Assembly: GCF_016900045.1 (NCBI RefSeq)
Contig: NZ_JACSNP010000010.1
Coordinates: 1 to 55,962 of the forward strand
Length of the DNA stretch: 55,962 nucleotides
Direction: 5' to 3'
Source: Fusobacterium mortiferum
GTDB taxonomy: Bacteria; Fusobacteriota; Fusobacteriia; Fusobacteriales; Fusobacteriaceae
Made by a program: the position numbers and the translations under genes. Positions within the stretch are counted from its first letter, which is position 1. The number at the start of each line of letters is the position of its first letter. The notes below the pieces were generated by a model. That model had not been told where the DNA came from, searched no databases, and saw only the letters and a program-made list of their open reading frames with translations. This document shows, piece by piece, positions 1 to 55,962 of this stretch.

Positions 1-120
1 GGTTCTATAAAGAAAGATTTAAAACTAAAAGATAGAGTTTATAGTTGTTCACATTGTGGAACAGTAATAGATAGAGATTATAACGCTTCTCTAAATTTAT
101 CTATGTATAAATTAGCATAA
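1..120 (+). mobile_element. tnpB: IS200/IS605-family TnpB (OrfB), C-terminal fragment
   Basis: Frame 1 is open from the window edge to a TAA at 118-120 and encodes the last 39 residues of a TnpB-type RNA-guided nuclease/transposase accessory protein. It shows the second CxxC pair of the zinc finger (CSHC, near residues 16-19), then DRDYNAS, which matches the conserved DRDxNA motif carrying the third RuvC catalytic aspartate. The rest of the gene lies outside the window, so whether TnpB or TnpA is intact cannot be judged. The sequence that follows looks like the element's right end. Confidence 0.85.
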
Positions 121-275
121 TTTCACAAACAAGAAAATGCTAATGTGTAGGACGCGTTGTATCCGAATTTAAGCCTTTGGAGAGTTATATCAAACGAAAG
201 TAGCTTAGGCAAAATCGGACTTGTAGAAGAAGGAAATAAACAAATTTCTATATTTTTATAGATTTTTGGCAACGG
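121..275 (+). mobile_element. IS200/IS605 right end and probable omega-RNA region
   Basis: The non-coding stretch between tnpB and cutC is what the right end of an IS605-type element usually looks like. A perfect hairpin, TCTATA-TTTT-TATAGA, lies at 247-262 and resembles the subterminal hairpins bound by TnpA. In this family the 3' end of tnpB and the following right end are transcribed as the guide (omega/reRNA) of TnpB, so this stretch is the likely scaffold. The exact cleavage point near 265-278 is not determined. Confidence 0.6.
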
Positions 276-279
276 AATT

Positions 280-888
280 ATGATAAGAGAAAAATGTATA
301 GGTAGCTTTTTAGAAGCTATTGAAGCTCAAGAGCTTGGAGCAGAAAGAGTAGAGCTTTGTGATAATCTAACTGAAGGAGGAACAACTCCCTCTTATGGAA
401 CAATAAAAATGGTAGTTGAAAAACTAAATATTCCAACTTTTGTAATTATTAGACCTAGAGGTGGAGATTTCTATTATACTCCTGAAGAGATTGAGATTAT
501 GAAGGAAGATATTAAGGTTTGTAAAAATCTTGGAGTAAAAGGAGTGGTAATTGGTGCTTTAAATAGAGATAACACTATTAATTATGAAGCTATTCAAGAT
601 ATGATTACCCTTGCTAAACCAATGTCGGTTACTTTTCATAAAGCGATTGACGAGTTAAAAGACCCTGTTTCAGAAGTAAAAAAATTGGCAAAAATTGGTG
701 TAAATAGAATACTTACATCTGGAACAAAAGAAACAGCACTTGAAGGAAAAGAGATTTTGAAAAAGATGATCAAGGAAGCTGGAGATGAGATTATCATTAT
801 TGTAGCTGGTAAAGTTACTAAAGAGAATTTAGATAAGATTTCAACTCTTATACCTACTAAAGAGTATCACGGAAAGAAGATAGTTTAA
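280..888 (+). CDS. cutC: CutC family protein (copper homeostasis)
   Basis: A 202-residue CutC-family TIM-barrel protein. The N-terminal block with GAERVELC (20-27) and EGGTTPS, followed by IIRPRGGDF (56-64), VTFHKAID and RILTSG, is the family signature. E. coli CutC is about 248 residues; the shorter C-terminus here is common in low-GC bacteria. CutC was linked to copper tolerance, but its biochemical role is unsettled. No good ribosome binding site precedes the ATG, and the IS right end lies only a few bases upstream, so the native promoter or leader may have been replaced. A strong hairpin terminator follows. Confidence 0.88.
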   Translation: MIREKCIGSFLEAIEAQELGAERVELCDNLTEGGTTPSYGTIKMVVEKLNIPTFVIIRPRGGDFYYTPEEIEIMKEDIKVCKNLGVKGVVIGALNRDNTINYEAIQDMITLAKPMSVTFHKAIDELKDPVSEVKKLAKIGVNRILTSGTKETALEGKEILKKMIKEAGDEIIIIVAGKVTKENLDKISTLIPTKEYHGKKIV

Positions 889-907
889 AGCTTAATAAAA
901 AAATCAT

Positions 908-961
908 AAAAAGGTTAAGCTCATGTAAAAAATATATTTACATGAATTTAACCTTTTTTTT
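908..961 (+). terminator. Rho-independent terminator after cutC
   Basis: A long stem pairs AAGGTTAA plus CATGTAAA on the left with TTTACATG plus TTAACCTT on the right, followed by a run of T residues. It separates cutC from the ABC transporter operon. Confidence 0.85.
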
Positions 962-1029
962 ATTTAAAATTTACAGAATAGTGATAGACTAATGATACAC
1001 CAAAAATTAAAATATATTTAGGAGAAAAA

Positions 1030-1911
1030 ATGAAAAAAATTAAAGAAAAGATTAGTTTACTATTATTATTACCAGCATGTTTAATCTTTACAGTATTTAT
1101 CTTTTGGCCAATCTTAAATACTATTTATTTAAGTTTTTTTAATTGGAACATGATAAGTAAGAACAAAAGATTTGTATTTTTAGAAAATTATATTTCTGTT
1201 CTGACAGAAGGTATAATATATAAATCATTGGGAAATACTTTTTTATATATTATACTTTTAATTTTTTTAAATTTTATTTTACCATATATAGTTGCTTATG
1301 TTTTAGCTCATATGATAAGCAAACTAAAAAATTTTTATAGAGTGATGATATTTTTTCCAAGCATAATATCATTAGTTGTAGGATCGTTAATATTTTTGTG
1401 GATTTTTAATCCAATGGTAGGCCCTATTTCAAAAATATATAGAATATTTGGAGTAGAATCTCCGTTTTGGTTAAAAACTAACGGGTTAGTAATATTACTT
1501 ATAACTTTGATAACAGCATGGAAAATATTTGGATATAATTTGATATTACTTTTAGCAGGTGTATTAGAAGTACCAACTGAATTAATTGAAAGTGCAAAAC
1601 TAGATAAATTATCAAATTTACAAATATTTATTTACATAGTTTTGCCTATGACATCATCAACCTCATTATATGTTTTAATTATAACTATTGTATATGGATT
1701 ACAGCAAGTTTTCGTTCCTATAAATGTACTGACTCAAGGTGGACCAAATAATGGAAGTACAAACTTAGTATATAGTATTTTTCAATATGCATTTACATTT
1801 TTTCAAACTGGAAGAGCTTCAGCCTTAGCTGTAATAACAACATTATTTTTCTTCATGTTAATAAGCTTAAAAATAAAAATATTAGAAAAGGGGGTATATT
1901 ATGAAAATTAG
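1030..1911 (+). CDS. Carbohydrate ABC transporter permease (MalF/UgpA type)
   Basis: A 293-residue polytopic membrane protein of the MalF/UgpA permease family (binding-protein-dependent transport inner membrane component). About six hydrophobic segments are visible, the first at residues 10-35. The EAA-type cytoplasmic loop is around 178-200 (ELIESAKLDKLSNLQIFIYIVLP), where it meets the ATPase. The C-terminal GGPNNGSTNLVYSIFQYAF is typical of UgpA/LacF-like permeases. The ATG follows AGGAG. The 3' end overlaps the next permease by 11 bases. It opens a six-gene operon running to 6808. The substrate is not determined. Confidence 0.9.
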   Translation: MKKIKEKISLLLLLPACLIFTVFIFWPILNTIYLSFFNWNMISKNKRFVFLENYISVLTEGIIYKSLGNTFLYIILLIFLNFILPYIVAYVLAHMISKLKNFYRVMIFFPSIISLVVGSLIFLWIFNPMVGPISKIYRIFGVESPFWLKTNGLVILLITLITAWKIFGYNLILLLAGVLEVPTELIESAKLDKLSNLQIFIYIVLPMTSSTSLYVLIITIVYGLQQVFVPINVLTQGGPNNGSTNLVYSIFQYAFTFFQTGRASALAVITTLFFFMLISLKIKILEKGVYYEN

Positions 1912-2719
1912 AGAAATGAAATGGCATATGATGTTTTTTATAATAATATTACTACAATTATTTCCATTAGTATATATGATTTCTATTTCATTAAAGGATA
2001 TGGAACAGATATTTTCTGAACCTTTAAAGTTAATTCCAAGTACTCCAACCTTAGAGAATTATAAATATATTATGGTAAACGTTCCAATTTTTCGATATAT
2101 ATGGAATACTTTTTTTATCTCAGGGATAATAACAATGGGAAAAATAGTAACAAGTGTTTTAGCTGCCTATGTTCTAACTTTTAAAAAGTTTTATGGTAAA
2201 AAATTATTGATTGGATTAATAATGATAACTATATTTATACCTTTCACTGTAACAATGATACCTAATTACTTAACAATATCAAAATTAGGGTTATTAAATA
2301 GTTCTTTTGGGGTTATACTTCCACAATTAGCAGATGGGATGGGAATTTTTTTAATGATTCAAAATATGAGAGGAATACCAAAATCTTTATTAGAAGTAGC
2401 AAATGTAGATAATATTTCAGAAGGAAAAGTTCTGTACCATTTGATAATTCCAATGATAAAAAACTCCATTATTGCTATGGGAATACTATTTTTTATAAAT
2501 TCTTGGAATGAATATTTTTGGCCCTTATTAGTTTTAAGTGATAGAGATAATTATACTCTTTCATTGGCACTACAGATGTTTATAAGTGCTGAAGGAGGAA
2601 ATAATTGGGGAGTAACAATGGCAATAGCAGGAATGACAATAATTTTTCCAGTAATATTGTATATAGTGTGCCAAAAAATGATAATGGCAAGTTTTGTAAA
2701 ATCAGGAATAAAAGGATAG
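1901..2719 (+). CDS. Carbohydrate ABC transporter permease (MalG/UgpE type)
   Basis: A 272-residue partner permease of the MalG/UgpE family with about six transmembrane helices. The EAA loop lies near 165-190 (LLEVANVDNISEGKVLYHLIIP), and FFINSWNEYFWPLLVL is the typical C-terminal signature of sugar-family MalG permeases. It begins inside the end of the previous gene, with AAGGGGG as ribosome binding site, and forms the other half of the transmembrane channel. Confidence 0.9.
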   Translation: MKIREMKWHMMFFIIILLQLFPLVYMISISLKDMEQIFSEPLKLIPSTPTLENYKYIMVNVPIFRYIWNTFFISGIITMGKIVTSVLAAYVLTFKKFYGKKLLIGLIMITIFIPFTVTMIPNYLTISKLGLLNSSFGVILPQLADGMGIFLMIQNMRGIPKSLLEVANVDNISEGKVLYHLIIPMIKNSIIAMGILFFINSWNEYFWPLLVLSDRDNYTLSLALQMFISAEGGNNWGVTMAIAGMTIIFPVILYIVCQKMIMASFVKSGIKG

Positions 2720-2732
2720 GTTGAGGAGAACA

Positions 2733-3824
2733 ATGAGTGAAAGAAATAAAATAGTATTTAGAAATGTATGTAAAAATTACGGAGAAACAAAAGTTGTAAA
2801 AAATTTAAATTTAGAGATAAATCCTGGAGAAAGACTTGTTTTATTAGGTCCATCTGGTTGTGGTAAAAGCACAACCTTAAGAATGATAGCTGGATTGGAA
2901 GAGATTACATCGGGAGATTTATATTTTGGAAATGATAGAATTAATGAAATACCGTCAGGTGAAAGAAATATAGCAATGGTTTTTCAAAACTATGCATTAT
3001 ATCCCCATTTAACAGTTTGGGATAATATTACTTTCGGATTAAGAATGAATAAAGTAAATAAAAATGAGATAGATAAGAGAGCAATTGAAGCTATAAAAAT
3101 ATTGAAATTGGAGGGTTTAGAAAAAAGATATCCTAAAGAATTATCAGGAGGACAAAGACAAAGAGTAGCTTTATGTAGAGCAGTTGTAAAACAATCTCCT
3201 TTCTTTTTATTAGATGAACCACTATCAAATTTAGATGTTCAACTTAGAAATACTTCAAGAGAAGAATTAGTAAAATTACATAATCTCTATAGACCAACTT
3301 TTATATATGTAACACATGATCAGATCGAAGCAATGACTATAGGACATAGAATTGCAGTAATGAATAAAGGTGTTTTACAACAAATTGATACTCCAGAGAA
3401 AATATACAATGAACCAGTTAATATATTCGTTGCAAAATTTATAGGAATACCACAAATAAATATAGTAAGAGTAAGTATAGTAAATGATGAAATTTTATTT
3501 CAAAATAATAAAATTAAGTTAACTAGTGAAAAAAGAAGATATTTAAAAGAAAGAAGAGAAGTTTATTTGGGAATCAGACCAGAGCATATAAAAGTTGCTC
3601 GTGAGAAAATAGAGGGATATATAAGAGGAAATATATCTAAAATAGAAAATTATGGAAGTCAAAAATGTTTGTCAATTTTACTAGAAAAAGGTGAAATAAT
3701 ATCAGTTTCAATACCAAATAATACAGAATATAAAAGATATGAAGATGTATATATTAAATTCTCAAAAAATAATATATTACTTTTTGATATATCTACAGAA
3801 AGAAACTTAGAATTAGAAATTTAG
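2733..3824 (+). CDS. ABC transporter ATP-binding protein (UgpC/MsmK/MalK type)
   Basis: A 363-residue sugar-class ATPase. Walker A GPSGCGKST is at 39-47, the Q-loop is in MVFQNYALYPH, the LSGGQ signature is near 135-139, Walker B LLLDEP-like FFLLDEPLSNLD is near 157-168, and the switch histidine is in YVTHDQ. A C-terminal TOBE/MalK regulatory region of about 120 residues contains LGIRPEHI. ATG 2733 was preferred over the in-frame TTG at 2721, because the GAGGAG at 2723-2728 is the ribosome binding site and would lie inside the longer form. In some bacteria one such ATPase serves several sugar transporters. Confidence 0.9.
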   Translation: MSERNKIVFRNVCKNYGETKVVKNLNLEINPGERLVLLGPSGCGKSTTLRMIAGLEEITSGDLYFGNDRINEIPSGERNIAMVFQNYALYPHLTVWDNITFGLRMNKVNKNEIDKRAIEAIKILKLEGLEKRYPKELSGGQRQRVALCRAVVKQSPFFLLDEPLSNLDVQLRNTSREELVKLHNLYRPTFIYVTHDQIEAMTIGHRIAVMNKGVLQQIDTPEKIYNEPVNIFVAKFIGIPQINIVRVSIVNDEILFQNNKIKLTSEKRRYLKERREVYLGIRPEHIKVAREKIEGYIRGNISKIENYGSQKCLSILLEKGEIISVSIPNNTEYKRYEDVYIKFSKNNILLFDISTERNLELEI

Positions 3825-3853
3825 AAATAAAAACACAAGTTGGAGGAAAAAAA

Positions 3854-5161
3854 TTGAAAAAAATAGATATTTTAAAGATAATCTTAGTAGGTGGACTTTT
3901 AATTGGAGCAGGTTGTAGCAAAGAAAGTAGCAAGGGAAGTAAAACAGCTACTAAAGAGAATAAACCTATTGAGATAGAATATTGGCACGTAGCTTCAGAA
4001 TCTTTTGGAGGAATAGCGATAAAAGAGTTAATAGCAGATTTTAATGCTAAAAATTCAGATATCAAAATTATTGAAAAATTTAATCCAGATATGTACAAGG
4101 GATTAACACAAAATTTACAAGTTGCAATAGCCTCTAAAAAATATCCAGCTATTGTTCAAATGGGATACTCATATTTAAATTATGCCGATAGTAATTTCGA
4201 GTATACTACTCCTCAAGAGATTGTAGATAAATATTTTCCAGAAGATACTAAATATTTTGAAAAACATTTTTTAAATAATGTTCTGGAACTAGGGCAAGTA
4301 AATGGGAAACAAGTAGGAATTCCTTATTCAATAAGTAATCCAATAATGTATGTTAATGCTGATTTATTTAAAGAAGCTGGATTGGATCCAAATAATTTAC
4401 CCAAAACTTGGACAGAAGTTGTTGAGGCAGCTAGAACTATAAAAGATAAAACAGGAAATTCAGGATTTTTTATGCAAGAATATGCTGACAACTGGGCACA
4501 ACAAGCATTAATAGAAGGAAATGGAGGACAAATATTAAAATATGAAGGCGGTAAAACAATTCCAACTTTTGCAACTCCTGAATCAGCAGAAGCTTATCAA
4601 TTAATTGCTGACATGGTAAAGAACAAAACAGCTGTTCATGCAACTAATGAAGAGGCTTTTCAAACTTTCTTAAATGGGAAAATAGGAATGGTTATAACAA
4701 CAATTGGAAAGAGAGAGAATTTCCAATCAATAGCTAAATTTGATTTAAGAGGGACTAAATTTCCTATATTTGAAGGAAAGTCTAGAAAATTACCTGCTGG
4801 TGGAAATATGCTAATGATGATGTCAAAAGATCCTGAAGAGCAAAAGGCGGCATGGAGATTTATGAAGTATTTATTGAGTCCAGAGGCTACTGAAAAATGG
4901 ACAAAAGGAACCGGGTATTTACCATCAACTATTCAAGAGAAAGGAACTGAAATAGAAAAGTTTATTTCTGAAAATCAATTGATGAATGTTGCAGCCAGTC
5001 AAATGGAAGATATGGGAAAATGGGCTAGTTTTTCAGGAAGCAATGGATTACAAGCAGAGCAAATTCTAATTGATACTAGGGATATTATATTAAGTAATGA
5101 AAAAACAGCAAGTGAAGCTTTAAAGGAAGCTCAAAATAAAATAATGAATTTAATGAAATAG
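3854..5161 (+). CDS. Extracellular solute-binding lipoprotein (UgpB-like, family 1)
   Basis: A 435-residue substrate-binding protein starting at TTG after GGAGG. It has a lipoprotein signal peptide with lipobox LIGAGC (lipidated Cys 21). The mature part starts IEIEYWHVASES and continues FNAKNSDIKI, as in the UgpB/MalE family-1 binding proteins; the opening is closest to glycerol-3-phosphate (UgpB-like) members. A typical C-terminal block (AWRFMKYLLSPEATEKWT) is present. It captures the ligand for the permease pair just upstream. UgpB-like proteins also include sugar binders, so glycerol-phosphate specificity is inference only. Confidence 0.9.
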   Translation: MKKIDILKIILVGGLLIGAGCSKESSKGSKTATKENKPIEIEYWHVASESFGGIAIKELIADFNAKNSDIKIIEKFNPDMYKGLTQNLQVAIASKKYPAIVQMGYSYLNYADSNFEYTTPQEIVDKYFPEDTKYFEKHFLNNVLELGQVNGKQVGIPYSISNPIMYVNADLFKEAGLDPNNLPKTWTEVVEAARTIKDKTGNSGFFMQEYADNWAQQALIEGNGGQILKYEGGKTIPTFATPESAEAYQLIADMVKNKTAVHATNEEAFQTFLNGKIGMVITTIGKRENFQSIAKFDLRGTKFPIFEGKSRKLPAGGNMLMMMSKDPEEQKAAWRFMKYLLSPEATEKWTKGTGYLPSTIQEKGTEIEKFISENQLMNVAASQMEDMGKWASFSGSNGLQAEQILIDTRDIILSNEKTASEALKEAQNKIMNLMK

Positions 5162-5171
5162 GGAGTATTCT

Positions 5172-5924
5172 ATGAATAATATATTTGTAAGTGATTTAAT
5201 TTGTGCTAATAATAGTATCGAAGAGAGTAAAAAATTTTTTATAGAAAATAATATAAAAAATATTGAATTTTTTATAGAAAATCAAGATATAGAACATAGC
5301 AAAAAACTAGAAAGTCTTTTAGAAGGACTTGAATTAGAAAAAATATCATTCCATGCTTCTTATAGATATTTTTTATTAACTTGCTCTGAAGAAAAATGGA
5401 GCTTAATGGAACAAGATTTTAAAAAATCAATAGAAATTTGTAAGAAATATCATGGAGATTTTTTAGTATTACATACTAATGAAGGAATAAATAATATTTA
5501 TCTTGATAAAAAAATATTGGAAGAAAGAATCTTAAAACTCGTTAAACTAGGTAAAGATAATGGAATAAAAATAGTGATAGAGAATGTAGGAGTTGGAGAA
5601 AATATGCTATATAATCAAGAGGAATATATAAAACTTATACAAAAATATAATTTTTATTCCTTAATAGATATCGGACATGCAATAGCTAACAAATGGAGTA
5701 TACCACATATTATTACTGAACTAAAAGAAAATATATTAGCCTATCATTTTCATAATAATAATGGAGAAAGTGATCTCCATAATCCTATAAAAGATGGAAT
5801 AGCAAACTTTGAAGAAATTATGTTATTAGTAAAAGAATATACACCTAGAGCGAATATAGTATTAGAATACTCAGCTATAACACCTAAAAAAGAAATTTTA
5901 AATACATTAAATATATTAAAATAA
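5172..5924 (+). CDS. Sugar phosphate isomerase/epimerase-like TIM-barrel protein
   Basis: A 250-residue protein of the xylose-isomerase-like/AP-endonuclease-2 TIM-barrel family. Visible motifs are ISFHASYRYF and LVLHTNEG near the middle, IVIENVGVGENM, LIDIGHAIA (conserved D and H of the metal site) and AYHFHNNNGESDLHNP (HxH-type metal ligands), ending NIVLEYSA. This matches members that bind two divalent metals and isomerise or epimerise sugars. It lies 10 bases after the binding protein and ahead of a HAD phosphatase, suggesting it processes the imported compound. The exact reaction is unknown. Confidence 0.8.
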   Translation: MNNIFVSDLICANNSIEESKKFFIENNIKNIEFFIENQDIEHSKKLESLLEGLELEKISFHASYRYFLLTCSEEKWSLMEQDFKKSIEICKKYHGDFLVLHTNEGINNIYLDKKILEERILKLVKLGKDNGIKIVIENVGVGENMLYNQEEYIKLIQKYNFYSLIDIGHAIANKWSIPHIITELKENILAYHFHNNNGESDLHNPIKDGIANFEEIMLLVKEYTPRANIVLEYSAITPKKEILNTLNILK

Positions 5925-6013
5925 TCTTTAATAAATTATCATACCACAAAAGATTAGGAGTGGTTCATATAAAATTAAGTTAACAGATACCAATTTTTTT
6001 AAGGAGAAAATTT

Positions 6014-6808
6014 ATGGAAAATAAAAAACTATATCTTTTTGATTTAGATGGAACTTTACTTTTAGGAGATCAAGTTATAGATGGGGCTATTGAAGCAATA
6101 AATAAAATTAGGGAAGCCGGTAAAGAGTTTCTAATATTTACTAATAATTCTTCTAGGACAAGAAAACAATATGTTGAAAAATTAACAAAACTTGGTTTTA
6201 ATATAAAAGAAGATGAAATAGTAACTGCTGGTTATATTACTGGAAAATATCTAATTAAAAAGAATAAAAAAAATATTTATGTTTTAGGAACAAAAAAATT
6301 TAAAGAGATGTTAGAAGAGCTTGGATTAAATGTAGTTGAAAATCCGATAAAAATTGATGGAAAGTATAATGTAGATGCAGTTGTCCTAGGATTGGATACT
6401 GAACTTACATATGAAAAACTTCAAACAGCTTGTAACTTACTACAAGATTCTAATTTAATGTATATAGGAGCTAATCCCGATTTAGTATTTCCAGTAGAGA
6501 ATGGTATATTTTACCCTGATTGTGGAAGTATTGCAAAAATGTTATTTTATTCAGTTAAAAGATTTCCTAAATTTCTAGGAAAACCTCATCATGAAATATT
6601 AGATTATTGTCTTGAAAAAAAAGGTGTATCAAAAGATGAAACTGTAATTATTGGGGATAGATTATATACTGATATTGCTTGTGGACAGGAAAATGGTTGC
6701 GATACTATTCTAATTTTTTCTGGTGAAGCTAGAAAAGAGGATTTAATAAATAGTGAATATCAACCTACTCTATTTTTAGATAGTATTAAAGAATTAAAGA
6801 TAAAATAA
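6014..6808 (+). CDS. HAD-IIA family phosphatase (NagD/PGP-like)
   Basis: A 264-residue haloacid dehalogenase-superfamily hydrolase with a C2a cap. The catalytic motif FDLDGTLL contains Asp 10 and Asp 12. Motif II is in FTNNSSRT, the conserved Lys in FLGKPHHEI, and motif III GDRLYTDI near 214-221. The family includes NagD, 4-nitrophenylphosphatase and phosphoglycolate/glycerol-phosphate phosphatases. It has its own AAGGAG site and is the last gene of the ABC importer unit, so dephosphorylation of an imported phospho-compound is a reasonable inference. Confidence 0.85.
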   Translation: MENKKLYLFDLDGTLLLGDQVIDGAIEAINKIREAGKEFLIFTNNSSRTRKQYVEKLTKLGFNIKEDEIVTAGYITGKYLIKKNKKNIYVLGTKKFKEMLEELGLNVVENPIKIDGKYNVDAVVLGLDTELTYEKLQTACNLLQDSNLMYIGANPDLVFPVENGIFYPDCGSIAKMLFYSVKRFPKFLGKPHHEILDYCLEKKGVSKDETVIIGDRLYTDIACGQENGCDTILIFSGEARKEDLINSEYQPTLFLDSIKELKIK

Positions 6809-6828
6809 CTCTAAATTTCTGTATAATA

Positions 6829-6860
6829 AGAAAAGGGCTTGGAATACCAAGCCCTTTTCT
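6829..6860 (+). terminator. Rho-independent terminator after the ABC importer operon
   Basis: A perfect stem AGAAAAGGGCTTGG/CCAAGCCCTTTTCT with an AATA loop. It has T-rich and A-rich flanks, so it could act in both directions. The 167 bases between it and hslU show no gene. Confidence 0.88.
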
Positions 6861-7027
6861 CACTATATAAAACATCTTGGGGAAAGATTTTATGATATAA
6901 TCATATCATAAAATTGTGTCATTTTTGTGTCTTTTTCACAAAAATATAATTTTTTATTTTTAAATTTTGAAATTCTGAAATTTTATAAAAAACAGGTGTC
7001 ATTTATATTACATATATAACTTTTTTA

Positions 7028-8341
7028 TTACAATATAAATTTATCTAAATTTTCATCTTCTTTTTCTTTTTTAAATACTTTTTTAATAAAATTAACATCA
7101 ACGCTTATCTTCTTTTTCTCTTCATATGGAGCTTCAAACATAATCTCTCTCAATAGCTCTTCAACTACAGCTGCCAATCTTCTAGCCCCAATATTTTCTA
7201 TCTTTTCATTTTGAACAGCTGTTATCTCTGCTATTTTTTCTATAGCTCCCTTTGTAAAACTTAACTCTACATTATCTACCGCCAACATTGCCTTATATTG
7301 TTCTAATAGATTATACTCAACTTCAGTCAATATTTTTACAAAATCCTCTTTCTCTAAATTTTGTAGTTTAACTCTAATAGGAAATCTTCCCTGTAGTTCT
7401 GGCATTAAATCAGATGGTGAACTCATTGAAAAAGCTCCAGCTGCTATAAATAAAATATGATCTGTTTTAACAGGTCCATATTTAGTCATTACTGTACTTC
7501 CCTCTACTATAGGTAAAATATCTCTTTGAACTCCCTGTCTTGAGACGTCACCTTTACCTCCACCTTCTCTTTCTGTTATTTTATCTATTTCATCTATAAA
7601 GACTATTCCGTTATTCTCTACATTATCAATAACCTCTTGAGTTAATGAATCTAAATCTATCTTTTTTTCTACCTCTTCATCTAAAAATAGTGAAATAGCA
7701 TTTTTAACATTAGTTGTCATCTTTTTTAATTTTCCAGGTAAAGTAGACATCATTTGATCGATAAATCCACCAATATCTTCACTCCCTGATACCACTTCTA
7801 TAATAGGTAAGTCATTATCTTTTTTAGGTCTATCGATCTCTATCTCTGTTTCATCATATTTCCCGTCTAAGATATCCTTTTTTATATTCTCTTTATCCTC
7901 ATCATTTAACGTATCATAAGGTTTTAAAATTTTAGCTACTCTTTCAACGGCTATATCAAATGAAGAATCTCTTAGCATATTATACTTATCTTCCTTCATT
8001 TTTCTATATGTTAAAGCTACTAAATCCTTTATAATACTTTCTACATCTTTACCTACATATCCAACTTCAGTATATTTAGTTGCTTCTACTTTTAAAAAAG
8101 GAGCATTCGCTATCTTTGCTATTCTTCTTGCAATTTCAGTTTTTCCTACTCCTGTAGAACCAATCAATATTATATTTTTAGGTGTGATCTCTTTTCTAAG
8201 ATTTTCATCTTTTATCATCTTTCTTCTATCTCTATTTCTTAAAGAAATAGCTACATTTTTCTTTGCTTCATCTTGTGAAATTATATATTTATTTAATTCA
8301 TCTAAAATTTTTTTAGGTGTCAACTCTTTATTTATCCCCAT
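7028..8341 (-). CDS. hslU: ATP-dependent protease ATPase subunit HslU (ClpY)
   Basis: A 437-residue AAA+ unfoldase that feeds substrates to the HslV peptidase. It shows Walker A GSTGVGKT (61-68), the pore loop GYVG (94-97), Walker B GIVFIDEIDKI near 245-255, the charged I-domain between them, and the sensor-2 motif IGARR. The C-terminus DKFIL resembles the RFIL tail of E. coli HslU that inserts into HslV to activate it, so a partner HslV is expected. No hslV is adjacent, although the two are usually neighbours. AAGGAG precedes the ATG. Length is normal (about 440). Confidence 0.96.
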   Translation of the reverse strand: MGINKELTPKKILDELNKYIISQDEAKKNVAISLRNRDRRKMIKDENLRKEITPKNIILIGSTGVGKTEIARRIAKIANAPFLKVEATKYTEVGYVGKDVESIIKDLVALTYRKMKEDKYNMLRDSSFDIAVERVAKILKPYDTLNDEDKENIKKDILDGKYDETEIEIDRPKKDNDLPIIEVVSGSEDIGGFIDQMMSTLPGKLKKMTTNVKNAISLFLDEEVEKKIDLDSLTQEVIDNVENNGIVFIDEIDKITEREGGGKGDVSRQGVQRDILPIVEGSTVMTKYGPVKTDHILFIAAGAFSMSSPSDLMPELQGRFPIRVKLQNLEKEDFVKILTEVEYNLLEQYKAMLAVDNVELSFTKGAIEKIAEITAVQNEKIENIGARRLAAVVEELLREIMFEAPYEEKKKISVDVNFIKKVFKKEKEDENLDKFIL

Positions 8342-8370
8342 ATTCTTCTCCTTATCTAAATTTTATCTGT

Positions 8371-8414
8371 ATTATATCACTTTCTAATATCACTGTAAAG
8401 AAGTAGCTACTTCT
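8371..8414 (-). promoter_or_regulatory. hslU promoter with an abutting perfect palindrome
   Basis: Reading the minus strand, TTTACA (8394-8399) and TATAAT (8371-8376) are separated by 17 bases. Abutting the -35 box on its upstream side is a perfect 16-bp palindrome, AGAAGTAGCTACTTCT (8399-8414), placed as expected for a regulator site. No CtsR-like or CIRCE motif is seen. The binding protein is unknown. Confidence 0.6.
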
Positions 8415-8461
8415 AACTTTAACTATATTAAATTTTTAATTTTTCGAAATTGATTTAATAA

Positions 8462-8493
8462 TAAAAAGAGAGTCCTTTTAAAAAACTCTCTTT
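8462..8493 (-). terminator. Rho-independent terminator after bioC
   Basis: On the minus strand AAAGAGAGT pairs with ACTCTCTTT and is followed by TTATTATT. It ends the biotin operon ahead of hslU. Confidence 0.8.
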
Positions 8494-8498
8494 CTCTT

Positions 8499-9161
8499 TT
8501 AATTTTTACAATAAAAATATCCTACTCTGTATGTTAATTTTTTCTCTTTATAACTTCTAATTTTTTGAATAGAAGTTCTTTCGATACCGGTTACACCAGT
8601 ATTTTTGAGATGTTTTAACGCTTCCATAGGAGTATTAAACTCTATTTCGACTTTCTCTTCTCTCCACTCTACTTTGACAAATATACTTTTTAAAATATCA
8701 ACTATTTCATCTATTGATAGATATTTTAACGAAACTCCAAAATGCTCTCTTATCTCTTTTAAATTTCCTGTTATATACATGGAAAATCCTAATTCTTCTG
8801 ATGATTTATAAATTTTCTCCATACATATTTTAAAATCCTTTAACCATTGGAAAACAGAGCTAGAAACAACTATATCTACCCTTGGTAGATCAATATTCTC
8901 AATATCTCCTAAGATAAAGTCGTTATACTTTATATCTTTTAAATATTTTTCTACATCATAGATATCATTTAAAAATAATTGACTTGGTAAAAAATTTTCG
9001 ATAAATTTTTTTGAAAAAATTCCTGTACCACAACCTATCTCTAAAGCCTTTTTTCTTTTTTCTACTCCCATTTCACTTAAAAATTTTACTAAATTTTTAG
9101 CTACATGTTTCTGTATATGGGCATTTTCATCATAGGTATTAAATCTTTTATCAAAATTCAT
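8499..9161 (-). CDS. bioC: Malonyl-ACP O-methyltransferase BioC
   Basis: A 220-residue SAM-dependent methyltransferase. The SAM-binding motif ALEIGCGTGIFSK lies near residues 39-51, preceded by the BioC-like opening FNTYDENAHIQKHVAKNLV. BioC methylates malonyl-ACP, disguising it so fatty-acid synthesis can build the pimeloyl chain of biotin. It overlaps bioG by four bases (ATGA), is the last gene of the operon and is followed by a terminator. Length is slightly below the usual 250. Function is supported strongly by context, because BioG, which removes the methyl group, is next door. Confidence 0.9.
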   Translation of the reverse strand: MNFDKRFNTYDENAHIQKHVAKNLVKFLSEMGVEKRKKALEIGCGTGIFSKKFIENFLPSQLFLNDIYDVEKYLKDIKYNDFILGDIENIDLPRVDIVVSSSVFQWLKDFKICMEKIYKSSEELGFSMYITGNLKEIREHFGVSLKYLSIDEIVDILKSIFVKVEWREEKVEIEFNTPMEALKHLKNTGVTGIERTSIQKIRSYKEKKLTYRVGYFYCKN

Positions 9162-9742
9162 ATTATTTCACTCCAAGATTTTATATAGTTAAATGGATAA
9201 TGTCCCATATCAAATACCCTATAACCGATATTTTTCTCTTCACAATATTTTTTTTGCCTCATTGCTGGAACAATCTTATCCCTTTCTCCAATAATTATCT
9301 CATCAAAAATATTATCTAGCTCTTGATAATTATCTTTAAAATATTGTAACTCCTCTTTTACCATTTCAAAATCTTTTTCTGGATTTTTAAATCCTCTATC
9401 TATTTCCATATTTTTATAGAATTTTAAAAGAGATTCTGGAGTTAATGTTACTAAAGTAAACTCAAATATTTTTGGAGTTATTCCATATTTTCCTATTATC
9501 TCTCCATTTCCATTTATTCCCACTACCTTTTCAAATTTCCTATCTGTAGTTTTAATAAATTTAGAGAGATAATAACATCCAAAGGACCAACCCACAGCGA
9601 TAACTTTTTCATATTTAGTTAACTCCAAATTTACTTCATATGGAAAATTTATAATTTTTAACTCATATCCCTCAGGAATATCTATACTCTCTACAACTTT
9701 TTCATTCATTCCCCATCCATTAAAAAACAGTATCAATCTCAT
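9158..9742 (-). CDS. bioG: Pimeloyl-ACP methyl ester esterase BioG
   Basis: A 194-residue alpha/beta hydrolase of the BioG family, which replaces BioH in many bacteria. It opens with LILFFNGWGMNE. The nucleophile elbow GWSFG places Ser at 53, and the likely acid and base are Asp 155 (GERDKIVP) and His 181 (DMGHYPF). It hydrolyses pimeloyl-ACP methyl ester to end elongation. The start lies 23 bases inside the bioF end, and its end overlaps bioC by four bases. BioG-BioC fusions occur elsewhere; here they are separate proteins. Confidence 0.9.
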   Translation of the reverse strand: MRLILFFNGWGMNEKVVESIDIPEGYELKIINFPYEVNLELTKYEKVIAVGWSFGCYYLSKFIKTTDRKFEKVVGINGNGEIIGKYGITPKIFEFTLVTLTPESLLKFYKNMEIDRGFKNPEKDFEMVKEELQYFKDNYQELDNIFDEIIIGERDKIVPAMRQKKYCEEKNIGYRVFDMGHYPFNYIKSWSEII

Positions 9743-10838
9743 ACTTTAACTCCTTCACAAAAGTCTCAAGCTCTTCAATAGAGATATTTGGATTCAATCC
9801 TATTCTAAATCTTGCTGTTCCTTTAGGAACTGTGGGTTCTTTTACTGGATATAACAGATAACCTTTAATTCTCATATTTTCAGCTATTTTCTCTATTCTG
9901 GAATTATTTCCTATAATAATGCTAATTATATGAGTTGTAGAGTCAGTTTCTATTCCATTTTCTTTCAGTAATTTTAAAGTATAGTTTTTTATAAACTCCA
10001 GTTTTCCTCTTTTCTCATCAAATTCACCCATTTTATTTAAAATAAAGAGATTCCATAAGCTATTAACTGGAGGAAGAGCAGTAGAAAATATGAATTTTCT
10101 ACTTTTATTAACTATATACTCCTTTATATAGTTTTCACAAATCACCATAGCTCCAACAGAGCCACCACCTTTTCCAAGGGGAATTACCAAGAAATCTATA
10201 TCTTCTACTAGATTTAAATTGTGAGCAATCCCATATCCATATACTCCATAGGAATGTGCCTCATCTATCATCAGAGAGAAGTTATATTTTTTCTTTAATT
10301 CAACTAATCTTTCAACATCAGCAATATCTCCATCCATACTGTATATTGTCTCTGATATAACTAATATATCCTCATACTTCTCTCTATATTTTTTTAATAG
10401 ATTTTCAAGAGAATCCATATCTAGATGCTTATATCTTAAAAATTCAGCTCCACTATTAATTATTCCATCATAGATACTGGCATGATTTAATCTATCTGTA
10501 AGAATCAAGGTATTTTTATTACAAAATGTTTCTATCAAAGATGAGTTTGCATCAAATCCTGAATTAAACATAATACATGGTTTTCCATATATTTGCTCAG
10601 CTCTTTTTTCAAGCTCCATTATCTCCTCATATGAGCCATCTATCAATCTTGAAGAACTTGAAGAAAGCTTTGGTCTATAATTTTTATAAAACTCCTCTCT
10701 AAGTTCCTTATCATTAGCCAAACCCAAATAATCATTTGAAGATAGATTTAGTATCTCTCCATTGCAAATTTTTAATTTTCTAAAATTATTTATCCCTTTT
10801 AATCTTTCTAATTCTTCAATTATAATCTCTTTTTTCAT
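9720..10838 (-). CDS. bioF: 8-amino-7-oxononanoate synthase BioF
   Basis: A 372-residue PLP-dependent alpha-oxoamine synthase that condenses pimeloyl-ACP with L-alanine. Visible features are NLSSNDYLGL (31-40), SSRLIDGSY, DEAHSYGVYG (192-201) and the PLP lysine in PLGKGGGSVGA (Lys 223). The ATG shares one base with the bioA stop codon (TAATG), indicating translational coupling. Length is typical (about 385). Confidence 0.94.
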   Translation of the reverse strand: MKKEIIIEELERLKGINNFRKLKICNGEILNLSSNDYLGLANDKELREEFYKNYRPKLSSSSSRLIDGSYEEIMELEKRAEQIYGKPCIMFNSGFDANSSLIETFCNKNTLILTDRLNHASIYDGIINSGAEFLRYKHLDMDSLENLLKKYREKYEDILVISETIYSMDGDIADVERLVELKKKYNFSLMIDEAHSYGVYGYGIAHNLNLVEDIDFLVIPLGKGGGSVGAMVICENYIKEYIVNKSRKFIFSTALPPVNSLWNLFILNKMGEFDEKRGKLEFIKNYTLKLLKENGIETDSTTHIISIIIGNNSRIEKIAENMRIKGYLLYPVKEPTVPKGTARFRIGLNPNISIEELETFVKELKYEIDTVF

Positions 10839-12199
10839 TACTTTCTCCTATTCAGGAACTCTTCTATTGACTCCTTACAGATATTTAGCATTTTATCTAT
10901 CTCTTCCTCTGTTATTATATATGGAGGCATAAAATATATTACATTCCCTAGCGGTCTCAATAGAGCTCCCTTCTTTAAAGCTATCTTATAAATTTCATAG
11001 CCTACTCTTTCTTCACTTGGAAATAGCTCCTTTGTCTCCTTATTTTTTACAAACTCTAAAGCTCCTATCATTCCTATCTGTCTATATTCACCAATATTTT
11101 CATGATCTTTAAATAACTCTTGAGCTCTTTTTCTTAGATATTCACCTTTTCTATTTACCATCTCTAAAATATTCTCATCTTTAAATATTTTCAAAACTTC
11201 TAGAGCTATTCTACATCCTATAGGATTTCCTGAATATGTATGAGAGTGTAAAAATGATTTTCCTTCTAGATAATCGGCATAAAATCCATCATAGATCTCT
11301 TGAGTTATCCCAACAATAGCCATTGGATAGTATCCAGCTGTAAGCCCTTTTGACATACATATTATATCTGGACTTACTCCAGCGTGTTCCATAGCAAACA
11401 TCTTTCCTGTTCTTCCAAAACCTACGGCTATCTCATCAGCTATTAGATGTATCCCATACTTTTTAGTCAACTCTCTTAACTTAACAATGTATTTAGGAGA
11501 GTATATCTTCATTCCAGCTGCCCCTTGAACTACTGGCTCAATTATTACAGCAGCTATCTCATCTCTATACTCCTCTATCAACTTCTCTGTTCTTTCAAAA
11601 CACTCCGCTTCACAATTATAGAAATTTTTGCCATATGGACACCTAAAACACTCTGGCTTATCAGCCTTTAATCCCTCTTTTATAAGTGGTCTATATGTTT
11701 TTGTAAAAATATCTACATCTCCCACACCTAAAGCTCCCACTGTCTCTCCATGGTAAGCATTAGATAGAGATATGAACTTTGTTTTTTTCGGATTTCCATT
11801 TTGTTGATGGTATTGGAAACTCAATTTTAACGCCATCTCTATACTTGATGATCCATTATCAGCAAATAGAAACTTTTCTATCCCTTTTGGAACTACCTTT
11901 GCTAACTCTTCAACTAACTCTATTCCAGCTTCATGTGAAAAATTTACAAAAAGAACATGCTCTAATTTATCTATCTGCTCTTTTATCACTTTATTTATTC
12001 TTGGATTACAATGTCCAAAAAGATTTACCCACCAACTTGAAACACAATCCATATATCTATTTCCGAATTCATCCTCTAAATATACTCCTTCAGCCTTTTT
12101 TATAACCATAGGAGGTAAATTTTCATAATCTTTCATTTGAGAACATGGATGAAAAATATACTGTAAATCTTTCTTTTGTAATTCACTTAATCTATTCAT
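10838..12199 (-). CDS. bioA: Adenosylmethionine--8-amino-7-oxononanoate aminotransferase BioA
   Basis: A 453-residue class III PLP aminotransferase (DAPA synthase). It shows CVSSWWVNLFGHCNPRI near 52-68, the GSSSIEMALKLSFQY block, ADEIAVGFGRTG, and the PLP lysine in MSKGLTAGYYPMA near 283. It converts KAPA to DAPA with SAM as amino donor. The start follows the bioD stop directly, with GGAG a few bases upstream. Length and motifs are normal. Confidence 0.95.
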   Translation of the reverse strand: MNRLSELQKKDLQYIFHPCSQMKDYENLPPMVIKKAEGVYLEDEFGNRYMDCVSSWWVNLFGHCNPRINKVIKEQIDKLEHVLFVNFSHEAGIELVEELAKVVPKGIEKFLFADNGSSSIEMALKLSFQYHQQNGNPKKTKFISLSNAYHGETVGALGVGDVDIFTKTYRPLIKEGLKADKPECFRCPYGKNFYNCEAECFERTEKLIEEYRDEIAAVIIEPVVQGAAGMKIYSPKYIVKLRELTKKYGIHLIADEIAVGFGRTGKMFAMEHAGVSPDIICMSKGLTAGYYPMAIVGITQEIYDGFYADYLEGKSFLHSHTYSGNPIGCRIALEVLKIFKDENILEMVNRKGEYLRKRAQELFKDHENIGEYRQIGMIGALEFVKNKETKELFPSEERVGYEIYKIALKKGALLRPLGNVIYFMPPYIITEEEIDKMLNICKESIEEFLNRRK

Positions 12200-12886
12200 C
12201 TACTCCACCTCTATCCCTAAAAACTTTACTAATTCATCTATAGCTATCTCTTTTTGTCCTTTTTTTACCAATATGCAGTTTTCTATTCCACTTAATTTTA
12301 AAACAATATCTATATTATCCTTTTCAAAATAATCTTTTTCAAAATCATCTGTAACCTTATTAAATACAAGTCCTTGAATCTCTATTCCTAGCTTTTTTAA
12401 CATCTCTATTGTAAGCATTGAATGGTTAATAGCCCCCACTCTACTACTGCACACTAATATCACTGGTAACTCCATTTTTTTTATCAGATCATAGATATAA
12501 AATCTGTCTCTAATCAAGGGAACATAAAGTCCTCCAGCTCCCTCTACTACCATATATTTGTATCTATTTTTTAATTCATTCCAATCTTGTAGAACTCTAT
12601 CTATATCTATCTCTATTCCCTCTAATTCACTAGCTAAGTGGGGAGATACTTCTGCCTCTAGAGTATATGTTACCATCTTATCATCATACTCTCTCTGAGC
12701 CACAGAACAGACAAACTCAACATCTGGAGCTATTAATTTCCCCTTTTTTTTTATACAACCACTCTGTATTGGCTTATAGTAACCCCCTTCTAAATTTTTT
12801 ATTCCCTTATATAGTAGTGAACTTACATAAGTTTTTCCTATCCCTGTATCTGTTCCTATTACAAAAAATCCCTTATTTAATCTCAT
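12200..12886 (-). CDS. bioD: Dethiobiotin synthetase BioD
   Basis: A 228-residue P-loop ligase that closes the ureido ring of dethiobiotin using CO2 and ATP. The start GFFVIGTDTGIGKTYVS carries the Walker A motif, the mid-region YKPIQSG block follows, and EGAGGLYVPL is the conserved BioD signature. Two ATGs six bases apart are possible: AAGGAG sits only 2 bases before the upstream one (12892) and 8 before the one used here. The gene overlaps bioB by about 14 bases. Confidence 0.93.
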   Translation of the reverse strand: MRLNKGFFVIGTDTGIGKTYVSSLLYKGIKNLEGGYYKPIQSGCIKKKGKLIAPDVEFVCSVAQREYDDKMVTYTLEAEVSPHLASELEGIEIDIDRVLQDWNELKNRYKYMVVEGAGGLYVPLIRDRFYIYDLIKKMELPVILVCSSRVGAINHSMLTIEMLKKLGIEIQGLVFNKVTDDFEKDYFEKDNIDIVLKLSGIENCILVKKGQKEIAIDELVKFLGIEVE

Positions 12887-13859
12887 ACCCATTTCTCCTT
12901 ACCATAGCCTTATCACTCTCTATAGTAGTTCCTGTTGTTGTTAAAAAATTTCCTGTAAGAGCTGAATTTATTCCTGATTTTATACCTTTTTCTTGTAAAT
13001 CTCCTAGTTTAATTCTTCCCCCTGCATATCTTAAATATGCTTCCGGTAGTATAAATCTATATATTGCTATCATCTTAAGTATCTCTTTGGGATCTAAAGC
13101 TTTATTATTTTCTAATGGTGTTCCCGGTATTGGCATTAAAATATTAATTGGTACTGAAAAAACTCCCAACTCTTGTAATTCAAAAGCCATTTTTATTCTG
13201 TCCTCTTCTGTTTCTCCAAGTCCCCATATTCCACCACTACATACTTGTAATCCAACTTTTTGAGCCAATTTTATAGTTTCAACTCTCTCTTCATAGGTAT
13301 GAGTTGAACATATATTTTTATAAAACTCTCTTGAAGATTCTAAGTTATGATGATATGTCTTTACTCCTGAATCAAAAAGAGACTTCAATGCTTTTTCATC
13401 TGATATTCCATGTGAAGCACATAGAGATAATTCAGTATTATCTTTTAAATATCTATATATCTCTTCTAACTTATCACACTCAATACTATCACCTTTTAGC
13501 CCTCTTCCACTTGTTACTAAAGAGTATCTATGAGCTCCCTCTACTTCTACTTTTTTAGCTTCTTCTAAAGCTTTTTCCTTAGAGATTAGTGGGTATACCT
13601 CTGCTCCTGTAGTAAAGTGAGCTGACTGAGCACAGTATTTACAATCCTCACTACACTTTCCAGATTTTGCATTTGTTATTGTACATAGATCAAAGTTATT
13701 CCCACAAAACTTCTCTCTTATCTCATTAGCTGCTTCACATAGCCGTTCTAAAGTATCTTTATCTTCTATAGATATTCTAGATAAATTTATTGCTTCTTCA
13801 TAATTTATCTTCTCTCTTTTCAAAACTCTGTCTTTTAATCTTTTAATAAACTCTTTCAT
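12873..13859 (-). CDS. bioB: Biotin synthase BioB
   Basis: A 328-residue radical-SAM enzyme inserting sulfur into dethiobiotin. The [4Fe-4S] motif CSEDCKYC gives Cys 69, 73 and 76. YHHNLESSREFY and CSGGIWGLGET are family signatures, and NILMPIPGTPLE and AGGRIKLGD near the C-terminus match BioB. AAGGAGG lies just before the ATG. It is the first gene of the operon and sits only about 65 bases from the 3' end of a tRNA-Leu, with the tRNA terminator in between, so little room is left for a private promoter. No BirA-type operator was recognised. Confidence 0.96.
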   Translation of the reverse strand: MKEFIKRLKDRVLKREKINYEEAINLSRISIEDKDTLERLCEAANEIREKFCGNNFDLCTITNAKSGKCSEDCKYCAQSAHFTTGAEVYPLISKEKALEEAKKVEVEGAHRYSLVTSGRGLKGDSIECDKLEEIYRYLKDNTELSLCASHGISDEKALKSLFDSGVKTYHHNLESSREFYKNICSTHTYEERVETIKLAQKVGLQVCSGGIWGLGETEEDRIKMAFELQELGVFSVPINILMPIPGTPLENNKALDPKEILKMIAIYRFILPEAYLRYAGGRIKLGDLQEKGIKSGINSALTGNFLTTTGTTIESDKAMVRRNGYEIK

Positions 13860-13881
13860 TTTTCCTCCTTAGATTTAGTTA

Positions 13882-13911
13882 TAAAAAAAAGCACACCCTT
13901 TCAGATGTGCT
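13882..13911 (-). terminator. Terminator hairpin between tRNA-Leu and bioB
   Basis: On the minus strand AGCACA and TGTGCT pair around a ten-base loop, followed by eight T residues. It lies 13 bases after the tRNA CCA end and about 22 bases before the bioB start codon. Confidence 0.8.
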
Positions 13912-13923
13912 TGGTCTCAAAAG

Positions 13924-14013
13924 TGGTGCCTAGAGCCGGAATCGAACCGGCACGGTAACTAAATACCACAGGATTTTAAGTCCTGTGCGTCTACCTGTTC
14001 CGCCATCCAGGCA
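13924..14013 (-). tRNA. tRNA-Leu (anticodon TAA)
   Basis: A 90-nt cloverleaf with encoded CCA. The acceptor TGCCTGG/CTAGGCA pairs (one G-T), the D-arm contains GGCGGAACAGGTAGACGC, and the anticodon stem CAGGA/TCCTG encloses loop CTTAAAA with anticodon TAA. A long class II variable arm follows, and the T-arm has GGTTCGATTCC. The long arm and anticodon give leucine (UUA codons). It has its own promoter upstream and a terminator downstream. Confidence 0.96.
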
Positions 14014-14035
14014 AGTTGTTTATCACAACAAAGTC

Positions 14036-14064
14036 ATTTTACTATATTTTTTTATTTTTGTCAA
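14036..14064 (-). promoter_or_regulatory. tRNA-Leu promoter
   Basis: Minus strand: TTGACA (14059-14064), 17-base spacer, TAAAAT (14036-14041), about 22 bases before the tRNA. It may also feed the bio operon by read-through. Confidence 0.7.
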
Positions 14065-14070
14065 TAACTA

Positions 14071-15216
14071 TTATACTTTATATTTAATTTTTCCTTTAAC
14101 TATTGTCATTTCAACATTATATTCTGGACTTAAAACTACTATATCTGCATCTTTTCCCTCTTGAATAACTCCTGTATTTAAGCTAAACTCCTTAGCAGCA
14201 TTTGTACTCGTCATCTTTACAGCATCAACTATACTATATCCTAACTCTATCAGATGCTTAAAGGCTTTATCTAAAGTTAAAACACTTCCAGCTAATGAGT
14301 CATTGCTTATCAATCTTGCTTGTCCATCTCTTACATAAACATCTAATTCACCTAGTTTGTAATTTCCAGCTGGCAACCCTGTTGCACACATAGCGTCAGT
14401 TATACATACTACTCTGTCTACTCCCTTAACCTTTATTAATAATCTTACAGCCTCAGGGTGTACATGAATCTTATCAAAAATTATCTCAGCATTAATATTA
14501 TCATTTATCATCACAGCACCAACCACTCCTGGCTCTCTATGATTAAATCCCTTCATTCCATTATATGTATGAGTTGCATGGGTAATTCCAGCTTTTACTG
14601 CCTCTTGAACCTCTTCAAATGATACTCCAGAGTGTCCTACAGAAACAACTACTCCATTCTCTTTTAGATATTTAATAGATTCTAAAGCCCCTTCTCCCTT
14701 TGCTGCCATTGAAAATAGTTTAACCAATCCAGGTTTCACATTCAGATACTCTTCTATCTCTGATATTCCTGCTGGTTTTATATATTTATCATTTTGTGCT
14801 CCCTTAAACTGTACATCAAAATATGGTCCTTCCATATGAGCTCCAAAAATATTAGCTCCTTCAATATCTTGATTCTGTAATCTTCCTATCTTTTCTAAAA
14901 CCTCTTTAAGAATCTCTTTAGAACTTGTCAATGTAGTAGCTAAAAAATTAGTTGTCCCATGTTTAACTATATATTTAGAGATAGTTCTTAATGCCTCCTC
15001 AGTATTATCCATAGCATCAGCACCACCAGCACCATGTATATGAACATCTATAAAGCCTGGTACTATATAGCTTCCCTTTACATCTATCCCCTCTATACAC
15101 TCTGGGATATTATTTTCATATATTTTTGTTATTTTTCCATTTTCTAAAACAATACTACCATTTATAATTTTATTATCTAAAACTATCTTTGCATTTTTTA
15201 ACACTACTTTTTCCAT
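14071..15216 (-). CDS. nagA: N-acetylglucosamine-6-phosphate deacetylase NagA
   Basis: A 381-residue amidohydrolase-superfamily enzyme removing acetyl from GlcNAc-6-P for amino-sugar use or cell-wall recycling. The metal-site motif PGFIDVHIHGAGG is near 54-66, the conserved Glu is in HMEGPYF, and the metal histidines are in VGHSGVS and THTYNGM. The general base Asp is in CITDAMCATG. C-terminal TSTNAAKEFSLNTGVIQEGKDADIVVL is classic. AGGGAGGG precedes the ATG. nagB is not in this window. Confidence 0.95.
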   Translation of the reverse strand: MEKVVLKNAKIVLDNKIINGSIVLENGKITKIYENNIPECIEGIDVKGSYIVPGFIDVHIHGAGGADAMDNTEEALRTISKYIVKHGTTNFLATTLTSSKEILKEVLEKIGRLQNQDIEGANIFGAHMEGPYFDVQFKGAQNDKYIKPAGISEIEEYLNVKPGLVKLFSMAAKGEGALESIKYLKENGVVVSVGHSGVSFEEVQEAVKAGITHATHTYNGMKGFNHREPGVVGAVMINDNINAEIIFDKIHVHPEAVRLLIKVKGVDRVVCITDAMCATGLPAGNYKLGELDVYVRDGQARLISNDSLAGSVLTLDKAFKHLIELGYSIVDAVKMTSTNAAKEFSLNTGVIQEGKDADIVVLSPEYNVEMTIVKGKIKYKV

Positions 15217-15266
15217 AAGAAACCCTCCCTAAAAACTTGAAATAAAAAATCATATTTTTTACCACT

Positions 15267-15389
15267 TTATAATATTTTATTACATTTTTGGAATTTTCTC
15301 AATAGATTTTTTAATTTTATCCAAAAAGACTGCTCTTCAGGAATATGCTTTCCATATTTTATTTTTTTCTTTTCATAATTCTTCCTCAT
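15267..15389 (-). CDS. Candidate 40-residue basic protein downstream of recA
   Basis: An ATG immediately after the recA stop (TAAATG) opens a 40-codon frame ending at 15267. The product is lysine-rich and begins MRKNYEKKKIKYGKHIPEEQ, followed by an amphipathic stretch around FWIKLKNLLRKF. It would be translationally coupled to recA; a separate ribosome binding site is weak. No family is recognised. The coupled position and non-random look argue for a real small gene, but chance is possible at this length. Confidence 0.35.
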   Translation of the reverse strand: MRKNYEKKKIKYGKHIPEEQSFWIKLKNLLRKFQKCNKIL

Positions 15390-16484
15390 TTATTCCATCT
15401 CTTCTGTAATCTCTTCTTCTCTTTCTATCTCTATATCCTCTTCATCCCTATCTTCTACTATATGTTTTTTTAATTTCTTCCCCTCTTTTATAATATCCAG
15501 TACTTTTTCCTCTATCGCTTCAAAAAGTTCTTTCTCATTTTCCAATCTAACTTTTACATTCTCTTTTCCTTGCCCCAATCTGATATCTCCAAAACTAAAC
15601 CAAGCTCCAGATTTTGAAACTATGTCATTATCTAACGCCATCTCCAAAATCTCTCCAACTCTTGTAATACCTTTTCCATACATAATTTGAAAATTTGCCT
15701 CTTTAAATGGAGGAGCTACTTTATTTTTAGTTACTTTAACTACTGTTTCATTCCCTATTACATCATCACCTTGTTTTACACTTCCCACTCTTTTTACTTC
15801 CATTCTTACTGAAGCATAGAATTTTAATGCCTTTCCTCCAGTAGTAGTAGTTTGAGGTCCAAATCCAAATCCACCAATCTTATCTCTTATTTGGTTGATG
15901 AATATCATAGTAGTTTTAGATTTATTTAGTGTAGCTGTAAGTTTTCTTAGGGCCTTTGACATAAGTCTTGCCTGTAATCCCATCTGTTGATCTGACATCT
16001 CTCCATCTATCTCTGCCTTTGGTACAAGTGCAGCTACTGAATCTACTACTATCAAATCTACAGCTCCAGAACGAACTAATAAATCAGCTATCTCTAAAGC
16101 TTGTTCTCCATAATCTGGCTGTGAAATTAAAAGTTCATCTACATCTACACCTAAAGCCTTTGCATATTCTGGATCAAGAGCATGTTCTGCATCTATATAA
16201 GCAACTATCCCATTAGCTTTTTGTGTCTCGGCAGCAATATGAAGGGCAATTGTAGTTTTTCCTGAACTCTCTGCTCCATAAACCTCTATAATTCTTCCCT
16301 TTGGTATTCCTCCAACACCTAATGCCATATCTAAATTTAAGCTTCCAGTAGATATGACATCTACTTCCATATTTAAATTGTTTCCTAATTTCATTATTGA
16401 GCCTTCTCCAAACTCTTTTGAAATCTTTCCAATAGCCTGTTCTAATGCTTTTTCTTTATTAAACTCTTCCTTCTTTCCAGCCAT
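15390..16484 (-). CDS. recA: Recombinase RecA
   Basis: A 364-residue RecA. It has Walker [10 protein letters not shown] near residue 70, Walker [16 protein letters not shown], loop L1/L2 regions ([19 protein letters not shown] and [22 protein letters not shown]) and the acidic C-terminal tail. It forms the DNA strand-exchange filament for recombination and repair. AGGAG precedes the ATG, and a 17-spaced promoter lies 40-70 bases upstream. No LexA/SOS box is seen there. Confidence 0.98.
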
Positions 16485-16526
16485 ATTATCACTCCTTTGA
16501 TTTATATTGTATCTATATTTATAAAT

Positions 16527-16577
16527 AGTATATCATCTTATTTTTGTTTTGTAAATATACTTTTCTATAATTATAGA
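16527..16577 (-). promoter_or_regulatory. recA promoter and adjacent palindrome
   Basis: Minus strand: TTTACA (16550-16555), 17-base spacer, TATACT (16527-16532). A perfect 14-bp palindrome TCTATAATTATAGA (16564-16577) lies just upstream, between this promoter and the divergent one, and could regulate either. Confidence 0.6.
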
Positions 16578-16590
16578 TAAATTATCCTAG

Positions 16591-16619
16591 TTGACTTTTA
16601 ATTTAAAATATATTATACT
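16591..16619 (+). promoter_or_regulatory. Promoter of the small secreted protein gene
   Basis: TTGACT (16591-16596), 17-base spacer, TATACT (16614-16619). It gives a short leader before the start at 16662 and is divergent from the recA promoter. Confidence 0.7.
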
Positions 16620-16661
16620 CAAAATAACTAGATTACCTAAAAAATAAAGGTGGGATTTAAT

Positions 16662-17033
16662 ATGAAAAAATTATTAATAGCAGGCTTATTCATTCTTTCA
16701 GCTTTCTCTTTTGCTGGAAATAATAAATTCAATTATGTAGAAGATAAATTAGAATTAAAGTATTCTGAACTTAATGATGGAAAAAATAAATTAGAGATTG
16801 ATGATATTGATATTGGTTCTTTTAATAACAAAATATATGTAAATATGGAAGTAGAAGCTTTTTCTGGAGATGGTGGTTGGAGTAAATTTGATAAAAATAC
16901 TTATAATAAAATAGCTACTCAAATTGCTGATGACATTAGAAAAATGACAAATACTGATGAGAAAATAGAAATTTCTTTAGTTTTAGAAAGAGAAATTGGA
17001 AAAGATATGCTTCTATCTGAAGGAGAATATTAA
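16662..17033 (+). CDS. Small secreted protein of unknown function
   Basis: A 123-residue protein with an N-terminal signal peptide (MKKLLIAGLFILSAFSFA, cleavage expected before GNN). The mature part of about 105 residues is mixed alpha/beta, with no cysteine and no recognised domain. The run GGWSKFDKNTYNKIATQIADDIRK is its most distinctive stretch. ATG 16662 is preferred over GTG 16650, because AAAGGTGGG is its ribosome binding site and the signal peptide starts there. It is a single-gene unit with its own promoter and terminator. Confidence 0.75.
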   Translation: MKKLLIAGLFILSAFSFAGNNKFNYVEDKLELKYSELNDGKNKLEIDDIDIGSFNNKIYVNMEVEAFSGDGGWSKFDKNTYNKIATQIADDIRKMTNTDEKIEISLVLEREIGKDMLLSEGEY

Positions 17034-17043
17034 TTATAATTAC

Positions 17044-17071
17044 AAAAGAATGGCTGGTCCATTCTTTTTTT
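17044..17071 (+). terminator. Rho-independent terminator after the secreted protein gene
   Basis: AAAGAATGG pairs with CCATTCTTT around a short loop, followed by a T run. Confidence 0.85.
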
Positions 17072-17147
17072 ATGTGTCCTACTTTTTTCATTTACCAAAG
17101 GTATGCTTTATCCTATTAAGATATATTCAAAAACATTAATCTTATGA

Positions 17148-17153
17148 TATAAT
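17148..17153 (+). promoter_or_regulatory. galE operon -10 box
   Basis: A consensus TATAAT lies about 33 bases before galE. The -35 region is weak (TTCAAA at 16-base spacing). Confidence 0.5.
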
Positions 17154-17185
17154 AGTTATTATCAAATTTATAGGAGGTTAAATCG

Positions 17186-18163
17186 ATGAAAAATATATTA
17201 GTTACTGGTGGAGCTGGATATATAGGAAGTCATGCTGTGGCTGAACTGTTAGATTCTAGCTATAATGTTGTTGTAATTGATTCTCTTGAAAATGGTTTTA
17301 TTGAATTAGTTGATAAAAGAGCTAAATTCTATCAAGGAAATGTTCAAGATAGCTCTATTATGGATAAAATATTTGAAGAAAATAAAATAGATGCTGTGAT
17401 GCACTTTGCTGGCTATATAAAAGTTCCTGAAAGTGTTGTAGAACCTAATAAGTACTATCTAAATAATACTTACACTGTTATGTGCCTTATTGAATCTATG
17501 AGAAAGCATGGGGTTAAAAATATTGTTTTCTCTTCTACTGCTGCTGTTTATGGAGATGTTAAAGAACCTGAACCAGTAGAGGAAACTCACTCAACTTTAC
17601 CAATAAACCCTTATGGTATGAGTAAGCTTATGTCTGAAAAAATTATTATGGATTGTGCTCAAGCCTATGGTCTAAACTATTCTATCTTTAGATACTTCAA
17701 TGTGGGAGGAGCTCATGAAAAACATAATATAGGACAAAAAGGTGAAGGAATCACTGCTCTTATTCCACTTATCTTAAAAGCTGCTAAGGGAGATATTCCA
17801 AAATTATCAATATATGGGAATGATTTTGATACTAAAGATGGAACAGGTATAAGAGATTACATACATGTTGTAGATCTAGTTAGAGCCCATATACTTTCAC
17901 TAAATAAGTTAGCTGAAAATAAAAGTAATATATACAATTTAGGAAATGGAAATGGATTCTCTGTATTAGAGATGTTAAATGCTGCTAAAGAGGTTACAAA
18001 TATAGATATTCCAGCTGAAATTACTGGAAGAAGAGCTGGAGATCCACCTTGTGTTATTGCCTCTAGTAAAAAAGCAACAACAGAGTTAAATTGGAAACCT
18101 CAGTATACTGATGTAAAAGATATCATCAGAACTGCTTGGGAATGGAATTTAAGAAATAAATAG
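17186..18163 (+). CDS. galE: UDP-glucose 4-epimerase GalE
   Basis: A 325-residue short-chain dehydrogenase-family epimerase interconverting UDP-glucose and UDP-galactose. The NAD-binding motif GGAGYIGSH is at 7-15, the catalytic YxxxK in NPYGMSKLMSEK, and the FRYFNVGGAH and YIHVVDLVRAH blocks are as in GalE. AGGAGG precedes the ATG. It is the first gene of a run of six tightly spaced genes reaching yigZ. It supplies galactosyl donors for envelope polysaccharide. Confidence 0.95.
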   Translation: MKNILVTGGAGYIGSHAVAELLDSSYNVVVIDSLENGFIELVDKRAKFYQGNVQDSSIMDKIFEENKIDAVMHFAGYIKVPESVVEPNKYYLNNTYTVMCLIESMRKHGVKNIVFSSTAAVYGDVKEPEPVEETHSTLPINPYGMSKLMSEKIIMDCAQAYGLNYSIFRYFNVGGAHEKHNIGQKGEGITALIPLILKAAKGDIPKLSIYGNDFDTKDGTGIRDYIHVVDLVRAHILSLNKLAENKSNIYNLGNGNGFSVLEMLNAAKEVTNIDIPAEITGRRAGDPPCVIASSKKATTELNWKPQYTDVKDIIRTAWEWNLRNK

Positions 18164-18182
18164 AAGTATAGAAGGAGAGATG

Positions 18183-19358
18183 ATGAAAGCTACAGGAATA
18201 GTAGTTGAATATAATCCCTTTCATAATGGACACAAATATCATCTTCAAAAAACAAAGGAATTAAATCCTAACAATATTATCATAGCTGTTATGAGTGGAG
18301 ATTTTGTACAAAGAGGAGAGCCATCTATCATTGACAGGTGGACAAAAACAAAAATGGCACTGGCTAATGGTGTTGATTTGGTTATTGAACTTCCCGTTTT
18401 TTACTCTTCACAAAGTGCTGAAATTTTTGCTAAGGGTGCTGTTGGAATTTTAGAAGAGTTAAAATGTGAAAGTATGGTTTTTGGTTCAGAAAGTGGAAAG
18501 ATTAACGAGTTAAAAAGAATATCTACACTTCAAGAGAGTGAAGAGTTTAAAATAAAGCTAAAAGAAAGACTGAAAAGTGGTGATTCCTATCCTACAGCTC
18601 ATAGCTCAACTATGAAGGAAATTTTAGGTGAAAGTGAACTAAACTCTAATGATATTTTAGGACTTGAGTATATTAAGGCTATTAGATATTGGAAAAGTTC
18701 TATAATACCTATGACTTTAAAAAGAGAAAAGGTAGGTTATCACGATACAAATATTGTTGGAGATTTTGCTAGTGCTACTAAAATAAGAGAACACCTTAAA
18801 AAAAATGAAGAAATCTCTAGTATAGTTACTCAAGAAAGCTTCAACACTCTTAAGGAGTATTCAAATTTTACATATATGGAAAATTTTTATCCTTTCATTA
18901 GATATGAACTCATAAAAAATTCCAATAATCTATCTGATATTCAAGATATGGAGATAGGATTTGAAAATAGATTGCTTGAAAATGCTATAAAATCTATAAA
19001 TTATGATGAGTTTTTTAAAAGTATCAGTAACAGAAGATATACCACTGGAAGAGTTCAAAGAGTTTTAACACATACTCTTTTAGCTCTTACTACTAATATC
19101 ACTGAAGAGGTAAAAAAATCTATTCCGTATGTTAGAGTATTAGGTTTTAACTCTAAAGGTAGAGAGTATCTAAGTTATTTAAAAAAGTTCGATAACTCTA
19201 AAATTATTACATCATATAAAAAAATGAATGAGAATTTTTCTCCTGAAGTCTGCTCCTTAATAGAATTCAATGAAAGAAGTTCTCAAATATACAGACTTAT
19301 AAATAATTACAATGATTATAAGTCTCCTATTATCTTTAAGGAGGAGAATAATGAGTAG
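18183..19358 (+). CDS. tmcAL: tRNA(Met) cytidine acetate ligase TmcAL (YlbM family)
   Basis: A 391-residue nucleotidyltransferase-like protein. The opening MKATGIVVEYNPFHNGHKYH closely matches B. subtilis YlbM, with the HxGH ATP-binding motif at 14-17. Other conserved blocks are VMSGDFVQRGEPSI and FGSESG. It ligates acetate to the wobble cytidine of elongator tRNA-Met. Of two adjacent ATGs, 18183 was chosen for its spacing to AAGGAG. Its last eight bases overlap the MFS gene start. Confidence 0.92.
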   Translation: MKATGIVVEYNPFHNGHKYHLQKTKELNPNNIIIAVMSGDFVQRGEPSIIDRWTKTKMALANGVDLVIELPVFYSSQSAEIFAKGAVGILEELKCESMVFGSESGKINELKRISTLQESEEFKIKLKERLKSGDSYPTAHSSTMKEILGESELNSNDILGLEYIKAIRYWKSSIIPMTLKREKVGYHDTNIVGDFASATKIREHLKKNEEISSIVTQESFNTLKEYSNFTYMENFYPFIRYELIKNSNNLSDIQDMEIGFENRLLENAIKSINYDEFFKSISNRRYTTGRVQRVLTHTLLALTTNITEEVKKSIPYVRVLGFNSKGREYLSYLKKFDNSKIITSYKKMNENFSPEVCSLIEFNERSSQIYRLINNYNDYKSPIIFKEENNE

Positions 19359-20673
19359 AAAACTACCTACAAGTGTACAAATTTTTTATGGATTAGGGGT
19401 AAGTTATGCTATTGTGGACCAAATATTTGCTCAATGGATACTATACTTCTATCTTCCACCAGAGAGTTCTGGGCTTAAACCAGTAATGGCTCCACTTCTA
19501 ATATCTTTAGCTCTAGTTATATCTAGATTTGTAGATATGGTTACAGACCCAGTAGTTGGGTTTTTATCAGATAAAGTTAATACTAGATGGGGAAGAAGAA
19601 TTCCTTTTATAGCTGTTGGAATATTACCACTAGCTCTTTTTACAGTTGCTTTTTTCTATCCCCCTATGGGAAATGAAAAATTAGCCTTCATATACTTAGC
19701 TATAGTTGGTTCTATGTTCTTTACATTTTATACAATAGTTGGTGCACCTTATAACTCTCTTATTCCAGAGATAGGACAAACAACTGAAGAAAGATTAAAT
19801 CTTTCTACTTGGCAATCTGTATTTAGATTGATATATACAGCTATTGCTATGATTATCCCAGGAGCTCTTATAGGAATTTTCGGTAAGGGAGATACCTTGG
19901 TTGGAATTAGGGGAATGGTAATATCTCTTTGTATATTAGTTATTATTGGAGGACTTATTACAGTATTTTTAGTTCCGGAAAAAAAATACTCTCTTGGTCA
20001 AACGTCAAAGGCAAATTTTAAAGAAACAATGGGAATAGTATTTAAAAATAAAGCCTTTATCAACTATCTATTTGGTTTATTATTTTTCTTTATTGGGTTT
20101 AATAATCTAAGAGCTATTATGAACTATTTTATAGAGGATATTATGGGAATGGGAAAAGGAGCTATTACTATTGCTTCAGCACTCCTATTTGGTATGTCAG
20201 CACTATTTTTCTATCCTACAAATAAACTTTCTAAAAAATATGGATATAGAAAAATTATGTTAGCTTGTCTAGCTTTATTAATAGTCTTTACACTTTGTCT
20301 TTTCCAACTTGGAAGAGCTATTCCTGTATCTATGGGATATCCTCTTTTTGCTTTAATAGGTATTCCAGTAGCTGGTTCAGCTTTTATCTTCCCACCAGCT
20401 ATGCTAAGTGAGATAGGTAGTAAAATTAGTGAAGAGAATGGAAATAGAATAGAGGGAGTTTGCTTTGGAATTCAAGGCTTTTTCTTAAAAATGGCTTTTA
20501 TGATATCTATACTTATTTTACCAATCATACTGGTTGCTGGTAATGGAGATATCCTCTCTGCTATCACTACGGCACCTAAAGGAGTGGAAAAATCTGGTAT
20601 ATATCTAACTGCTCTTATATCAGCTCTCTCTTTTATGGTATCATTTTTCTTTTATTATAGATATGAAGAGTAA
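19351..20673 (+). CDS. MFS transporter, GPH (glycoside-pentoside-hexuronide:cation symporter) family
   Basis: A 440-residue membrane protein with about twelve transmembrane segments. The motif DPVVGFLSDKVNTRWGRRIPFI near residues 60-81 and the start VQIFYGLGVSYAIVDQIFAQW are typical of GPH-like MFS symporters for sugars or related solutes. The ATG follows AAGGAGGAG and overlaps the tmcAL stop region. The longer frame from 19312 lies inside tmcAL and lacks a ribosome site. The substrate is unknown. Confidence 0.85.
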   Translation: MSRKLPTSVQIFYGLGVSYAIVDQIFAQWILYFYLPPESSGLKPVMAPLLISLALVISRFVDMVTDPVVGFLSDKVNTRWGRRIPFIAVGILPLALFTVAFFYPPMGNEKLAFIYLAIVGSMFFTFYTIVGAPYNSLIPEIGQTTEERLNLSTWQSVFRLIYTAIAMIIPGALIGIFGKGDTLVGIRGMVISLCILVIIGGLITVFLVPEKKYSLGQTSKANFKETMGIVFKNKAFINYLFGLLFFFIGFNNLRAIMNYFIEDIMGMGKGAITIASALLFGMSALFFYPTNKLSKKYGYRKIMLACLALLIVFTLCLFQLGRAIPVSMGYPLFALIGIPVAGSAFIFPPAMLSEIGSKISEENGNRIEGVCFGIQGFFLKMAFMISILILPIILVAGNGDILSAITTAPKGVEKSGIYLTALISALSFMVSFFFYYRYEE

Positions 20674-20699
20674 TTATTTTTTAGTAAGAGGAGAGAACT

Positions 20700-22049
20700 A
20701 TGGAGACTATTTATTTAATTGCTCTAGAGATTCTCATCATATTGGAGATACTCAAATTTTTCTCTTTAGAGTTTGGAATATTTTTTAGTTTAATTTTCAT
20801 TGTAGGAATATTTATCTTTAAGAAAAATAAGAGTATCTTTCTTTTGATACTTCCTCTTTTGTTTTTATTTAGAGCCTTTTTTACCTTTAACTCCTCAATT
20901 AATATAGGAGATAATAAAATCTTTAATGTATCTCTCTATGAGGGAAAAGGAAAAATTGAGAAAATAGACAACAGATACCCTCTCAATAATTCCTATCTTT
21001 ATATCTCTAATAAAAGTAATGGTAATTACGAGATAATGGGTCAAATAGAAAATATTGAAAATAGATATGGCAATGACTATTTAACTATCAAATCAGAAAG
21101 AATATCACCTATTCCTCAAAATAAAGTAAAGGAATATTTTCAAGAGAAAACAGATTCACTTTTAAAAAATTCTAACTATGATTTAAAAAGAGTTTATGAA
21201 GCTGTTATACTTGGAAAGGGATATAGATTAACTCAAGAGATGAGAGAAAAATTCAATTACATTGGAATCTCTCATCTAATGGCTCTCTCGGGATTCCATA
21301 TAGGTTTAGTTATCTCTATTATCTCCTTCCTTTTACCTACTAAGTTGCCTATTAAAAAAAGGGAGAGAAATATATTTTTACTTGTAACCTTAACTCTTTA
21401 TTATTTGGGAATAGAACATTCTCCCTCATTAGATAGGGCTTATATTATGGGAGTGGTATACCTCCTTGGAAAAATTTTTGATGAAAATACAGAGTTGATA
21501 AAAACTTTAGCTGTAAGCTTTGTTCTCTCTCTTATCATAAATCCAGCCTCTATAAATAGTATATCTTTTCAACTATCCTATGGGGCTGTATTTGCTATAG
21601 CTGAAATTTTTCCATATTTTAAGACAAAACTTTACAAAGGTAAGTCTAAGTTGATAGATAGTCTTATTCTCACTCTATCTATACAATTTTTTCTTACTCC
21701 ACTACTTATATACCAATTTGGAGTAATTCAACTACTATCTTTTATTACAAATATGGTTGTTGTCCCTGTAGGAAGTCTGTTTATTTCCATTGGATTTATT
21801 TCTCTACTATTAGAAAATTTTTCACTGGGTTTTCTACTTACTCCAATACTAAATTTTGTTTTTAAACTATTTTTTATGTTAGTGTACTTTTTTTACACCA
21901 TTCCTTTTATGAGTATTAAATATAAAAACGAAAGTAATCTTATAATACTTTTTTATATTATCACCATACTTGGAATATTTACCTTAAAATTTAGAAAGGA
22001 TTATAAAAAAGATGAAAAGATTTATAAACGAACTAAAATATCTCAATAG
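20700..22049 (+). CDS. comEC: ComEC/Rec2 family competence protein, short form
   Basis: A 449-residue polytopic protein. It starts with membrane helices, has a soluble segment near 80-150 (the N-terminal DUF4131 region) and the ComEC core motif ISHLMALSGFHIGLVISII near 185-205. It lacks the C-terminal metallo-beta-lactamase domain of B. subtilis ComEC (776 residues), ending just after the transmembrane core. ComEC moves single-stranded DNA across the membrane during transformation. It overlaps the next gene by 38 bases. Confidence 0.88.
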   Translation: METIYLIALEILIILEILKFFSLEFGIFFSLIFIVGIFIFKKNKSIFLLILPLLFLFRAFFTFNSSINIGDNKIFNVSLYEGKGKIEKIDNRYPLNNSYLYISNKSNGNYEIMGQIENIENRYGNDYLTIKSERISPIPQNKVKEYFQEKTDSLLKNSNYDLKRVYEAVILGKGYRLTQEMREKFNYIGISHLMALSGFHIGLVISIISFLLPTKLPIKKRERNIFLLVTLTLYYLGIEHSPSLDRAYIMGVVYLLGKIFDENTELIKTLAVSFVLSLIINPASINSISFQLSYGAVFAIAEIFPYFKTKLYKGKSKLIDSLILTLSIQFFLTPLLIYQFGVIQLLSFITNMVVVPVGSLFISIGFISLLLENFSLGFLLTPILNFVFKLFFMLVYFFYTIPFMSIKYKNESNLIILFYIITILGIFTLKFRKDYKKDEKIYKRTKISQ

Positions 22050-22746
22050 AGGTATGCCAACTTCTACTAAGATTATATTAGGTGTAATTGTAGCATATAT
22101 TTTTATAAGTTTTGGGGAGAATATTTTATTCAATCCATCAATTTTTATTAATATAGCTATACTTATATTTTCTTTACTTGTACACGAGATTTCTCACGGA
22201 CTTATGGCATATATCTGTGGAGACAGTACAGCAAAAAATTATGGAAGATTAAGTCTAAATCCTCTACACCATCTAGATCCTCTAGGAACTATTTTTCCTA
22301 TACTTTTAATTCTATCTGGCTCATCTTTTGTTTTTGGTTGGGCAAAATCTGTACCAATCAACTATTATAGACTAAAATATGGAAGAGTTGGAGAGTTTTT
22401 AGTAGCTATAGCTGGTGTACTTTCAAATATTATACTAGCTATTATTGGAATGATACTATTTAAACATTTTTATGAAGTGCTTGCTCCTTTACATCTATTG
22501 AAGCCAATATTATATATGATAAGTTTGAATATTCTACTAGCCGTATTTAATATTATTCCTATTCCACCTCTTGATGGTTCAAGAGTTTTAGCTTCAATAG
22601 GAAGTTACGATTTAAGAGATAGTATTTTTCATATGGATAGATATGGTATCTTTATCATTATGATTCTAAGTTGGACAGGAATACTTTATAAATTTATTGC
22701 TCCAGCTTATATGGCTATCCTTAGTTTTTTAGATAAATTGATTTAA
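22012..22746 (+). CDS. Site-2-protease-like M50 family membrane metalloprotease
   Basis: A 244-residue membrane protein with the zinc-binding HEISH motif (His 58, Glu 59, His 62) inside a hydrophobic segment and the third-ligand region IPIPPLDGSRVL near 183-195. FGWAKSVPINYYRLKYGRVGEFLVAIAG is characteristic of the YwhC/S2P-like small subfamily. No PDZ domain is present, so it is not classical RseP. The target is unknown. It is translationally coupled to comEC. Confidence 0.88.
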   Translation: MKRFINELKYLNRGMPTSTKIILGVIVAYIFISFGENILFNPSIFINIAILIFSLLVHEISHGLMAYICGDSTAKNYGRLSLNPLHHLDPLGTIFPILLILSGSSFVFGWAKSVPINYYRLKYGRVGEFLVAIAGVLSNIILAIIGMILFKHFYEVLAPLHLLKPILYMISLNILLAVFNIIPIPPLDGSRVLASIGSYDLRDSIFHMDRYGIFIIMILSWTGILYKFIAPAYMAILSFLDKLI

Positions 22747-22758
22747 TGGAGAAGATTT

Positions 22759-23337
22759 ATGAAAAGTGTTGCTAGAGAGTATGTTATCGAATTTGAAGAA
22801 AAAAAATCTAAATTTATAGGTTATGTAAAACCTGTAGGAAGTAAAATTGAAGCTGAAGAGTTTATCCAATCTATAAAGAATAAACACCCTGATGCTACCC
22901 ATAATTGCTCTGCTTACAAAGTTATAGACAACGGGCAAGAATATTTTAAAACAGATGATGATGGTGAGCCTAGTGGTACTGCTGGTAAACCTATGGGAGA
23001 TATTATTACATATATGGAGGTTACAAATCTTGCTGTTGTAGCTACTAGATATTTTGGTGGAATAAAGCTTGGTGCTGGTGGGCTTGTTAGAAATTATGCT
23101 AAAACTGCTAAACTAGCTATACAAGAAGCTGGTATTGAAGAGTATGTAGAGAGAAATATCTATCTTATTGATTTTTCCTATGAAAGAATTGGTGAGGTTG
23201 AATCTATCCTGAATAGTGGTGGAGCTGAGTATTTAGATAAAGGATACAATGACAGAGTAACTTATAAAGTCAAAGTAGACACTCCCACTCTTGAAAATCT
23301 TAAAAGTTTAAGAGATATTATGATAATAGATTTATAA
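22759..23337 (+). CDS. YigZ/IMPACT family protein
   Basis: A 192-residue protein of the UPF0029/IMPACT family. The N-terminal half carries KSKFIGYVKPV, HNCSAYKV, DDDGEPSGTAGKPM and VVATRYFGGIKLGAGGLVRNYA, the diagnostic YigZ sequence; a ferredoxin-like C-terminal domain follows but is slightly short. Bacterial members have no firmly assigned role. It is the last gene of the galE unit and is followed by a strong terminator. Confidence 0.9.
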   Translation: MKSVAREYVIEFEEKKSKFIGYVKPVGSKIEAEEFIQSIKNKHPDATHNCSAYKVIDNGQEYFKTDDDGEPSGTAGKPMGDIITYMEVTNLAVVATRYFGGIKLGAGGLVRNYAKTAKLAIQEAGIEEYVERNIYLIDFSYERIGEVESILNSGGAEYLDKGYNDRVTYKVKVDTPTLENLKSLRDIMIIDL

Positions 23338-23340
23338 AAA

Positions 23341-23386
23341 AAAATAACTACTCAGTATTCTTTATGGTACTAAGTAGTTATTTTTT
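23341..23386. terminator. Bidirectional terminator between yigZ and the dehydrogenase
   Basis: AATAACTACT pairs with AGTAGTTATT, with inner pairing of AGTA/TACT. A and T runs on both sides serve the two convergent genes. Confidence 0.85.
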
Positions 23387-23412
23387 ATTAAAACATATCT
23401 ATTTTTATCTTA

Positions 23413-24399
23413 TTATAATTTATTTTGACAATCTCCTGTTCTTAAAAACTCATCTAAGTTTTCATAAGAGATCTCTATCATATTTGTTAAAGCCTCATCT
23501 GTATAAGAACCAATATGTGGAGTTATTAAAACTCTTGGATATAGAGATATTAGTTTTTCTACGTTCTTATCAATCTCTTTTCCTGCCATATCTTTGAAGA
23601 AGAACTCTTTTTCATTAGAGAATACATCAGTTGCAAATCCTCCAATTTTTCCACTTTCTAATCCTTTAATTATAGCTTCTACATCTTGAAGCTCTCCTCT
23701 TGCTGTATTGATAAGTATAGCTCCCTCTTTTAAATTAGAGATAAACTCTTCTCCCAATAGATTATCATTTTCTCCTTTGATATATGGGCAATGTAATGTA
23801 ATTATATCAGCAGTTTTATTTAATTCCTCCATAGTTACATACTCCACTACCTCTTTAGCTGCTTCATTAGGATATAGATCATAAGCTATTACTCTAGCTC
23901 CTAATCCTTTGAAAAGTTTTGCTGCTGTAAATCCTATCTTTCCAGTTCCTATTACTCCTACAGTAAGATTTCTAATTTCAGGACTGAACATATATTCATC
24001 TACAATAAAATTTTTATTTCTAGTTCTATCTACCATATATGCACCTTTTCTAACTAGGTTCATAGCAAAGGTAATAGCTAATTCTGCTATAGCATTTGGT
24101 GAATATCTTGGAACTCTTGCCATTTTAAATCCCATCTCATATGCAGCTTCTAAATCAATATGATTATATCCTACCGTTCTAGTAAGTAGATATTCCACTC
24201 CAAAGTTTTTCATTTTCTCTAAGTTTTTTCTATTAGCGGGACAATTAGCTCTAAGCATAACAGCTTTATGCCCCTCTATTAAGTTTACATTTTCATCATT
24301 CATTAACTCTTCAACTAAAGTTAACTCATATCCAAATTTATTTAATTTTTCAAAGAAAGGTTTTTCTACTTTTCTAACTCCATAACATATTAATTTCAT
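23413..24399 (-). CDS. D-2-hydroxyacid dehydrogenase (D-lactate dehydrogenase-like)
   Basis: A 328-residue NAD-dependent dehydrogenase. The Rossmann motif GVIGTGKIG is near 148-156, catalytic Arg in INTARGELQD, Glu in the TDVFSNE region and His in ITPHIGSYTDE. TRTVGYNHIDLEAA is typical of the D-LDH/D-hydroxyisocaproate branch. It reduces a 2-keto acid such as pyruvate or an aromatic/branched keto acid. It is probably co-transcribed with the AEC permease 15 bases upstream. A paralogue lies at 47669-48649. Confidence 0.88.
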   Translation of the reverse strand: MKLICYGVRKVEKPFFEKLNKFGYELTLVEELMNDENVNLIEGHKAVMLRANCPANRKNLEKMKNFGVEYLLTRTVGYNHIDLEAAYEMGFKMARVPRYSPNAIAELAITFAMNLVRKGAYMVDRTRNKNFIVDEYMFSPEIRNLTVGVIGTGKIGFTAAKLFKGLGARVIAYDLYPNEAAKEVVEYVTMEELNKTADIITLHCPYIKGENDNLLGEEFISNLKEGAILINTARGELQDVEAIIKGLESGKIGGFATDVFSNEKEFFFKDMAGKEIDKNVEKLISLYPRVLITPHIGSYTDEALTNMIEISYENLDEFLRTGDCQNKL

Positions 24400-24414
24400 A
24401 TTTTCCTCCTAAAC

Positions 24415-25458
24415 TTACATATATATGTTTAAAGATTTTATTATCTCTAGTACTACTATCCAAAGAGGCATACATATTACACTGAATATTGTTGAAAGTA
24501 GTGAACAGTTTGATGTAAGTACTGATTCTTTATCAAATTTAATAGCATAAGCAGCTGCTACTGTAGCTGTTGGAGTAGCCATCATTATAATTACTGAAGC
24601 TAATCCTACAAATGATATTGGTAAAATATTTGTTATAGTTAAGATGTATAAAGCTACTAAGTTGATAAATGGAACTACTAATACTTTGAAGAAACTGTAT
24701 ATCCATGAATCTCTTGAAGAGATAGCTTCTGCTAGTGAGATATCAGCTAATTTTGCTCCTATTGCTAACCAAGCTAATGGTGATGAAAGAGCAGCTAGAT
24801 AAGTCATTGGTTTATATAGCCAGAAAGCTGTTTTGTCTATTCTTAAAAATGCATAACTCTTTTCTCCTATTGTAACATGTGGAAGTGAATCTTGGAATAC
24901 CCAAATAAACATTCCTAAAAAAGTTGCAAGTACAATAGAGTTTAAGAACATTTGCTTAATATTATTTTTATCAGCTTTTATTCCTGACATTTTAATATAC
25001 GCGTATGAGTATAGGAATACTCTATAAGCTATATTGAATATAGAAGCATACATTACTCCAGTAGCTCCATAAACCGCAGATATAATTGGAATACCAAAGA
25101 AAGTTGTTGAACCAAAAGTTGTTAATATCTCTAAAACAACTTTTTTGTCCCCTTCATATTTTATATATAGAAGTTTTGTTGCAAATATTAGTATGATATA
25201 GATTGCAAATCCCCAGATTAATAGGTTTATACCTTGCATTAAACTATGCTTATTAATATCTTGCATAAAAGCATTAAAAGCTAATGCTGGTAATGAAGCT
25301 GAAAGTATTACATCTGTTAAAATTTTTGCTGTACTATCTTTAAATACTTCCTTCTTTCTTAAATAAAAACCAAATAAGATAATTAAAACTGATGATGATA
25401 TAGCTCCTACTATATTGTTGTTTTTCAAAATTCCTGCTAAAATTTCACCGAAATTCAT
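24415..25458 (-). CDS. AEC family transporter (malate/organic acid permease-like)
   Basis: A 347-residue membrane protein with about ten helices in two bundles, as in auxin efflux carrier family proteins such as MleP. The mid-protein block FGSTTFFGIPIISAVYG and C-terminal MATPTATVAAAYAIKF fit the family. ATG 25458 was chosen over 25470, because the GGAGGG between them is its ribosome site. With the dehydrogenase and divergent CitA/CitB-like regulators, export or import of a hydroxy acid is likely. Confidence 0.85.
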   Translation of the reverse strand: MNFGEILAGILKNNNIVGAISSSVLIILFGFYLRKKEVFKDSTAKILTDVILSASLPALAFNAFMQDINKHSLMQGINLLIWGFAIYIILIFATKLLYIKYEGDKKVVLEILTTFGSTTFFGIPIISAVYGATGVMYASIFNIAYRVFLYSYAYIKMSGIKADKNNIKQMFLNSIVLATFLGMFIWVFQDSLPHVTIGEKSYAFLRIDKTAFWLYKPMTYLAALSSPLAWLAIGAKLADISLAEAISSRDSWIYSFFKVLVVPFINLVALYILTITNILPISFVGLASVIIMMATPTATVAAAYAIKFDKESVLTSNCSLLSTIFSVICMPLWIVVLEIIKSLNIYM

Positions 25459-25670
25459 AAATCCCTCCATAAAATTATTTTTTCATAACATAGAATACTC
25501 TTTTTACCTCATAACTTCAATTTTTTTAAATTTATAAATCTTTTTTTAAATTTTTTAAGTATTTTCTCTTTTTTCTCATTTTAGATAGATAAAATTTCTT
25601 TCATTAAAAGCTCATTAATTTATCTTTTAATATATAGTATTTAAATAAAAAAAATGTTAATATAGTTATT

Positions 25671-27236
25671 ATGGATAAATTAAATTTTAAAAGTAAACTT
25701 ATTTTATATGTAACACTTATTAACTTTTTTACTCTAATTATCTCCTATGGTATCTTTATCAATACAAAACTTACCACAAACAAAAAAAATATAAATAATA
25801 ATCTTGTCGAGATGTCAAAGCTAGTATCTACTGATGATACTGTACTTGAAGCTGTTACTACAGGTATAATTAACCCTAAAATTGATAAGGAAATGGATAA
25901 GTATATCTCAATTTTTAAAGATATAGATATTATAGTTATTGCAGATACTACAGGTAAAAAATATTCACACTTGGATAAAACACAAATTGGACAAAACTTT
26001 GTTAACCCTGTTAAATGGGATAAACTCCTTCAAAATGAGGGATATTTTTCTACTATGCTGGGCTCTATGGGGGTTACAACTAGATGGTTTGAACCTATAC
26101 TCTCTAAAGATAAAAGTAAAGTTCTTGGTTTTGTAATGGTTGGAAAGTATGACTATATCATAAAAACTTCCAATAGTTCTACTATAATGATATTTACTTT
26201 ACTATTTTTATTAGCACTAACTTTAGCCTTTATTCTATCTGTACTTTTTGCTGGTGGGGTAAAAAAATCTCTGTTTGGTCTAGAGCCTGAAGATATTACT
26301 CAGCTACATATTAAAGAGCAACTTATTATCAATAATCTTGAGTCTGGATTGATAGCCCTTGATGATAAAAATAATATTGTTGGAGTAAATGAAGTATTTA
26401 CAAAAAAATTTCCATATCTAACTCCTGAAAAGGTTTTAAACCATACACTACATCTACTAGGTGGAAATAGTATTACAAGGACTGAAATTACTATAGATAA
26501 CAATATTTTCTATATAAAAATTTTACCTATATGCCAAGATGAAAGATATTTTGGAAATATCTTACTATTAAAAACACGTGATGATGTTGATTCATATGCA
26601 AGAGAGATCACTGGTATTGATCAGTTAGTAGAAGGAATGAGAGCTAATATACATGAGTTTAAAAATAGACTACATGTTATCTTAGGACTTATCAATATAA
26701 ATAAATTAGACCTAGCTAAAAAATATATTTTAGAGGCTCAAGAATTAAATGAGTATGATTTTCAAAAATATAATCAGATTAAAAATCCTTTTTTAAAAGC
26801 TATTCTCTTAGGTAAGGAAGCTATTTGTAAAGAAAGAAAAATAGAGTTTATTTTTGATCCTGAATCTAAGTTCGATCTTCAAACTAAAAACTTTTTTATT
26901 CAAGATCTTAGCACTATTATAGGTAACCTCATTGAAAACTCTATAGAATCCTTTATAGACTACAATGTAGAGAATAAATTTATACAGGTACAAATTTTCC
27001 AAAATAGAAACTCTTTTTCTATAGCTATTACTGATAATGGAAAACCTATTTCAGATGATATCCTATCTAAAATATTTGATTATGGTTTCTCTACTAAAGG
27101 GCAAAATCGTGGAGTTGGACTATATCTAGTACAGGAAAAACTAAAATTATATAAGGGAAATATTAGAATTGAAAGAGAAAAATCTAAAAAAACTTTTATT
27201 GTAGAGGTGAAAAATGAAGAATGTATTAATTGTTGA
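25671..27236 (+). CDS. CitA/DcuS-type sensor histidine kinase
   Basis: A 521-residue membrane sensor. Transmembrane helices are near 9-28 and 170-193 and flank an extracytoplasmic PDC/Cache domain of about 140 residues. A cytoplasmic PAS region follows (about 215-310). The histidine motif is NIHEFKNRLHVI (His near 328) and the ATPase domain has NLIENSIESF and GVGLYLVQEKL. This is the architecture of CitA, DcuS and MalK, which sense C4-dicarboxylates, citrate or malate. It overlaps the response regulator by 23 bases. Confidence 0.92.
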   Translation: MDKLNFKSKLILYVTLINFFTLIISYGIFINTKLTTNKKNINNNLVEMSKLVSTDDTVLEAVTTGIINPKIDKEMDKYISIFKDIDIIVIADTTGKKYSHLDKTQIGQNFVNPVKWDKLLQNEGYFSTMLGSMGVTTRWFEPILSKDKSKVLGFVMVGKYDYIIKTSNSSTIMIFTLLFLLALTLAFILSVLFAGGVKKSLFGLEPEDITQLHIKEQLIINNLESGLIALDDKNNIVGVNEVFTKKFPYLTPEKVLNHTLHLLGGNSITRTEITIDNNIFYIKILPICQDERYFGNILLLKTRDDVDSYAREITGIDQLVEGMRANIHEFKNRLHVILGLININKLDLAKKYILEAQELNEYDFQKYNQIKNPFLKAILLGKEAICKERKIEFIFDPESKFDLQTKNFFIQDLSTIIGNLIENSIESFIDYNVENKFIQVQIFQNRNSFSIAITDNGKPISDDILSKIFDYGFSTKGQNRGVGLYLVQEKLKLYKGNIRIEREKSKKTFIVEVKNEECINC

Positions 27237-27888
27237 AGATGATCCTATGGTAGCTATGATTAACGAGGAGTACCTCTCTACTTTCCAAAATATTAAAATT
27301 CTAGGAAGAACATATACTGAGAAAGATACTTTAAATTTTTTAACTACTCATAAAGTTGATTTGATTATTTTAGATGTATTCTTAGGGGAAGAGAATGGAA
27401 TAGATATCTTAAAAAGTATCAGAACTTTAGGATATACAACAGATGTTATTATGATAACCTCTGCTAATGGAGGAGAAGATATAAAAAAAGCTTTCTCATT
27501 AGGTTGTATCGATTATTTGATAAAACCCTTTGATTTTGAGAGATTGAAATTAAGTATAGATAAAATTTTTGCTAGAGATGAGATTTTAAATAAAACAAAA
27601 ATAAAACAGGACTCCATTGATAATATTCAATCTATCTCCCCTGTAATCAATGTAAAATTAAATCTTCCTAAGGGATTAAACTCTAAAACCTTGGATAAGA
27701 TTACTCAAATCATAGATAACCTTCCTAGTGAAGAGTTTGGGATAAAAGATATCTGTCAAATAACTGATATAAGCAATGTTACTATAAAAAAATATTTAGA
27801 TTATCTAGAAGCTATTAAATATATTGCTAGCTTTACTAATTATGGGAATGTTGGGCGTCCCTTATATCTCTATAGAAAAATAAGGTAG
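27214..27888 (+). CDS. CitB/DcuR-type response regulator
   Basis: A 224-residue two-component regulator. The receiver domain has the acidic pair EDD near 8-10, phospho-acceptor Asp near 54 (IILDVFLG), Thr/Ser in ITSANG and Lys in LIKPFDFE. The C-terminal HTH region (FGIKDICQITDISNVTIKKYL) resembles CitB/DcuR/MalR. It likely controls the divergent AEC permease-dehydrogenase pair. Its stop codon lies in the shared terminator with the helicase gene. Confidence 0.92.
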   Translation: MKNVLIVEDDPMVAMINEEYLSTFQNIKILGRTYTEKDTLNFLTTHKVDLIILDVFLGEENGIDILKSIRTLGYTTDVIMITSANGGEDIKKAFSLGCIDYLIKPFDFERLKLSIDKIFARDEILNKTKIKQDSIDNIQSISPVINVKLNLPKGLNSKTLDKITQIIDNLPSEEFGIKDICQITDISNVTIKKYLDYLEAIKYIASFTNYGNVGRPLYLYRKIR

Positions 27889-27910
27889 AATCTCTCTACC
27901 CTATTTTTCT
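27874..27910. terminator. Bidirectional terminator overlapping two stop codons
   Basis: A 16-base arm at 27874-27889 pairs with 27895-27910 (one mismatch), with a 5-base loop and T or A runs at each side. Both convergent genes end inside it. Confidence 0.8.
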
Positions 27911-30729
27911 AACAAATAATTATATAAATTTTCTTCTATCTCATCTTTTAATAGTAATTCATACTCTACTACACTATTTCCCTTATAATTAACTATCTCT
28001 TTAGGATTTAATACCTCTTTTACCTTCCCTATATAATAAAAATTTTCTCCTGATTTTTTCTTTATAAAAGCTTCTAAAATATAATAATTTTCAGCAATTT
28101 TTCCCTCAGCAGTAAGTTTTCCATTTCTACTTAAGCATCTTTGGTTCTTCGAATACCAAGTAAATCTTCTATTATCATAAAACTTGTTGTCATACTGTGT
28201 AAATGGTGGAGTATCATCTAAGGTAATAAACAGTATTACCTTTCTTTGTTCCTCAAATACTGTATAACCACTTACTTGATATCCATTATTAAAATCTAAA
28301 TTAAGATACCAAAACGCCTCCTGTTTACTATACTCCTTATATCTTAAAATTGTTTCCTCTTCTCTCTGTTTATAATTTTTCTCTACATATGCCAAATTAT
28401 ATCTAATCAAATCATCTATCAGATTTTTAAAATGTAGTTTCCCCTCATAACTTTTTTTAAAGTCTCCACTTAATACAATATCATCTTCATATCTCTCTAC
28501 TATAGGTAAAAACTCCTTTGCTGTTGAAAGGCTTACAAATATCTCCTTTGCTAAATGTTTAACTCCATTTTCAATACTCTCCTCTTGATTATATAAAGAG
28601 TATCTCTCCTCTAGAATCTTTCCAATCTCCTCTATACTTACTCTTTCTTTATTTAATAACTCCTGTAAAATAACCATTTCATGAACTCTTTTAGCTGGAG
28701 TAAAAAAACTGGATAAAAAGGTTAAATAGTTACTCTCCCTACTATCCAAAGTAGGAAACTCCTCCCTTGGCTTCAAAATTCTAAGCACCTCATCATATGT
28801 TTTCTTATATTTTAAAATCACACTTGGTTCTATCATATTTTTTTCAAAAAAATCATATAGCATCGGTACTCTTCCTAACTGTTTTTCTAATAAGATAAAA
28901 TCTTTCTCTATATTCTTTTTAGTTGAAAAATTAGTACGATTTATATTTTCAAAAATTCTCTCTTTTACTATCTCTTCAAAAATTATAGAGCTTTGTCCGG
29001 GAATCATATCAGTTCCATTCATTATAAATCTTTTCATATAGTCCTTATCATAATTACTATTTTGAGACACTGCTATTGGTATTAAAAAGTTTTTCTCATA
29101 ATTTCCTATAAAATCAAGGATTACAACATATTCTTTATCTGGATACTTTCTTAGTCCTCTTCCAAGTTGCTGTATATATACTATAGAGGACTCTGTTGGA
29201 CGCAGAAGTATTACCTGATTTACACATGGAATATCAACTCCCTCGTTGAATATATCTACAGTTATAATATACTCTATCTCTCCATTCTCAAGCTGGGCTA
29301 TACTTCTCTCCCTCTTCTCATCACTATCATCTCCAGTCAATGCTATAGCCTTTACTCCTCTTTCTTGAAATTTCTCCTCTAAAAGTAAAGCCTCATCAAT
29401 CCTAGATACAAATATAAGTCCATGAATTTTATCTCCACTATAACCATAAAATCTACTTTTTTCTATAATATGGTTTACTCTTGCATCAGCTGTAAGCTTC
29501 TTTATCCCACTCTTTTCATTAATCAACTCCCCATCAATCTCTATATCGGAGATTCCAAAGTAATGAAATGGGGATAGTAGTTCTTCCTTAAGAGCATCAT
29601 GTAGTCTAATCTCATAAGCTATATTATTATCAAATAATTTATAAATATCAAAATTATCCCCTCTTTCAGGAGTAGCTGTCATTCCCAATAAAAATTTAGG
29701 TATGAAATAGTTAAGAACACTTTGATAACTCTTTGCTCCTCCATGGTGTACCTCATCTACCACTATATAATCAAAATAATCTGGGGAGAATTTTGTCATA
29801 TGATTCTCTTTACTAAGTGTCTGTATCATAGCAAATACAACATCTGCTTCATCAATATCCTCTTCTCCATAGATTACTATTTTTTTATCTCTTAAAATAT
29901 TTTCATAGGTCTCTTTAGCCTTTTGAAGTATAGTTTTTCTGTGAGCTATAAATAAAACTCTCTTAGGATTTGCGTTCCTTACATCAAAGGCACTAAGATA
30001 AGTTTTTCCTGTGCCTGTTGCACTAATAAGAAGTCCTCTTTTTTCATAGTTTCTCAAAACTTTCAGATTTTCAAGAGCCTGTCTTTGCATAAGATTAGGA
30101 GTTATCTCCTTGTACTCTTTTATCTCCTTCTGTCTTTTTTTGTTGTACTCCTTTGTAAGCATATATATTTTTTCATACTTATCAAGAAAATCACTATCCA
30201 ATCTAGGAGTTTTATTATAAATCTCATAAAAATTATTTAAAATATCATGAGTTATCTTCCCATCTTTAAGAGAGTTAATTTTCAAATTCCATTCAAAATT
30301 TATAGTGAGAGCTGTTTGAGTAAGATTACTGCTTCCCACTATCATTGTCCATATATCTCCCTTTCTAAAAAAATACCCTTTAGCATGAAATTTTTCATCT
30401 GATAATATCTTCAACTCTATATTTTTAAACTCCAAAAGTTTTTTAAGTGCCTTAGGTTGAGTAAAAGTTAGGTAATCTCCTGTTAAAATTTTTCCCTTTA
30501 CGTCTCTTTGCTCCAAATCTTTCAACTGTTCAAGTATCATAGTAACCCCACCTAAAGTTATAAAGGCTACTGAGATTATAAATTCATCACAACTTTCCAG
30601 CTCTCTTCTTATTAAACTTATTATTTTTTCTTCTCTATTGGAGATAAGCTTATGCTGATAAGATAGAATAGATTCCATATTTCTATCTATTAAACTTGTC
30701 TTTATACTATCAATTAATATATCCCTCAT
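27901..30729 (-). CDS. PLD-superfamily II helicase-DUF3427 protein
   Basis: A 942-residue multidomain protein. Residues 30-150 form a phospholipase-D-like nuclease domain with one HxK motif (His 115, Lys 117) and GSSNLT. A superfamily II helicase core follows (Walker A SATGTGKT near 236-243, DEVHHGGA, MTATPERGDNF, QLGRGLRKYP). The roughly 350-residue C-terminus matches the DUF3427 region, with WYLNLDFNNGYQVSGY and TPPFTQYDNKFYDNRRFTWYSKN. ATG 30729 has a GAGG site and shares one base with the GNAT stop; the TTG 15 bases upstream is less likely. A DNA-processing or defence role is inference. Confidence 0.85.
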   Translation of the reverse strand: MRDILIDSIKTSLIDRNMESILSYQHKLISNREEKIISLIRRELESCDEFIISVAFITLGGVTMILEQLKDLEQRDVKGKILTGDYLTFTQPKALKKLLEFKNIELKILSDEKFHAKGYFFRKGDIWTMIVGSSNLTQTALTINFEWNLKINSLKDGKITHDILNNFYEIYNKTPRLDSDFLDKYEKIYMLTKEYNKKRQKEIKEYKEITPNLMQRQALENLKVLRNYEKRGLLISATGTGKTYLSAFDVRNANPKRVLFIAHRKTILQKAKETYENILRDKKIVIYGEEDIDEADVVFAMIQTLSKENHMTKFSPDYFDYIVVDEVHHGGAKSYQSVLNYFIPKFLLGMTATPERGDNFDIYKLFDNNIAYEIRLHDALKEELLSPFHYFGISDIEIDGELINEKSGIKKLTADARVNHIIEKSRFYGYSGDKIHGLIFVSRIDEALLLEEKFQERGVKAIALTGDDSDEKRERSIAQLENGEIEYIITVDIFNEGVDIPCVNQVILLRPTESSIVYIQQLGRGLRKYPDKEYVVILDFIGNYEKNFLIPIAVSQNSNYDKDYMKRFIMNGTDMIPGQSSIIFEEIVKERIFENINRTNFSTKKNIEKDFILLEKQLGRVPMLYDFFEKNMIEPSVILKYKKTYDEVLRILKPREEFPTLDSRESNYLTFLSSFFTPAKRVHEMVILQELLNKERVSIEEIGKILEERYSLYNQEESIENGVKHLAKEIFVSLSTAKEFLPIVERYEDDIVLSGDFKKSYEGKLHFKNLIDDLIRYNLAYVEKNYKQREEETILRYKEYSKQEAFWYLNLDFNNGYQVSGYTVFEEQRKVILFITLDDTPPFTQYDNKFYDNRRFTWYSKNQRCLSRNGKLTAEGKIAENYYILEAFIKKKSGENFYYIGKVKEVLNPKEIVNYKGNSVVEYELLLKDEIEENLYNYLLEK

Positions 30730-31154
30730 CAATCCCCTCTCCAATACATAACTAACTCTATCTCATTGGTATTCTCATCTATCTTTTTTTCTACCACTTG
30801 AAAACCCTCTCTAATATAAAAAGAGTATGCCTTTTGATTTTTCTCATAGACACTCAAAGTTAATTCTCTCTTTAAACTTTTACAACAATCTAATAGTTTT
30901 CTCCCTATTCCTTGAGAATGAAAATTTTTCTCAACAAATATTCCAGCTATATAATTTTCCATCAAACCTACAAAGCCAAGAATATTTTTATTTTCTTCAT
31001 AAAGATAAATCTCTGCACTCGGTAATATCTCCTTTACCATCTCATAATTATCTTCCCAATACTTTTTATCTGTAAAAGAGTGTGCATCTATATTTGACTC
31101 CAACCAAATCTCCATCACTCTTTCTAAATCTTTTATTTTAAACTCTCTTATCAT
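30729..31154 (-). CDS. GNAT family N-acetyltransferase
   Basis: A 141-residue acetyltransferase of the GNAT superfamily. The acetyl-CoA loop is in FHSQGIGRKLLDCC (QGIGRKL matching Q/RxxGxG/A), followed by LTLSVYEKNQKAYSFYIREGF, the standard motif B. The opening IREFKIKDLERVMEIWLESN resembles small peptide or amine acetyltransferases. It overlaps the upstream GntR regulator by four bases (ATGA) and the helicase start by one, so all three are one transcript. The substrate is unknown. Confidence 0.88.
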   Translation of the reverse strand: MIREFKIKDLERVMEIWLESNIDAHSFTDKKYWEDNYEMVKEILPSAEIYLYEENKNILGFVGLMENYIAGIFVEKNFHSQGIGRKLLDCCKSLKRELTLSVYEKNQKAYSFYIREGFQVVEKKIDENTNEIELVMYWRGD

Positions 31155-31864
31155 CTTCTCTTCTCCCTGTAAGCATAATCTATAAATTTAAACTTATCTG
31201 GTCTATGTCTTGCCTCTGTATATTGAAAAAGATGTCCTCCCTCAAGATAAGTAAAACTCTTGACTACAACTACCATGTTAAAATCTTTCATATCTAAAAG
31301 TTCTCTATCTTCATCTGTTATCTTATGAACAGTTATCTCCTTAGTACAATAACTAATTTTTAGTCCTAATTCATTTTCAAAATAATCATATAATGAATCC
31401 TTTGCCACTTTAAGAGGAATATTATTTACAAATTTTCTAGGAATATAATCCTTATCAATAATTATTCTCTCTCCCTCTATTTTTCTTATACGTACAAGTT
31501 TGAAATACTCCTCTTCCTTACCTATACCTAGTTTTTTTATTATCTCCTTCTCACCTTTAACAATCTCTAAATTCTCTACATGTGTAGAATTCTCTACTCC
31601 TACATGCAACTCCTTAAAAGATTTAATTTTTGAAATTGGAAAGTTAAATTGATTTTTACCAGCCACAGTGGCTACTTTTCCTTTAGATTTCTCTATATGT
31701 CCATCCTGTACCAACATGTTAAGAGCCTTTCTTACTGTATCCCTAGACATGTTATACTTTTCCATCAACTCTTTTTCAGAAGGTAACTTGTCTCCAACTT
31801 GTAATTCTTTCTTTTCTATCTGCTCTAAAAGGCTATTATATAACTTAATATACTTACTTTCCAT
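31151..31864 (-). CDS. treR: Trehalose operon repressor, GntR/HutC family
   Basis: A 237-residue regulator. The N-terminal winged helix is typical GntR (VGDKLPSEKELMEKYNMSRDTVRKAL, about 22-48), and the C-terminal UTRA ligand domain spans about 80-235 (YFKLVRIRKIEGERIIIDKDYIP, LFQYTEARHRPDKFKFIDYA). Position divergent from treC-treB and a double palindrome in the shared intergenic region identify it as TreR, which is expected to respond to trehalose-6-phosphate. It heads a transcript with a GNAT and the helicase. Confidence 0.9.
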   Translation of the reverse strand: MESKYIKLYNSLLEQIEKKELQVGDKLPSEKELMEKYNMSRDTVRKALNMLVQDGHIEKSKGKVATVAGKNQFNFPISKIKSFKELHVGVENSTHVENLEIVKGEKEIIKKLGIGKEEEYFKLVRIRKIEGERIIIDKDYIPRKFVNNIPLKVAKDSLYDYFENELGLKISYCTKEITVHKITDEDRELLDMKDFNMVVVVKSFTYLEGGHLFQYTEARHRPDKFKFIDYAYREKRR

Positions 31865-31894
31865 AACTCTTTTCTCCTTTTTCTGACTAACTAT

Positions 31895-31927
31895 AATATA
31901 ACATACAAGTTTAAATTATTCAAACTT
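31895..31927 (-). promoter_or_regulatory. treR promoter overlapping an inverted repeat
   Basis: Minus strand: TTGAAT (31918-31923), 17-base spacer, TATATT (31895-31900) with an extended TGT. An imperfect 21-bp inverted repeat (AAGTTT...AAACTT, 31907-31927) overlaps its -35 and spacer. Confidence 0.6.
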
Positions 31928-31940
31928 AAAAAAATTTAGC

Positions 31941-31994
31941 TTGACTAAGTTATACGTATATGTTATATTTTAAATATATAACATATACGTATAA
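31941..31994 (+). promoter_or_regulatory. treCB promoter with a 45-bp perfect palindrome (TreR operators)
   Basis: TTGACT (31941-31946), 17-base spacer, TATATT (31964-31969) preceded by TGT (extended -10). A perfect inverted repeat with 19-bp arms (31950-31968 and 31976-31994, 7-base loop) covers spacer, -10 and leader. Each arm contains the self-palindrome TATACGTATA (31951-31960 and 31984-31993), so two operator copies flank the start site. Confidence 0.8.
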
Positions 31995-32005
31995 GGAGAA
32001 ATGAA

Positions 32006-33652
32006 ATGAATTTTGAAAATAAAGTTGTCTATCAAATATATCCTAAATCTTTTTATGACAGTAACAATGATGGAATTGGAGATTTAAATGGAATTACAGA
32101 AAAATTAGATTACATAAAACATCTTGGAGTAGATTACATATGGATAACACCATTCTTTGTATCTCCACAAAAAGATAATGGTTATGATGTGGCTGATTAC
32201 TGTAATATTGATCCTACATATGGAACTATGGAGGATTTTGATAGACTTTCTGCCGAAGCTAAAAAAAGAGGTATTGGAATTATGCTAGATATGGTTTTTA
32301 ACCATACTTCTACTGAGCATAAGTGGTTCAAAAAAGCTTTAGCTGGAGAAAAAAAATATCAAGATTTCTATATATTTAAAAAGGGAGAAAAAAATAATCC
32401 TCCTACTAACTGGGTTTCTAAATTTGGTGGTAATGCTTGGGAGCATGTAGAAGAGTTAGAAAGTTACTACCTACACCTTTTTGATAGAACTCAAGCTGAC
32501 TTAAACTGGGAAAATCCAGAAGTTAGAGAAGAGATATACAAAGTAGTTAAATTTTGGCTAGATAAAGGTGTTAATGGTTTCAGATTTGACGTTGTAAATC
32601 TTATCTCTAAACCTGAAAAATTTGAAAATGATTACCAAGGTGATGGAAGAAGATTCTATACTGATGGTCCTAAAATACATGAGTACCTAAAAGGTCTTAA
32701 CCAGAATACCTTTGGACAAAAAGAGGATATCATAACTGTTGGAGAGATGTCTTCTACGTCTATGGAAAATTGCTTCAAATACTCTGGTAAAGATGAAAAT
32801 GAATTATCTATGGTTTTCAACTTCCACCACTTAAAAGTAGATTATAAAAATAAAGATAAATGGGCTTTACAACCTTTTGATTTCCAAGAATTAAAAGATA
32901 TACTTAACTCTTGGCAAGTTGGAATGCAAGAGCACAATGCTTGGTCTGCTCTTTTCTGGTGTAACCATGATCAACCTAGAGTTGTTTCACGTTTTGGAGA
33001 TGATAAAAACTACTGGAAAAAATCAGCTAAGATGCTAGGAACAGTTGTTCATATGTTAAGAGGGACTCCATACATATACCAAGGTGAAGAGATTGGTATG
33101 ACTAATGCTTACTTTGATACTATCTCACAATACAAAGATGTTGAATCTATCAACTATCATAAAATATTGATGGATAGTGGATTAAGTGATGAAGAAGCTA
33201 TGAAAATAGTAATGGAGCGTTCTAGAGATAATGGAAGAACACCTATGCAGTGGAGTGATGAGATAAATGGTGGATTCTCAAAGGGAACTCCTTGGATTGA
33301 AAGTATAAAAAACTATAAAGAGATAAATGTTAAAAATCAAATTGATGATGAAGACAGTATCTTTAACTACTATCGTAAGCTTATAGCTCTTAGAAAGGAA
33401 CATAGAGTAATAGCTTTAGGAAAAACTATTCCACTTGCTGAAAATGATAAAAATGTCTATATGTTCAAAAGAGTTTTAGAAAATGAAGAATTATTAGTAG
33501 TTACTAACTTCTACAATGTTGAGTGTAGTATTGAGTTAGATTTTGAAATCGAAGGTTATGAGTGTATCCTTTCAAATAACGGAGAAAAAGTAACCCTTGA
33601 AAAGAATTTAAAATTACAACCATATGATGCTTTAGTATTTTTAAAAAAATAA
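32006..33652 (+). CDS. treC: Trehalose-6-phosphate hydrolase (alpha,alpha-phosphotrehalase) TreC
   Basis: A 548-residue GH13 enzyme. The opening VVYQIYPKSFYDSNNDGIGDL, DMVFNHTS (93-102), the nucleophile in GFRFDVVN (Asp 195), the acid/base Glu in VGEMSST near 245 and WCNHDQPR are GH13 motifs; VSKFGGNAWE is a TreC marker. It cleaves the trehalose-6-P made by the PTS into glucose and glucose-6-P. AAGGAG sits 7 bases before ATG 32006; an earlier out-of-frame ATG at 32001 is ignored. treB follows 19 bases later. Confidence 0.94.
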   Translation: MNFENKVVYQIYPKSFYDSNNDGIGDLNGITEKLDYIKHLGVDYIWITPFFVSPQKDNGYDVADYCNIDPTYGTMEDFDRLSAEAKKRGIGIMLDMVFNHTSTEHKWFKKALAGEKKYQDFYIFKKGEKNNPPTNWVSKFGGNAWEHVEELESYYLHLFDRTQADLNWENPEVREEIYKVVKFWLDKGVNGFRFDVVNLISKPEKFENDYQGDGRRFYTDGPKIHEYLKGLNQNTFGQKEDIITVGEMSSTSMENCFKYSGKDENELSMVFNFHHLKVDYKNKDKWALQPFDFQELKDILNSWQVGMQEHNAWSALFWCNHDQPRVVSRFGDDKNYWKKSAKMLGTVVHMLRGTPYIYQGEEIGMTNAYFDTISQYKDVESINYHKILMDSGLSDEEAMKIVMERSRDNGRTPMQWSDEINGGFSKGTPWIESIKNYKEINVKNQIDDEDSIFNYYRKLIALRKEHRVIALGKTIPLAENDKNVYMFKRVLENEELLVVTNFYNVECSIELDFEIEGYECILSNNGEKVTLEKNLKLQPYDALVFLKK

Positions 33653-33677
33653 GAAATAATAGTTAGGAGGATTGATT

Positions 33678-35081
33678 GTGGCAGATATAAATGAAAAATT
33701 TAGAGACGATGCACTTAAGGTAATCGAAGGAGTTGGAGGGAAGGATAATATCTCTTCAGTTACTCACTGTATGACTAGACTTCGTTTCGTTTTAAAAGAT
33801 ACAAGCAAAGCTGATATAAAAAAGCTTGAAGCTATTAAGAGTGTAAAGGGAAGTTTCACTAGTGGAGGACAATTCCAAATAATAATAGGTAATACAGTAG
33901 CAGAATTTTATAAAACTATGACAGCTCTTTTTGATTTAAAAGAGGTTTCTAAAGAGGAAAGTAAAGAGTATGCTAAGAAAAATATGAATCCTTTAGAAAG
34001 ATTCCTTTCTACTATGGCTGAAATATTTGTTCCTCTACTACCTGCAATTATCTGTGGAGGACTTATACTAGGTTTTAGAAATCTTATCGGAGATATCCAA
34101 TTTGGTGGAAAAACTCTAGCTGAATCTAGCCAATTTTGGGCAACTGTCTATAGTTTCCTTTGGTTAATTGGAGAAGCTATCTTCCATTTCCTACCTGTTG
34201 GTATCACTTGGTCAGTGGTTAGAAAGATGGGAGGAAGTCAAATACTTGGAATTATCCTAGGTATTACTTTAGTTTCACCTCAACTTATGAATGCTTATAA
34301 CATAGGAAAGGCTGTTCCTGATGCTTGGGATTTTGGAGTTTTCTCTATTGATAAAGTTGGATACCAAGCTCAAGTTATTCCCGCTATCTTAGCCGGACTT
34401 ACTCTTGGATATATTGAAACAAAACTTAATAAGATAGTTCATGAGTCTATAAGAATAGTTATTGTTCCTCTTATCTCACTAGTTGTGACTGTATTTTTAG
34501 CCCATGCTATAATCGGTCCAGTTGGTAGAATACTTGGAGATTTTGTAGGACATGTATTCCAAATCTTACTTACTGGTAAATTTGCTGTAATAGGTTCTAT
34601 AATATTTGGTTTCCTATATGCACCATTAGTTATAACAGGAATACACCATACTACTAATGCTGTTGAATTTACTCTGATTCAACAGCTTGGCGGAACTATG
34701 ATTTTCCCTCTACTTGCTCTAAGTAATATAGCACAAGCTACAGCTTCTCTAGCTATGAGCTTTGCATCAAAAGAGGTAAAAAAAGATGTAGCTATCCCAG
34801 CTTCTATCTCAGCTTACTTAGGAATTACAGAACCAGCTCTTTACGGAGTAAATATCAAATATAAATACCCTATGATATGTGCTATGATAGGTTCAGCTTG
34901 TGGATCTGGAATATGTGGTTTCTTTGGTGTAATGGCTAATAGTATCGGAGTAGGAGGATTACCTGGAATTTTAACTGTTAAACCTCAATATTGGTTAGTT
35001 TACCTTATAGCTATGATAGTTACTATGTCAGTGACATTTATATCTACTTTTGTATATACAAAAAAGAAAGCTAATATATAG
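33678..35081 (+). CDS. treB: Trehalose PTS transporter EIIBC component TreB
   Basis: A 467-residue PTS enzyme II of the glucose/sucrose superfamily. The EIIB domain (1-90) carries the phosphorylated cysteine in VTHCMTRLRF (Cys 31) and the block SVKGSFTSGGQFQIIIGNTV. The EIIC membrane domain follows (about 105-460) with VTGIHHTTNAVEFTLI-type motifs and ITEPALYGVN. There is no EIIA domain, so a separate EIIA must serve it. GTG 33678 with TAGGAGG at 7-base spacing was preferred to TTG 33672. Trehalose specificity rests on context. Confidence 0.92.
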   Translation: MADINEKFRDDALKVIEGVGGKDNISSVTHCMTRLRFVLKDTSKADIKKLEAIKSVKGSFTSGGQFQIIIGNTVAEFYKTMTALFDLKEVSKEESKEYAKKNMNPLERFLSTMAEIFVPLLPAIICGGLILGFRNLIGDIQFGGKTLAESSQFWATVYSFLWLIGEAIFHFLPVGITWSVVRKMGGSQILGIILGITLVSPQLMNAYNIGKAVPDAWDFGVFSIDKVGYQAQVIPAILAGLTLGYIETKLNKIVHESIRIVIVPLISLVVTVFLAHAIIGPVGRILGDFVGHVFQILLTGKFAVIGSIIFGFLYAPLVITGIHHTTNAVEFTLIQQLGGTMIFPLLALSNIAQATASLAMSFASKEVKKDVAIPASISAYLGITEPALYGVNIKYKYPMICAMIGSACGSGICGFFGVMANSIGVGGLPGILTVKPQYWLVYLIAMIVTMSVTFISTFVYTKKKANI

Positions 35082-35103
35082 TTATAACCCACCCTTTAAT
35101 AAT

Positions 35104-35157
35104 AAAAATAAAAGGAAAACTTAAGAACTTATTGTTCCAAAGTTTTCCTTTATTTTT
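35104..35157. terminator. Bidirectional terminator between treB and the SsuA-like gene
   Basis: AAAGGAAAACTT pairs with AAGTTTTCCTTT over a 16-base loop, with A/T-rich flanks on both sides. Confidence 0.85.
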
Positions 35158-35160
35158 ATA

Positions 35161-36090
35161 TTATTTCGCTATGATACTATTAATATCAATTCTATTCTCT
35201 TGCATACCATTTTTTATTAAAAATTCCTGTGTCTCTTCTAGATCTTTAATATCTGCCTCTTTTATTTTTGGATTAAAATCATATAATGGATATAGTTTTA
35301 ATATCTCTTCTTTTGTTAACCCAACATCTTCCGATACTATTTTTAACATATCATCAAAATTTTTATCTATATACTTAACAGCTTCCTCATTCACTTTTAC
35401 AAATCTCTTAACTATATCTGGATTCTTTTCTAAAAATTTTCCACTTACAGCTGTAACCACTAATCCCTGTGTTAATCCTTCTCCATTAGTTACAACCTTA
35501 GCTCCATTATTTATAGCTTTTAAAGCTACAGGTCCAGCTAATAAAGCTGCATCAATATTTCCACTTTCCATAGCTGCAAAGGCTTCTGGTAACCCCATAT
35601 TTATAAATTGTACATCATCTTCTTTTAGATTTCCCTTTCCTAAATATCCAACCAACACTTGATGAAGTATAGTTCCCTTTGGTCCACCTATTTTCTTATC
35701 TTTTAATGATTCAGGAGTCGTTATATTATCTTTTTTAGAAAGTATCATAAAACCTTTTGGTGATCTACTATATACATTTGTTATCTTTAAATCTACTCCA
35801 TTTGAAGCTGCTATAATAGCTGATGTTCCCCCTAAAGCATGTAAAAAATCTAACTCCCCAGCAGCTAATGCATTTGTTTGCTCTGGTCCTGTTGTTAACT
35901 CATGAAACTTTACCTTTATTCCATCTTTTTCAAACTCTTTATCAAACATTTTTAAGTTCTTCTCTAAAATAGATGGAACGTTTAATGGAGCTTTTACATA
36001 AGTTAAATTTATCTCTTCAATCTTTTTCTTTTCTCCACACGAAATCAATAAAAATACCATACCTATCAAAATTACTAATTTTTTAAACAT
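35161..36090 (-). CDS. ABC transporter substrate-binding lipoprotein (SsuA/NMT1-like)
   Basis: A 309-residue lipoprotein with lipobox LLISC (Cys 18). The mature protein matches the aliphatic sulfonate/nitrate/NMT1-like binding family: NLTYVKAPLNVPSILEKNLKMFDKEF, ELTTGPEQTNALAAGELDFLHALGGTSAI and KKIGGPKGTILHQVLVGYLG. It is the third gene of a permease-ATPase-binding protein unit. The ligand may be a sulfonate, taurine or thiamine precursor; no sulfonatase or TPP riboswitch is nearby to decide. Confidence 0.88.
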   Translation of the reverse strand: MFKKLVILIGMVFLLISCGEKKKIEEINLTYVKAPLNVPSILEKNLKMFDKEFEKDGIKVKFHELTTGPEQTNALAAGELDFLHALGGTSAIIAASNGVDLKITNVYSRSPKGFMILSKKDNITTPESLKDKKIGGPKGTILHQVLVGYLGKGNLKEDDVQFINMGLPEAFAAMESGNIDAALLAGPVALKAINNGAKVVTNGEGLTQGLVVTAVSGKFLEKNPDIVKRFVKVNEEAVKYIDKNFDDMLKIVSEDVGLTKEEILKLYPLYDFNPKIKEADIKDLEETQEFLIKNGMQENRIDINSIIAK

Positions 36091-36103
36091 ACTCTTTTCT
36101 CCT

Positions 36104-36802
36104 TTAACTCTCTATTAATTTTATTATTTTACTTTTTAATCTCACCAATTCTATATCATCTATCTCTCTAGGAAAATCCTTATCTATTTTGAAATCTAGT
36201 ATCTTCCCATCTTTTATAAGTAAAATCCTATGAGCTAATGTCAATGCTTCATCTAAATTATGAGTTACAAAAATTACTCCTATCCCTGTAGCTTTATGTA
36301 TTTTTAACAGCTCTTTATGTAATTGTCTTCTAGTAAAATAATCTAAAGCTGAAAAAGGTTCATCCATAAATAGTGTATCTGGTTCATAACTTAAAGCTCT
36401 TGCAATTGCTACTCTCTGAGCCATTCCACCAGATAATTCTTCTGGATAACTATATCTATACTCCTTTAAGCCTATCATATCCAAATAAATATCTATATCT
36501 TTAACTCTCCCATGAATAGAGATATTTTCTTCAACGTTAAACCAAGGTAACAATCTACTCTCTTGAAAGACAAATCCATATCTCCCAGATATTTCAACAC
36601 CACTAGTATTACAAAATTTTACCTCTCCAGTGATATCCCTATCTAACTTTGAAAGTATTCTCATTAAAGTTGTTTTTCCACAACCACTCTTTCCTAGAAT
36701 AATTGTTATCTCATCATTTCTTATCTCTAAATCTATATTTTCAAAAACTTTTCTTTCACCATAACTCTTAGTTAAACTCTTTAAGCTATAGATTTCTTTC
36801 AT
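36104..36802 (-). CDS. ABC transporter ATP-binding protein (SsuB/TauB-like)
   Basis: A 232-residue ATPase with Walker A LGKSGCGKTT near 35-44, LSGGMAQRVAIARAL signature, DTLFMDEPFSALD Walker B and FVTHNLDEAL switch. LPWFNVEEN is typical of the SsuB/TauB/NrtD branch. It overlaps the permease gene by 17 bases and powers uptake with it. Confidence 0.92.
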   Translation of the reverse strand: MKEIYSLKSLTKSYGERKVFENIDLEIRNDEITIILGKSGCGKTTLMRILSKLDRDITGEVKFCNTSGVEISGRYGFVFQESRLLPWFNVEENISIHGRVKDIDIYLDMIGLKEYRYSYPEELSGGMAQRVAIARALSYEPDTLFMDEPFSALDYFTRRQLHKELLKIHKATGIGVIFVTHNLDEALTLAHRILLIKDGKILDFKIDKDFPREIDDIELVRLKSKIIKLIES

Positions 36803-37550
36803 ATTTAGATCTAACTCCTCTCCTGAAATACCTATTCATTAAAAAACTAAATAGATAGTCTGTAGTTGCACCTAAAACTCCAATCGAAAGTATACCTACT
36901 ACAACCATATCTGACCTTGATATCTGTTGAGAATCCAATATTAGATAACCTATACCAGAAGAAGAAGCAATCAACTCTGCAGCGATTATAGCTCTCCAAC
37001 TATATCCCAGTCCTAATTTTAATCCTAAGAGTATATCTGATAAAGCACTTGGAAATATTATTTTCTTAAATATATCTCTCTCGTTTAAACCAAAAACTTT
37101 ACCAACCTCTATCAACTTCTTATCACAACTACTGATTCCTTTTAAGGAGTTTAAAAATATTGGAAAAAAACTAGCTAAAACTATTATCACCACTTTAGAT
37201 AACTCTCCTATTCCAAACCATAAAATTATCATCGGAACTAAAGCTAATGGTGGTATATGTCTTAAAAACTCTAAAATACCTTTAAAATACTCATATATTC
37301 CAGTTTTTAATCCAAAGATAACACCCAAAGGTATAGCTAGAAATGCTGAAATTCCAAAACCTATTGCCACTCTTTGTAAGCTTATAACTATATTTTTTAA
37401 AAGTTTTCCATTTTTTAGTAAAACAAAAAAACTCTTAATTACTCTTTCAGGAGAAGGTATTATAAAACTATTCCACAATTTTAAATATGAACCTACATAC
37501 CATATAAGTAATAGCCATACCACTATATAAAAACTTTTTCTCCTAAACAC
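36786..37550 (-). CDS. ABC transporter permease (SsuC/TauC-like)
   Basis: A 254-residue permease with about six helices. The block FLRHIPPLALVPMIILWFGIGELSKVVIIVLASFFPIFLNSLKG is characteristic of the SsuC/TauC/NrtB family. It begins at GTG (37550); the ribosome site is weak (GAGAGAG). It is the first gene of the unit. A large hairpin lies in its leader. Confidence 0.88.
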   Translation of the reverse strand: MFRRKSFYIVVWLLLIWYVGSYLKLWNSFIIPSPERVIKSFFVLLKNGKLLKNIVISLQRVAIGFGISAFLAIPLGVIFGLKTGIYEYFKGILEFLRHIPPLALVPMIILWFGIGELSKVVIIVLASFFPIFLNSLKGISSCDKKLIEVGKVFGLNERDIFKKIIFPSALSDILLGLKLGLGYSWRAIIAAELIASSSGIGYLILDSQQISRSDMVVVGILSIGVLGATTDYLFSFLMNRYFRRGVRSKYERNL

Positions 37551-37584
37551 ACTCTCTCACTTTTTCCTCTCTACTGAATGAAAT

Positions 37585-37634
37585 AACCTCTCTTCGTATT
37601 AATTTCATCACAAAATTAATAATTAAGAGAGGTT
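37585..37634. repeat. 50-base nested inverted repeat between the CARF gene and ssuC-like gene
   Basis: Outer arms AACCTCTCTT (37585-37594) and AAGAGAGGTT (37625-37634) are perfect. Nested inside are ATTAATTT (37598-37605) and AAATTAAT (37613-37620). No T run follows on the minus strand, so it is a poor intrinsic terminator. It may be a regulatory leader of the ABC unit or a 3' structure of the CARF transcript. Confidence 0.6.
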
Positions 37635-37650
37635 TATATCTTTAATTTAA

Positions 37651-38742
37651 TTATAGGAAATTTTCATTAAAATATACCATTAGAGCTTCATACTCTTTCT
37701 TCGTATCAGCAACAGTATATATATCTACCCTAAATCCTCCCATAGATGTTTTCATTTCAAGAGCTAATGTACTCTCAAAATCATCACTATCTAAGATAAA
37801 GAATTTAGATACCTTTAACTTTCTATTTGGATTATGGAATACAACTTTTAATTTATTTACGTATGGTGAAGCCTTTAATAAGCTTAACATATCATCTAAC
37901 TCTTGTGGTCTTTCTTTAATTGTTGAAGATGGAATCTCCTTTTCATTTACTGGAACATTAGTTATTCTTCTTGGTAGATATTTACAGTTTTTAACTGTTT
38001 TTAGATAGAAATCTCCCATTGCTGATAACTCAACATAAGTTTTATCTCCATCTTTTATCTCTTCAAGGAAATAAGATAATTCTAATTTTTCATTTAAGTA
38101 TTTTTCAATTTTCTCTTTTTCTAATCTTTCATTATTTGAGATAGTATTGAAGAAATCTTTGTTTTCTAAATAGTAGTTATAATCTATTTTTATAGGAAGA
38201 GGTGGAATCTCAGTAACATCTTCAAACTCTCTAAACATAAAATATGATTTTATTCCTAAAATTTGTGCCATAAGACTTACCATAAATATCTCTGCTGTAT
38301 ATCCTCCAACAGTACATACAGCTATATTATATTTATTGCCTACTTGCTCTACTATATCTCCAACTTCTTCAACAAGATTTCTTAATCCCTTCGTTCTAAA
38401 TTCATCAGGATTTCTCTTATTCATTTTTTCAACTGCTTTTCTAGTAACTCTTCTTACTATCCCTTTACTTAGGAAAAACTCTTCTAGTACTTCTCCTGCT
38501 AATCTTCCATTTACAGTGTCATGAGTTATCATAAATAGGTGTCTTCCTGAGAAGATATCCTTTTCTCTTAGATTTTCTACAGCTATAATTTCAGACCCAA
38601 ATCTTTTATCTCTTAGGTCTACCATACTCTCTTTTTCATAATAGCTTAAAATATCATCCTTAGTGATATTTGTTTTCTCTGGGTTATGTTCAATATAATT
38701 CTCTATTAAACTTGTTCCAACTGTAATTATTAAATTATCCAA
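37651..38742 (-). CDS. CARF-domain protein (APE2256/Csx1-like), possible CARF-wHTH-RelE effector
   Basis: A 363-residue protein. The N-terminal domain (1-190) has the CARF hallmarks of the APE2256/TIGR02619 family: LIITVGTSLIEN (4-15), an acidic/basic middle with MITHDTVNGRLAGE, and AVCTVGGYTAEIFM...LGIKSYFMF (141-170), ending EIPPLPI (178-184). CARF domains bind cyclic oligoadenylates made by type III CRISPR systems. Residues about 195-250 (ending YVELSAMGDFYLK) look like a winged helix. The last 100 residues may be RelE-like (helix ELDDMLSLLKASPYVNKLK, then GGFRVDIYTV at 335-344), as in Cami1, but this is not certain. It starts with TTG after AGGGGG, in its own transcription unit; no cas gene is nearby. 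Confidence 0.72.
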   Translation of the reverse strand: MDNLIITVGTSLIENYIEHNPEKTNITKDDILSYYEKESMVDLRDKRFGSEIIAVENLREKDIFSGRHLFMITHDTVNGRLAGEVLEEFFLSKGIVRRVTRKAVEKMNKRNPDEFRTKGLRNLVEEVGDIVEQVGNKYNIAVCTVGGYTAEIFMVSLMAQILGIKSYFMFREFEDVTEIPPLPIKIDYNYYLENKDFFNTISNNERLEKEKIEKYLNEKLELSYFLEEIKDGDKTYVELSAMGDFYLKTVKNCKYLPRRITNVPVNEKEIPSSTIKERPQELDDMLSLLKASPYVNKLKVVFHNPNRKLKVSKFFILDSDDFESTLALEMKTSMGGFRVDIYTVADTKKEYEALMVYFNENFL

Positions 38743-38789
38743 TTTGTTTTCCCCCTATCTTTGATAAAAATTCTCTCTCTATATAACTA

Positions 38790-38818
38790 TTATTACCTTT
38801 AAATCGGGGTTTTGTCAA
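38790..38818 (-). promoter_or_regulatory. Promoter of the CARF gene
   Basis: Minus strand: consensus TTGACA (38813-38818), 17-base spacer containing an unusual CCCC, TAATAA (38790-38795). It lies about 48 bases before the TTG start and just after the mgtC terminator, so the gene is transcribed independently. Confidence 0.65.
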
Positions 38819-38835
38819 TCTTTATTTTTCTCAAT

Positions 38836-38869
38836 ATAAAAAAGAAGTGACATTTTTTATCACCTCTTT
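38836..38869 (-). terminator. Terminator after the mgtC-like gene
   Basis: On the minus strand AAAGAGGTGA pairs with TCACTTCTTT (one G-T), followed by TTT-rich sequence. Confidence 0.75.
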
Positions 38870-38877
38870 ATTTTTTA

Positions 38878-39588
38878 CTATGGAATTTGAATTTGAGAGA
38901 TATGGCTGTATGTTGAAAGCTCTGACATAACATCTAAAATATCTGTTTGTTTTCCCATAATTAAAGTATACTCTATCATATTTCCATCTGTATTTTTTTC
39001 TACATTCTTTATTTTAATATTATTTTCATTAAAAAAATTATAATTTTTCATTAATGCTTCAGAAAAATCTATATCTTGATTAAATCGAACTAATAATTTT
39101 GCTATATGTTTATTCTCTATCCAATAACGTTCTAATTTCTTCAAAGTTACAAGAACAATTATTACAGCTATTCCAGATGGAACAGCTAGATAATAAAATC
39201 CCCATCCTATGCTAAGCCCTAAACACCCAGTAGCCCATATTGAAGCTGCTGTAGTAAGACCACCTATAACTCCTTTATCTCTCATTATTGTTCCAGCACC
39301 TAAAAATCCTATTCCACTTACTACCTGAGCTCCTATTCGCCCTAAATCTGTTTTCATAACTTGAGTAGCTTCTGGAAAAGCTATTGCATAATTATGAAGA
39401 TTTATTCTCAATTGATCTTGAATCATAGAAACTATTGTAGCTCCAAGACAAACCAGTATATGAGTTCTAAAACCAGCAGGTCTATTATGTTGCCCTCTTT
39501 CATATCCTATCATCCCACCTATAACAATTGCCATAAAAATTCTAAGGATAATCTCATATATTGTAAGTGAATTTGTAAAACTACTCAT
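38878..39588 (-). CDS. MgtC/SapB family membrane protein
   Basis: A 236-residue protein with four or five N-terminal helices and a C-terminal ACT-like soluble domain (about 145-236). GGMIGYERGQHNRPAGFRTHILVCLGATIVSMI and RIGAQVVSGIGFLGAGTIMRDKGVIGGLTTAASIWATGCLGL are the family signature. MgtC proteins act in magnesium limitation and membrane-potential control in some bacteria. It overlaps the glycerophosphodiesterase gene by eight bases. Confidence 0.92.
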   Translation of the reverse strand: MSSFTNSLTIYEIILRIFMAIVIGGMIGYERGQHNRPAGFRTHILVCLGATIVSMIQDQLRINLHNYAIAFPEATQVMKTDLGRIGAQVVSGIGFLGAGTIMRDKGVIGGLTTAASIWATGCLGLSIGWGFYYLAVPSGIAVIIVLVTLKKLERYWIENKHIAKLLVRFNQDIDFSEALMKNYNFFNENNIKIKNVEKNTDGNMIEYTLIMGKQTDILDVMSELSTYSHISQIQIP

Positions 39589-40321
39589 TAGTCTCTCCTT
39601 GATACTCTTTCTTTATTTCTTGAGCTAACTCGGGATAGTTAGTAATTATCACATCAATATTATTTGAATAAAGATATCTCATATCCTCTTCTAAATTTAC
39701 TGTCCAAGTATTAATCTCTAGATTATACTTCTTTAATTCTTTAATAACATCTGGTACAAGATTATTAAATCTTGGATGATAGCATTGTACTCCATGAGAG
39801 TGAGTATATTTTCCTGCATCTATTATCCAATCTTCTGATAAAAATCCATACTTCAATTGTGGAGCTATCTTTTTCATTCTCATTACAGAAAAATGATTAA
39901 AACTAGATATTATCACTTTTTCCTCTAAGTTATACTCCTTTATTAGCTCCCATACCTTTTCCTCTATTCCTAAATACTCATTTATTCCTGTTTTTAACTC
40001 TACATTTGTAACTATATCATAATCTTTTACCAGTTGAAAATACTCTCTCAATGTAGGGATTTTATTAAATCCTAAATCTTTAAATTTGAACGAAGCATCA
40101 AATCTTTCTAACTCCTCGTAGGTATAATCTACAACAAAACCTTTTCCTGTTGTCGTTCTATCTATAGTTTCATCATGAATAATTACTACCTCTCCATCCT
40201 TTGTTAGTTGAACATCTAGTTCAATCCCATCTACTCCACACTCTAGGGCTTTTTTAAAAGCTATCATTGTATTTTCTGGATATTTTCCACTGTATCCTCT
40301 ATGGGCAAAAATTTTACACAT
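39581..40321 (-). CDS. glpQ: Glycerophosphodiester phosphodiesterase
   Basis: A 246-residue cytoplasmic GDPD (no signal peptide, UgpQ-like). FAHRGYSGKYPENTMIAF (His and Arg of the active site near 6-8), DGIELDVQLTKDGEVVIIHDE (acidic metal ligands and second His) and IPTLREYF are diagnostic. It hydrolyses glycerophosphodiesters to glycerol-3-phosphate and an alcohol. AGGAGG precedes the ATG. Together with the mgtC-like gene it follows a promoter and structured RNA at 40354-40473. Confidence 0.92.
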   Translation of the reverse strand: MCKIFAHRGYSGKYPENTMIAFKKALECGVDGIELDVQLTKDGEVVIIHDETIDRTTTGKGFVVDYTYEELERFDASFKFKDLGFNKIPTLREYFQLVKDYDIVTNVELKTGINEYLGIEEKVWELIKEYNLEEKVIISSFNHFSVMRMKKIAPQLKYGFLSEDWIIDAGKYTHSHGVQCYHPRFNNLVPDVIKELKKYNLEINTWTVNLEEDMRYLYSNNIDVIITNYPELAQEIKKEYQGETNE

Positions 40322-40353
40322 AATATATCTTCCTCCTATTTTCTAGTCCTTAT

Positions 40354-40437
40354 AAAAAAAAGCTAGAATATACTAAAGACATCATTCCAAATTACTTGGA
40401 ATTTCAGCCTCGCCATATCTCCTAGCCTAATTTTTTC
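40354..40437 (-). ncRNA. Structured leader or small RNA upstream of glpQ-mgtC
   Basis: Minus strand: an outer stem GCTAGGA (40420-40426) pairs with TTCTAGC (40362-40368, one G-T), enclosing a hairpin ATTCCAA-GTAAT-TTGGAAT (40384-40402), and is followed by eight T residues (40354-40361). A promoter sits directly upstream. It could be a riboswitch-like attenuator for glpQ-mgtC or a roughly 80-nt small RNA. I could not match it to a known riboswitch class. Confidence 0.55.
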
Positions 40438-40443
40438 AAATAT

Positions 40444-40473
40444 ACTATACTATTTTTTATGTTAACTTGTCAA
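40444..40473 (-). promoter_or_regulatory. Promoter for the structured RNA and glpQ-mgtC
   Basis: Minus strand: consensus TTGACA (40468-40473), 18-base spacer, TATAGT (40444-40449). It lies between the groEL 3' end and the structured RNA. Confidence 0.72.
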
Positions 40474-40521
40474 TTATTTTTTCTATTTTAACACTATTTT
40501 CACGTTATTTTTACACTTTTA

Positions 40522-42156
<1,635 letters not shown>

Positions 42157-42426
42157 TTACTCAATAACAGCTAATACATCTTCTATATTTAAAACTATAT
42201 ATTTTTCCTCTCCATCTTTTATCTCAGTTCCAGAGAATTTTGAGTAAACTACTCTCTCTCCAACCTTTATATCCTCTAATTTTTCACCTTTTCCAACTGC
42301 AATTACTTCAGCTATATTAGGTCTCTCTTTCTCTCCTGCTCCTGGAAGAATAATTCCACTTGCTGTTTTTTCCTCTACTTTAACTGGTTTTACTAAAACT
42401 CTCTCTCCAATAGGTCTTATTTTCAT
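42157..42426 (-). CDS. groES: Co-chaperonin GroES
   Basis: An 89-residue co-chaperonin. It has KIRPIGERVLVKP at the start, the mobile loop ASGIILPGAGEKERPN near 22-37 and VGERVVYSKFSGTEIK near the C-terminus. It caps the GroEL ring. The gene is first in the groES-groEL operon under a CIRCE element, 18 bases ahead of groEL. Confidence 0.98.
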   Translation of the reverse strand: MKIRPIGERVLVKPVKVEEKTASGIILPGAGEKERPNIAEVIAVGKGEKLEDIKVGERVVYSKFSGTEIKDGEEKYIVLNIEDVLAVIE

Positions 42427-42446
42427 GTCCTATCCCTCCATTTTTA

Positions 42447-42473
42447 TTAGCACTCTTTTGCTACGAGTGCTAT
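42447..42473 (-). promoter_or_regulatory. CIRCE element (HrcA operator) of groES-groEL
   Basis: TTAGCACTC-N9-GAGTGCTAT matches the CIRCE consensus (TTAGCACTC-N9-GAGTGCTAA) with one terminal mismatch. It lies in the groES 5' leader, downstream of the promoter, where HrcA represses in many bacteria. Confidence 0.92.
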
Positions 42474-42487
42474 TTTTACACACTAAT

Positions 42488-42516
42488 ATATTAAATCATT
42501 TATCCCCAACTGTCAA
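42488..42516 (-). promoter_or_regulatory. groES-groEL promoter
   Basis: Minus strand: TTGACA (42511-42516), 17-base spacer, TAATAT (42488-42493), just upstream of the CIRCE element. Confidence 0.8.
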
Positions 42517-42536
42517 TAGTTTTTTAATATTTTTTA

Positions 42537-42565
42537 TTGTCTTTTTTCATTATCATTGATAGAAT
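42537..42565 (+). promoter_or_regulatory. Promoter of the MATE gene
   Basis: TTGTCT (42537-42542), 17-base spacer, TAGAAT (42560-42565), with a short leader before 42592. Confidence 0.5.
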
Positions 42566-42591
42566 ATATAGAGTATTGGGGAGGTGCTTCT

Positions 42592-43953
42592 ATGCAAGAA
42601 AATATTAATACAAAAATAAATTTAAAAGAGTTTTATAAAACATTTTTAGCAATTGGAATTCCACTTATGATTCAACAACTAGTTTCCTCATCTCTTAACT
42701 TTATTGACAATCTTATGATTGGAAGATTAGGAACTGATTATATCGCTGCTGTAGGTTTTGCTAATAGTGTCTATAGGATTTTAGACCTTATAATATTTGG
42801 AATATGTAGTGGAATGGGCGTTTTTATAGCTCAATATTATGGAAAAAGAAATTTTGAACTCATCAGAAAAATACTGGGGTTAATGGTTAGATGTGCATTT
42901 GGAGTAGCTATCATATTTGCTATTGTAGCTTATTTTAAAGCTGATTTTATAATAGGAATTTTCTCTAAAGATCCAGAGGTTTTGAGAATAGGAACATCTT
43001 ACCTATGTACAGTTGTTCTATGTTATCTTTTTTACTCTATATCCTCTAGTATGGGATTTTCTCTACGTGCTATGGGACTTACTAAGTTTCCTATGATTTC
43101 AGCCTCTATTGGAGTGGTTACAAATACATTTTTTAACTACTGTTTAATTTATGGAAATTTTGGTTTTCCTAGATTAGAGGAAAAAGGAGCGGCTATAGCT
43201 ACTGTCATAGCTAGATTTGTTGAGATGTGTATTATTTTAACTATTATCTATAAAAAAGATTTTAATCTTAAAGGGAAATTAGATTCATATTTTCACATTC
43301 CAAAAAATCTTATAAAAGAGATAGTAAAAATCTCATCACCTGTAGTTTTTACTGAGATGCTTTGGATATTTGGAATTATCTCTCTTTCTGTTGCATATGC
43401 AAAACTTGGAACTGTTCAATCTGCCTGTGTACAGATAGCAGATATCGTTGCAGCTATCTCTGCTATTTTATTTATGGGGATATCCAATGCTGCCTCTGTA
43501 ATAATAGGTCATACAATTGGAGAGGGGAATAAGGAAAAAGTTATAGTCTACTCTAAACAAATTATTTTAGTAGCCTTTGGTATGGCTGGTTTCAGTTTTA
43601 TTGTGGTTCAACTACTTACTAACAATATCATATCACTTTATAAACTTTCTCCAGATATTGCTCTTCTAGCCGAAAAAACGTTAAGGGTATATGGAGTATT
43701 TGTCTTCTTTAAAATGGTAAACTGGGCTATTTTAATTGGACTATTTAGAGCTGGAGGAGATACTAAGGTTGCCTTTTATCTAGATATACTTCCACTTTGG
43801 TTCTATGGTGTGCCTCTAGCTTTCATAGGAGCATACTTTAAAGTTCCTATTTATATTTTAATTGGACTTGCTGAATCTTGTGAAGTTATTAAACTCATCT
43901 TTGCTTTCTGGAGATACAAGACTTTACGTTGGATAAAAGATGTAACAGTATAA
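42592..43953 (+). CDS. MATE family efflux transporter
   Basis: A 453-residue protein with twelve predicted helices in two six-helix halves, typical of cation-coupled multidrug/toxic-compound pumps (NorM/MepA type). IGIPLMIQQLVSSSLNFIDNLMIGRLG near the N-terminus and GLFRAGGDTKVAFYLDILPLWFYGVPLAF near the C-terminus are family blocks. ATG 42592 follows GGGGAGG; the upstream start 42556 lacks such a site. Confidence 0.9.
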   Translation: MQENINTKINLKEFYKTFLAIGIPLMIQQLVSSSLNFIDNLMIGRLGTDYIAAVGFANSVYRILDLIIFGICSGMGVFIAQYYGKRNFELIRKILGLMVRCAFGVAIIFAIVAYFKADFIIGIFSKDPEVLRIGTSYLCTVVLCYLFYSISSSMGFSLRAMGLTKFPMISASIGVVTNTFFNYCLIYGNFGFPRLEEKGAAIATVIARFVEMCIILTIIYKKDFNLKGKLDSYFHIPKNLIKEIVKISSPVVFTEMLWIFGIISLSVAYAKLGTVQSACVQIADIVAAISAILFMGISNAASVIIGHTIGEGNKEKVIVYSKQIILVAFGMAGFSFIVVQLLTNNIISLYKLSPDIALLAEKTLRVYGVFVFFKMVNWAILIGLFRAGGDTKVAFYLDILPLWFYGVPLAFIGAYFKVPIYILIGLAESCEVIKLIFAFWRYKTLRWIKDVTV

Positions 43954-43963
43954 TTTTTATATT

Positions 43964-44005
43964 AAAAACTCCCTCTCTTAGAATTTAAGAGAGGGAGTTT
44001 TTTTA
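43964..44005. terminator. Bidirectional terminator between the MATE and queD-like genes
   Basis: AAAAACTCCCTCTCTT pairs with AAGAGAGGGAGTTTTT over a 7-base loop and has T runs in both directions. Confidence 0.9.
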
Positions 44006-44036
44006 TATTTAGTATATAGTAAAAAATTTTTAAATA

Positions 44037-44603
44037 CTATCTTTTCTTATATCCACACTTTGGACAAACTCCATTTTCATCTAATGAAATTCCACAAAGA
44101 GGACAACGGTCTATATTATTCTTAGTAGTAAACTCTGCAGAAGCTGCATTTACACCACTAGTAAAAGTTATTTTAGCAATATTTAATTTATCTTTTAATA
44201 AGTCATAAACAATTTTAATCATTCCTTCAACTGTTAAAGTTTCTTTAGTAACAACTAAACGAGCGTCAGGATATGCAGTTGCTAAGTCAGTCTTAAAAGC
44301 AGGACCTTTCATAACGTTTTGAGGAGCCCCATCTTTTATCCCAGTTTCCTCATAAACTTTTAAAATAGCAGGTAAAAGAGGATCATCTTCTCTCAAAATA
44401 AGAGAGTGGTCAAAATTCTTCAATACTTCCCAAGCTGTTTTTTGAATTTCATTACAAGGGAATACCATATTTACACCTTCATTTATAGAATCTTCTACTT
44501 CTATTGTTAAAACTCCAGTATGTCCATGTAAATATTGAGCTTCTCCTCTAAACTTATAAAATCTGTGTGCATATTGTAAATCAAAACTTGTAATACTTCT
44601 CAT
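44037..44603 (-). CDS. QueD/PTPS-family protein lacking the catalytic Cys, with C-terminal zinc ribbon
   Basis: A 188-residue protein of the 6-pyruvoyl-tetrahydropterin/6-carboxytetrahydropterin synthase fold. Zinc ligands are His 13 (YAHRF), His 26 and His 28 (LHGHTG). In QueD a Cys lies four residues before the first HGH histidine; here that position is Ala 22, next to Glu 21. Residues 167-183 add a zinc ribbon (CPLC...CPKC). QueD makes the queuosine precursor; loss of the Cys suggests another pterin reaction or inactivity. Its promoter carries Fur/Zur-like boxes. Confidence 0.8.
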   Translation of the reverse strand: MRSITSFDLQYAHRFYKFRGEAQYLHGHTGVLTIEVEDSINEGVNMVFPCNEIQKTAWEVLKNFDHSLILREDDPLLPAILKVYEETGIKDGAPQNVMKGPAFKTDLATAYPDARLVVTKETLTVEGMIKIVYDLLKDKLNIAKITFTSGVNAASAEFTTKNNIDRCPLCGISLDENGVCPKCGYKKR

Positions 44604-44631
44604 AATTTTACCTCCTTAAATTAACTATCTT

Positions 44632-44707
44632 TATTCTTATAAGAATATATTACCACATTTTTAATTATTTGTCAATTGTAATTATTTTTATTTTGTAATA
44701 ATTACAA
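44632..44707 (-). promoter_or_regulatory. queD-like promoter with Fur/Zur-type 7-1-7 box and a 16-bp palindrome
   Basis: Minus strand: TTGACA (44670-44675), 17-base spacer, TAATAT (44647-44652). A perfect 7-1-7 box TTGTAATAATTACAA lies at 44693-44707, with a degenerate second half-box at 44676-44686 abutting the -35. A perfect 16-bp palindrome TATTCTTATAAGAATA (44632-44647) overlaps the -10 edge and start region. The 7-1-7 box is two symmetric changes from the B. subtilis Zur box. Confidence 0.6.
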
Positions 44708-44767
44708 TAATATGGTATTAAGTCTTGATTTTACTTTGTTTATTAAAAATTTATCTTTTATACTTTA

Positions 44768-44956
44768 TTACTTTTGAAAAAATTTATTTAAAAACTCCTT
44801 CTTTTCTCTTACAAAAAGTTTTCCTTCTACCTCCTTGCAAATATAAACTATCACTATTAATCCATCTCTTTCATTAGTACAATCAATAGCCTCTTTTATC
44901 ACTTCGTACTCTCTTCCATTTTTTTTATTAATCCAAATTGAATTCTCTTTTATCAT
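44768..44956 (-). CDS. Small DUF1653-like protein
   Basis: A 62-residue protein. The pattern GREYEVIKEAIDCTNERDG followed by GKLFVREKKEFLNKF resembles DUF1653 (YRHxKGxLYEVLG...LWVRPLxMF). No membrane segment or signal peptide. A strong AGGAGGAG site 8 bases before the ATG supports it as real. Function unknown; similarity to DUF1653 is by eye only. Confidence 0.65.
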   Translation of the reverse strand: MIKENSIWINKKNGREYEVIKEAIDCTNERDGLIVIVYICKEVEGKLFVREKKEFLNKFFQK

Positions 44957-45101
44957 CAGCTTTTCTCCTCCTGTGATTTTAATAAATTTTTATTTTATTA
45001 TAGATTAATTTAACATATATTAATGTTTTATTTTTAATATAAATCTTTATTTTTTATACTATATATTATATAGTATTTTTGTAAAAAAATCTAAAAATAT
45101 A

Positions 45102-45130
45102 TTGATATATATTGGTAAAAACTGTATAAT
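45102..45130 (+). promoter_or_regulatory. mscS promoter
   Basis: TTGATA (45102-45107), 17-base spacer, TATAAT (45125-45130). The rest of the 212-base gap before it is AT-rich with no gene seen. Confidence 0.7.
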
Positions 45131-45168
45131 ATATAAATGTAATAATTAATTTTTAAAGGAGAGTTTAA

Positions 45169-45984
45169 ATGCACGAAATTATCACAGAATTTTTCAACAA
45201 AACAATCGCTGTACTTCCTACAATTATTGTAAGAGGTATTATTGTAATCATCTTATTTTCACTATGGCCAAAGCTTGTAAGTGTAATTATTACATCTTAT
45301 AAAAAAGCTTTAAGAAAAAGAAATGTAGATCCATTATTAGAGAGTTTCACTAGCTCTATGCTAAAAACTTTAATGTATGTTATTCTATTTTTCTTAATAA
45401 TCGGGATAGCTGGAGTAAAAGCAACTTCTCTATTAACAGTTCTTGGTACTGCTGGATTAGCTGTTGGTTTAGCACTACAAGGAAGTTTATCTAACCTTGC
45501 TGGAGGATTATTAATACTATTCTTCAAACCTTTCACTAAGGGAGAATATATTGTAGCAAGCAGTGGTGTAGAAGGAACTGTTGACAAGATACAAATACTT
45601 TATACTATTTTAACTACTACAGATAATAGAGTTATCATTATTCCTAATAGCCAATTAGCTAACAACGCTATTACAAATGTTTCTAGAAACCCAATCAGAA
45701 GATTAGATATGGTTTTCTCTGTTTCTTATGATACTCCTACAGAAAAAGTAAAAGAGATTTTAAATAGAATTGCTAATGCTCATCCTTCTGTATTAAAAGA
45801 TAAACCTTTTAATATTAGAATGAGTGTTCAAAATGCTAGTTCTCTTGATTTCATCTGCAGAGTATGGGTTAATAAAGAGGATTATTGGACTACAAAATTT
45901 GACTTTAATGAAATAGTTAAAGCTGAATTTGATGCAAATAATATCGAAATCCCATATCAAAAAATCGATATTTACAGAAAATAA
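45169..45984 (+). CDS. mscS: Small-conductance mechanosensitive channel (MscS family)
   Basis: A 271-residue channel with three transmembrane helices. TM3 contains the Gly/Ala-rich pore LLTVLGTAGLAVGLALQGSLSNLAGGLLILFF (about 88-120), followed by the beta domain KGEYIVASSGVEGTVDKI and the PNSQLANNAITNVSRNPIRRLD block. It opens under membrane tension to release solutes on hypo-osmotic shock. Length matches E. coli MscS (286). It is a single gene after AAAGGAG. Confidence 0.93.
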   Translation: MHEIITEFFNKTIAVLPTIIVRGIIVIILFSLWPKLVSVIITSYKKALRKRNVDPLLESFTSSMLKTLMYVILFFLIIGIAGVKATSLLTVLGTAGLAVGLALQGSLSNLAGGLLILFFKPFTKGEYIVASSGVEGTVDKIQILYTILTTTDNRVIIIPNSQLANNAITNVSRNPIRRLDMVFSVSYDTPTEKVKEILNRIANAHPSVLKDKPFNIRMSVQNASSLDFICRVWVNKEDYWTTKFDFNEIVKAEFDANNIEIPYQKIDIYRK

Positions 45985-46033
45985 ACTTTTTGTAGTCAAC
46001 TGTGTTAAAAATCACGTTTTATTAAAATTTTAC

Positions 46034-46063
46034 TGTACATTTTCCAAAGTTTTGTGCTATAAT
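46034..46063 (+). promoter_or_regulatory. guaB promoter
   Basis: TGTACA (46034-46039), 18-base spacer, TATAAT (46058-46063) preceded by TGC (extended -10). No purine riboswitch is recognisable in the roughly 70-base leader. Confidence 0.6.
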
Positions 46064-46141
46064 ATCTAAAATCTAAAAAATATTTATAAATTTTAGTTCA
46101 TTATTAAATTAAATAATTATGTATTTTAAAAGGAGTTGCAA

Positions 46142-47596
46142 ATGAACGGAAAAATAGTAAAAGAGGCTATCACATTTGATGATGTATTATTAATCCCAGC
46201 AAAATCAGAGGTATTACCACATGAAGTAAGTCTTAAAACAAGACTGACAAAAGATATCACACTGAATGTACCTATACTGAGTGCTGCTATGGATACTGTT
46301 ACTGAATCAGATTTAGCTATTGCTCTAGCTAGACAAGGTGGTATAGGATTTATACATAAGAATATGAGTATTGAAGATCAAGCTGCTGAAGTTGATAGAG
46401 TAAAAAGAATAGAAAGTGGTATGATTAGAAACCCTGTTACTCTTACTGCTGATTGTACAGTTGGAGATGCAGAGGACTTAATGAGAAAATATAAAATTTC
46501 TGGTCTTCCTGTTATTGAAGAGGATGGTAAACTTATCGGAATAGTTACTAATAGAGATATAAAATATCACAAAGATATGGCTCAATTAGTTGGAGAAATT
46601 ATGACTAAAGATAACTTAGTTACTGCTCCTGTTGGAACTACTTTAGATGAAGCAAAAGAGATTCTATTAGCTAATAGAATAGAAAAATTACCTATCACAG
46701 ATGACAAGGGATACTTAAAAGGATTAATTACAATAAAAGATATAGATAACTTAGCTGAATATCCAAATGCATGTAAAGATGCTCATGGAACATTAAGAGT
46801 AGGTGCTGCTGTTGGTATTGGTGCTGATACTCTTGATAGAGTTGCTGCTCTTGTAAAAGCTGGAGTTGATATCATAACTGTTGACTCTGCTCATGGACAT
46901 TCAGCTGGTGTAATAAATAAAATTAGAGAGATTAGAGAAGCTTTTCCAAACCTAAACTTAATAGGTGGAAATATTGTTACTGCTGAGGCTGCTCTTGATT
47001 TAATCAATGCTGGAGTAGATGCTGTAAAAGTTGGTATTGGACCTGGATCTATCTGTACAACAAGAGTTGTTGCAGGGGTTGGAGTTCCTCAGCTTACTGC
47101 TGTAAATGATGTGTTCCAAGTATGTAAAGATAGAGGAATTGGAGTTATTGCCGATGGTGGTATCAAACTATCTGGAGATATAGTGAAAGCTCTTGCTGCT
47201 GGTGCAGACTGTGTTATGTTAGGAGGATTACTAGCTGGTACTACAGAAGCTCCTGGAGAAGAGATTATTCTTGAAGGTAAGAGATTTAAAAGCTATGTTG
47301 GAATGGGATCAATAGCTGCTATGAAAAGAGGATCTAAAGATAGATATTTCCAAAATGATGCTCAAAAATTAGTTCCAGAAGGAATTGAAGGGCGTATAGC
47401 TTACAAAGGAAACTTAAGAGATGTTGTATTCCAATTATGTGGTGGAATTAGAGCTGGTATGGGATATTGTGGAACTCCTACAATAGAAGATCTAAAAATA
47501 AATGGTAAATTTATAAAAATCACTGGTGCTGGACTAAAAGAGAGCCACCCACATGATATTACAATAACTAAAGAAGCTCCTAACTATTCTAAATAA
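46142..47596 (+). CDS. guaB: Inosine-5'-monophosphate dehydrogenase GuaB
   Basis: A 484-residue IMPDH, the NAD-dependent committed step to GMP. The N-terminal ITFDDVLLIPAKSEVLP opens the barrel. Two CBS domains are inserted at about 90-205, and the catalytic loop GPGSICTTRVVAGVGVPQ has Cys near 305. GMGSIAAMKRGSKDRYFQ is the flap region. ATG 46142 lies 6 bases after AAGGAG; an in-frame TTG at 46136 overlaps that site and was rejected. Confidence 0.97.
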   Translation: MNGKIVKEAITFDDVLLIPAKSEVLPHEVSLKTRLTKDITLNVPILSAAMDTVTESDLAIALARQGGIGFIHKNMSIEDQAAEVDRVKRIESGMIRNPVTLTADCTVGDAEDLMRKYKISGLPVIEEDGKLIGIVTNRDIKYHKDMAQLVGEIMTKDNLVTAPVGTTLDEAKEILLANRIEKLPITDDKGYLKGLITIKDIDNLAEYPNACKDAHGTLRVGAAVGIGADTLDRVAALVKAGVDIITVDSAHGHSAGVINKIREIREAFPNLNLIGGNIVTAEAALDLINAGVDAVKVGIGPGSICTTRVVAGVGVPQLTAVNDVFQVCKDRGIGVIADGGIKLSGDIVKALAAGADCVMLGGLLAGTTEAPGEEIILEGKRFKSYVGMGSIAAMKRGSKDRYFQNDAQKLVPEGIEGRIAYKGNLRDVVFQLCGGIRAGMGYCGTPTIEDLKINGKFIKITGAGLKESHPHDITITKEAPNYSK

Positions 47597-47625
47597 AATA
47601 TTGTATTATTACAACTTAATAGAAG

Positions 47626-47657
47626 AAAGCTCAAGAGTAGCCGCTCTTGAGCTTTTT
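47626..47657. terminator. Terminator between guaB and the dehydrogenase gene
   Basis: AAAGCTCAAGAG pairs with CTCTTGAGCTTT over a 6-base loop. It lies between convergent genes; the T run favours guaB. Confidence 0.88.
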
Positions 47658-47668
47658 ACATATTTAAC

Positions 47669-48649
47669 CTATTTTATTAAATTATTTTTAGAATTCCCTG
47701 ATAAGAAATACTCATTCAGACAAGTCAAAGCTGACTCAACCATATCTGATACTGCTTGATCTGTATAAAATGCTTGATGTGATGTTATCATAACATTTTC
47801 CATATTTAATAATTCTTTTAATTGTGGATGCTCAAATCCAATGTTGCTACAATCTTTATGAAGTATTCCTACCTCTTTTTCTAAAGTATCTAAAGCTACT
47901 CCAGCTACTTTTTTACTTTTTAAACCTGCAATTAAATCTTCTAAATTAACTAGCTCTCCTCTTGCTGAATTTATTATTAAAACATCATTTTTCATTTTAG
48001 CTATTGTTTCTTTATTTATTAGATGATGATTTTCTGGTGTAAGTGGAGTATGTAAAGAGATCACATCCGATTGAGCAAATAGCTCTTCTAAAGAAACATA
48101 CTCGATCTCATCAGAACTTGGGTACAGATCATAGGCTATAACTTTAGCTCCCATAGCTTTAAAGTGGTGAGCAACTATTCTTCCTATCTTTCCTGTTCCT
48201 ATAATTCCTATTGTCTGATTTCTTAATTCTCTTCCTATCAATCCACCTAAAGAAAAATTATATTTTTCCACTCTTTTTAAACTTTGAGGAATATTTCTCA
48301 ATAAAATAAAAGCTGACATAACTGCAAACTCTGCCACTGAATATGATGAGTAAGTTGAATTACTTACATATATTCCTAACTCCTTAGCAGCTTTTAAATC
48401 TATATTATTATATCCTGTACTTCTACTTGCTATATATTTTATCTTAAAAGAGTTTAGCTTCTCTAATACTTCCCTATTTACATTACAATTTCCTAAGAAA
48501 GTTACTCCATCATACCCCTTACATAACTCTACTGTTTCTGGAGTTAAACTCTTCTCTTCCAATTTAACTGAAAAATTAAACTCTTTTGAATATTTTTCAA
48601 AAGCTGATAACTCATCTTTTCTAACTGCAAAAGCTATTATTTTTTTCAT
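47669..48649 (-). CDS. D-2-hydroxyacid dehydrogenase (D-lactate dehydrogenase type)
   Basis: A 326-residue NAD-dependent dehydrogenase. Rossmann motif GIIGTGKIG near 150, catalytic Arg in INSARGELVN, Glu in the ALDTLEKE region and His in ITSHQAFYTDQA, the last typical of fermentative D-LDH. SRSTGYNNIDLKAAKELGI is also characteristic. It likely reduces pyruvate to D-lactate. It is a diverged paralogue of the gene at 23413-24399, here alone. Confidence 0.9.
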   Translation of the reverse strand: MKKIIAFAVRKDELSAFEKYSKEFNFSVKLEEKSLTPETVELCKGYDGVTFLGNCNVNREVLEKLNSFKIKYIASRSTGYNNIDLKAAKELGIYVSNSTYSSYSVAEFAVMSAFILLRNIPQSLKRVEKYNFSLGGLIGRELRNQTIGIIGTGKIGRIVAHHFKAMGAKVIAYDLYPSSDEIEYVSLEELFAQSDVISLHTPLTPENHHLINKETIAKMKNDVLIINSARGELVNLEDLIAGLKSKKVAGVALDTLEKEVGILHKDCSNIGFEHPQLKELLNMENVMITSHQAFYTDQAVSDMVESALTCLNEYFLSGNSKNNLIK

Positions 48650-48727
48650 TGATTTACTCCTCCATTTTAGTTTGTATTTCTTCCTTTGATTATATCATAA
48701 AACATAATTAAATTTTATATTCTAATC

Positions 48728-48762
48728 AAAAATAGTGAAGATTTTACTCTCCACTATTTTAT
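48728..48762 (-). terminator. Terminator after the AAA-ATPase-like gene
   Basis: Minus strand: AATAGTG pairs with CACTATT around a 14-base loop, then TTTTT. The stem includes the last bases of the gene's stop region. Confidence 0.65.
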
Positions 48763-50156
48763 CTATCATTATTTGATTTAGGAAGATAGTAACCATCTAA
48801 AGCATAAAAAAATCCAAGTAATAACATATGATATGGATTTTCATAATATTTTGTTATATCATGTGAACTCATTGTATATAAAACTAGTTCTTCTATGGAT
48901 TTATTTAACTGTTCTATGTTTTTATCTCTCAAAGCATCTCTTAATCTATCTACTTTATCATAATTCCCAAATACAATAGTTAGAAATTCATCCTTAAAGA
49001 AGTTCGTAATCTCCATATTAGGTATTCTTACCAAATATCTTCCATCATCTAATCTACCATTTATAGTTAGATAACCAGAGTATAACATAAGCTCCCATAC
49101 TTCACTTGCTGATAGATTATTTCCAAATCTTACATTTTCAGTTATTCTTACTGCTACCTCTTCTTGATTAAAAATTCTCTCAAGAGTTTTTAATCCCTCT
49201 TCTCCAGTATGTTCTAAAAGTTCTCTTATCATAAAATTAGAACTTGTATTTATCCAATATGATTTTAACTCTTTAAACTGTACAAAGTTTAATATACTCC
49301 AAGGGTTGTATATATCACTTTTCCCAAAACTATAACCATCATACCATTTCTTTACCTCTAACATTTCATAACCTATCTTATAATAATCAAGCATAGCTTT
49401 TACTTCATCTTCTACCAATCCGAAACTTTGACTATACTCATTATTTAAGATTGTATAGTTTGTAAAGTTATTTAAGTCAGAAAATATTCCTGCTTGAGCC
49501 ACTCTTATTATTCCAGTAAGTACTCCCATTTGTAAATTTGTATTAGATTTTAAAGCCCCTCCATAAAAAGCTTTAAAAAATTGTAGCATATCATTATAAT
49601 ACCCAAACTCATAGGCAGTTAGAAGTGGTGTATCATATTCATCTATCAATACAATTACTTTTTGACTATAATATTCATTTAGACATTTTATTAAGAATTT
49701 TAAAGAGTTACTATAGTCTTCCTCTTTTCTTTTCCAAATATTATCAAATATCTCAATATCTCTCTCACTTAAGTTTTCTCTCAAATACTTGTATTCATCA
49801 AACAAATCAGAGATTAAAGTTTTTAGTTGAGTATATGCAAAATCAAAAATATTACCTTTTATTTCTTTTAATGTAAGGAAAATCACTGGATATTTCCCTT
49901 GCTCTTCTATCAACGGAGAGTTTTCTATATATAAACCATTAAATAGCTTTCTGTTCTTATCTTTATTTTTTATATCAAAAAAATATTTAAGTGTAGACAT
50001 ATTAAGAGTCTTTCCAAATCTTCTAGGACGACAAAATAGTTTTATTTTAGCTCCGTCATTTAATATATCTTCTATAAATTTTGTTTTATCTACATAATAA
50101 TAATCTTGCTCTATAATTTCACTAAAATCTTCTACTGCAATAGGTATTTTTTTCAT
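48759..50156 (-). CDS. AAA-ATPase-like protein, missing the C-terminal PD-(D/E)XK domain
   Basis: A 465-residue member of the AAA-ATPase_like (PF09820-type) family. The opening IPIAVEDFSEIIEQDYYYVDKTKFI, Walker A-like region FCRPRRFGKTLNMSTL near 40-55 and Walker B VIVLIDEYDTPL are diagnostic. Family proteins usually run to 520-600 residues and end with a DUF1703 PD-(D/E)XK nuclease domain. This one stops at GYYLPKSNNDR, just where that domain normally begins, and a terminator follows at once. It may be a shortened functional form or a decayed gene. Such genes are often multicopy in anaerobes. Confidence 0.85.
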   Translation of the reverse strand: MKKIPIAVEDFSEIIEQDYYYVDKTKFIEDILNDGAKIKLFCRPRRFGKTLNMSTLKYFFDIKNKDKNRKLFNGLYIENSPLIEEQGKYPVIFLTLKEIKGNIFDFAYTQLKTLISDLFDEYKYLRENLSERDIEIFDNIWKRKEEDYSNSLKFLIKCLNEYYSQKVIVLIDEYDTPLLTAYEFGYYNDMLQFFKAFYGGALKSNTNLQMGVLTGIIRVAQAGIFSDLNNFTNYTILNNEYSQSFGLVEDEVKAMLDYYKIGYEMLEVKKWYDGYSFGKSDIYNPWSILNFVQFKELKSYWINTSSNFMIRELLEHTGEEGLKTLERIFNQEEVAVRITENVRFGNNLSASEVWELMLYSGYLTINGRLDDGRYLVRIPNMEITNFFKDEFLTIVFGNYDKVDRLRDALRDKNIEQLNKSIEELVLYTMSSHDITKYYENPYHMLLLGFFYALDGYYLPKSNNDR

Positions 50157-50231
50157 AGCTATATTACTCTCCTTTCCTTAAGATATATAATATCTATTAT
50201 ACCATACGCTTAAGAAAATATCTAATATATA

Positions 50232-50258
50232 GAAAAAAAGCCCCAAAAATTGGGGCTT
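50232..50258 (-). terminator. Terminator after rpmA
   Basis: Minus strand: AAGCCCCAA pairs with TTGGGGCTT, followed by TTTTTTCT. It ends the rplU-prp-rpmA operon. Confidence 0.9.
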
Positions 50259-50280
50259 CTATACTTCCTGATTAACTCAA

Positions 50281-50565
50281 CTATTTTGAAGCGTATATAG
50301 ATACTTGCTTCTTGTCTTTTCCTAATCTTTCGAATTTTACATATCCATCGATTAGAGCAAATAGAGTGTGGTCTTTACCCATTCCCATGTTGTTTCCTGG
50401 GTGGAAAGCTGTTCCTCTTTGTCTTACTATGATGTTTCCAGCTTTTACAACTTCTCCATCATATTTTTTTACTCCAAGATATTTAGGATTTGAATCTCTT
50501 CCGTTTTTAACAGAACCTTGTCCTTTTTTGTGTGCAAATAATTGTATATTTAAAGTAAATTGCAT
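50281..50565 (-). CDS. rpmA: 50S ribosomal protein L27 with cleavable N-terminal extension
   Basis: A 94-residue L27. The first ten residues [10 protein letters not shown] form the extension known from Firmicutes and Fusobacteria; cleavage between Phe 10 and Ala 11 ([10 protein letters not shown]) by Prp exposes the N-terminus that reaches the peptidyl transferase centre. [18 protein letters not shown] and [17 protein letters not shown] are conserved L27 blocks. AAGGAGG precedes the ATG. The protease gene is immediately upstream. Confidence 0.97.
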
Positions 50566-50901
50566 CTATTTTTCCTCCTTCTCAACAAGCTTTATATTTT
50601 TAGGATAATCCCTTGATAAACTTCTTATCATTAATACCATGCTTTCTAATAAAGTGTCTAGCTCTTTCTCTTTTCCTTTATTGTCCATACCTCTCATGTC
50701 TACACTTAAGTATCCATCAGAGTCTATTTCAAACTTAGGATAGATATCTAACACATCTTGCATTCCACCTAAAGGCAGCTGTAATGCCATAGATAGTGCA
50801 GCACAAACTATATCTTCTCCATATTCAGCATAGCCTGAATGTCCAGTAGCCTTGTATTTTACAATTCTACCTTGTTTTCTATAAATCTCTACTTTTGTCA
50901 T
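50566..50901 (-). CDS. prp: Ribosomal-processing cysteine protease Prp
   Basis: A 111-residue cysteine protease. GHSGYAEYGEDIVCAALS holds the catalytic His 21 and Cys 33 (H-x11-C arrangement). It removes the N-terminal extension of L27, encoded by the next gene. The rplU-prp-rpmA order is classic. Start chosen at ATG 50901; a TTG two codons earlier is possible, and no clear ribosome site is seen, suggesting coupling to rplU. Confidence 0.93.
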   Translation of the reverse strand: MTKVEIYRKQGRIVKYKATGHSGYAEYGEDIVCAALSMALQLPLGGMQDVLDIYPKFEIDSDGYLSVDMRGMDNKGKEKELDTLLESMVLMIRSLSRDYPKNIKLVEKEEK

Positions 50902-50921
50902 TGACAATCTAATTTAGACAA

Positions 50922-51233
50922 TTAAGCGTTTATTGAAGTAACTTTAATTTCAGTAAATTGTTGTCTGTGACCTTTTTTTCTGTGGTATCCTGTTTTTGGC
51001 TTGTATTTGAAGTTAACTACTTTAGCTCCTTTACCTTGAGCAACAACTTCTGCAACTACTTTAGCTCCTTCTACTACAGGAGTTCCAACTTTTACAGTTT
51101 CTCCATTAGCTACTAAAAGAACTTCAGTTAATTCTACAGTTGTGTTAACTTCAGCATTTAATTTCTCTACTCTTAATACGTCACCTTCTGTAACTTTGTA
51201 TTGTTTACCACCAGTTTTTATAACTGCGTACAT
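50922..51233 (-). CDS. rplU: 50S ribosomal protein L21
   Basis: A 103-residue L21. [42 protein letters not shown] and the basic end [26 protein letters not shown] are canonical. GGAGGTG precedes the ATG. It is the first gene of the rplU-prp-rpmA operon. Confidence 0.98.
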
Positions 51234-51338
51234 TCTAACACCTCCAAAAGTATTAACAATCGCTGAATAGGGTTGCTGATGACCTTATTTCATGCGTAAT
51301 CTAGATGAGATTATATCATATAATTTAAGTATTGTCAA
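51234..51338 (-). promoter_or_regulatory. rplU promoter (consensus) and structured leader
   Basis: Minus strand: TTGACA (51333-51338), exactly 17 bases, TATAAT (51310-51315): a perfect sigma-70 consensus. The roughly 70-base leader has an AATAAGG/CCCTATT stem (one mismatch) and may be an L21-type autogenous leader. Confidence 0.75.
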
Positions 51339-51391
51339 GACTTCTCAAGTTTTTTTAAAAGAATTTTTGATAATTATTTTAAAGAAAAGTA

Positions 51392-51420
51392 TTGATTTTT
51401 TTGAAAAAAAAATGTATTAT
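51392..51420 (+). promoter_or_regulatory. tcdA promoter
   Basis: TTGATT (51392-51397), 17-base spacer, TATTAT (51415-51420). It probably drives tcdA and the flavodoxin gene. Confidence 0.5.
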
Positions 51421-51450
51421 TTACCTATCTAGTAAATAATTATGAGGTTG

Positions 51451-52164
51451 ATGAATTTTATGATATTTCAAAGAACTGAACTTTTAATAGGAAATGAAAA
51501 TTTAGCTAAACTTAAAAACTCTCACGTAATAGTTTTTGGTATAGGAGGCGTAGGAGGATTTGCCACAGAAGCTCTTGTAAGAGCTGGTGTAGGTGAGATC
51601 TCTATTGTAGATTTTGACAGTGTTGATATCACCAATCTGAATAGACAGATTATTTCTCTTCAAAGTACAGTAGGCAAACTTAAAACCTCTGTAATGAAAG
51701 AGAGACTGCTCAATATTAATCCAGAATTGATAGTTCATGAGTATCCTATTAAATTTTCAAAAGAAAATATTGATACTTTTTTTAAAGACAAAAATTATTC
51801 ATATATAGTTGATGCTATTGACTTAGTAACATGTAAATTAGATCTAATCTCTATTGCAAAGGAAAGAAATATTCCTATCATATCATCTATGGGAACTGGA
51901 AATAAATTAAATCCTACTATGTTAGAGGTCAGTGATATAAATAAAACCTCTGTTTGTCCTTTAGCTCGTGTTATGAGAAAGGAGCTAAAAAATAGAGGAA
52001 TAAAAAAATTAAAAGTTGTTTATTCTAAAGAGGAGCCTAGAAAACCTCAAAATTTAAGTGGAAGTAGAGAGAAAAAAGTCAATGTAGGAAGTATCTCATT
52101 TGTTCCATCAACTGCTGGACTTATAATAGCTAGTGAAATAATTAAGGATATTTGTAATTTATAG
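51451..52164 (+). CDS. tcdA: tRNA threonylcarbamoyladenosine dehydratase TcdA (YgdL family)
   Basis: A roughly 237-residue E1/ThiF-superfamily protein. VFGIGGVGGFATEALVRAGVG is the ATP-binding motif, followed by DFDSVDITNLNRQ and GKLKTSVMKERL. The conserved block TSVCPLARVMRKELKNRGI and GSISFVPSTAGLIIASEIIK match TcdA, which cyclises t6A to ct6A at tRNA position 37. Three ATGs (51442, 51451, 51460) are possible; GAGG at 51444-51447 leaves the choice between the last two open. Flavodoxin follows 11 bases later. Confidence 0.92.
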   Translation: MNFMIFQRTELLIGNENLAKLKNSHVIVFGIGGVGGFATEALVRAGVGEISIVDFDSVDITNLNRQIISLQSTVGKLKTSVMKERLLNINPELIVHEYPIKFSKENIDTFFKDKNYSYIVDAIDLVTCKLDLISIAKERNIPIISSMGTGNKLNPTMLEVSDINKTSVCPLARVMRKELKNRGIKKLKVVYSKEEPRKPQNLSGSREKKVNVGSISFVPSTAGLIIASEIIKDICNL

Positions 52165-52175
52165 GAGGAAATATT

Positions 52176-52679
52176 GTGAAAAAAATAGGAGTGTTTTATG
52201 GTACTACTTCAGGAACTACTGCTGGAGTTGTTGATGAATTAGAATTTTATTTAAGAAAAGATGACTACGAGATACATAATGTAGCTGATGGAATATCTTC
52301 TCTTTCTGAATATGATAATCTAATACTTATTACACCTACTTATGGTGTTGGAGAGCTACAAGCCGACTGGGAAAATGTATATGATGAGTTTTGTAAAATC
52401 GATTTTTCTGGAAAGGTTGTTGGACTTATCGGACTGGGAAATCAATATGCTTTTGGTGAATCATTTGTGGGAGGAATCAAAGTTCTTTATGATGTAGTAA
52501 TCAATAATGGTGGAAAAGTTGTTGGATTTACATCAACTGAAGGATACCACTATGAAGAATCTGAAGCTGTAATTGGAGACCAATTTGTTGGACTTGCTAT
52601 CGATGAAGGAAATCAAGGGGATTATACACCTGAAAAGATTGAAAACTGGGTAGCTGAAATTAAGCCTGAGTTTAACTAA
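52176..52679 (+). CDS. fldA: Flavodoxin
   Basis: A 167-residue flavodoxin. The FMN phosphate loop is GTTSGTTAGV near 9-18, and TPTYGVGELQADWEN forms the 50s loop; GLGNQYAFGESFVGG forms the 90s loop. The insertion before the last strand fits the long-chain type. It starts at GTG after AGGAGG. It carries single electrons in low-iron or fermentative metabolism and is co-transcribed with tcdA. Confidence 0.94.
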   Translation: MKKIGVFYGTTSGTTAGVVDELEFYLRKDDYEIHNVADGISSLSEYDNLILITPTYGVGELQADWENVYDEFCKIDFSGKVVGLIGLGNQYAFGESFVGGIKVLYDVVINNGGKVVGFTSTEGYHYEESEAVIGDQFVGLAIDEGNQGDYTPEKIENWVAEIKPEFN

Positions 52680-52719
52680 AATTTCTCTAAATTTTCTATT
52701 AAATTTCTAAAAAAAATAG

Positions 52720-52725
52720 TATAAT
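52720..52725 (+). promoter_or_regulatory. -10 box upstream of the MORN2 gene
   Basis: A consensus TATAAT about 42 bases before the GTG start. The -35 element is unclear. Confidence 0.4.
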
Positions 52726-52766
52726 CTAATAGTATATTTTTCGAAAGAGATTTAAAGGAGAAAAAA

Positions 52767-53477
52767 GTGAAAAAAATAGTTTCATTTATACTTGCTGTTA
52801 CAATTTGTACATCTATCTTAGGGGCTGAATTTAAAGAGATAACTCCTCTTGAACAACCTCAAATTGAAACTGCTGTTCAAAATGTAGTTCAACCAGAAGA
52901 GAAAAAAGTAGAGGAACAACCTGAAAATAAAGAATCAGTTATAGTTGAGGAACCTAAGGAAAGAATTGAGGATTTAGGAATAAAAAGAAAATCTACAAAT
53001 GGCTTAGTTTATGCTGGTAAAGAGGAGACTCCATATACTGGGAAATTTGCTCTTTTTTTAGGAGATATCATTGAATATACTGAAACTTATGTAGATGGTA
53101 TCCTGAATGGGCATAAAACTTGGTACTCTTATGATGGAAAAGTTGTATTAGAAGAGACATACAAAAATAATAAAATTGATGGGGAGCAAAAAGCTTACTA
53201 TGGAAATGGAAATATTAAATCTATTGTAGATTATAAAAATGGTATCATAGTTAAGATTGCTGCCTATGCTAAAGATGGAACTCTTCTACATCAAAGTGAC
53301 TTAAGCAAAGGAAGTGGACTCTGGAAATATTACTGGGAAAATGGTAATGTTCTAGAAGAGGGAAATTATAAAAATTGGAAAAAAGATGGTAAATGGGTAA
53401 AGTATCGTGAAAACGGTGAGGTTGATGTCACTACTATCTATAAGAATGGAAGATTAGTTCAACAAATATGGGGGTAA
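52767..53477 (+). CDS. Secreted MORN2/YwqK-type repeat protein
   Basis: A 236-residue exported protein. It has a signal peptide (about 1-19, ending SILGA), a Pro/Glu/Val-rich linker (about 28-70), then at least four MORN2-like repeats: GHKTWYSYDGKVVLEETYKN, GEQKAYYGNGNIKSIVDYKN, GLWKYYWENGNVLEEGNYKN and GKWVKYRENGEVDVTTIYKN. It starts at GTG after AAAGGAG. MORN2 proteins are expanded in host-invading Fusobacterium, but the function of this one is unknown. It is convergent with the deacetylase gene. Confidence 0.88.
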   Translation: MKKIVSFILAVTICTSILGAEFKEITPLEQPQIETAVQNVVQPEEKKVEEQPENKESVIVEEPKERIEDLGIKRKSTNGLVYAGKEETPYTGKFALFLGDIIEYTETYVDGILNGHKTWYSYDGKVVLEETYKNNKIDGEQKAYYGNGNIKSIVDYKNGIIVKIAAYAKDGTLLHQSDLSKGSGLWKYYWENGNVLEEGNYKNWKKDGKWVKYRENGEVDVTTIYKNGRLVQQIWG

Positions 53478-53488
53478 ATCACCCCCAT
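53468..53488. terminator. Hairpin between the MORN2 and deacetylase genes
   Basis: ATGGGGGT and ACCCCCAT pair around AAATC. It includes the MORN2 stop codon and abuts the deacetylase stop. Flanking T/A runs are short, so termination strength is uncertain. Confidence 0.6.
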
Positions 53489-54475
53489 TTAAAATTTATC
53501 TTTATACTTTCTAGCCTTATATTGTAAATATCCAGGAGATATTCTTCTCAAGAAATTTATAAGTGAAGTCTTATCTATTGCAGTTCTCCTTATATCAAAA
53601 AGATTTTTGCTCAATATCCCTGTCCCTGTATCTGTAGAAACAGCAAAAGAGTAGCCATACTCTTTTACTAATTCAATTGTCTCTTTTTTTCTATGTCCAT
53701 ATGGATATGCAAAAACTCTTAATTTTTTTCCTAATCTTTTCTCTGTTATCTCTTTGTCTTTAAATATTTCCTCTCTAGCTCTCTCATCATCTATATCAAA
53801 AAAACTAGCATGTGTTAGGGTATGCCCTCCAAACTCTATATGTCCACTATTTTGTAATTCCAATACTTCATCATCATTCATAAGATCAAATCTTACTTCA
53901 TTATCACTCTCTACTGTCCATCTATTGTAATCTAGTCCAGATACTAAAAATATGACTGCTTTCATATTGTATTTTTTTAATAGTGGGTATAGAATGGTAT
54001 AGTTATCTTTGTACCCATCATCAACAGTAAGTATAATATATTTCTTGTAGAATCTATTTTGTAATCCTATCTTTTCTAAATCCTCAAAAGTTATAGTCTC
54101 ATAGTTCAACCACTTTAAAATTTTTAGATGTAATTCAAACTGCTTTTTAGTAACAAATAACTTTATCTTTCCACCTTCACTCTTTTCATTTACAAATTGG
54201 TGATACATTAAAACTGGAATCTCATATTTTTTTATCTTAGCATAATGGTTTTCAAATTCTAATATATCATTTATCTCTCCATAAAGGTATGGTATCTTAA
54301 AAACTTTTTGAACTATATCTAATATAGAATTTTGTTTCAAACTATAAATTATACTTCCTCTACTTAACATTGTTGTAAATATAGCTGAAAAAATAGAGGT
54401 ATATATTACCTCATTTCTTCCATTATTCAATTTTTCAAGCTTTTCATCTCTATTACCAATCACATATATTCTCAT
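53489..54475 (-). CDS. Polysaccharide deacetylase family protein
   Basis: A 328-residue protein with a NodB-type deacetylase domain (about 85-290). The metal/catalytic acid pair is TVDDGYKDN (Asp 152, 153), the metal histidines GGHTLTH (His 217, 221), and FAYPYGH completes the site. PVLMYHQF before the domain is typical of the PgaB/IcaB-like branch. The first 80 residues match nothing I recognise, and there is no clear signal peptide, suggesting a cytoplasmic or unusual location. It overlaps the glycosyltransferase by four bases. Confidence 0.87.
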   Translation of the reverse strand: MRIYVIGNRDEKLEKLNNGRNEVIYTSIFSAIFTTMLSRGSIIYSLKQNSILDIVQKVFKIPYLYGEINDILEFENHYAKIKKYEIPVLMYHQFVNEKSEGGKIKLFVTKKQFELHLKILKWLNYETITFEDLEKIGLQNRFYKKYIILTVDDGYKDNYTILYPLLKKYNMKAVIFLVSGLDYNRWTVESDNEVRFDLMNDDEVLELQNSGHIEFGGHTLTHASFFDIDDERAREEIFKDKEITEKRLGKKLRVFAYPYGHRKKETIELVKEYGYSFAVSTDTGTGILSKNLFDIRRTAIDKTSLINFLRRISPGYLQYKARKYKDKF

Positions 54476-55608
54476 AATCTATCTATAAACTCCTCTATCT
54501 TTGTTATAGCATTATCCTTACTAAAATCTTTAGCTCTAGTATACCCTAGCTCTTCATACACTCTTCTTTTCTCTCTATTTTTTAGATAGTAAAGTATCTC
54601 TCTTTTTAACTCCTCTTTACTGCTCTCTACTAATTTACCATATTGAGAATCCTCTCCAAGTATCTCTCGTGTCCCATCTGTCTTAGTAGCTATAACCATA
54701 GTTTTTAAGGTCATAGCTTCCAATGTAGTTAGAGAAAATCCCTCTTCCTTTGAAGTGACTACATACAACTCTGCATCCTTTATGTAATTATATGGATTTA
54801 GTTTTGCACCAAGTAAAAATATCTCTTTCTCCATTCCTAAATTTTTTACTTTCTCTTCTAATCTAACTCTCTCTTTTCCCTCTCCAATTAAAACCAGCTT
54901 CTCATCTATACAACACTCTTTTTTTAATTCATAAAATACATCTATTAATAAACCTTGATTTTTATTATCTGTTAAAGATCCCACACTTACTATATATTTA
55001 AATTTTTCTGGAATAGCTATCTTACTCTTTTCTATAATACTCTCTAACCCCATAAAATTATATAATTTAACTATATGAGGTCTTTTAGTACTCTTTTCAT
55101 ATCCTTTTTTCATTCTCTCATTTATAGCTACTATATAATCATATCTCTCTGTATTTTTTCTTTTGCAACTACTTTTAGGTAGCTCTCCATTTCCAGCATG
55201 GCTCCAACCTACTAGAGTTTTATCTTTTAATTCTAGTTTATGAATATTTCTAAGTAATCCCATATTGAAATCTATAATAATATCTGAAAAGTCTAAATAT
55301 CTCTTAAGCTCTTTAGCTGCCTTTCTCTTCTTTTCACTAAGTAAAAAGGAATAGTATATTCTTTTAAATGGATTTTTACTTCTTCTATTATTCTCTAGTT
55401 TTTCAGTTAAATTTTTAGATGTCAAAAAAGAGTACCTTATCCATTCAGGTATCTCATCTACATAATTTTTATCTTTTCCTATATTCTGCTCTATTAACAG
55501 TAATACTTCATATTTCTCTGGATTAAGTACTTTCAAAAATTCTATTAACATTTTTTCTTGCCCACCAATAGAAATACTCCCATTATGTATTAGTAGTTTC
55601 CTTTTCAT
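54472..55608 (-). CDS. Glycosyltransferase family 4 protein
   Basis: A 378-residue GT-B fold enzyme. NGSISIGGQEKMLIEFLKVLNPEKYEV is the N-terminal acceptor-side signature, SVGSLTDNKNQGLLIDVFYEL starts the donor domain, and EEGFSLTTLEAMTLKTMVIATKTDG carries the conserved EX7E motif. It adds a sugar to an envelope glycan. GGAG precedes the ATG. It sits between rmlA and the deacetylase in an LPS or capsule segment; donor and acceptor are unknown. Confidence 0.9.
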   Translation of the reverse strand: MKRKLLIHNGSISIGGQEKMLIEFLKVLNPEKYEVLLLIEQNIGKDKNYVDEIPEWIRYSFLTSKNLTEKLENNRRSKNPFKRIYYSFLLSEKKRKAAKELKRYLDFSDIIIDFNMGLLRNIHKLELKDKTLVGWSHAGNGELPKSSCKRKNTERYDYIVAINERMKKGYEKSTKRPHIVKLYNFMGLESIIEKSKIAIPEKFKYIVSVGSLTDNKNQGLLIDVFYELKKECCIDEKLVLIGEGKERVRLEEKVKNLGMEKEIFLLGAKLNPYNYIKDAELYVVTSKEEGFSLTTLEAMTLKTMVIATKTDGTREILGEDSQYGKLVESSKEELKREILYYLKNREKRRVYEELGYTRAKDFSKDNAITKIEEFIDRL

Positions 55609-55713
55609 CTAAAAATTTCTCCTTAAAATATTTTAATAAAACTATCTATTTTTTAAGATTATACTATCTTTATTATTTTATCAATTTATCTATGACAAAA
55701 TTTGTCATTTTTT

Positions 55714-55962
55714 CTATATCTCTTGTGCTACCTCTACTAAATACTTTCCATAATCTGTCTTTAATAATGGCTCTGCCAACCTAAATAACTCCTCTTTAGT
55801 TATCCAACCATTACGATAAGCTATCTCCTCTATACATGCTATATAATTTCCCTGTCTCTCTTGTATAGTTTCTATGAAATTAGAAGCTTGTAATAAATTC
55901 TTGTGTGTACCTGTATCTAACCAAGCAAAGCCTCTTCCCAATAGATTTACCTTTAAATATTT
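55714..55962 (-). CDS. rmlA: Glucose-1-phosphate thymidylyltransferase RmlA, C-terminal part (cut by window edge)
   Basis: The frame is open to the window edge and continues beyond 55962, so the 5' part of the gene is missing here. The visible 82 or so residues include LLGRGFAWLDTGTHKNLLQASNFI, the nearly invariant RmlA/RfbA C-terminal block, then IACIEEIAYRNGWI and a helical end. RmlA makes dTDP-glucose, the first step to dTDP-L-rhamnose. It suggests the adjoining genes build a rhamnose- or dTDP-sugar-containing glycan. Confidence 0.93.
   Translation of the reverse strand, partial: KYLKVNLLGRGFAWLDTGTHKNLLQASNFIETIQERQGNYIACIEEIAYRNGWITKEELFRLAEPLLKTDYGKYLVEVAQEI

Follow-up and report, generated by a model that had tools for sequence, protein, structure and literature searches.

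The glpQ-mgtC locus

The window analyzed here, a 55,962-nt stretch of the Fusobacterium mortiferum source genome (G000; NZ_JACSNP010000010.1), carries on its minus strand glpQ, encoding a glycerophosphodiester phosphodiesterase (GDPD, PF03009; 39581..40321), followed by an mgtC-family gene (PF02308; 38878..39588) and by an intrinsic terminator, detected by terminator scan, that closes the operon (38841..38869). Ahead of glpQ lies a predicted leader RNA of approximately 84 nt (40354..40437, minus strand), whose 3' end falls in a run of eight T residues (40354..40361) and which is followed by a ribosome site and then glpQ. The leader is preceded by a sigma-70-type promoter (40444..40473, minus strand) with a −35 element TTGACA (40473-40468), an 18-bp spacer, and a −10 element TATAGT (40449-40444). 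This promoter matches the consensus at 11 of 12 positions and was the joint top scorer in a 10-kb promoter scan; its −35 and most of its −10 region are conserved in alignment with G020 (same species), G019 (related species), G018, and G021. Transcription of the leader, with a start at about 40437, is a prediction. The earlier note had read the same promoter, an RNA of some 80 bases, eight T residues, and then glpQ and an mgtC-like gene, and this layout held.

Between the groEL stop codon and the leader promoter, no hairpin folds in G000 or G020 and none appeared in the terminator scan, so the leader terminator may also end groESL transcripts, which would be a ground for its retention. On the other side of the operon, a Cas_APE2256-domain gene and an ABC transporter lie 3' of mgtC in G000 and G020, with other genes in that position in G019; in the window, the Cas_APE2256-domain protein (PF09651) is encoded at 37651-38742 (minus strand) and adjoins the ABC transporter operon. 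A separate observation concerns the window edge (1-235, plus strand), where a RAGATH-18 RNA (RF03064, 72.4 bits, 174-235) directly follows the C-terminus of a TnpB/Cas12f-like protein (PF07282, 1-120), which is truncated so that only this C-terminus is inside. The arrangement suggests that RAGATH-18, for which we know of no role, may be a guide RNA or the end of an IS605-type element.

Leader structure and conservation

Folding of the 88-nt leader stretch gave a minimum free energy (MFE) of −26.9 kcal/mol compared with −14.5 ± 2.7 for shuffled sequences (z −4.58), and none of 200 shuffles reached this value. The predicted structure is a terminator (40360..40428, minus strand; MFE −26.2) composed of a 9-bp outer stem (40428-40420 with 40368-40360) and an inner 7-bp hairpin. 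The seven outer pairs proposed in the earlier note (40420-40426 with 40362-40368) were right, since they are the inner seven of this 9-bp stem, and the second hairpin enclosed by it was also recovered. The conserved part of the leader is a short hairpin with a GGAGA-N2-4-GNGA loop that competes with the terminator. In the window, this putative GlpP-type antiterminator (40406..40427, minus strand) has arms at 40427-40424 (GGCU) and 40409-40406 (GGCU) and a loop of A+GGAGAUAUGGCGA. Its 5' arm is common to the terminator, which makes the two structures mutually exclusive.

A DNA search of the family identified leaders with 96% identity in G020 and 76% identity in G019; that of G018 was obtained from sequences upstream of glpQ orthologs and that of G021 from a later scan, and both could be aligned. 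The comparative search proposed in the earlier note thus yielded orthologous leaders 5' of glpQ in four relatives, all retaining GGAGAYRTGGN and covarying terminator stems. A further match in the source genome (88% over 33 nt) covered only the A/T-rich −10 region and not the leader, and was discarded. Comparison of G000 and G020 showed that the leader and glpQ differ by 1–9% (40318-40485; glpQ, 39581-40321), whereas groEL, mgtC, and the other neighbors differ by 0.3–0.5%. Because the raised divergence takes in glpQ too, this tract may reflect recombination instead of relaxed selection.

Among the five aligned sequences, with stem arms placed by hand, both partners had changed in 9 of the 16 terminator pairs. 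Of the terminator cells, 97.5% could pair; the figure was 77.5% for shuffles and did not exceed 61% for slid controls. The sequence of the inner hairpin was wholly replaced between species with pairing preserved. The earlier note had named missing covariation as one sign against its reading; compensatory changes were found in both terminator stems, and together with the pairing frequency they indicate that the terminator is most likely a selected structure. It is intact in this species, with energies of −26.2 in G000 and −22.0 in G020.

These data also bear on a discrete, trans-acting small RNA gene of approximately 84 nt with its own terminator, as the earlier note had offered. The promoter, the terminator, and the compact size agree with it, but the leader is always found 5' of glpQ, approximately 30–40 nt from the start codon in G000, G020, G019, and G018, and the replacement of the inner hairpin sequence is unlike the behavior of an antisense seed. 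We consider such a gene highly improbable; any discrete small RNA from this site would be a by-product of termination in the leader. Ribosome-mediated attenuation through a leader peptide, starting at the ATG inside GGAGATATGG and reading MARLKFQVIWNDVFSIF, has a negligible probability: the frame is open in G000 and G020, but in G019 it ends early (MERLNYL*), for which it was rejected, and the distance from GGAG to ATG is too small for a ribosome site.

A shared element in glp leaders

The conserved piece of the leader resembles GGAGAAAAGUGAAAGCUAA, located 5' of glpQ in G024-G027, and GGAGAAAUGAGAAGCUU, located between glpP and glpF in G023-G028. Scanning for the loop-hairpin followed by a T-run placed the element 5' of glpF in G040-G042 and of glpD in G018 and G021, and also beside glpP in Vagococcus and Clostridia. 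GlpP is a glycerol-3-phosphate-responsive antiterminator (PF04309) with solved homologues (3KTS and 1VKF). Because the loop-hairpin is common to GlpP-controlled leaders, a protein target, GlpP, is indicated. The conserved part of the leader is the loop-hairpin of glycerol-3-phosphate operon leaders, and the phosphate or magnesium sensing hinted at in the earlier note is not supported.

To generalize, we applied a rule requiring a GAGA-N-G(N)GA loop, a stem of at least four pairs, and an overlapping terminator to 79 glpP loci from Fusobacteria, Clostridia, and Vagococcus. On the glpP strand, 44 elements were found in 35 of the 79 loci, compared with 7 elements in 5 loci on the opposite strand. 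In the 56-kb window, the leader was the single match, where shuffles averaged 0.27; in the glp regions of six relatives, the rule identified only glpQ, glpF, and glpD leaders. The looser genus-wide pattern GGAGA-N-GNGA-N-T6 recovered the known glp leaders with a total near that of the reversed control, and its other matches, judged by eye, were coding-like or unstructured. A short covariance model of the antiterminator (R1, with N-padded columns) singled out neither the leader site nor its own training sites, and MAFFT alignment of the raw hairpins put the motif out of register. Covariation in the antiterminator stem is partly circular, as some of the glpF and glpD elements had been selected by a stem-pairing filter.

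In a Fusobacteriaceae MAG (L108, position 6631), a GlpP-type element lies after glpP and before a gene resembling a TRAP-transporter binding protein, and L079 (G051, position 2145) has a comparable element after glpP; GlpP may control other uptake systems in these two loci. In several Butyrivibrio and Lachnospiraceae loci (among L126-L155, at approximately 5850), a GAGA-N-GAGA element with a terminator sits approximately 130–170 nt 5' of the matched part of glpP, a position that suggests glpP autoregulation.

Loss of GlpP and apparent decay of the antiterminator

In G018, the gene order is groEL-[leader]-glpQ-AGCS-mgtC-glpP-glpF-glpK-[leader]-glpD, and the operon behind the glpQ leader encodes GlpP itself (PF04309, 212 bits). 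Unlike in G018, glpP-glpF-glpK-glpD do not follow mgtC in G000. Of 12 genus members, nine have PF04309; the three without it are G000, G020, and G019 (best E-value, 0.16), each of which is at least 99% complete (G019 in five contigs). At lax E-values, G000 showed weak partial matches only, confined to a small C-terminal part of the profile. No glpD homologue was detected in any of the three genomes, no MIP/glpF in G000, and no FGGY kinase in G000 or G020, with two weak matches in G019 lying away from the glp locus. With GlpP and the glycerol genes absent, the leader is, judged by gene content, orphaned in this genome. MgtC seems merely to be carried along in the operon, because G018 has a transporter gene between glpQ and mgtC, and glpP after mgtC. 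The earlier note had drawn its functional hint from both downstream genes: the link to glpQ was borne out by the GlpP-type leaders, and that to MgtC was not.

The antiterminator hairpin has an energy of −1.2 kcal/mol in G000, with two G·U pairs, compared with −2.2 to −3.8 in relatives, and the second GAGA motif is altered to GCGA in G000 and GUGA in G020. In the leaders of G018, G019, and G024, as in those of glpD and glpF, the 5' portion forms the loop-hairpin when folded alone (about −3 to −5 kcal/mol), and the complete RNA adopts the terminator fold (−23 to −27). For G019, G018, and G024, folding predicts the antiterminator in the nascent RNA; for G000 it does not, and in this species the hairpin looks decayed. 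G019 lacks GlpP, yet its antiterminator is intact, which could mean a recent loss of GlpP or continued use of the element.

Molecular phylogenetic analysis of the groEL, glpQ, and mgtC proteins did not group G000 and G019 as sisters, placing G018 with G019 (support 68). This topology suggests that glpP was probably lost independently in the two lines, or recently, in which case the conservation of the motif between G000 and G019 may be older than the losses.

Alternative regulators of the leader

That conservation speaks for a metabolite-binding riboswitch, sensing Mg2+, a phosphate ester, or glycerol-3-phosphate without any protein: 16 of 17 motif bases are identical between G000 and G019, compared with 48% of glpQ fourfold sites (about half for glpQ and mgtC), and the leader is kept in three genomes that lack GlpP. 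However, the motif sits mostly within the terminator stem, which accounts for part of its conservation; the conserved part is a mere short loop-hairpin; and in other genomes the element tracks glpP and the glp genes. No Rfam family (release 15) matched the leader at the gathering score, and at E ≤ 10 there were only chance plus-strand matches to eukaryotic families. The earlier note had compared riboswitch classes by eye without a match, and the covariance-model scan gave the same outcome. Of its proposal of an attenuating riboswitch, the attenuation leader with its own promoter stands, supported by terminator covariation, and the riboswitch, which we regard as very unlikely, does not.

The GlpP-type element might instead still serve a different RNA-binding antiterminator, unrelated to GlpP, or a GlpP that has diverged beyond recognition by PF04309. 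The retention of leader and promoter and the intact antiterminator of G019 are compatible with this, but the relaxed PF04309 search returned nothing better than the partial matches above, and the weakened hairpin with its altered second GAGA in G000 and G020 argues against use of the element. We judge this reading unlikely. More broadly, it is doubtful that genomes without GlpP still use the leader as a working regulated switch, whether a different protein has taken it over or the RNA senses glycerol-3-phosphate or a phosphodiester product directly.

Comparison with known systems

GlpP founded a separate antiterminator family and, to our knowledge, has been studied in only a few Firmicutes. 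In leaders of the BglG/LicT/SacY type (RAT), a protein-stabilized hairpin competes with an overlapping terminator, and the RNA motif differs from the GlpP-type element. Our leader resembles them in opposing an antiterminator hairpin to an overlapping terminator, whereas the protein family is another and there is no PTS gene context here. It is likewise similar to transcription-terminating riboswitches in having mutually exclusive structures that include a terminator, but it has no aptamer-sized conserved core.

The closest parallel is B. subtilis, whose glpD, glpFK, and glpTQ leaders are described as GlpP-controlled in two later articles (PMC9604022 and PMC3997798, citing Holmberg and Rutberg 1992; Glatz 1996, 1998). 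Compared by layout, our leader has the same composition: a promoter, a GlpP-site-like hairpin, and an intrinsic terminator stand in the 5' UTR of glpQ, a glycerol-3-phosphate gene that is a GlpP target in B. subtilis too. In our leader, the terminator (9-bp stem and U8) covaries among relatives, and the hairpin overlaps it, is common to glpF and glpD leaders near glpP, and is weakened. Unlike the B. subtilis system, this genome encodes no GlpP, and we therefore class the leader as an orphaned derivative, not as a working member. The glpQ leaders of this clade also differ from the glpF and glpD leaders in that their terminator takes up the 5' arm of the antiterminator and the GGA of its loop, whereas in the latter it takes the 3' arm.

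Proposed mechanism and significance

Leader homology, the motif common to glp leaders, terminator covariation, and the absence of gene families were computed here; for GlpP binding, antitermination, and present-day behavior, we infer the following model, in which the GlpP step is borrowed from B. subtilis. In the ancestral form, and in sister species, the nascent RNA would make the small hairpin with the GGAGA-N-GNGA loop. GlpP, active with glycerol-3-phosphate, would bind and hold this hairpin, and polymerase would read into glpQ because the 5' arm and loop G residues of the hairpin are the 5' strand of the terminator. Without GlpP, the terminator would form and transcription would end after approximately 84 nt. 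In this species, with glpP, glpF, glpK, and glpD lost, attenuation would operate without relief and glpQ-mgtC would be held low. As the antiterminator half appears to be decaying and the terminator is kept, we consider it likely that the leader is a relic GlpP attenuation leader that now acts as a GlpP-independent, probably constitutive partial terminator for glpQ-mgtC.

The leader is ordinary in kind but offers a neat example of an RNA switch that has been orphaned. Rfam recognized none of the glp leaders that we scanned, and the hairpin with a GGAGA-N-GNGA loop opposed to a terminator provides a candidate RNA target for GlpP in Fusobacteria and Clostridia, with a small glpQ/glpF/glpD regulon defined by leader comparison. 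The leaders form a natural series, from an intact switch with GlpP, through an intact switch without GlpP, to a decayed switch without GlpP, that bears on how an RNA switch fares once its protein has gone.
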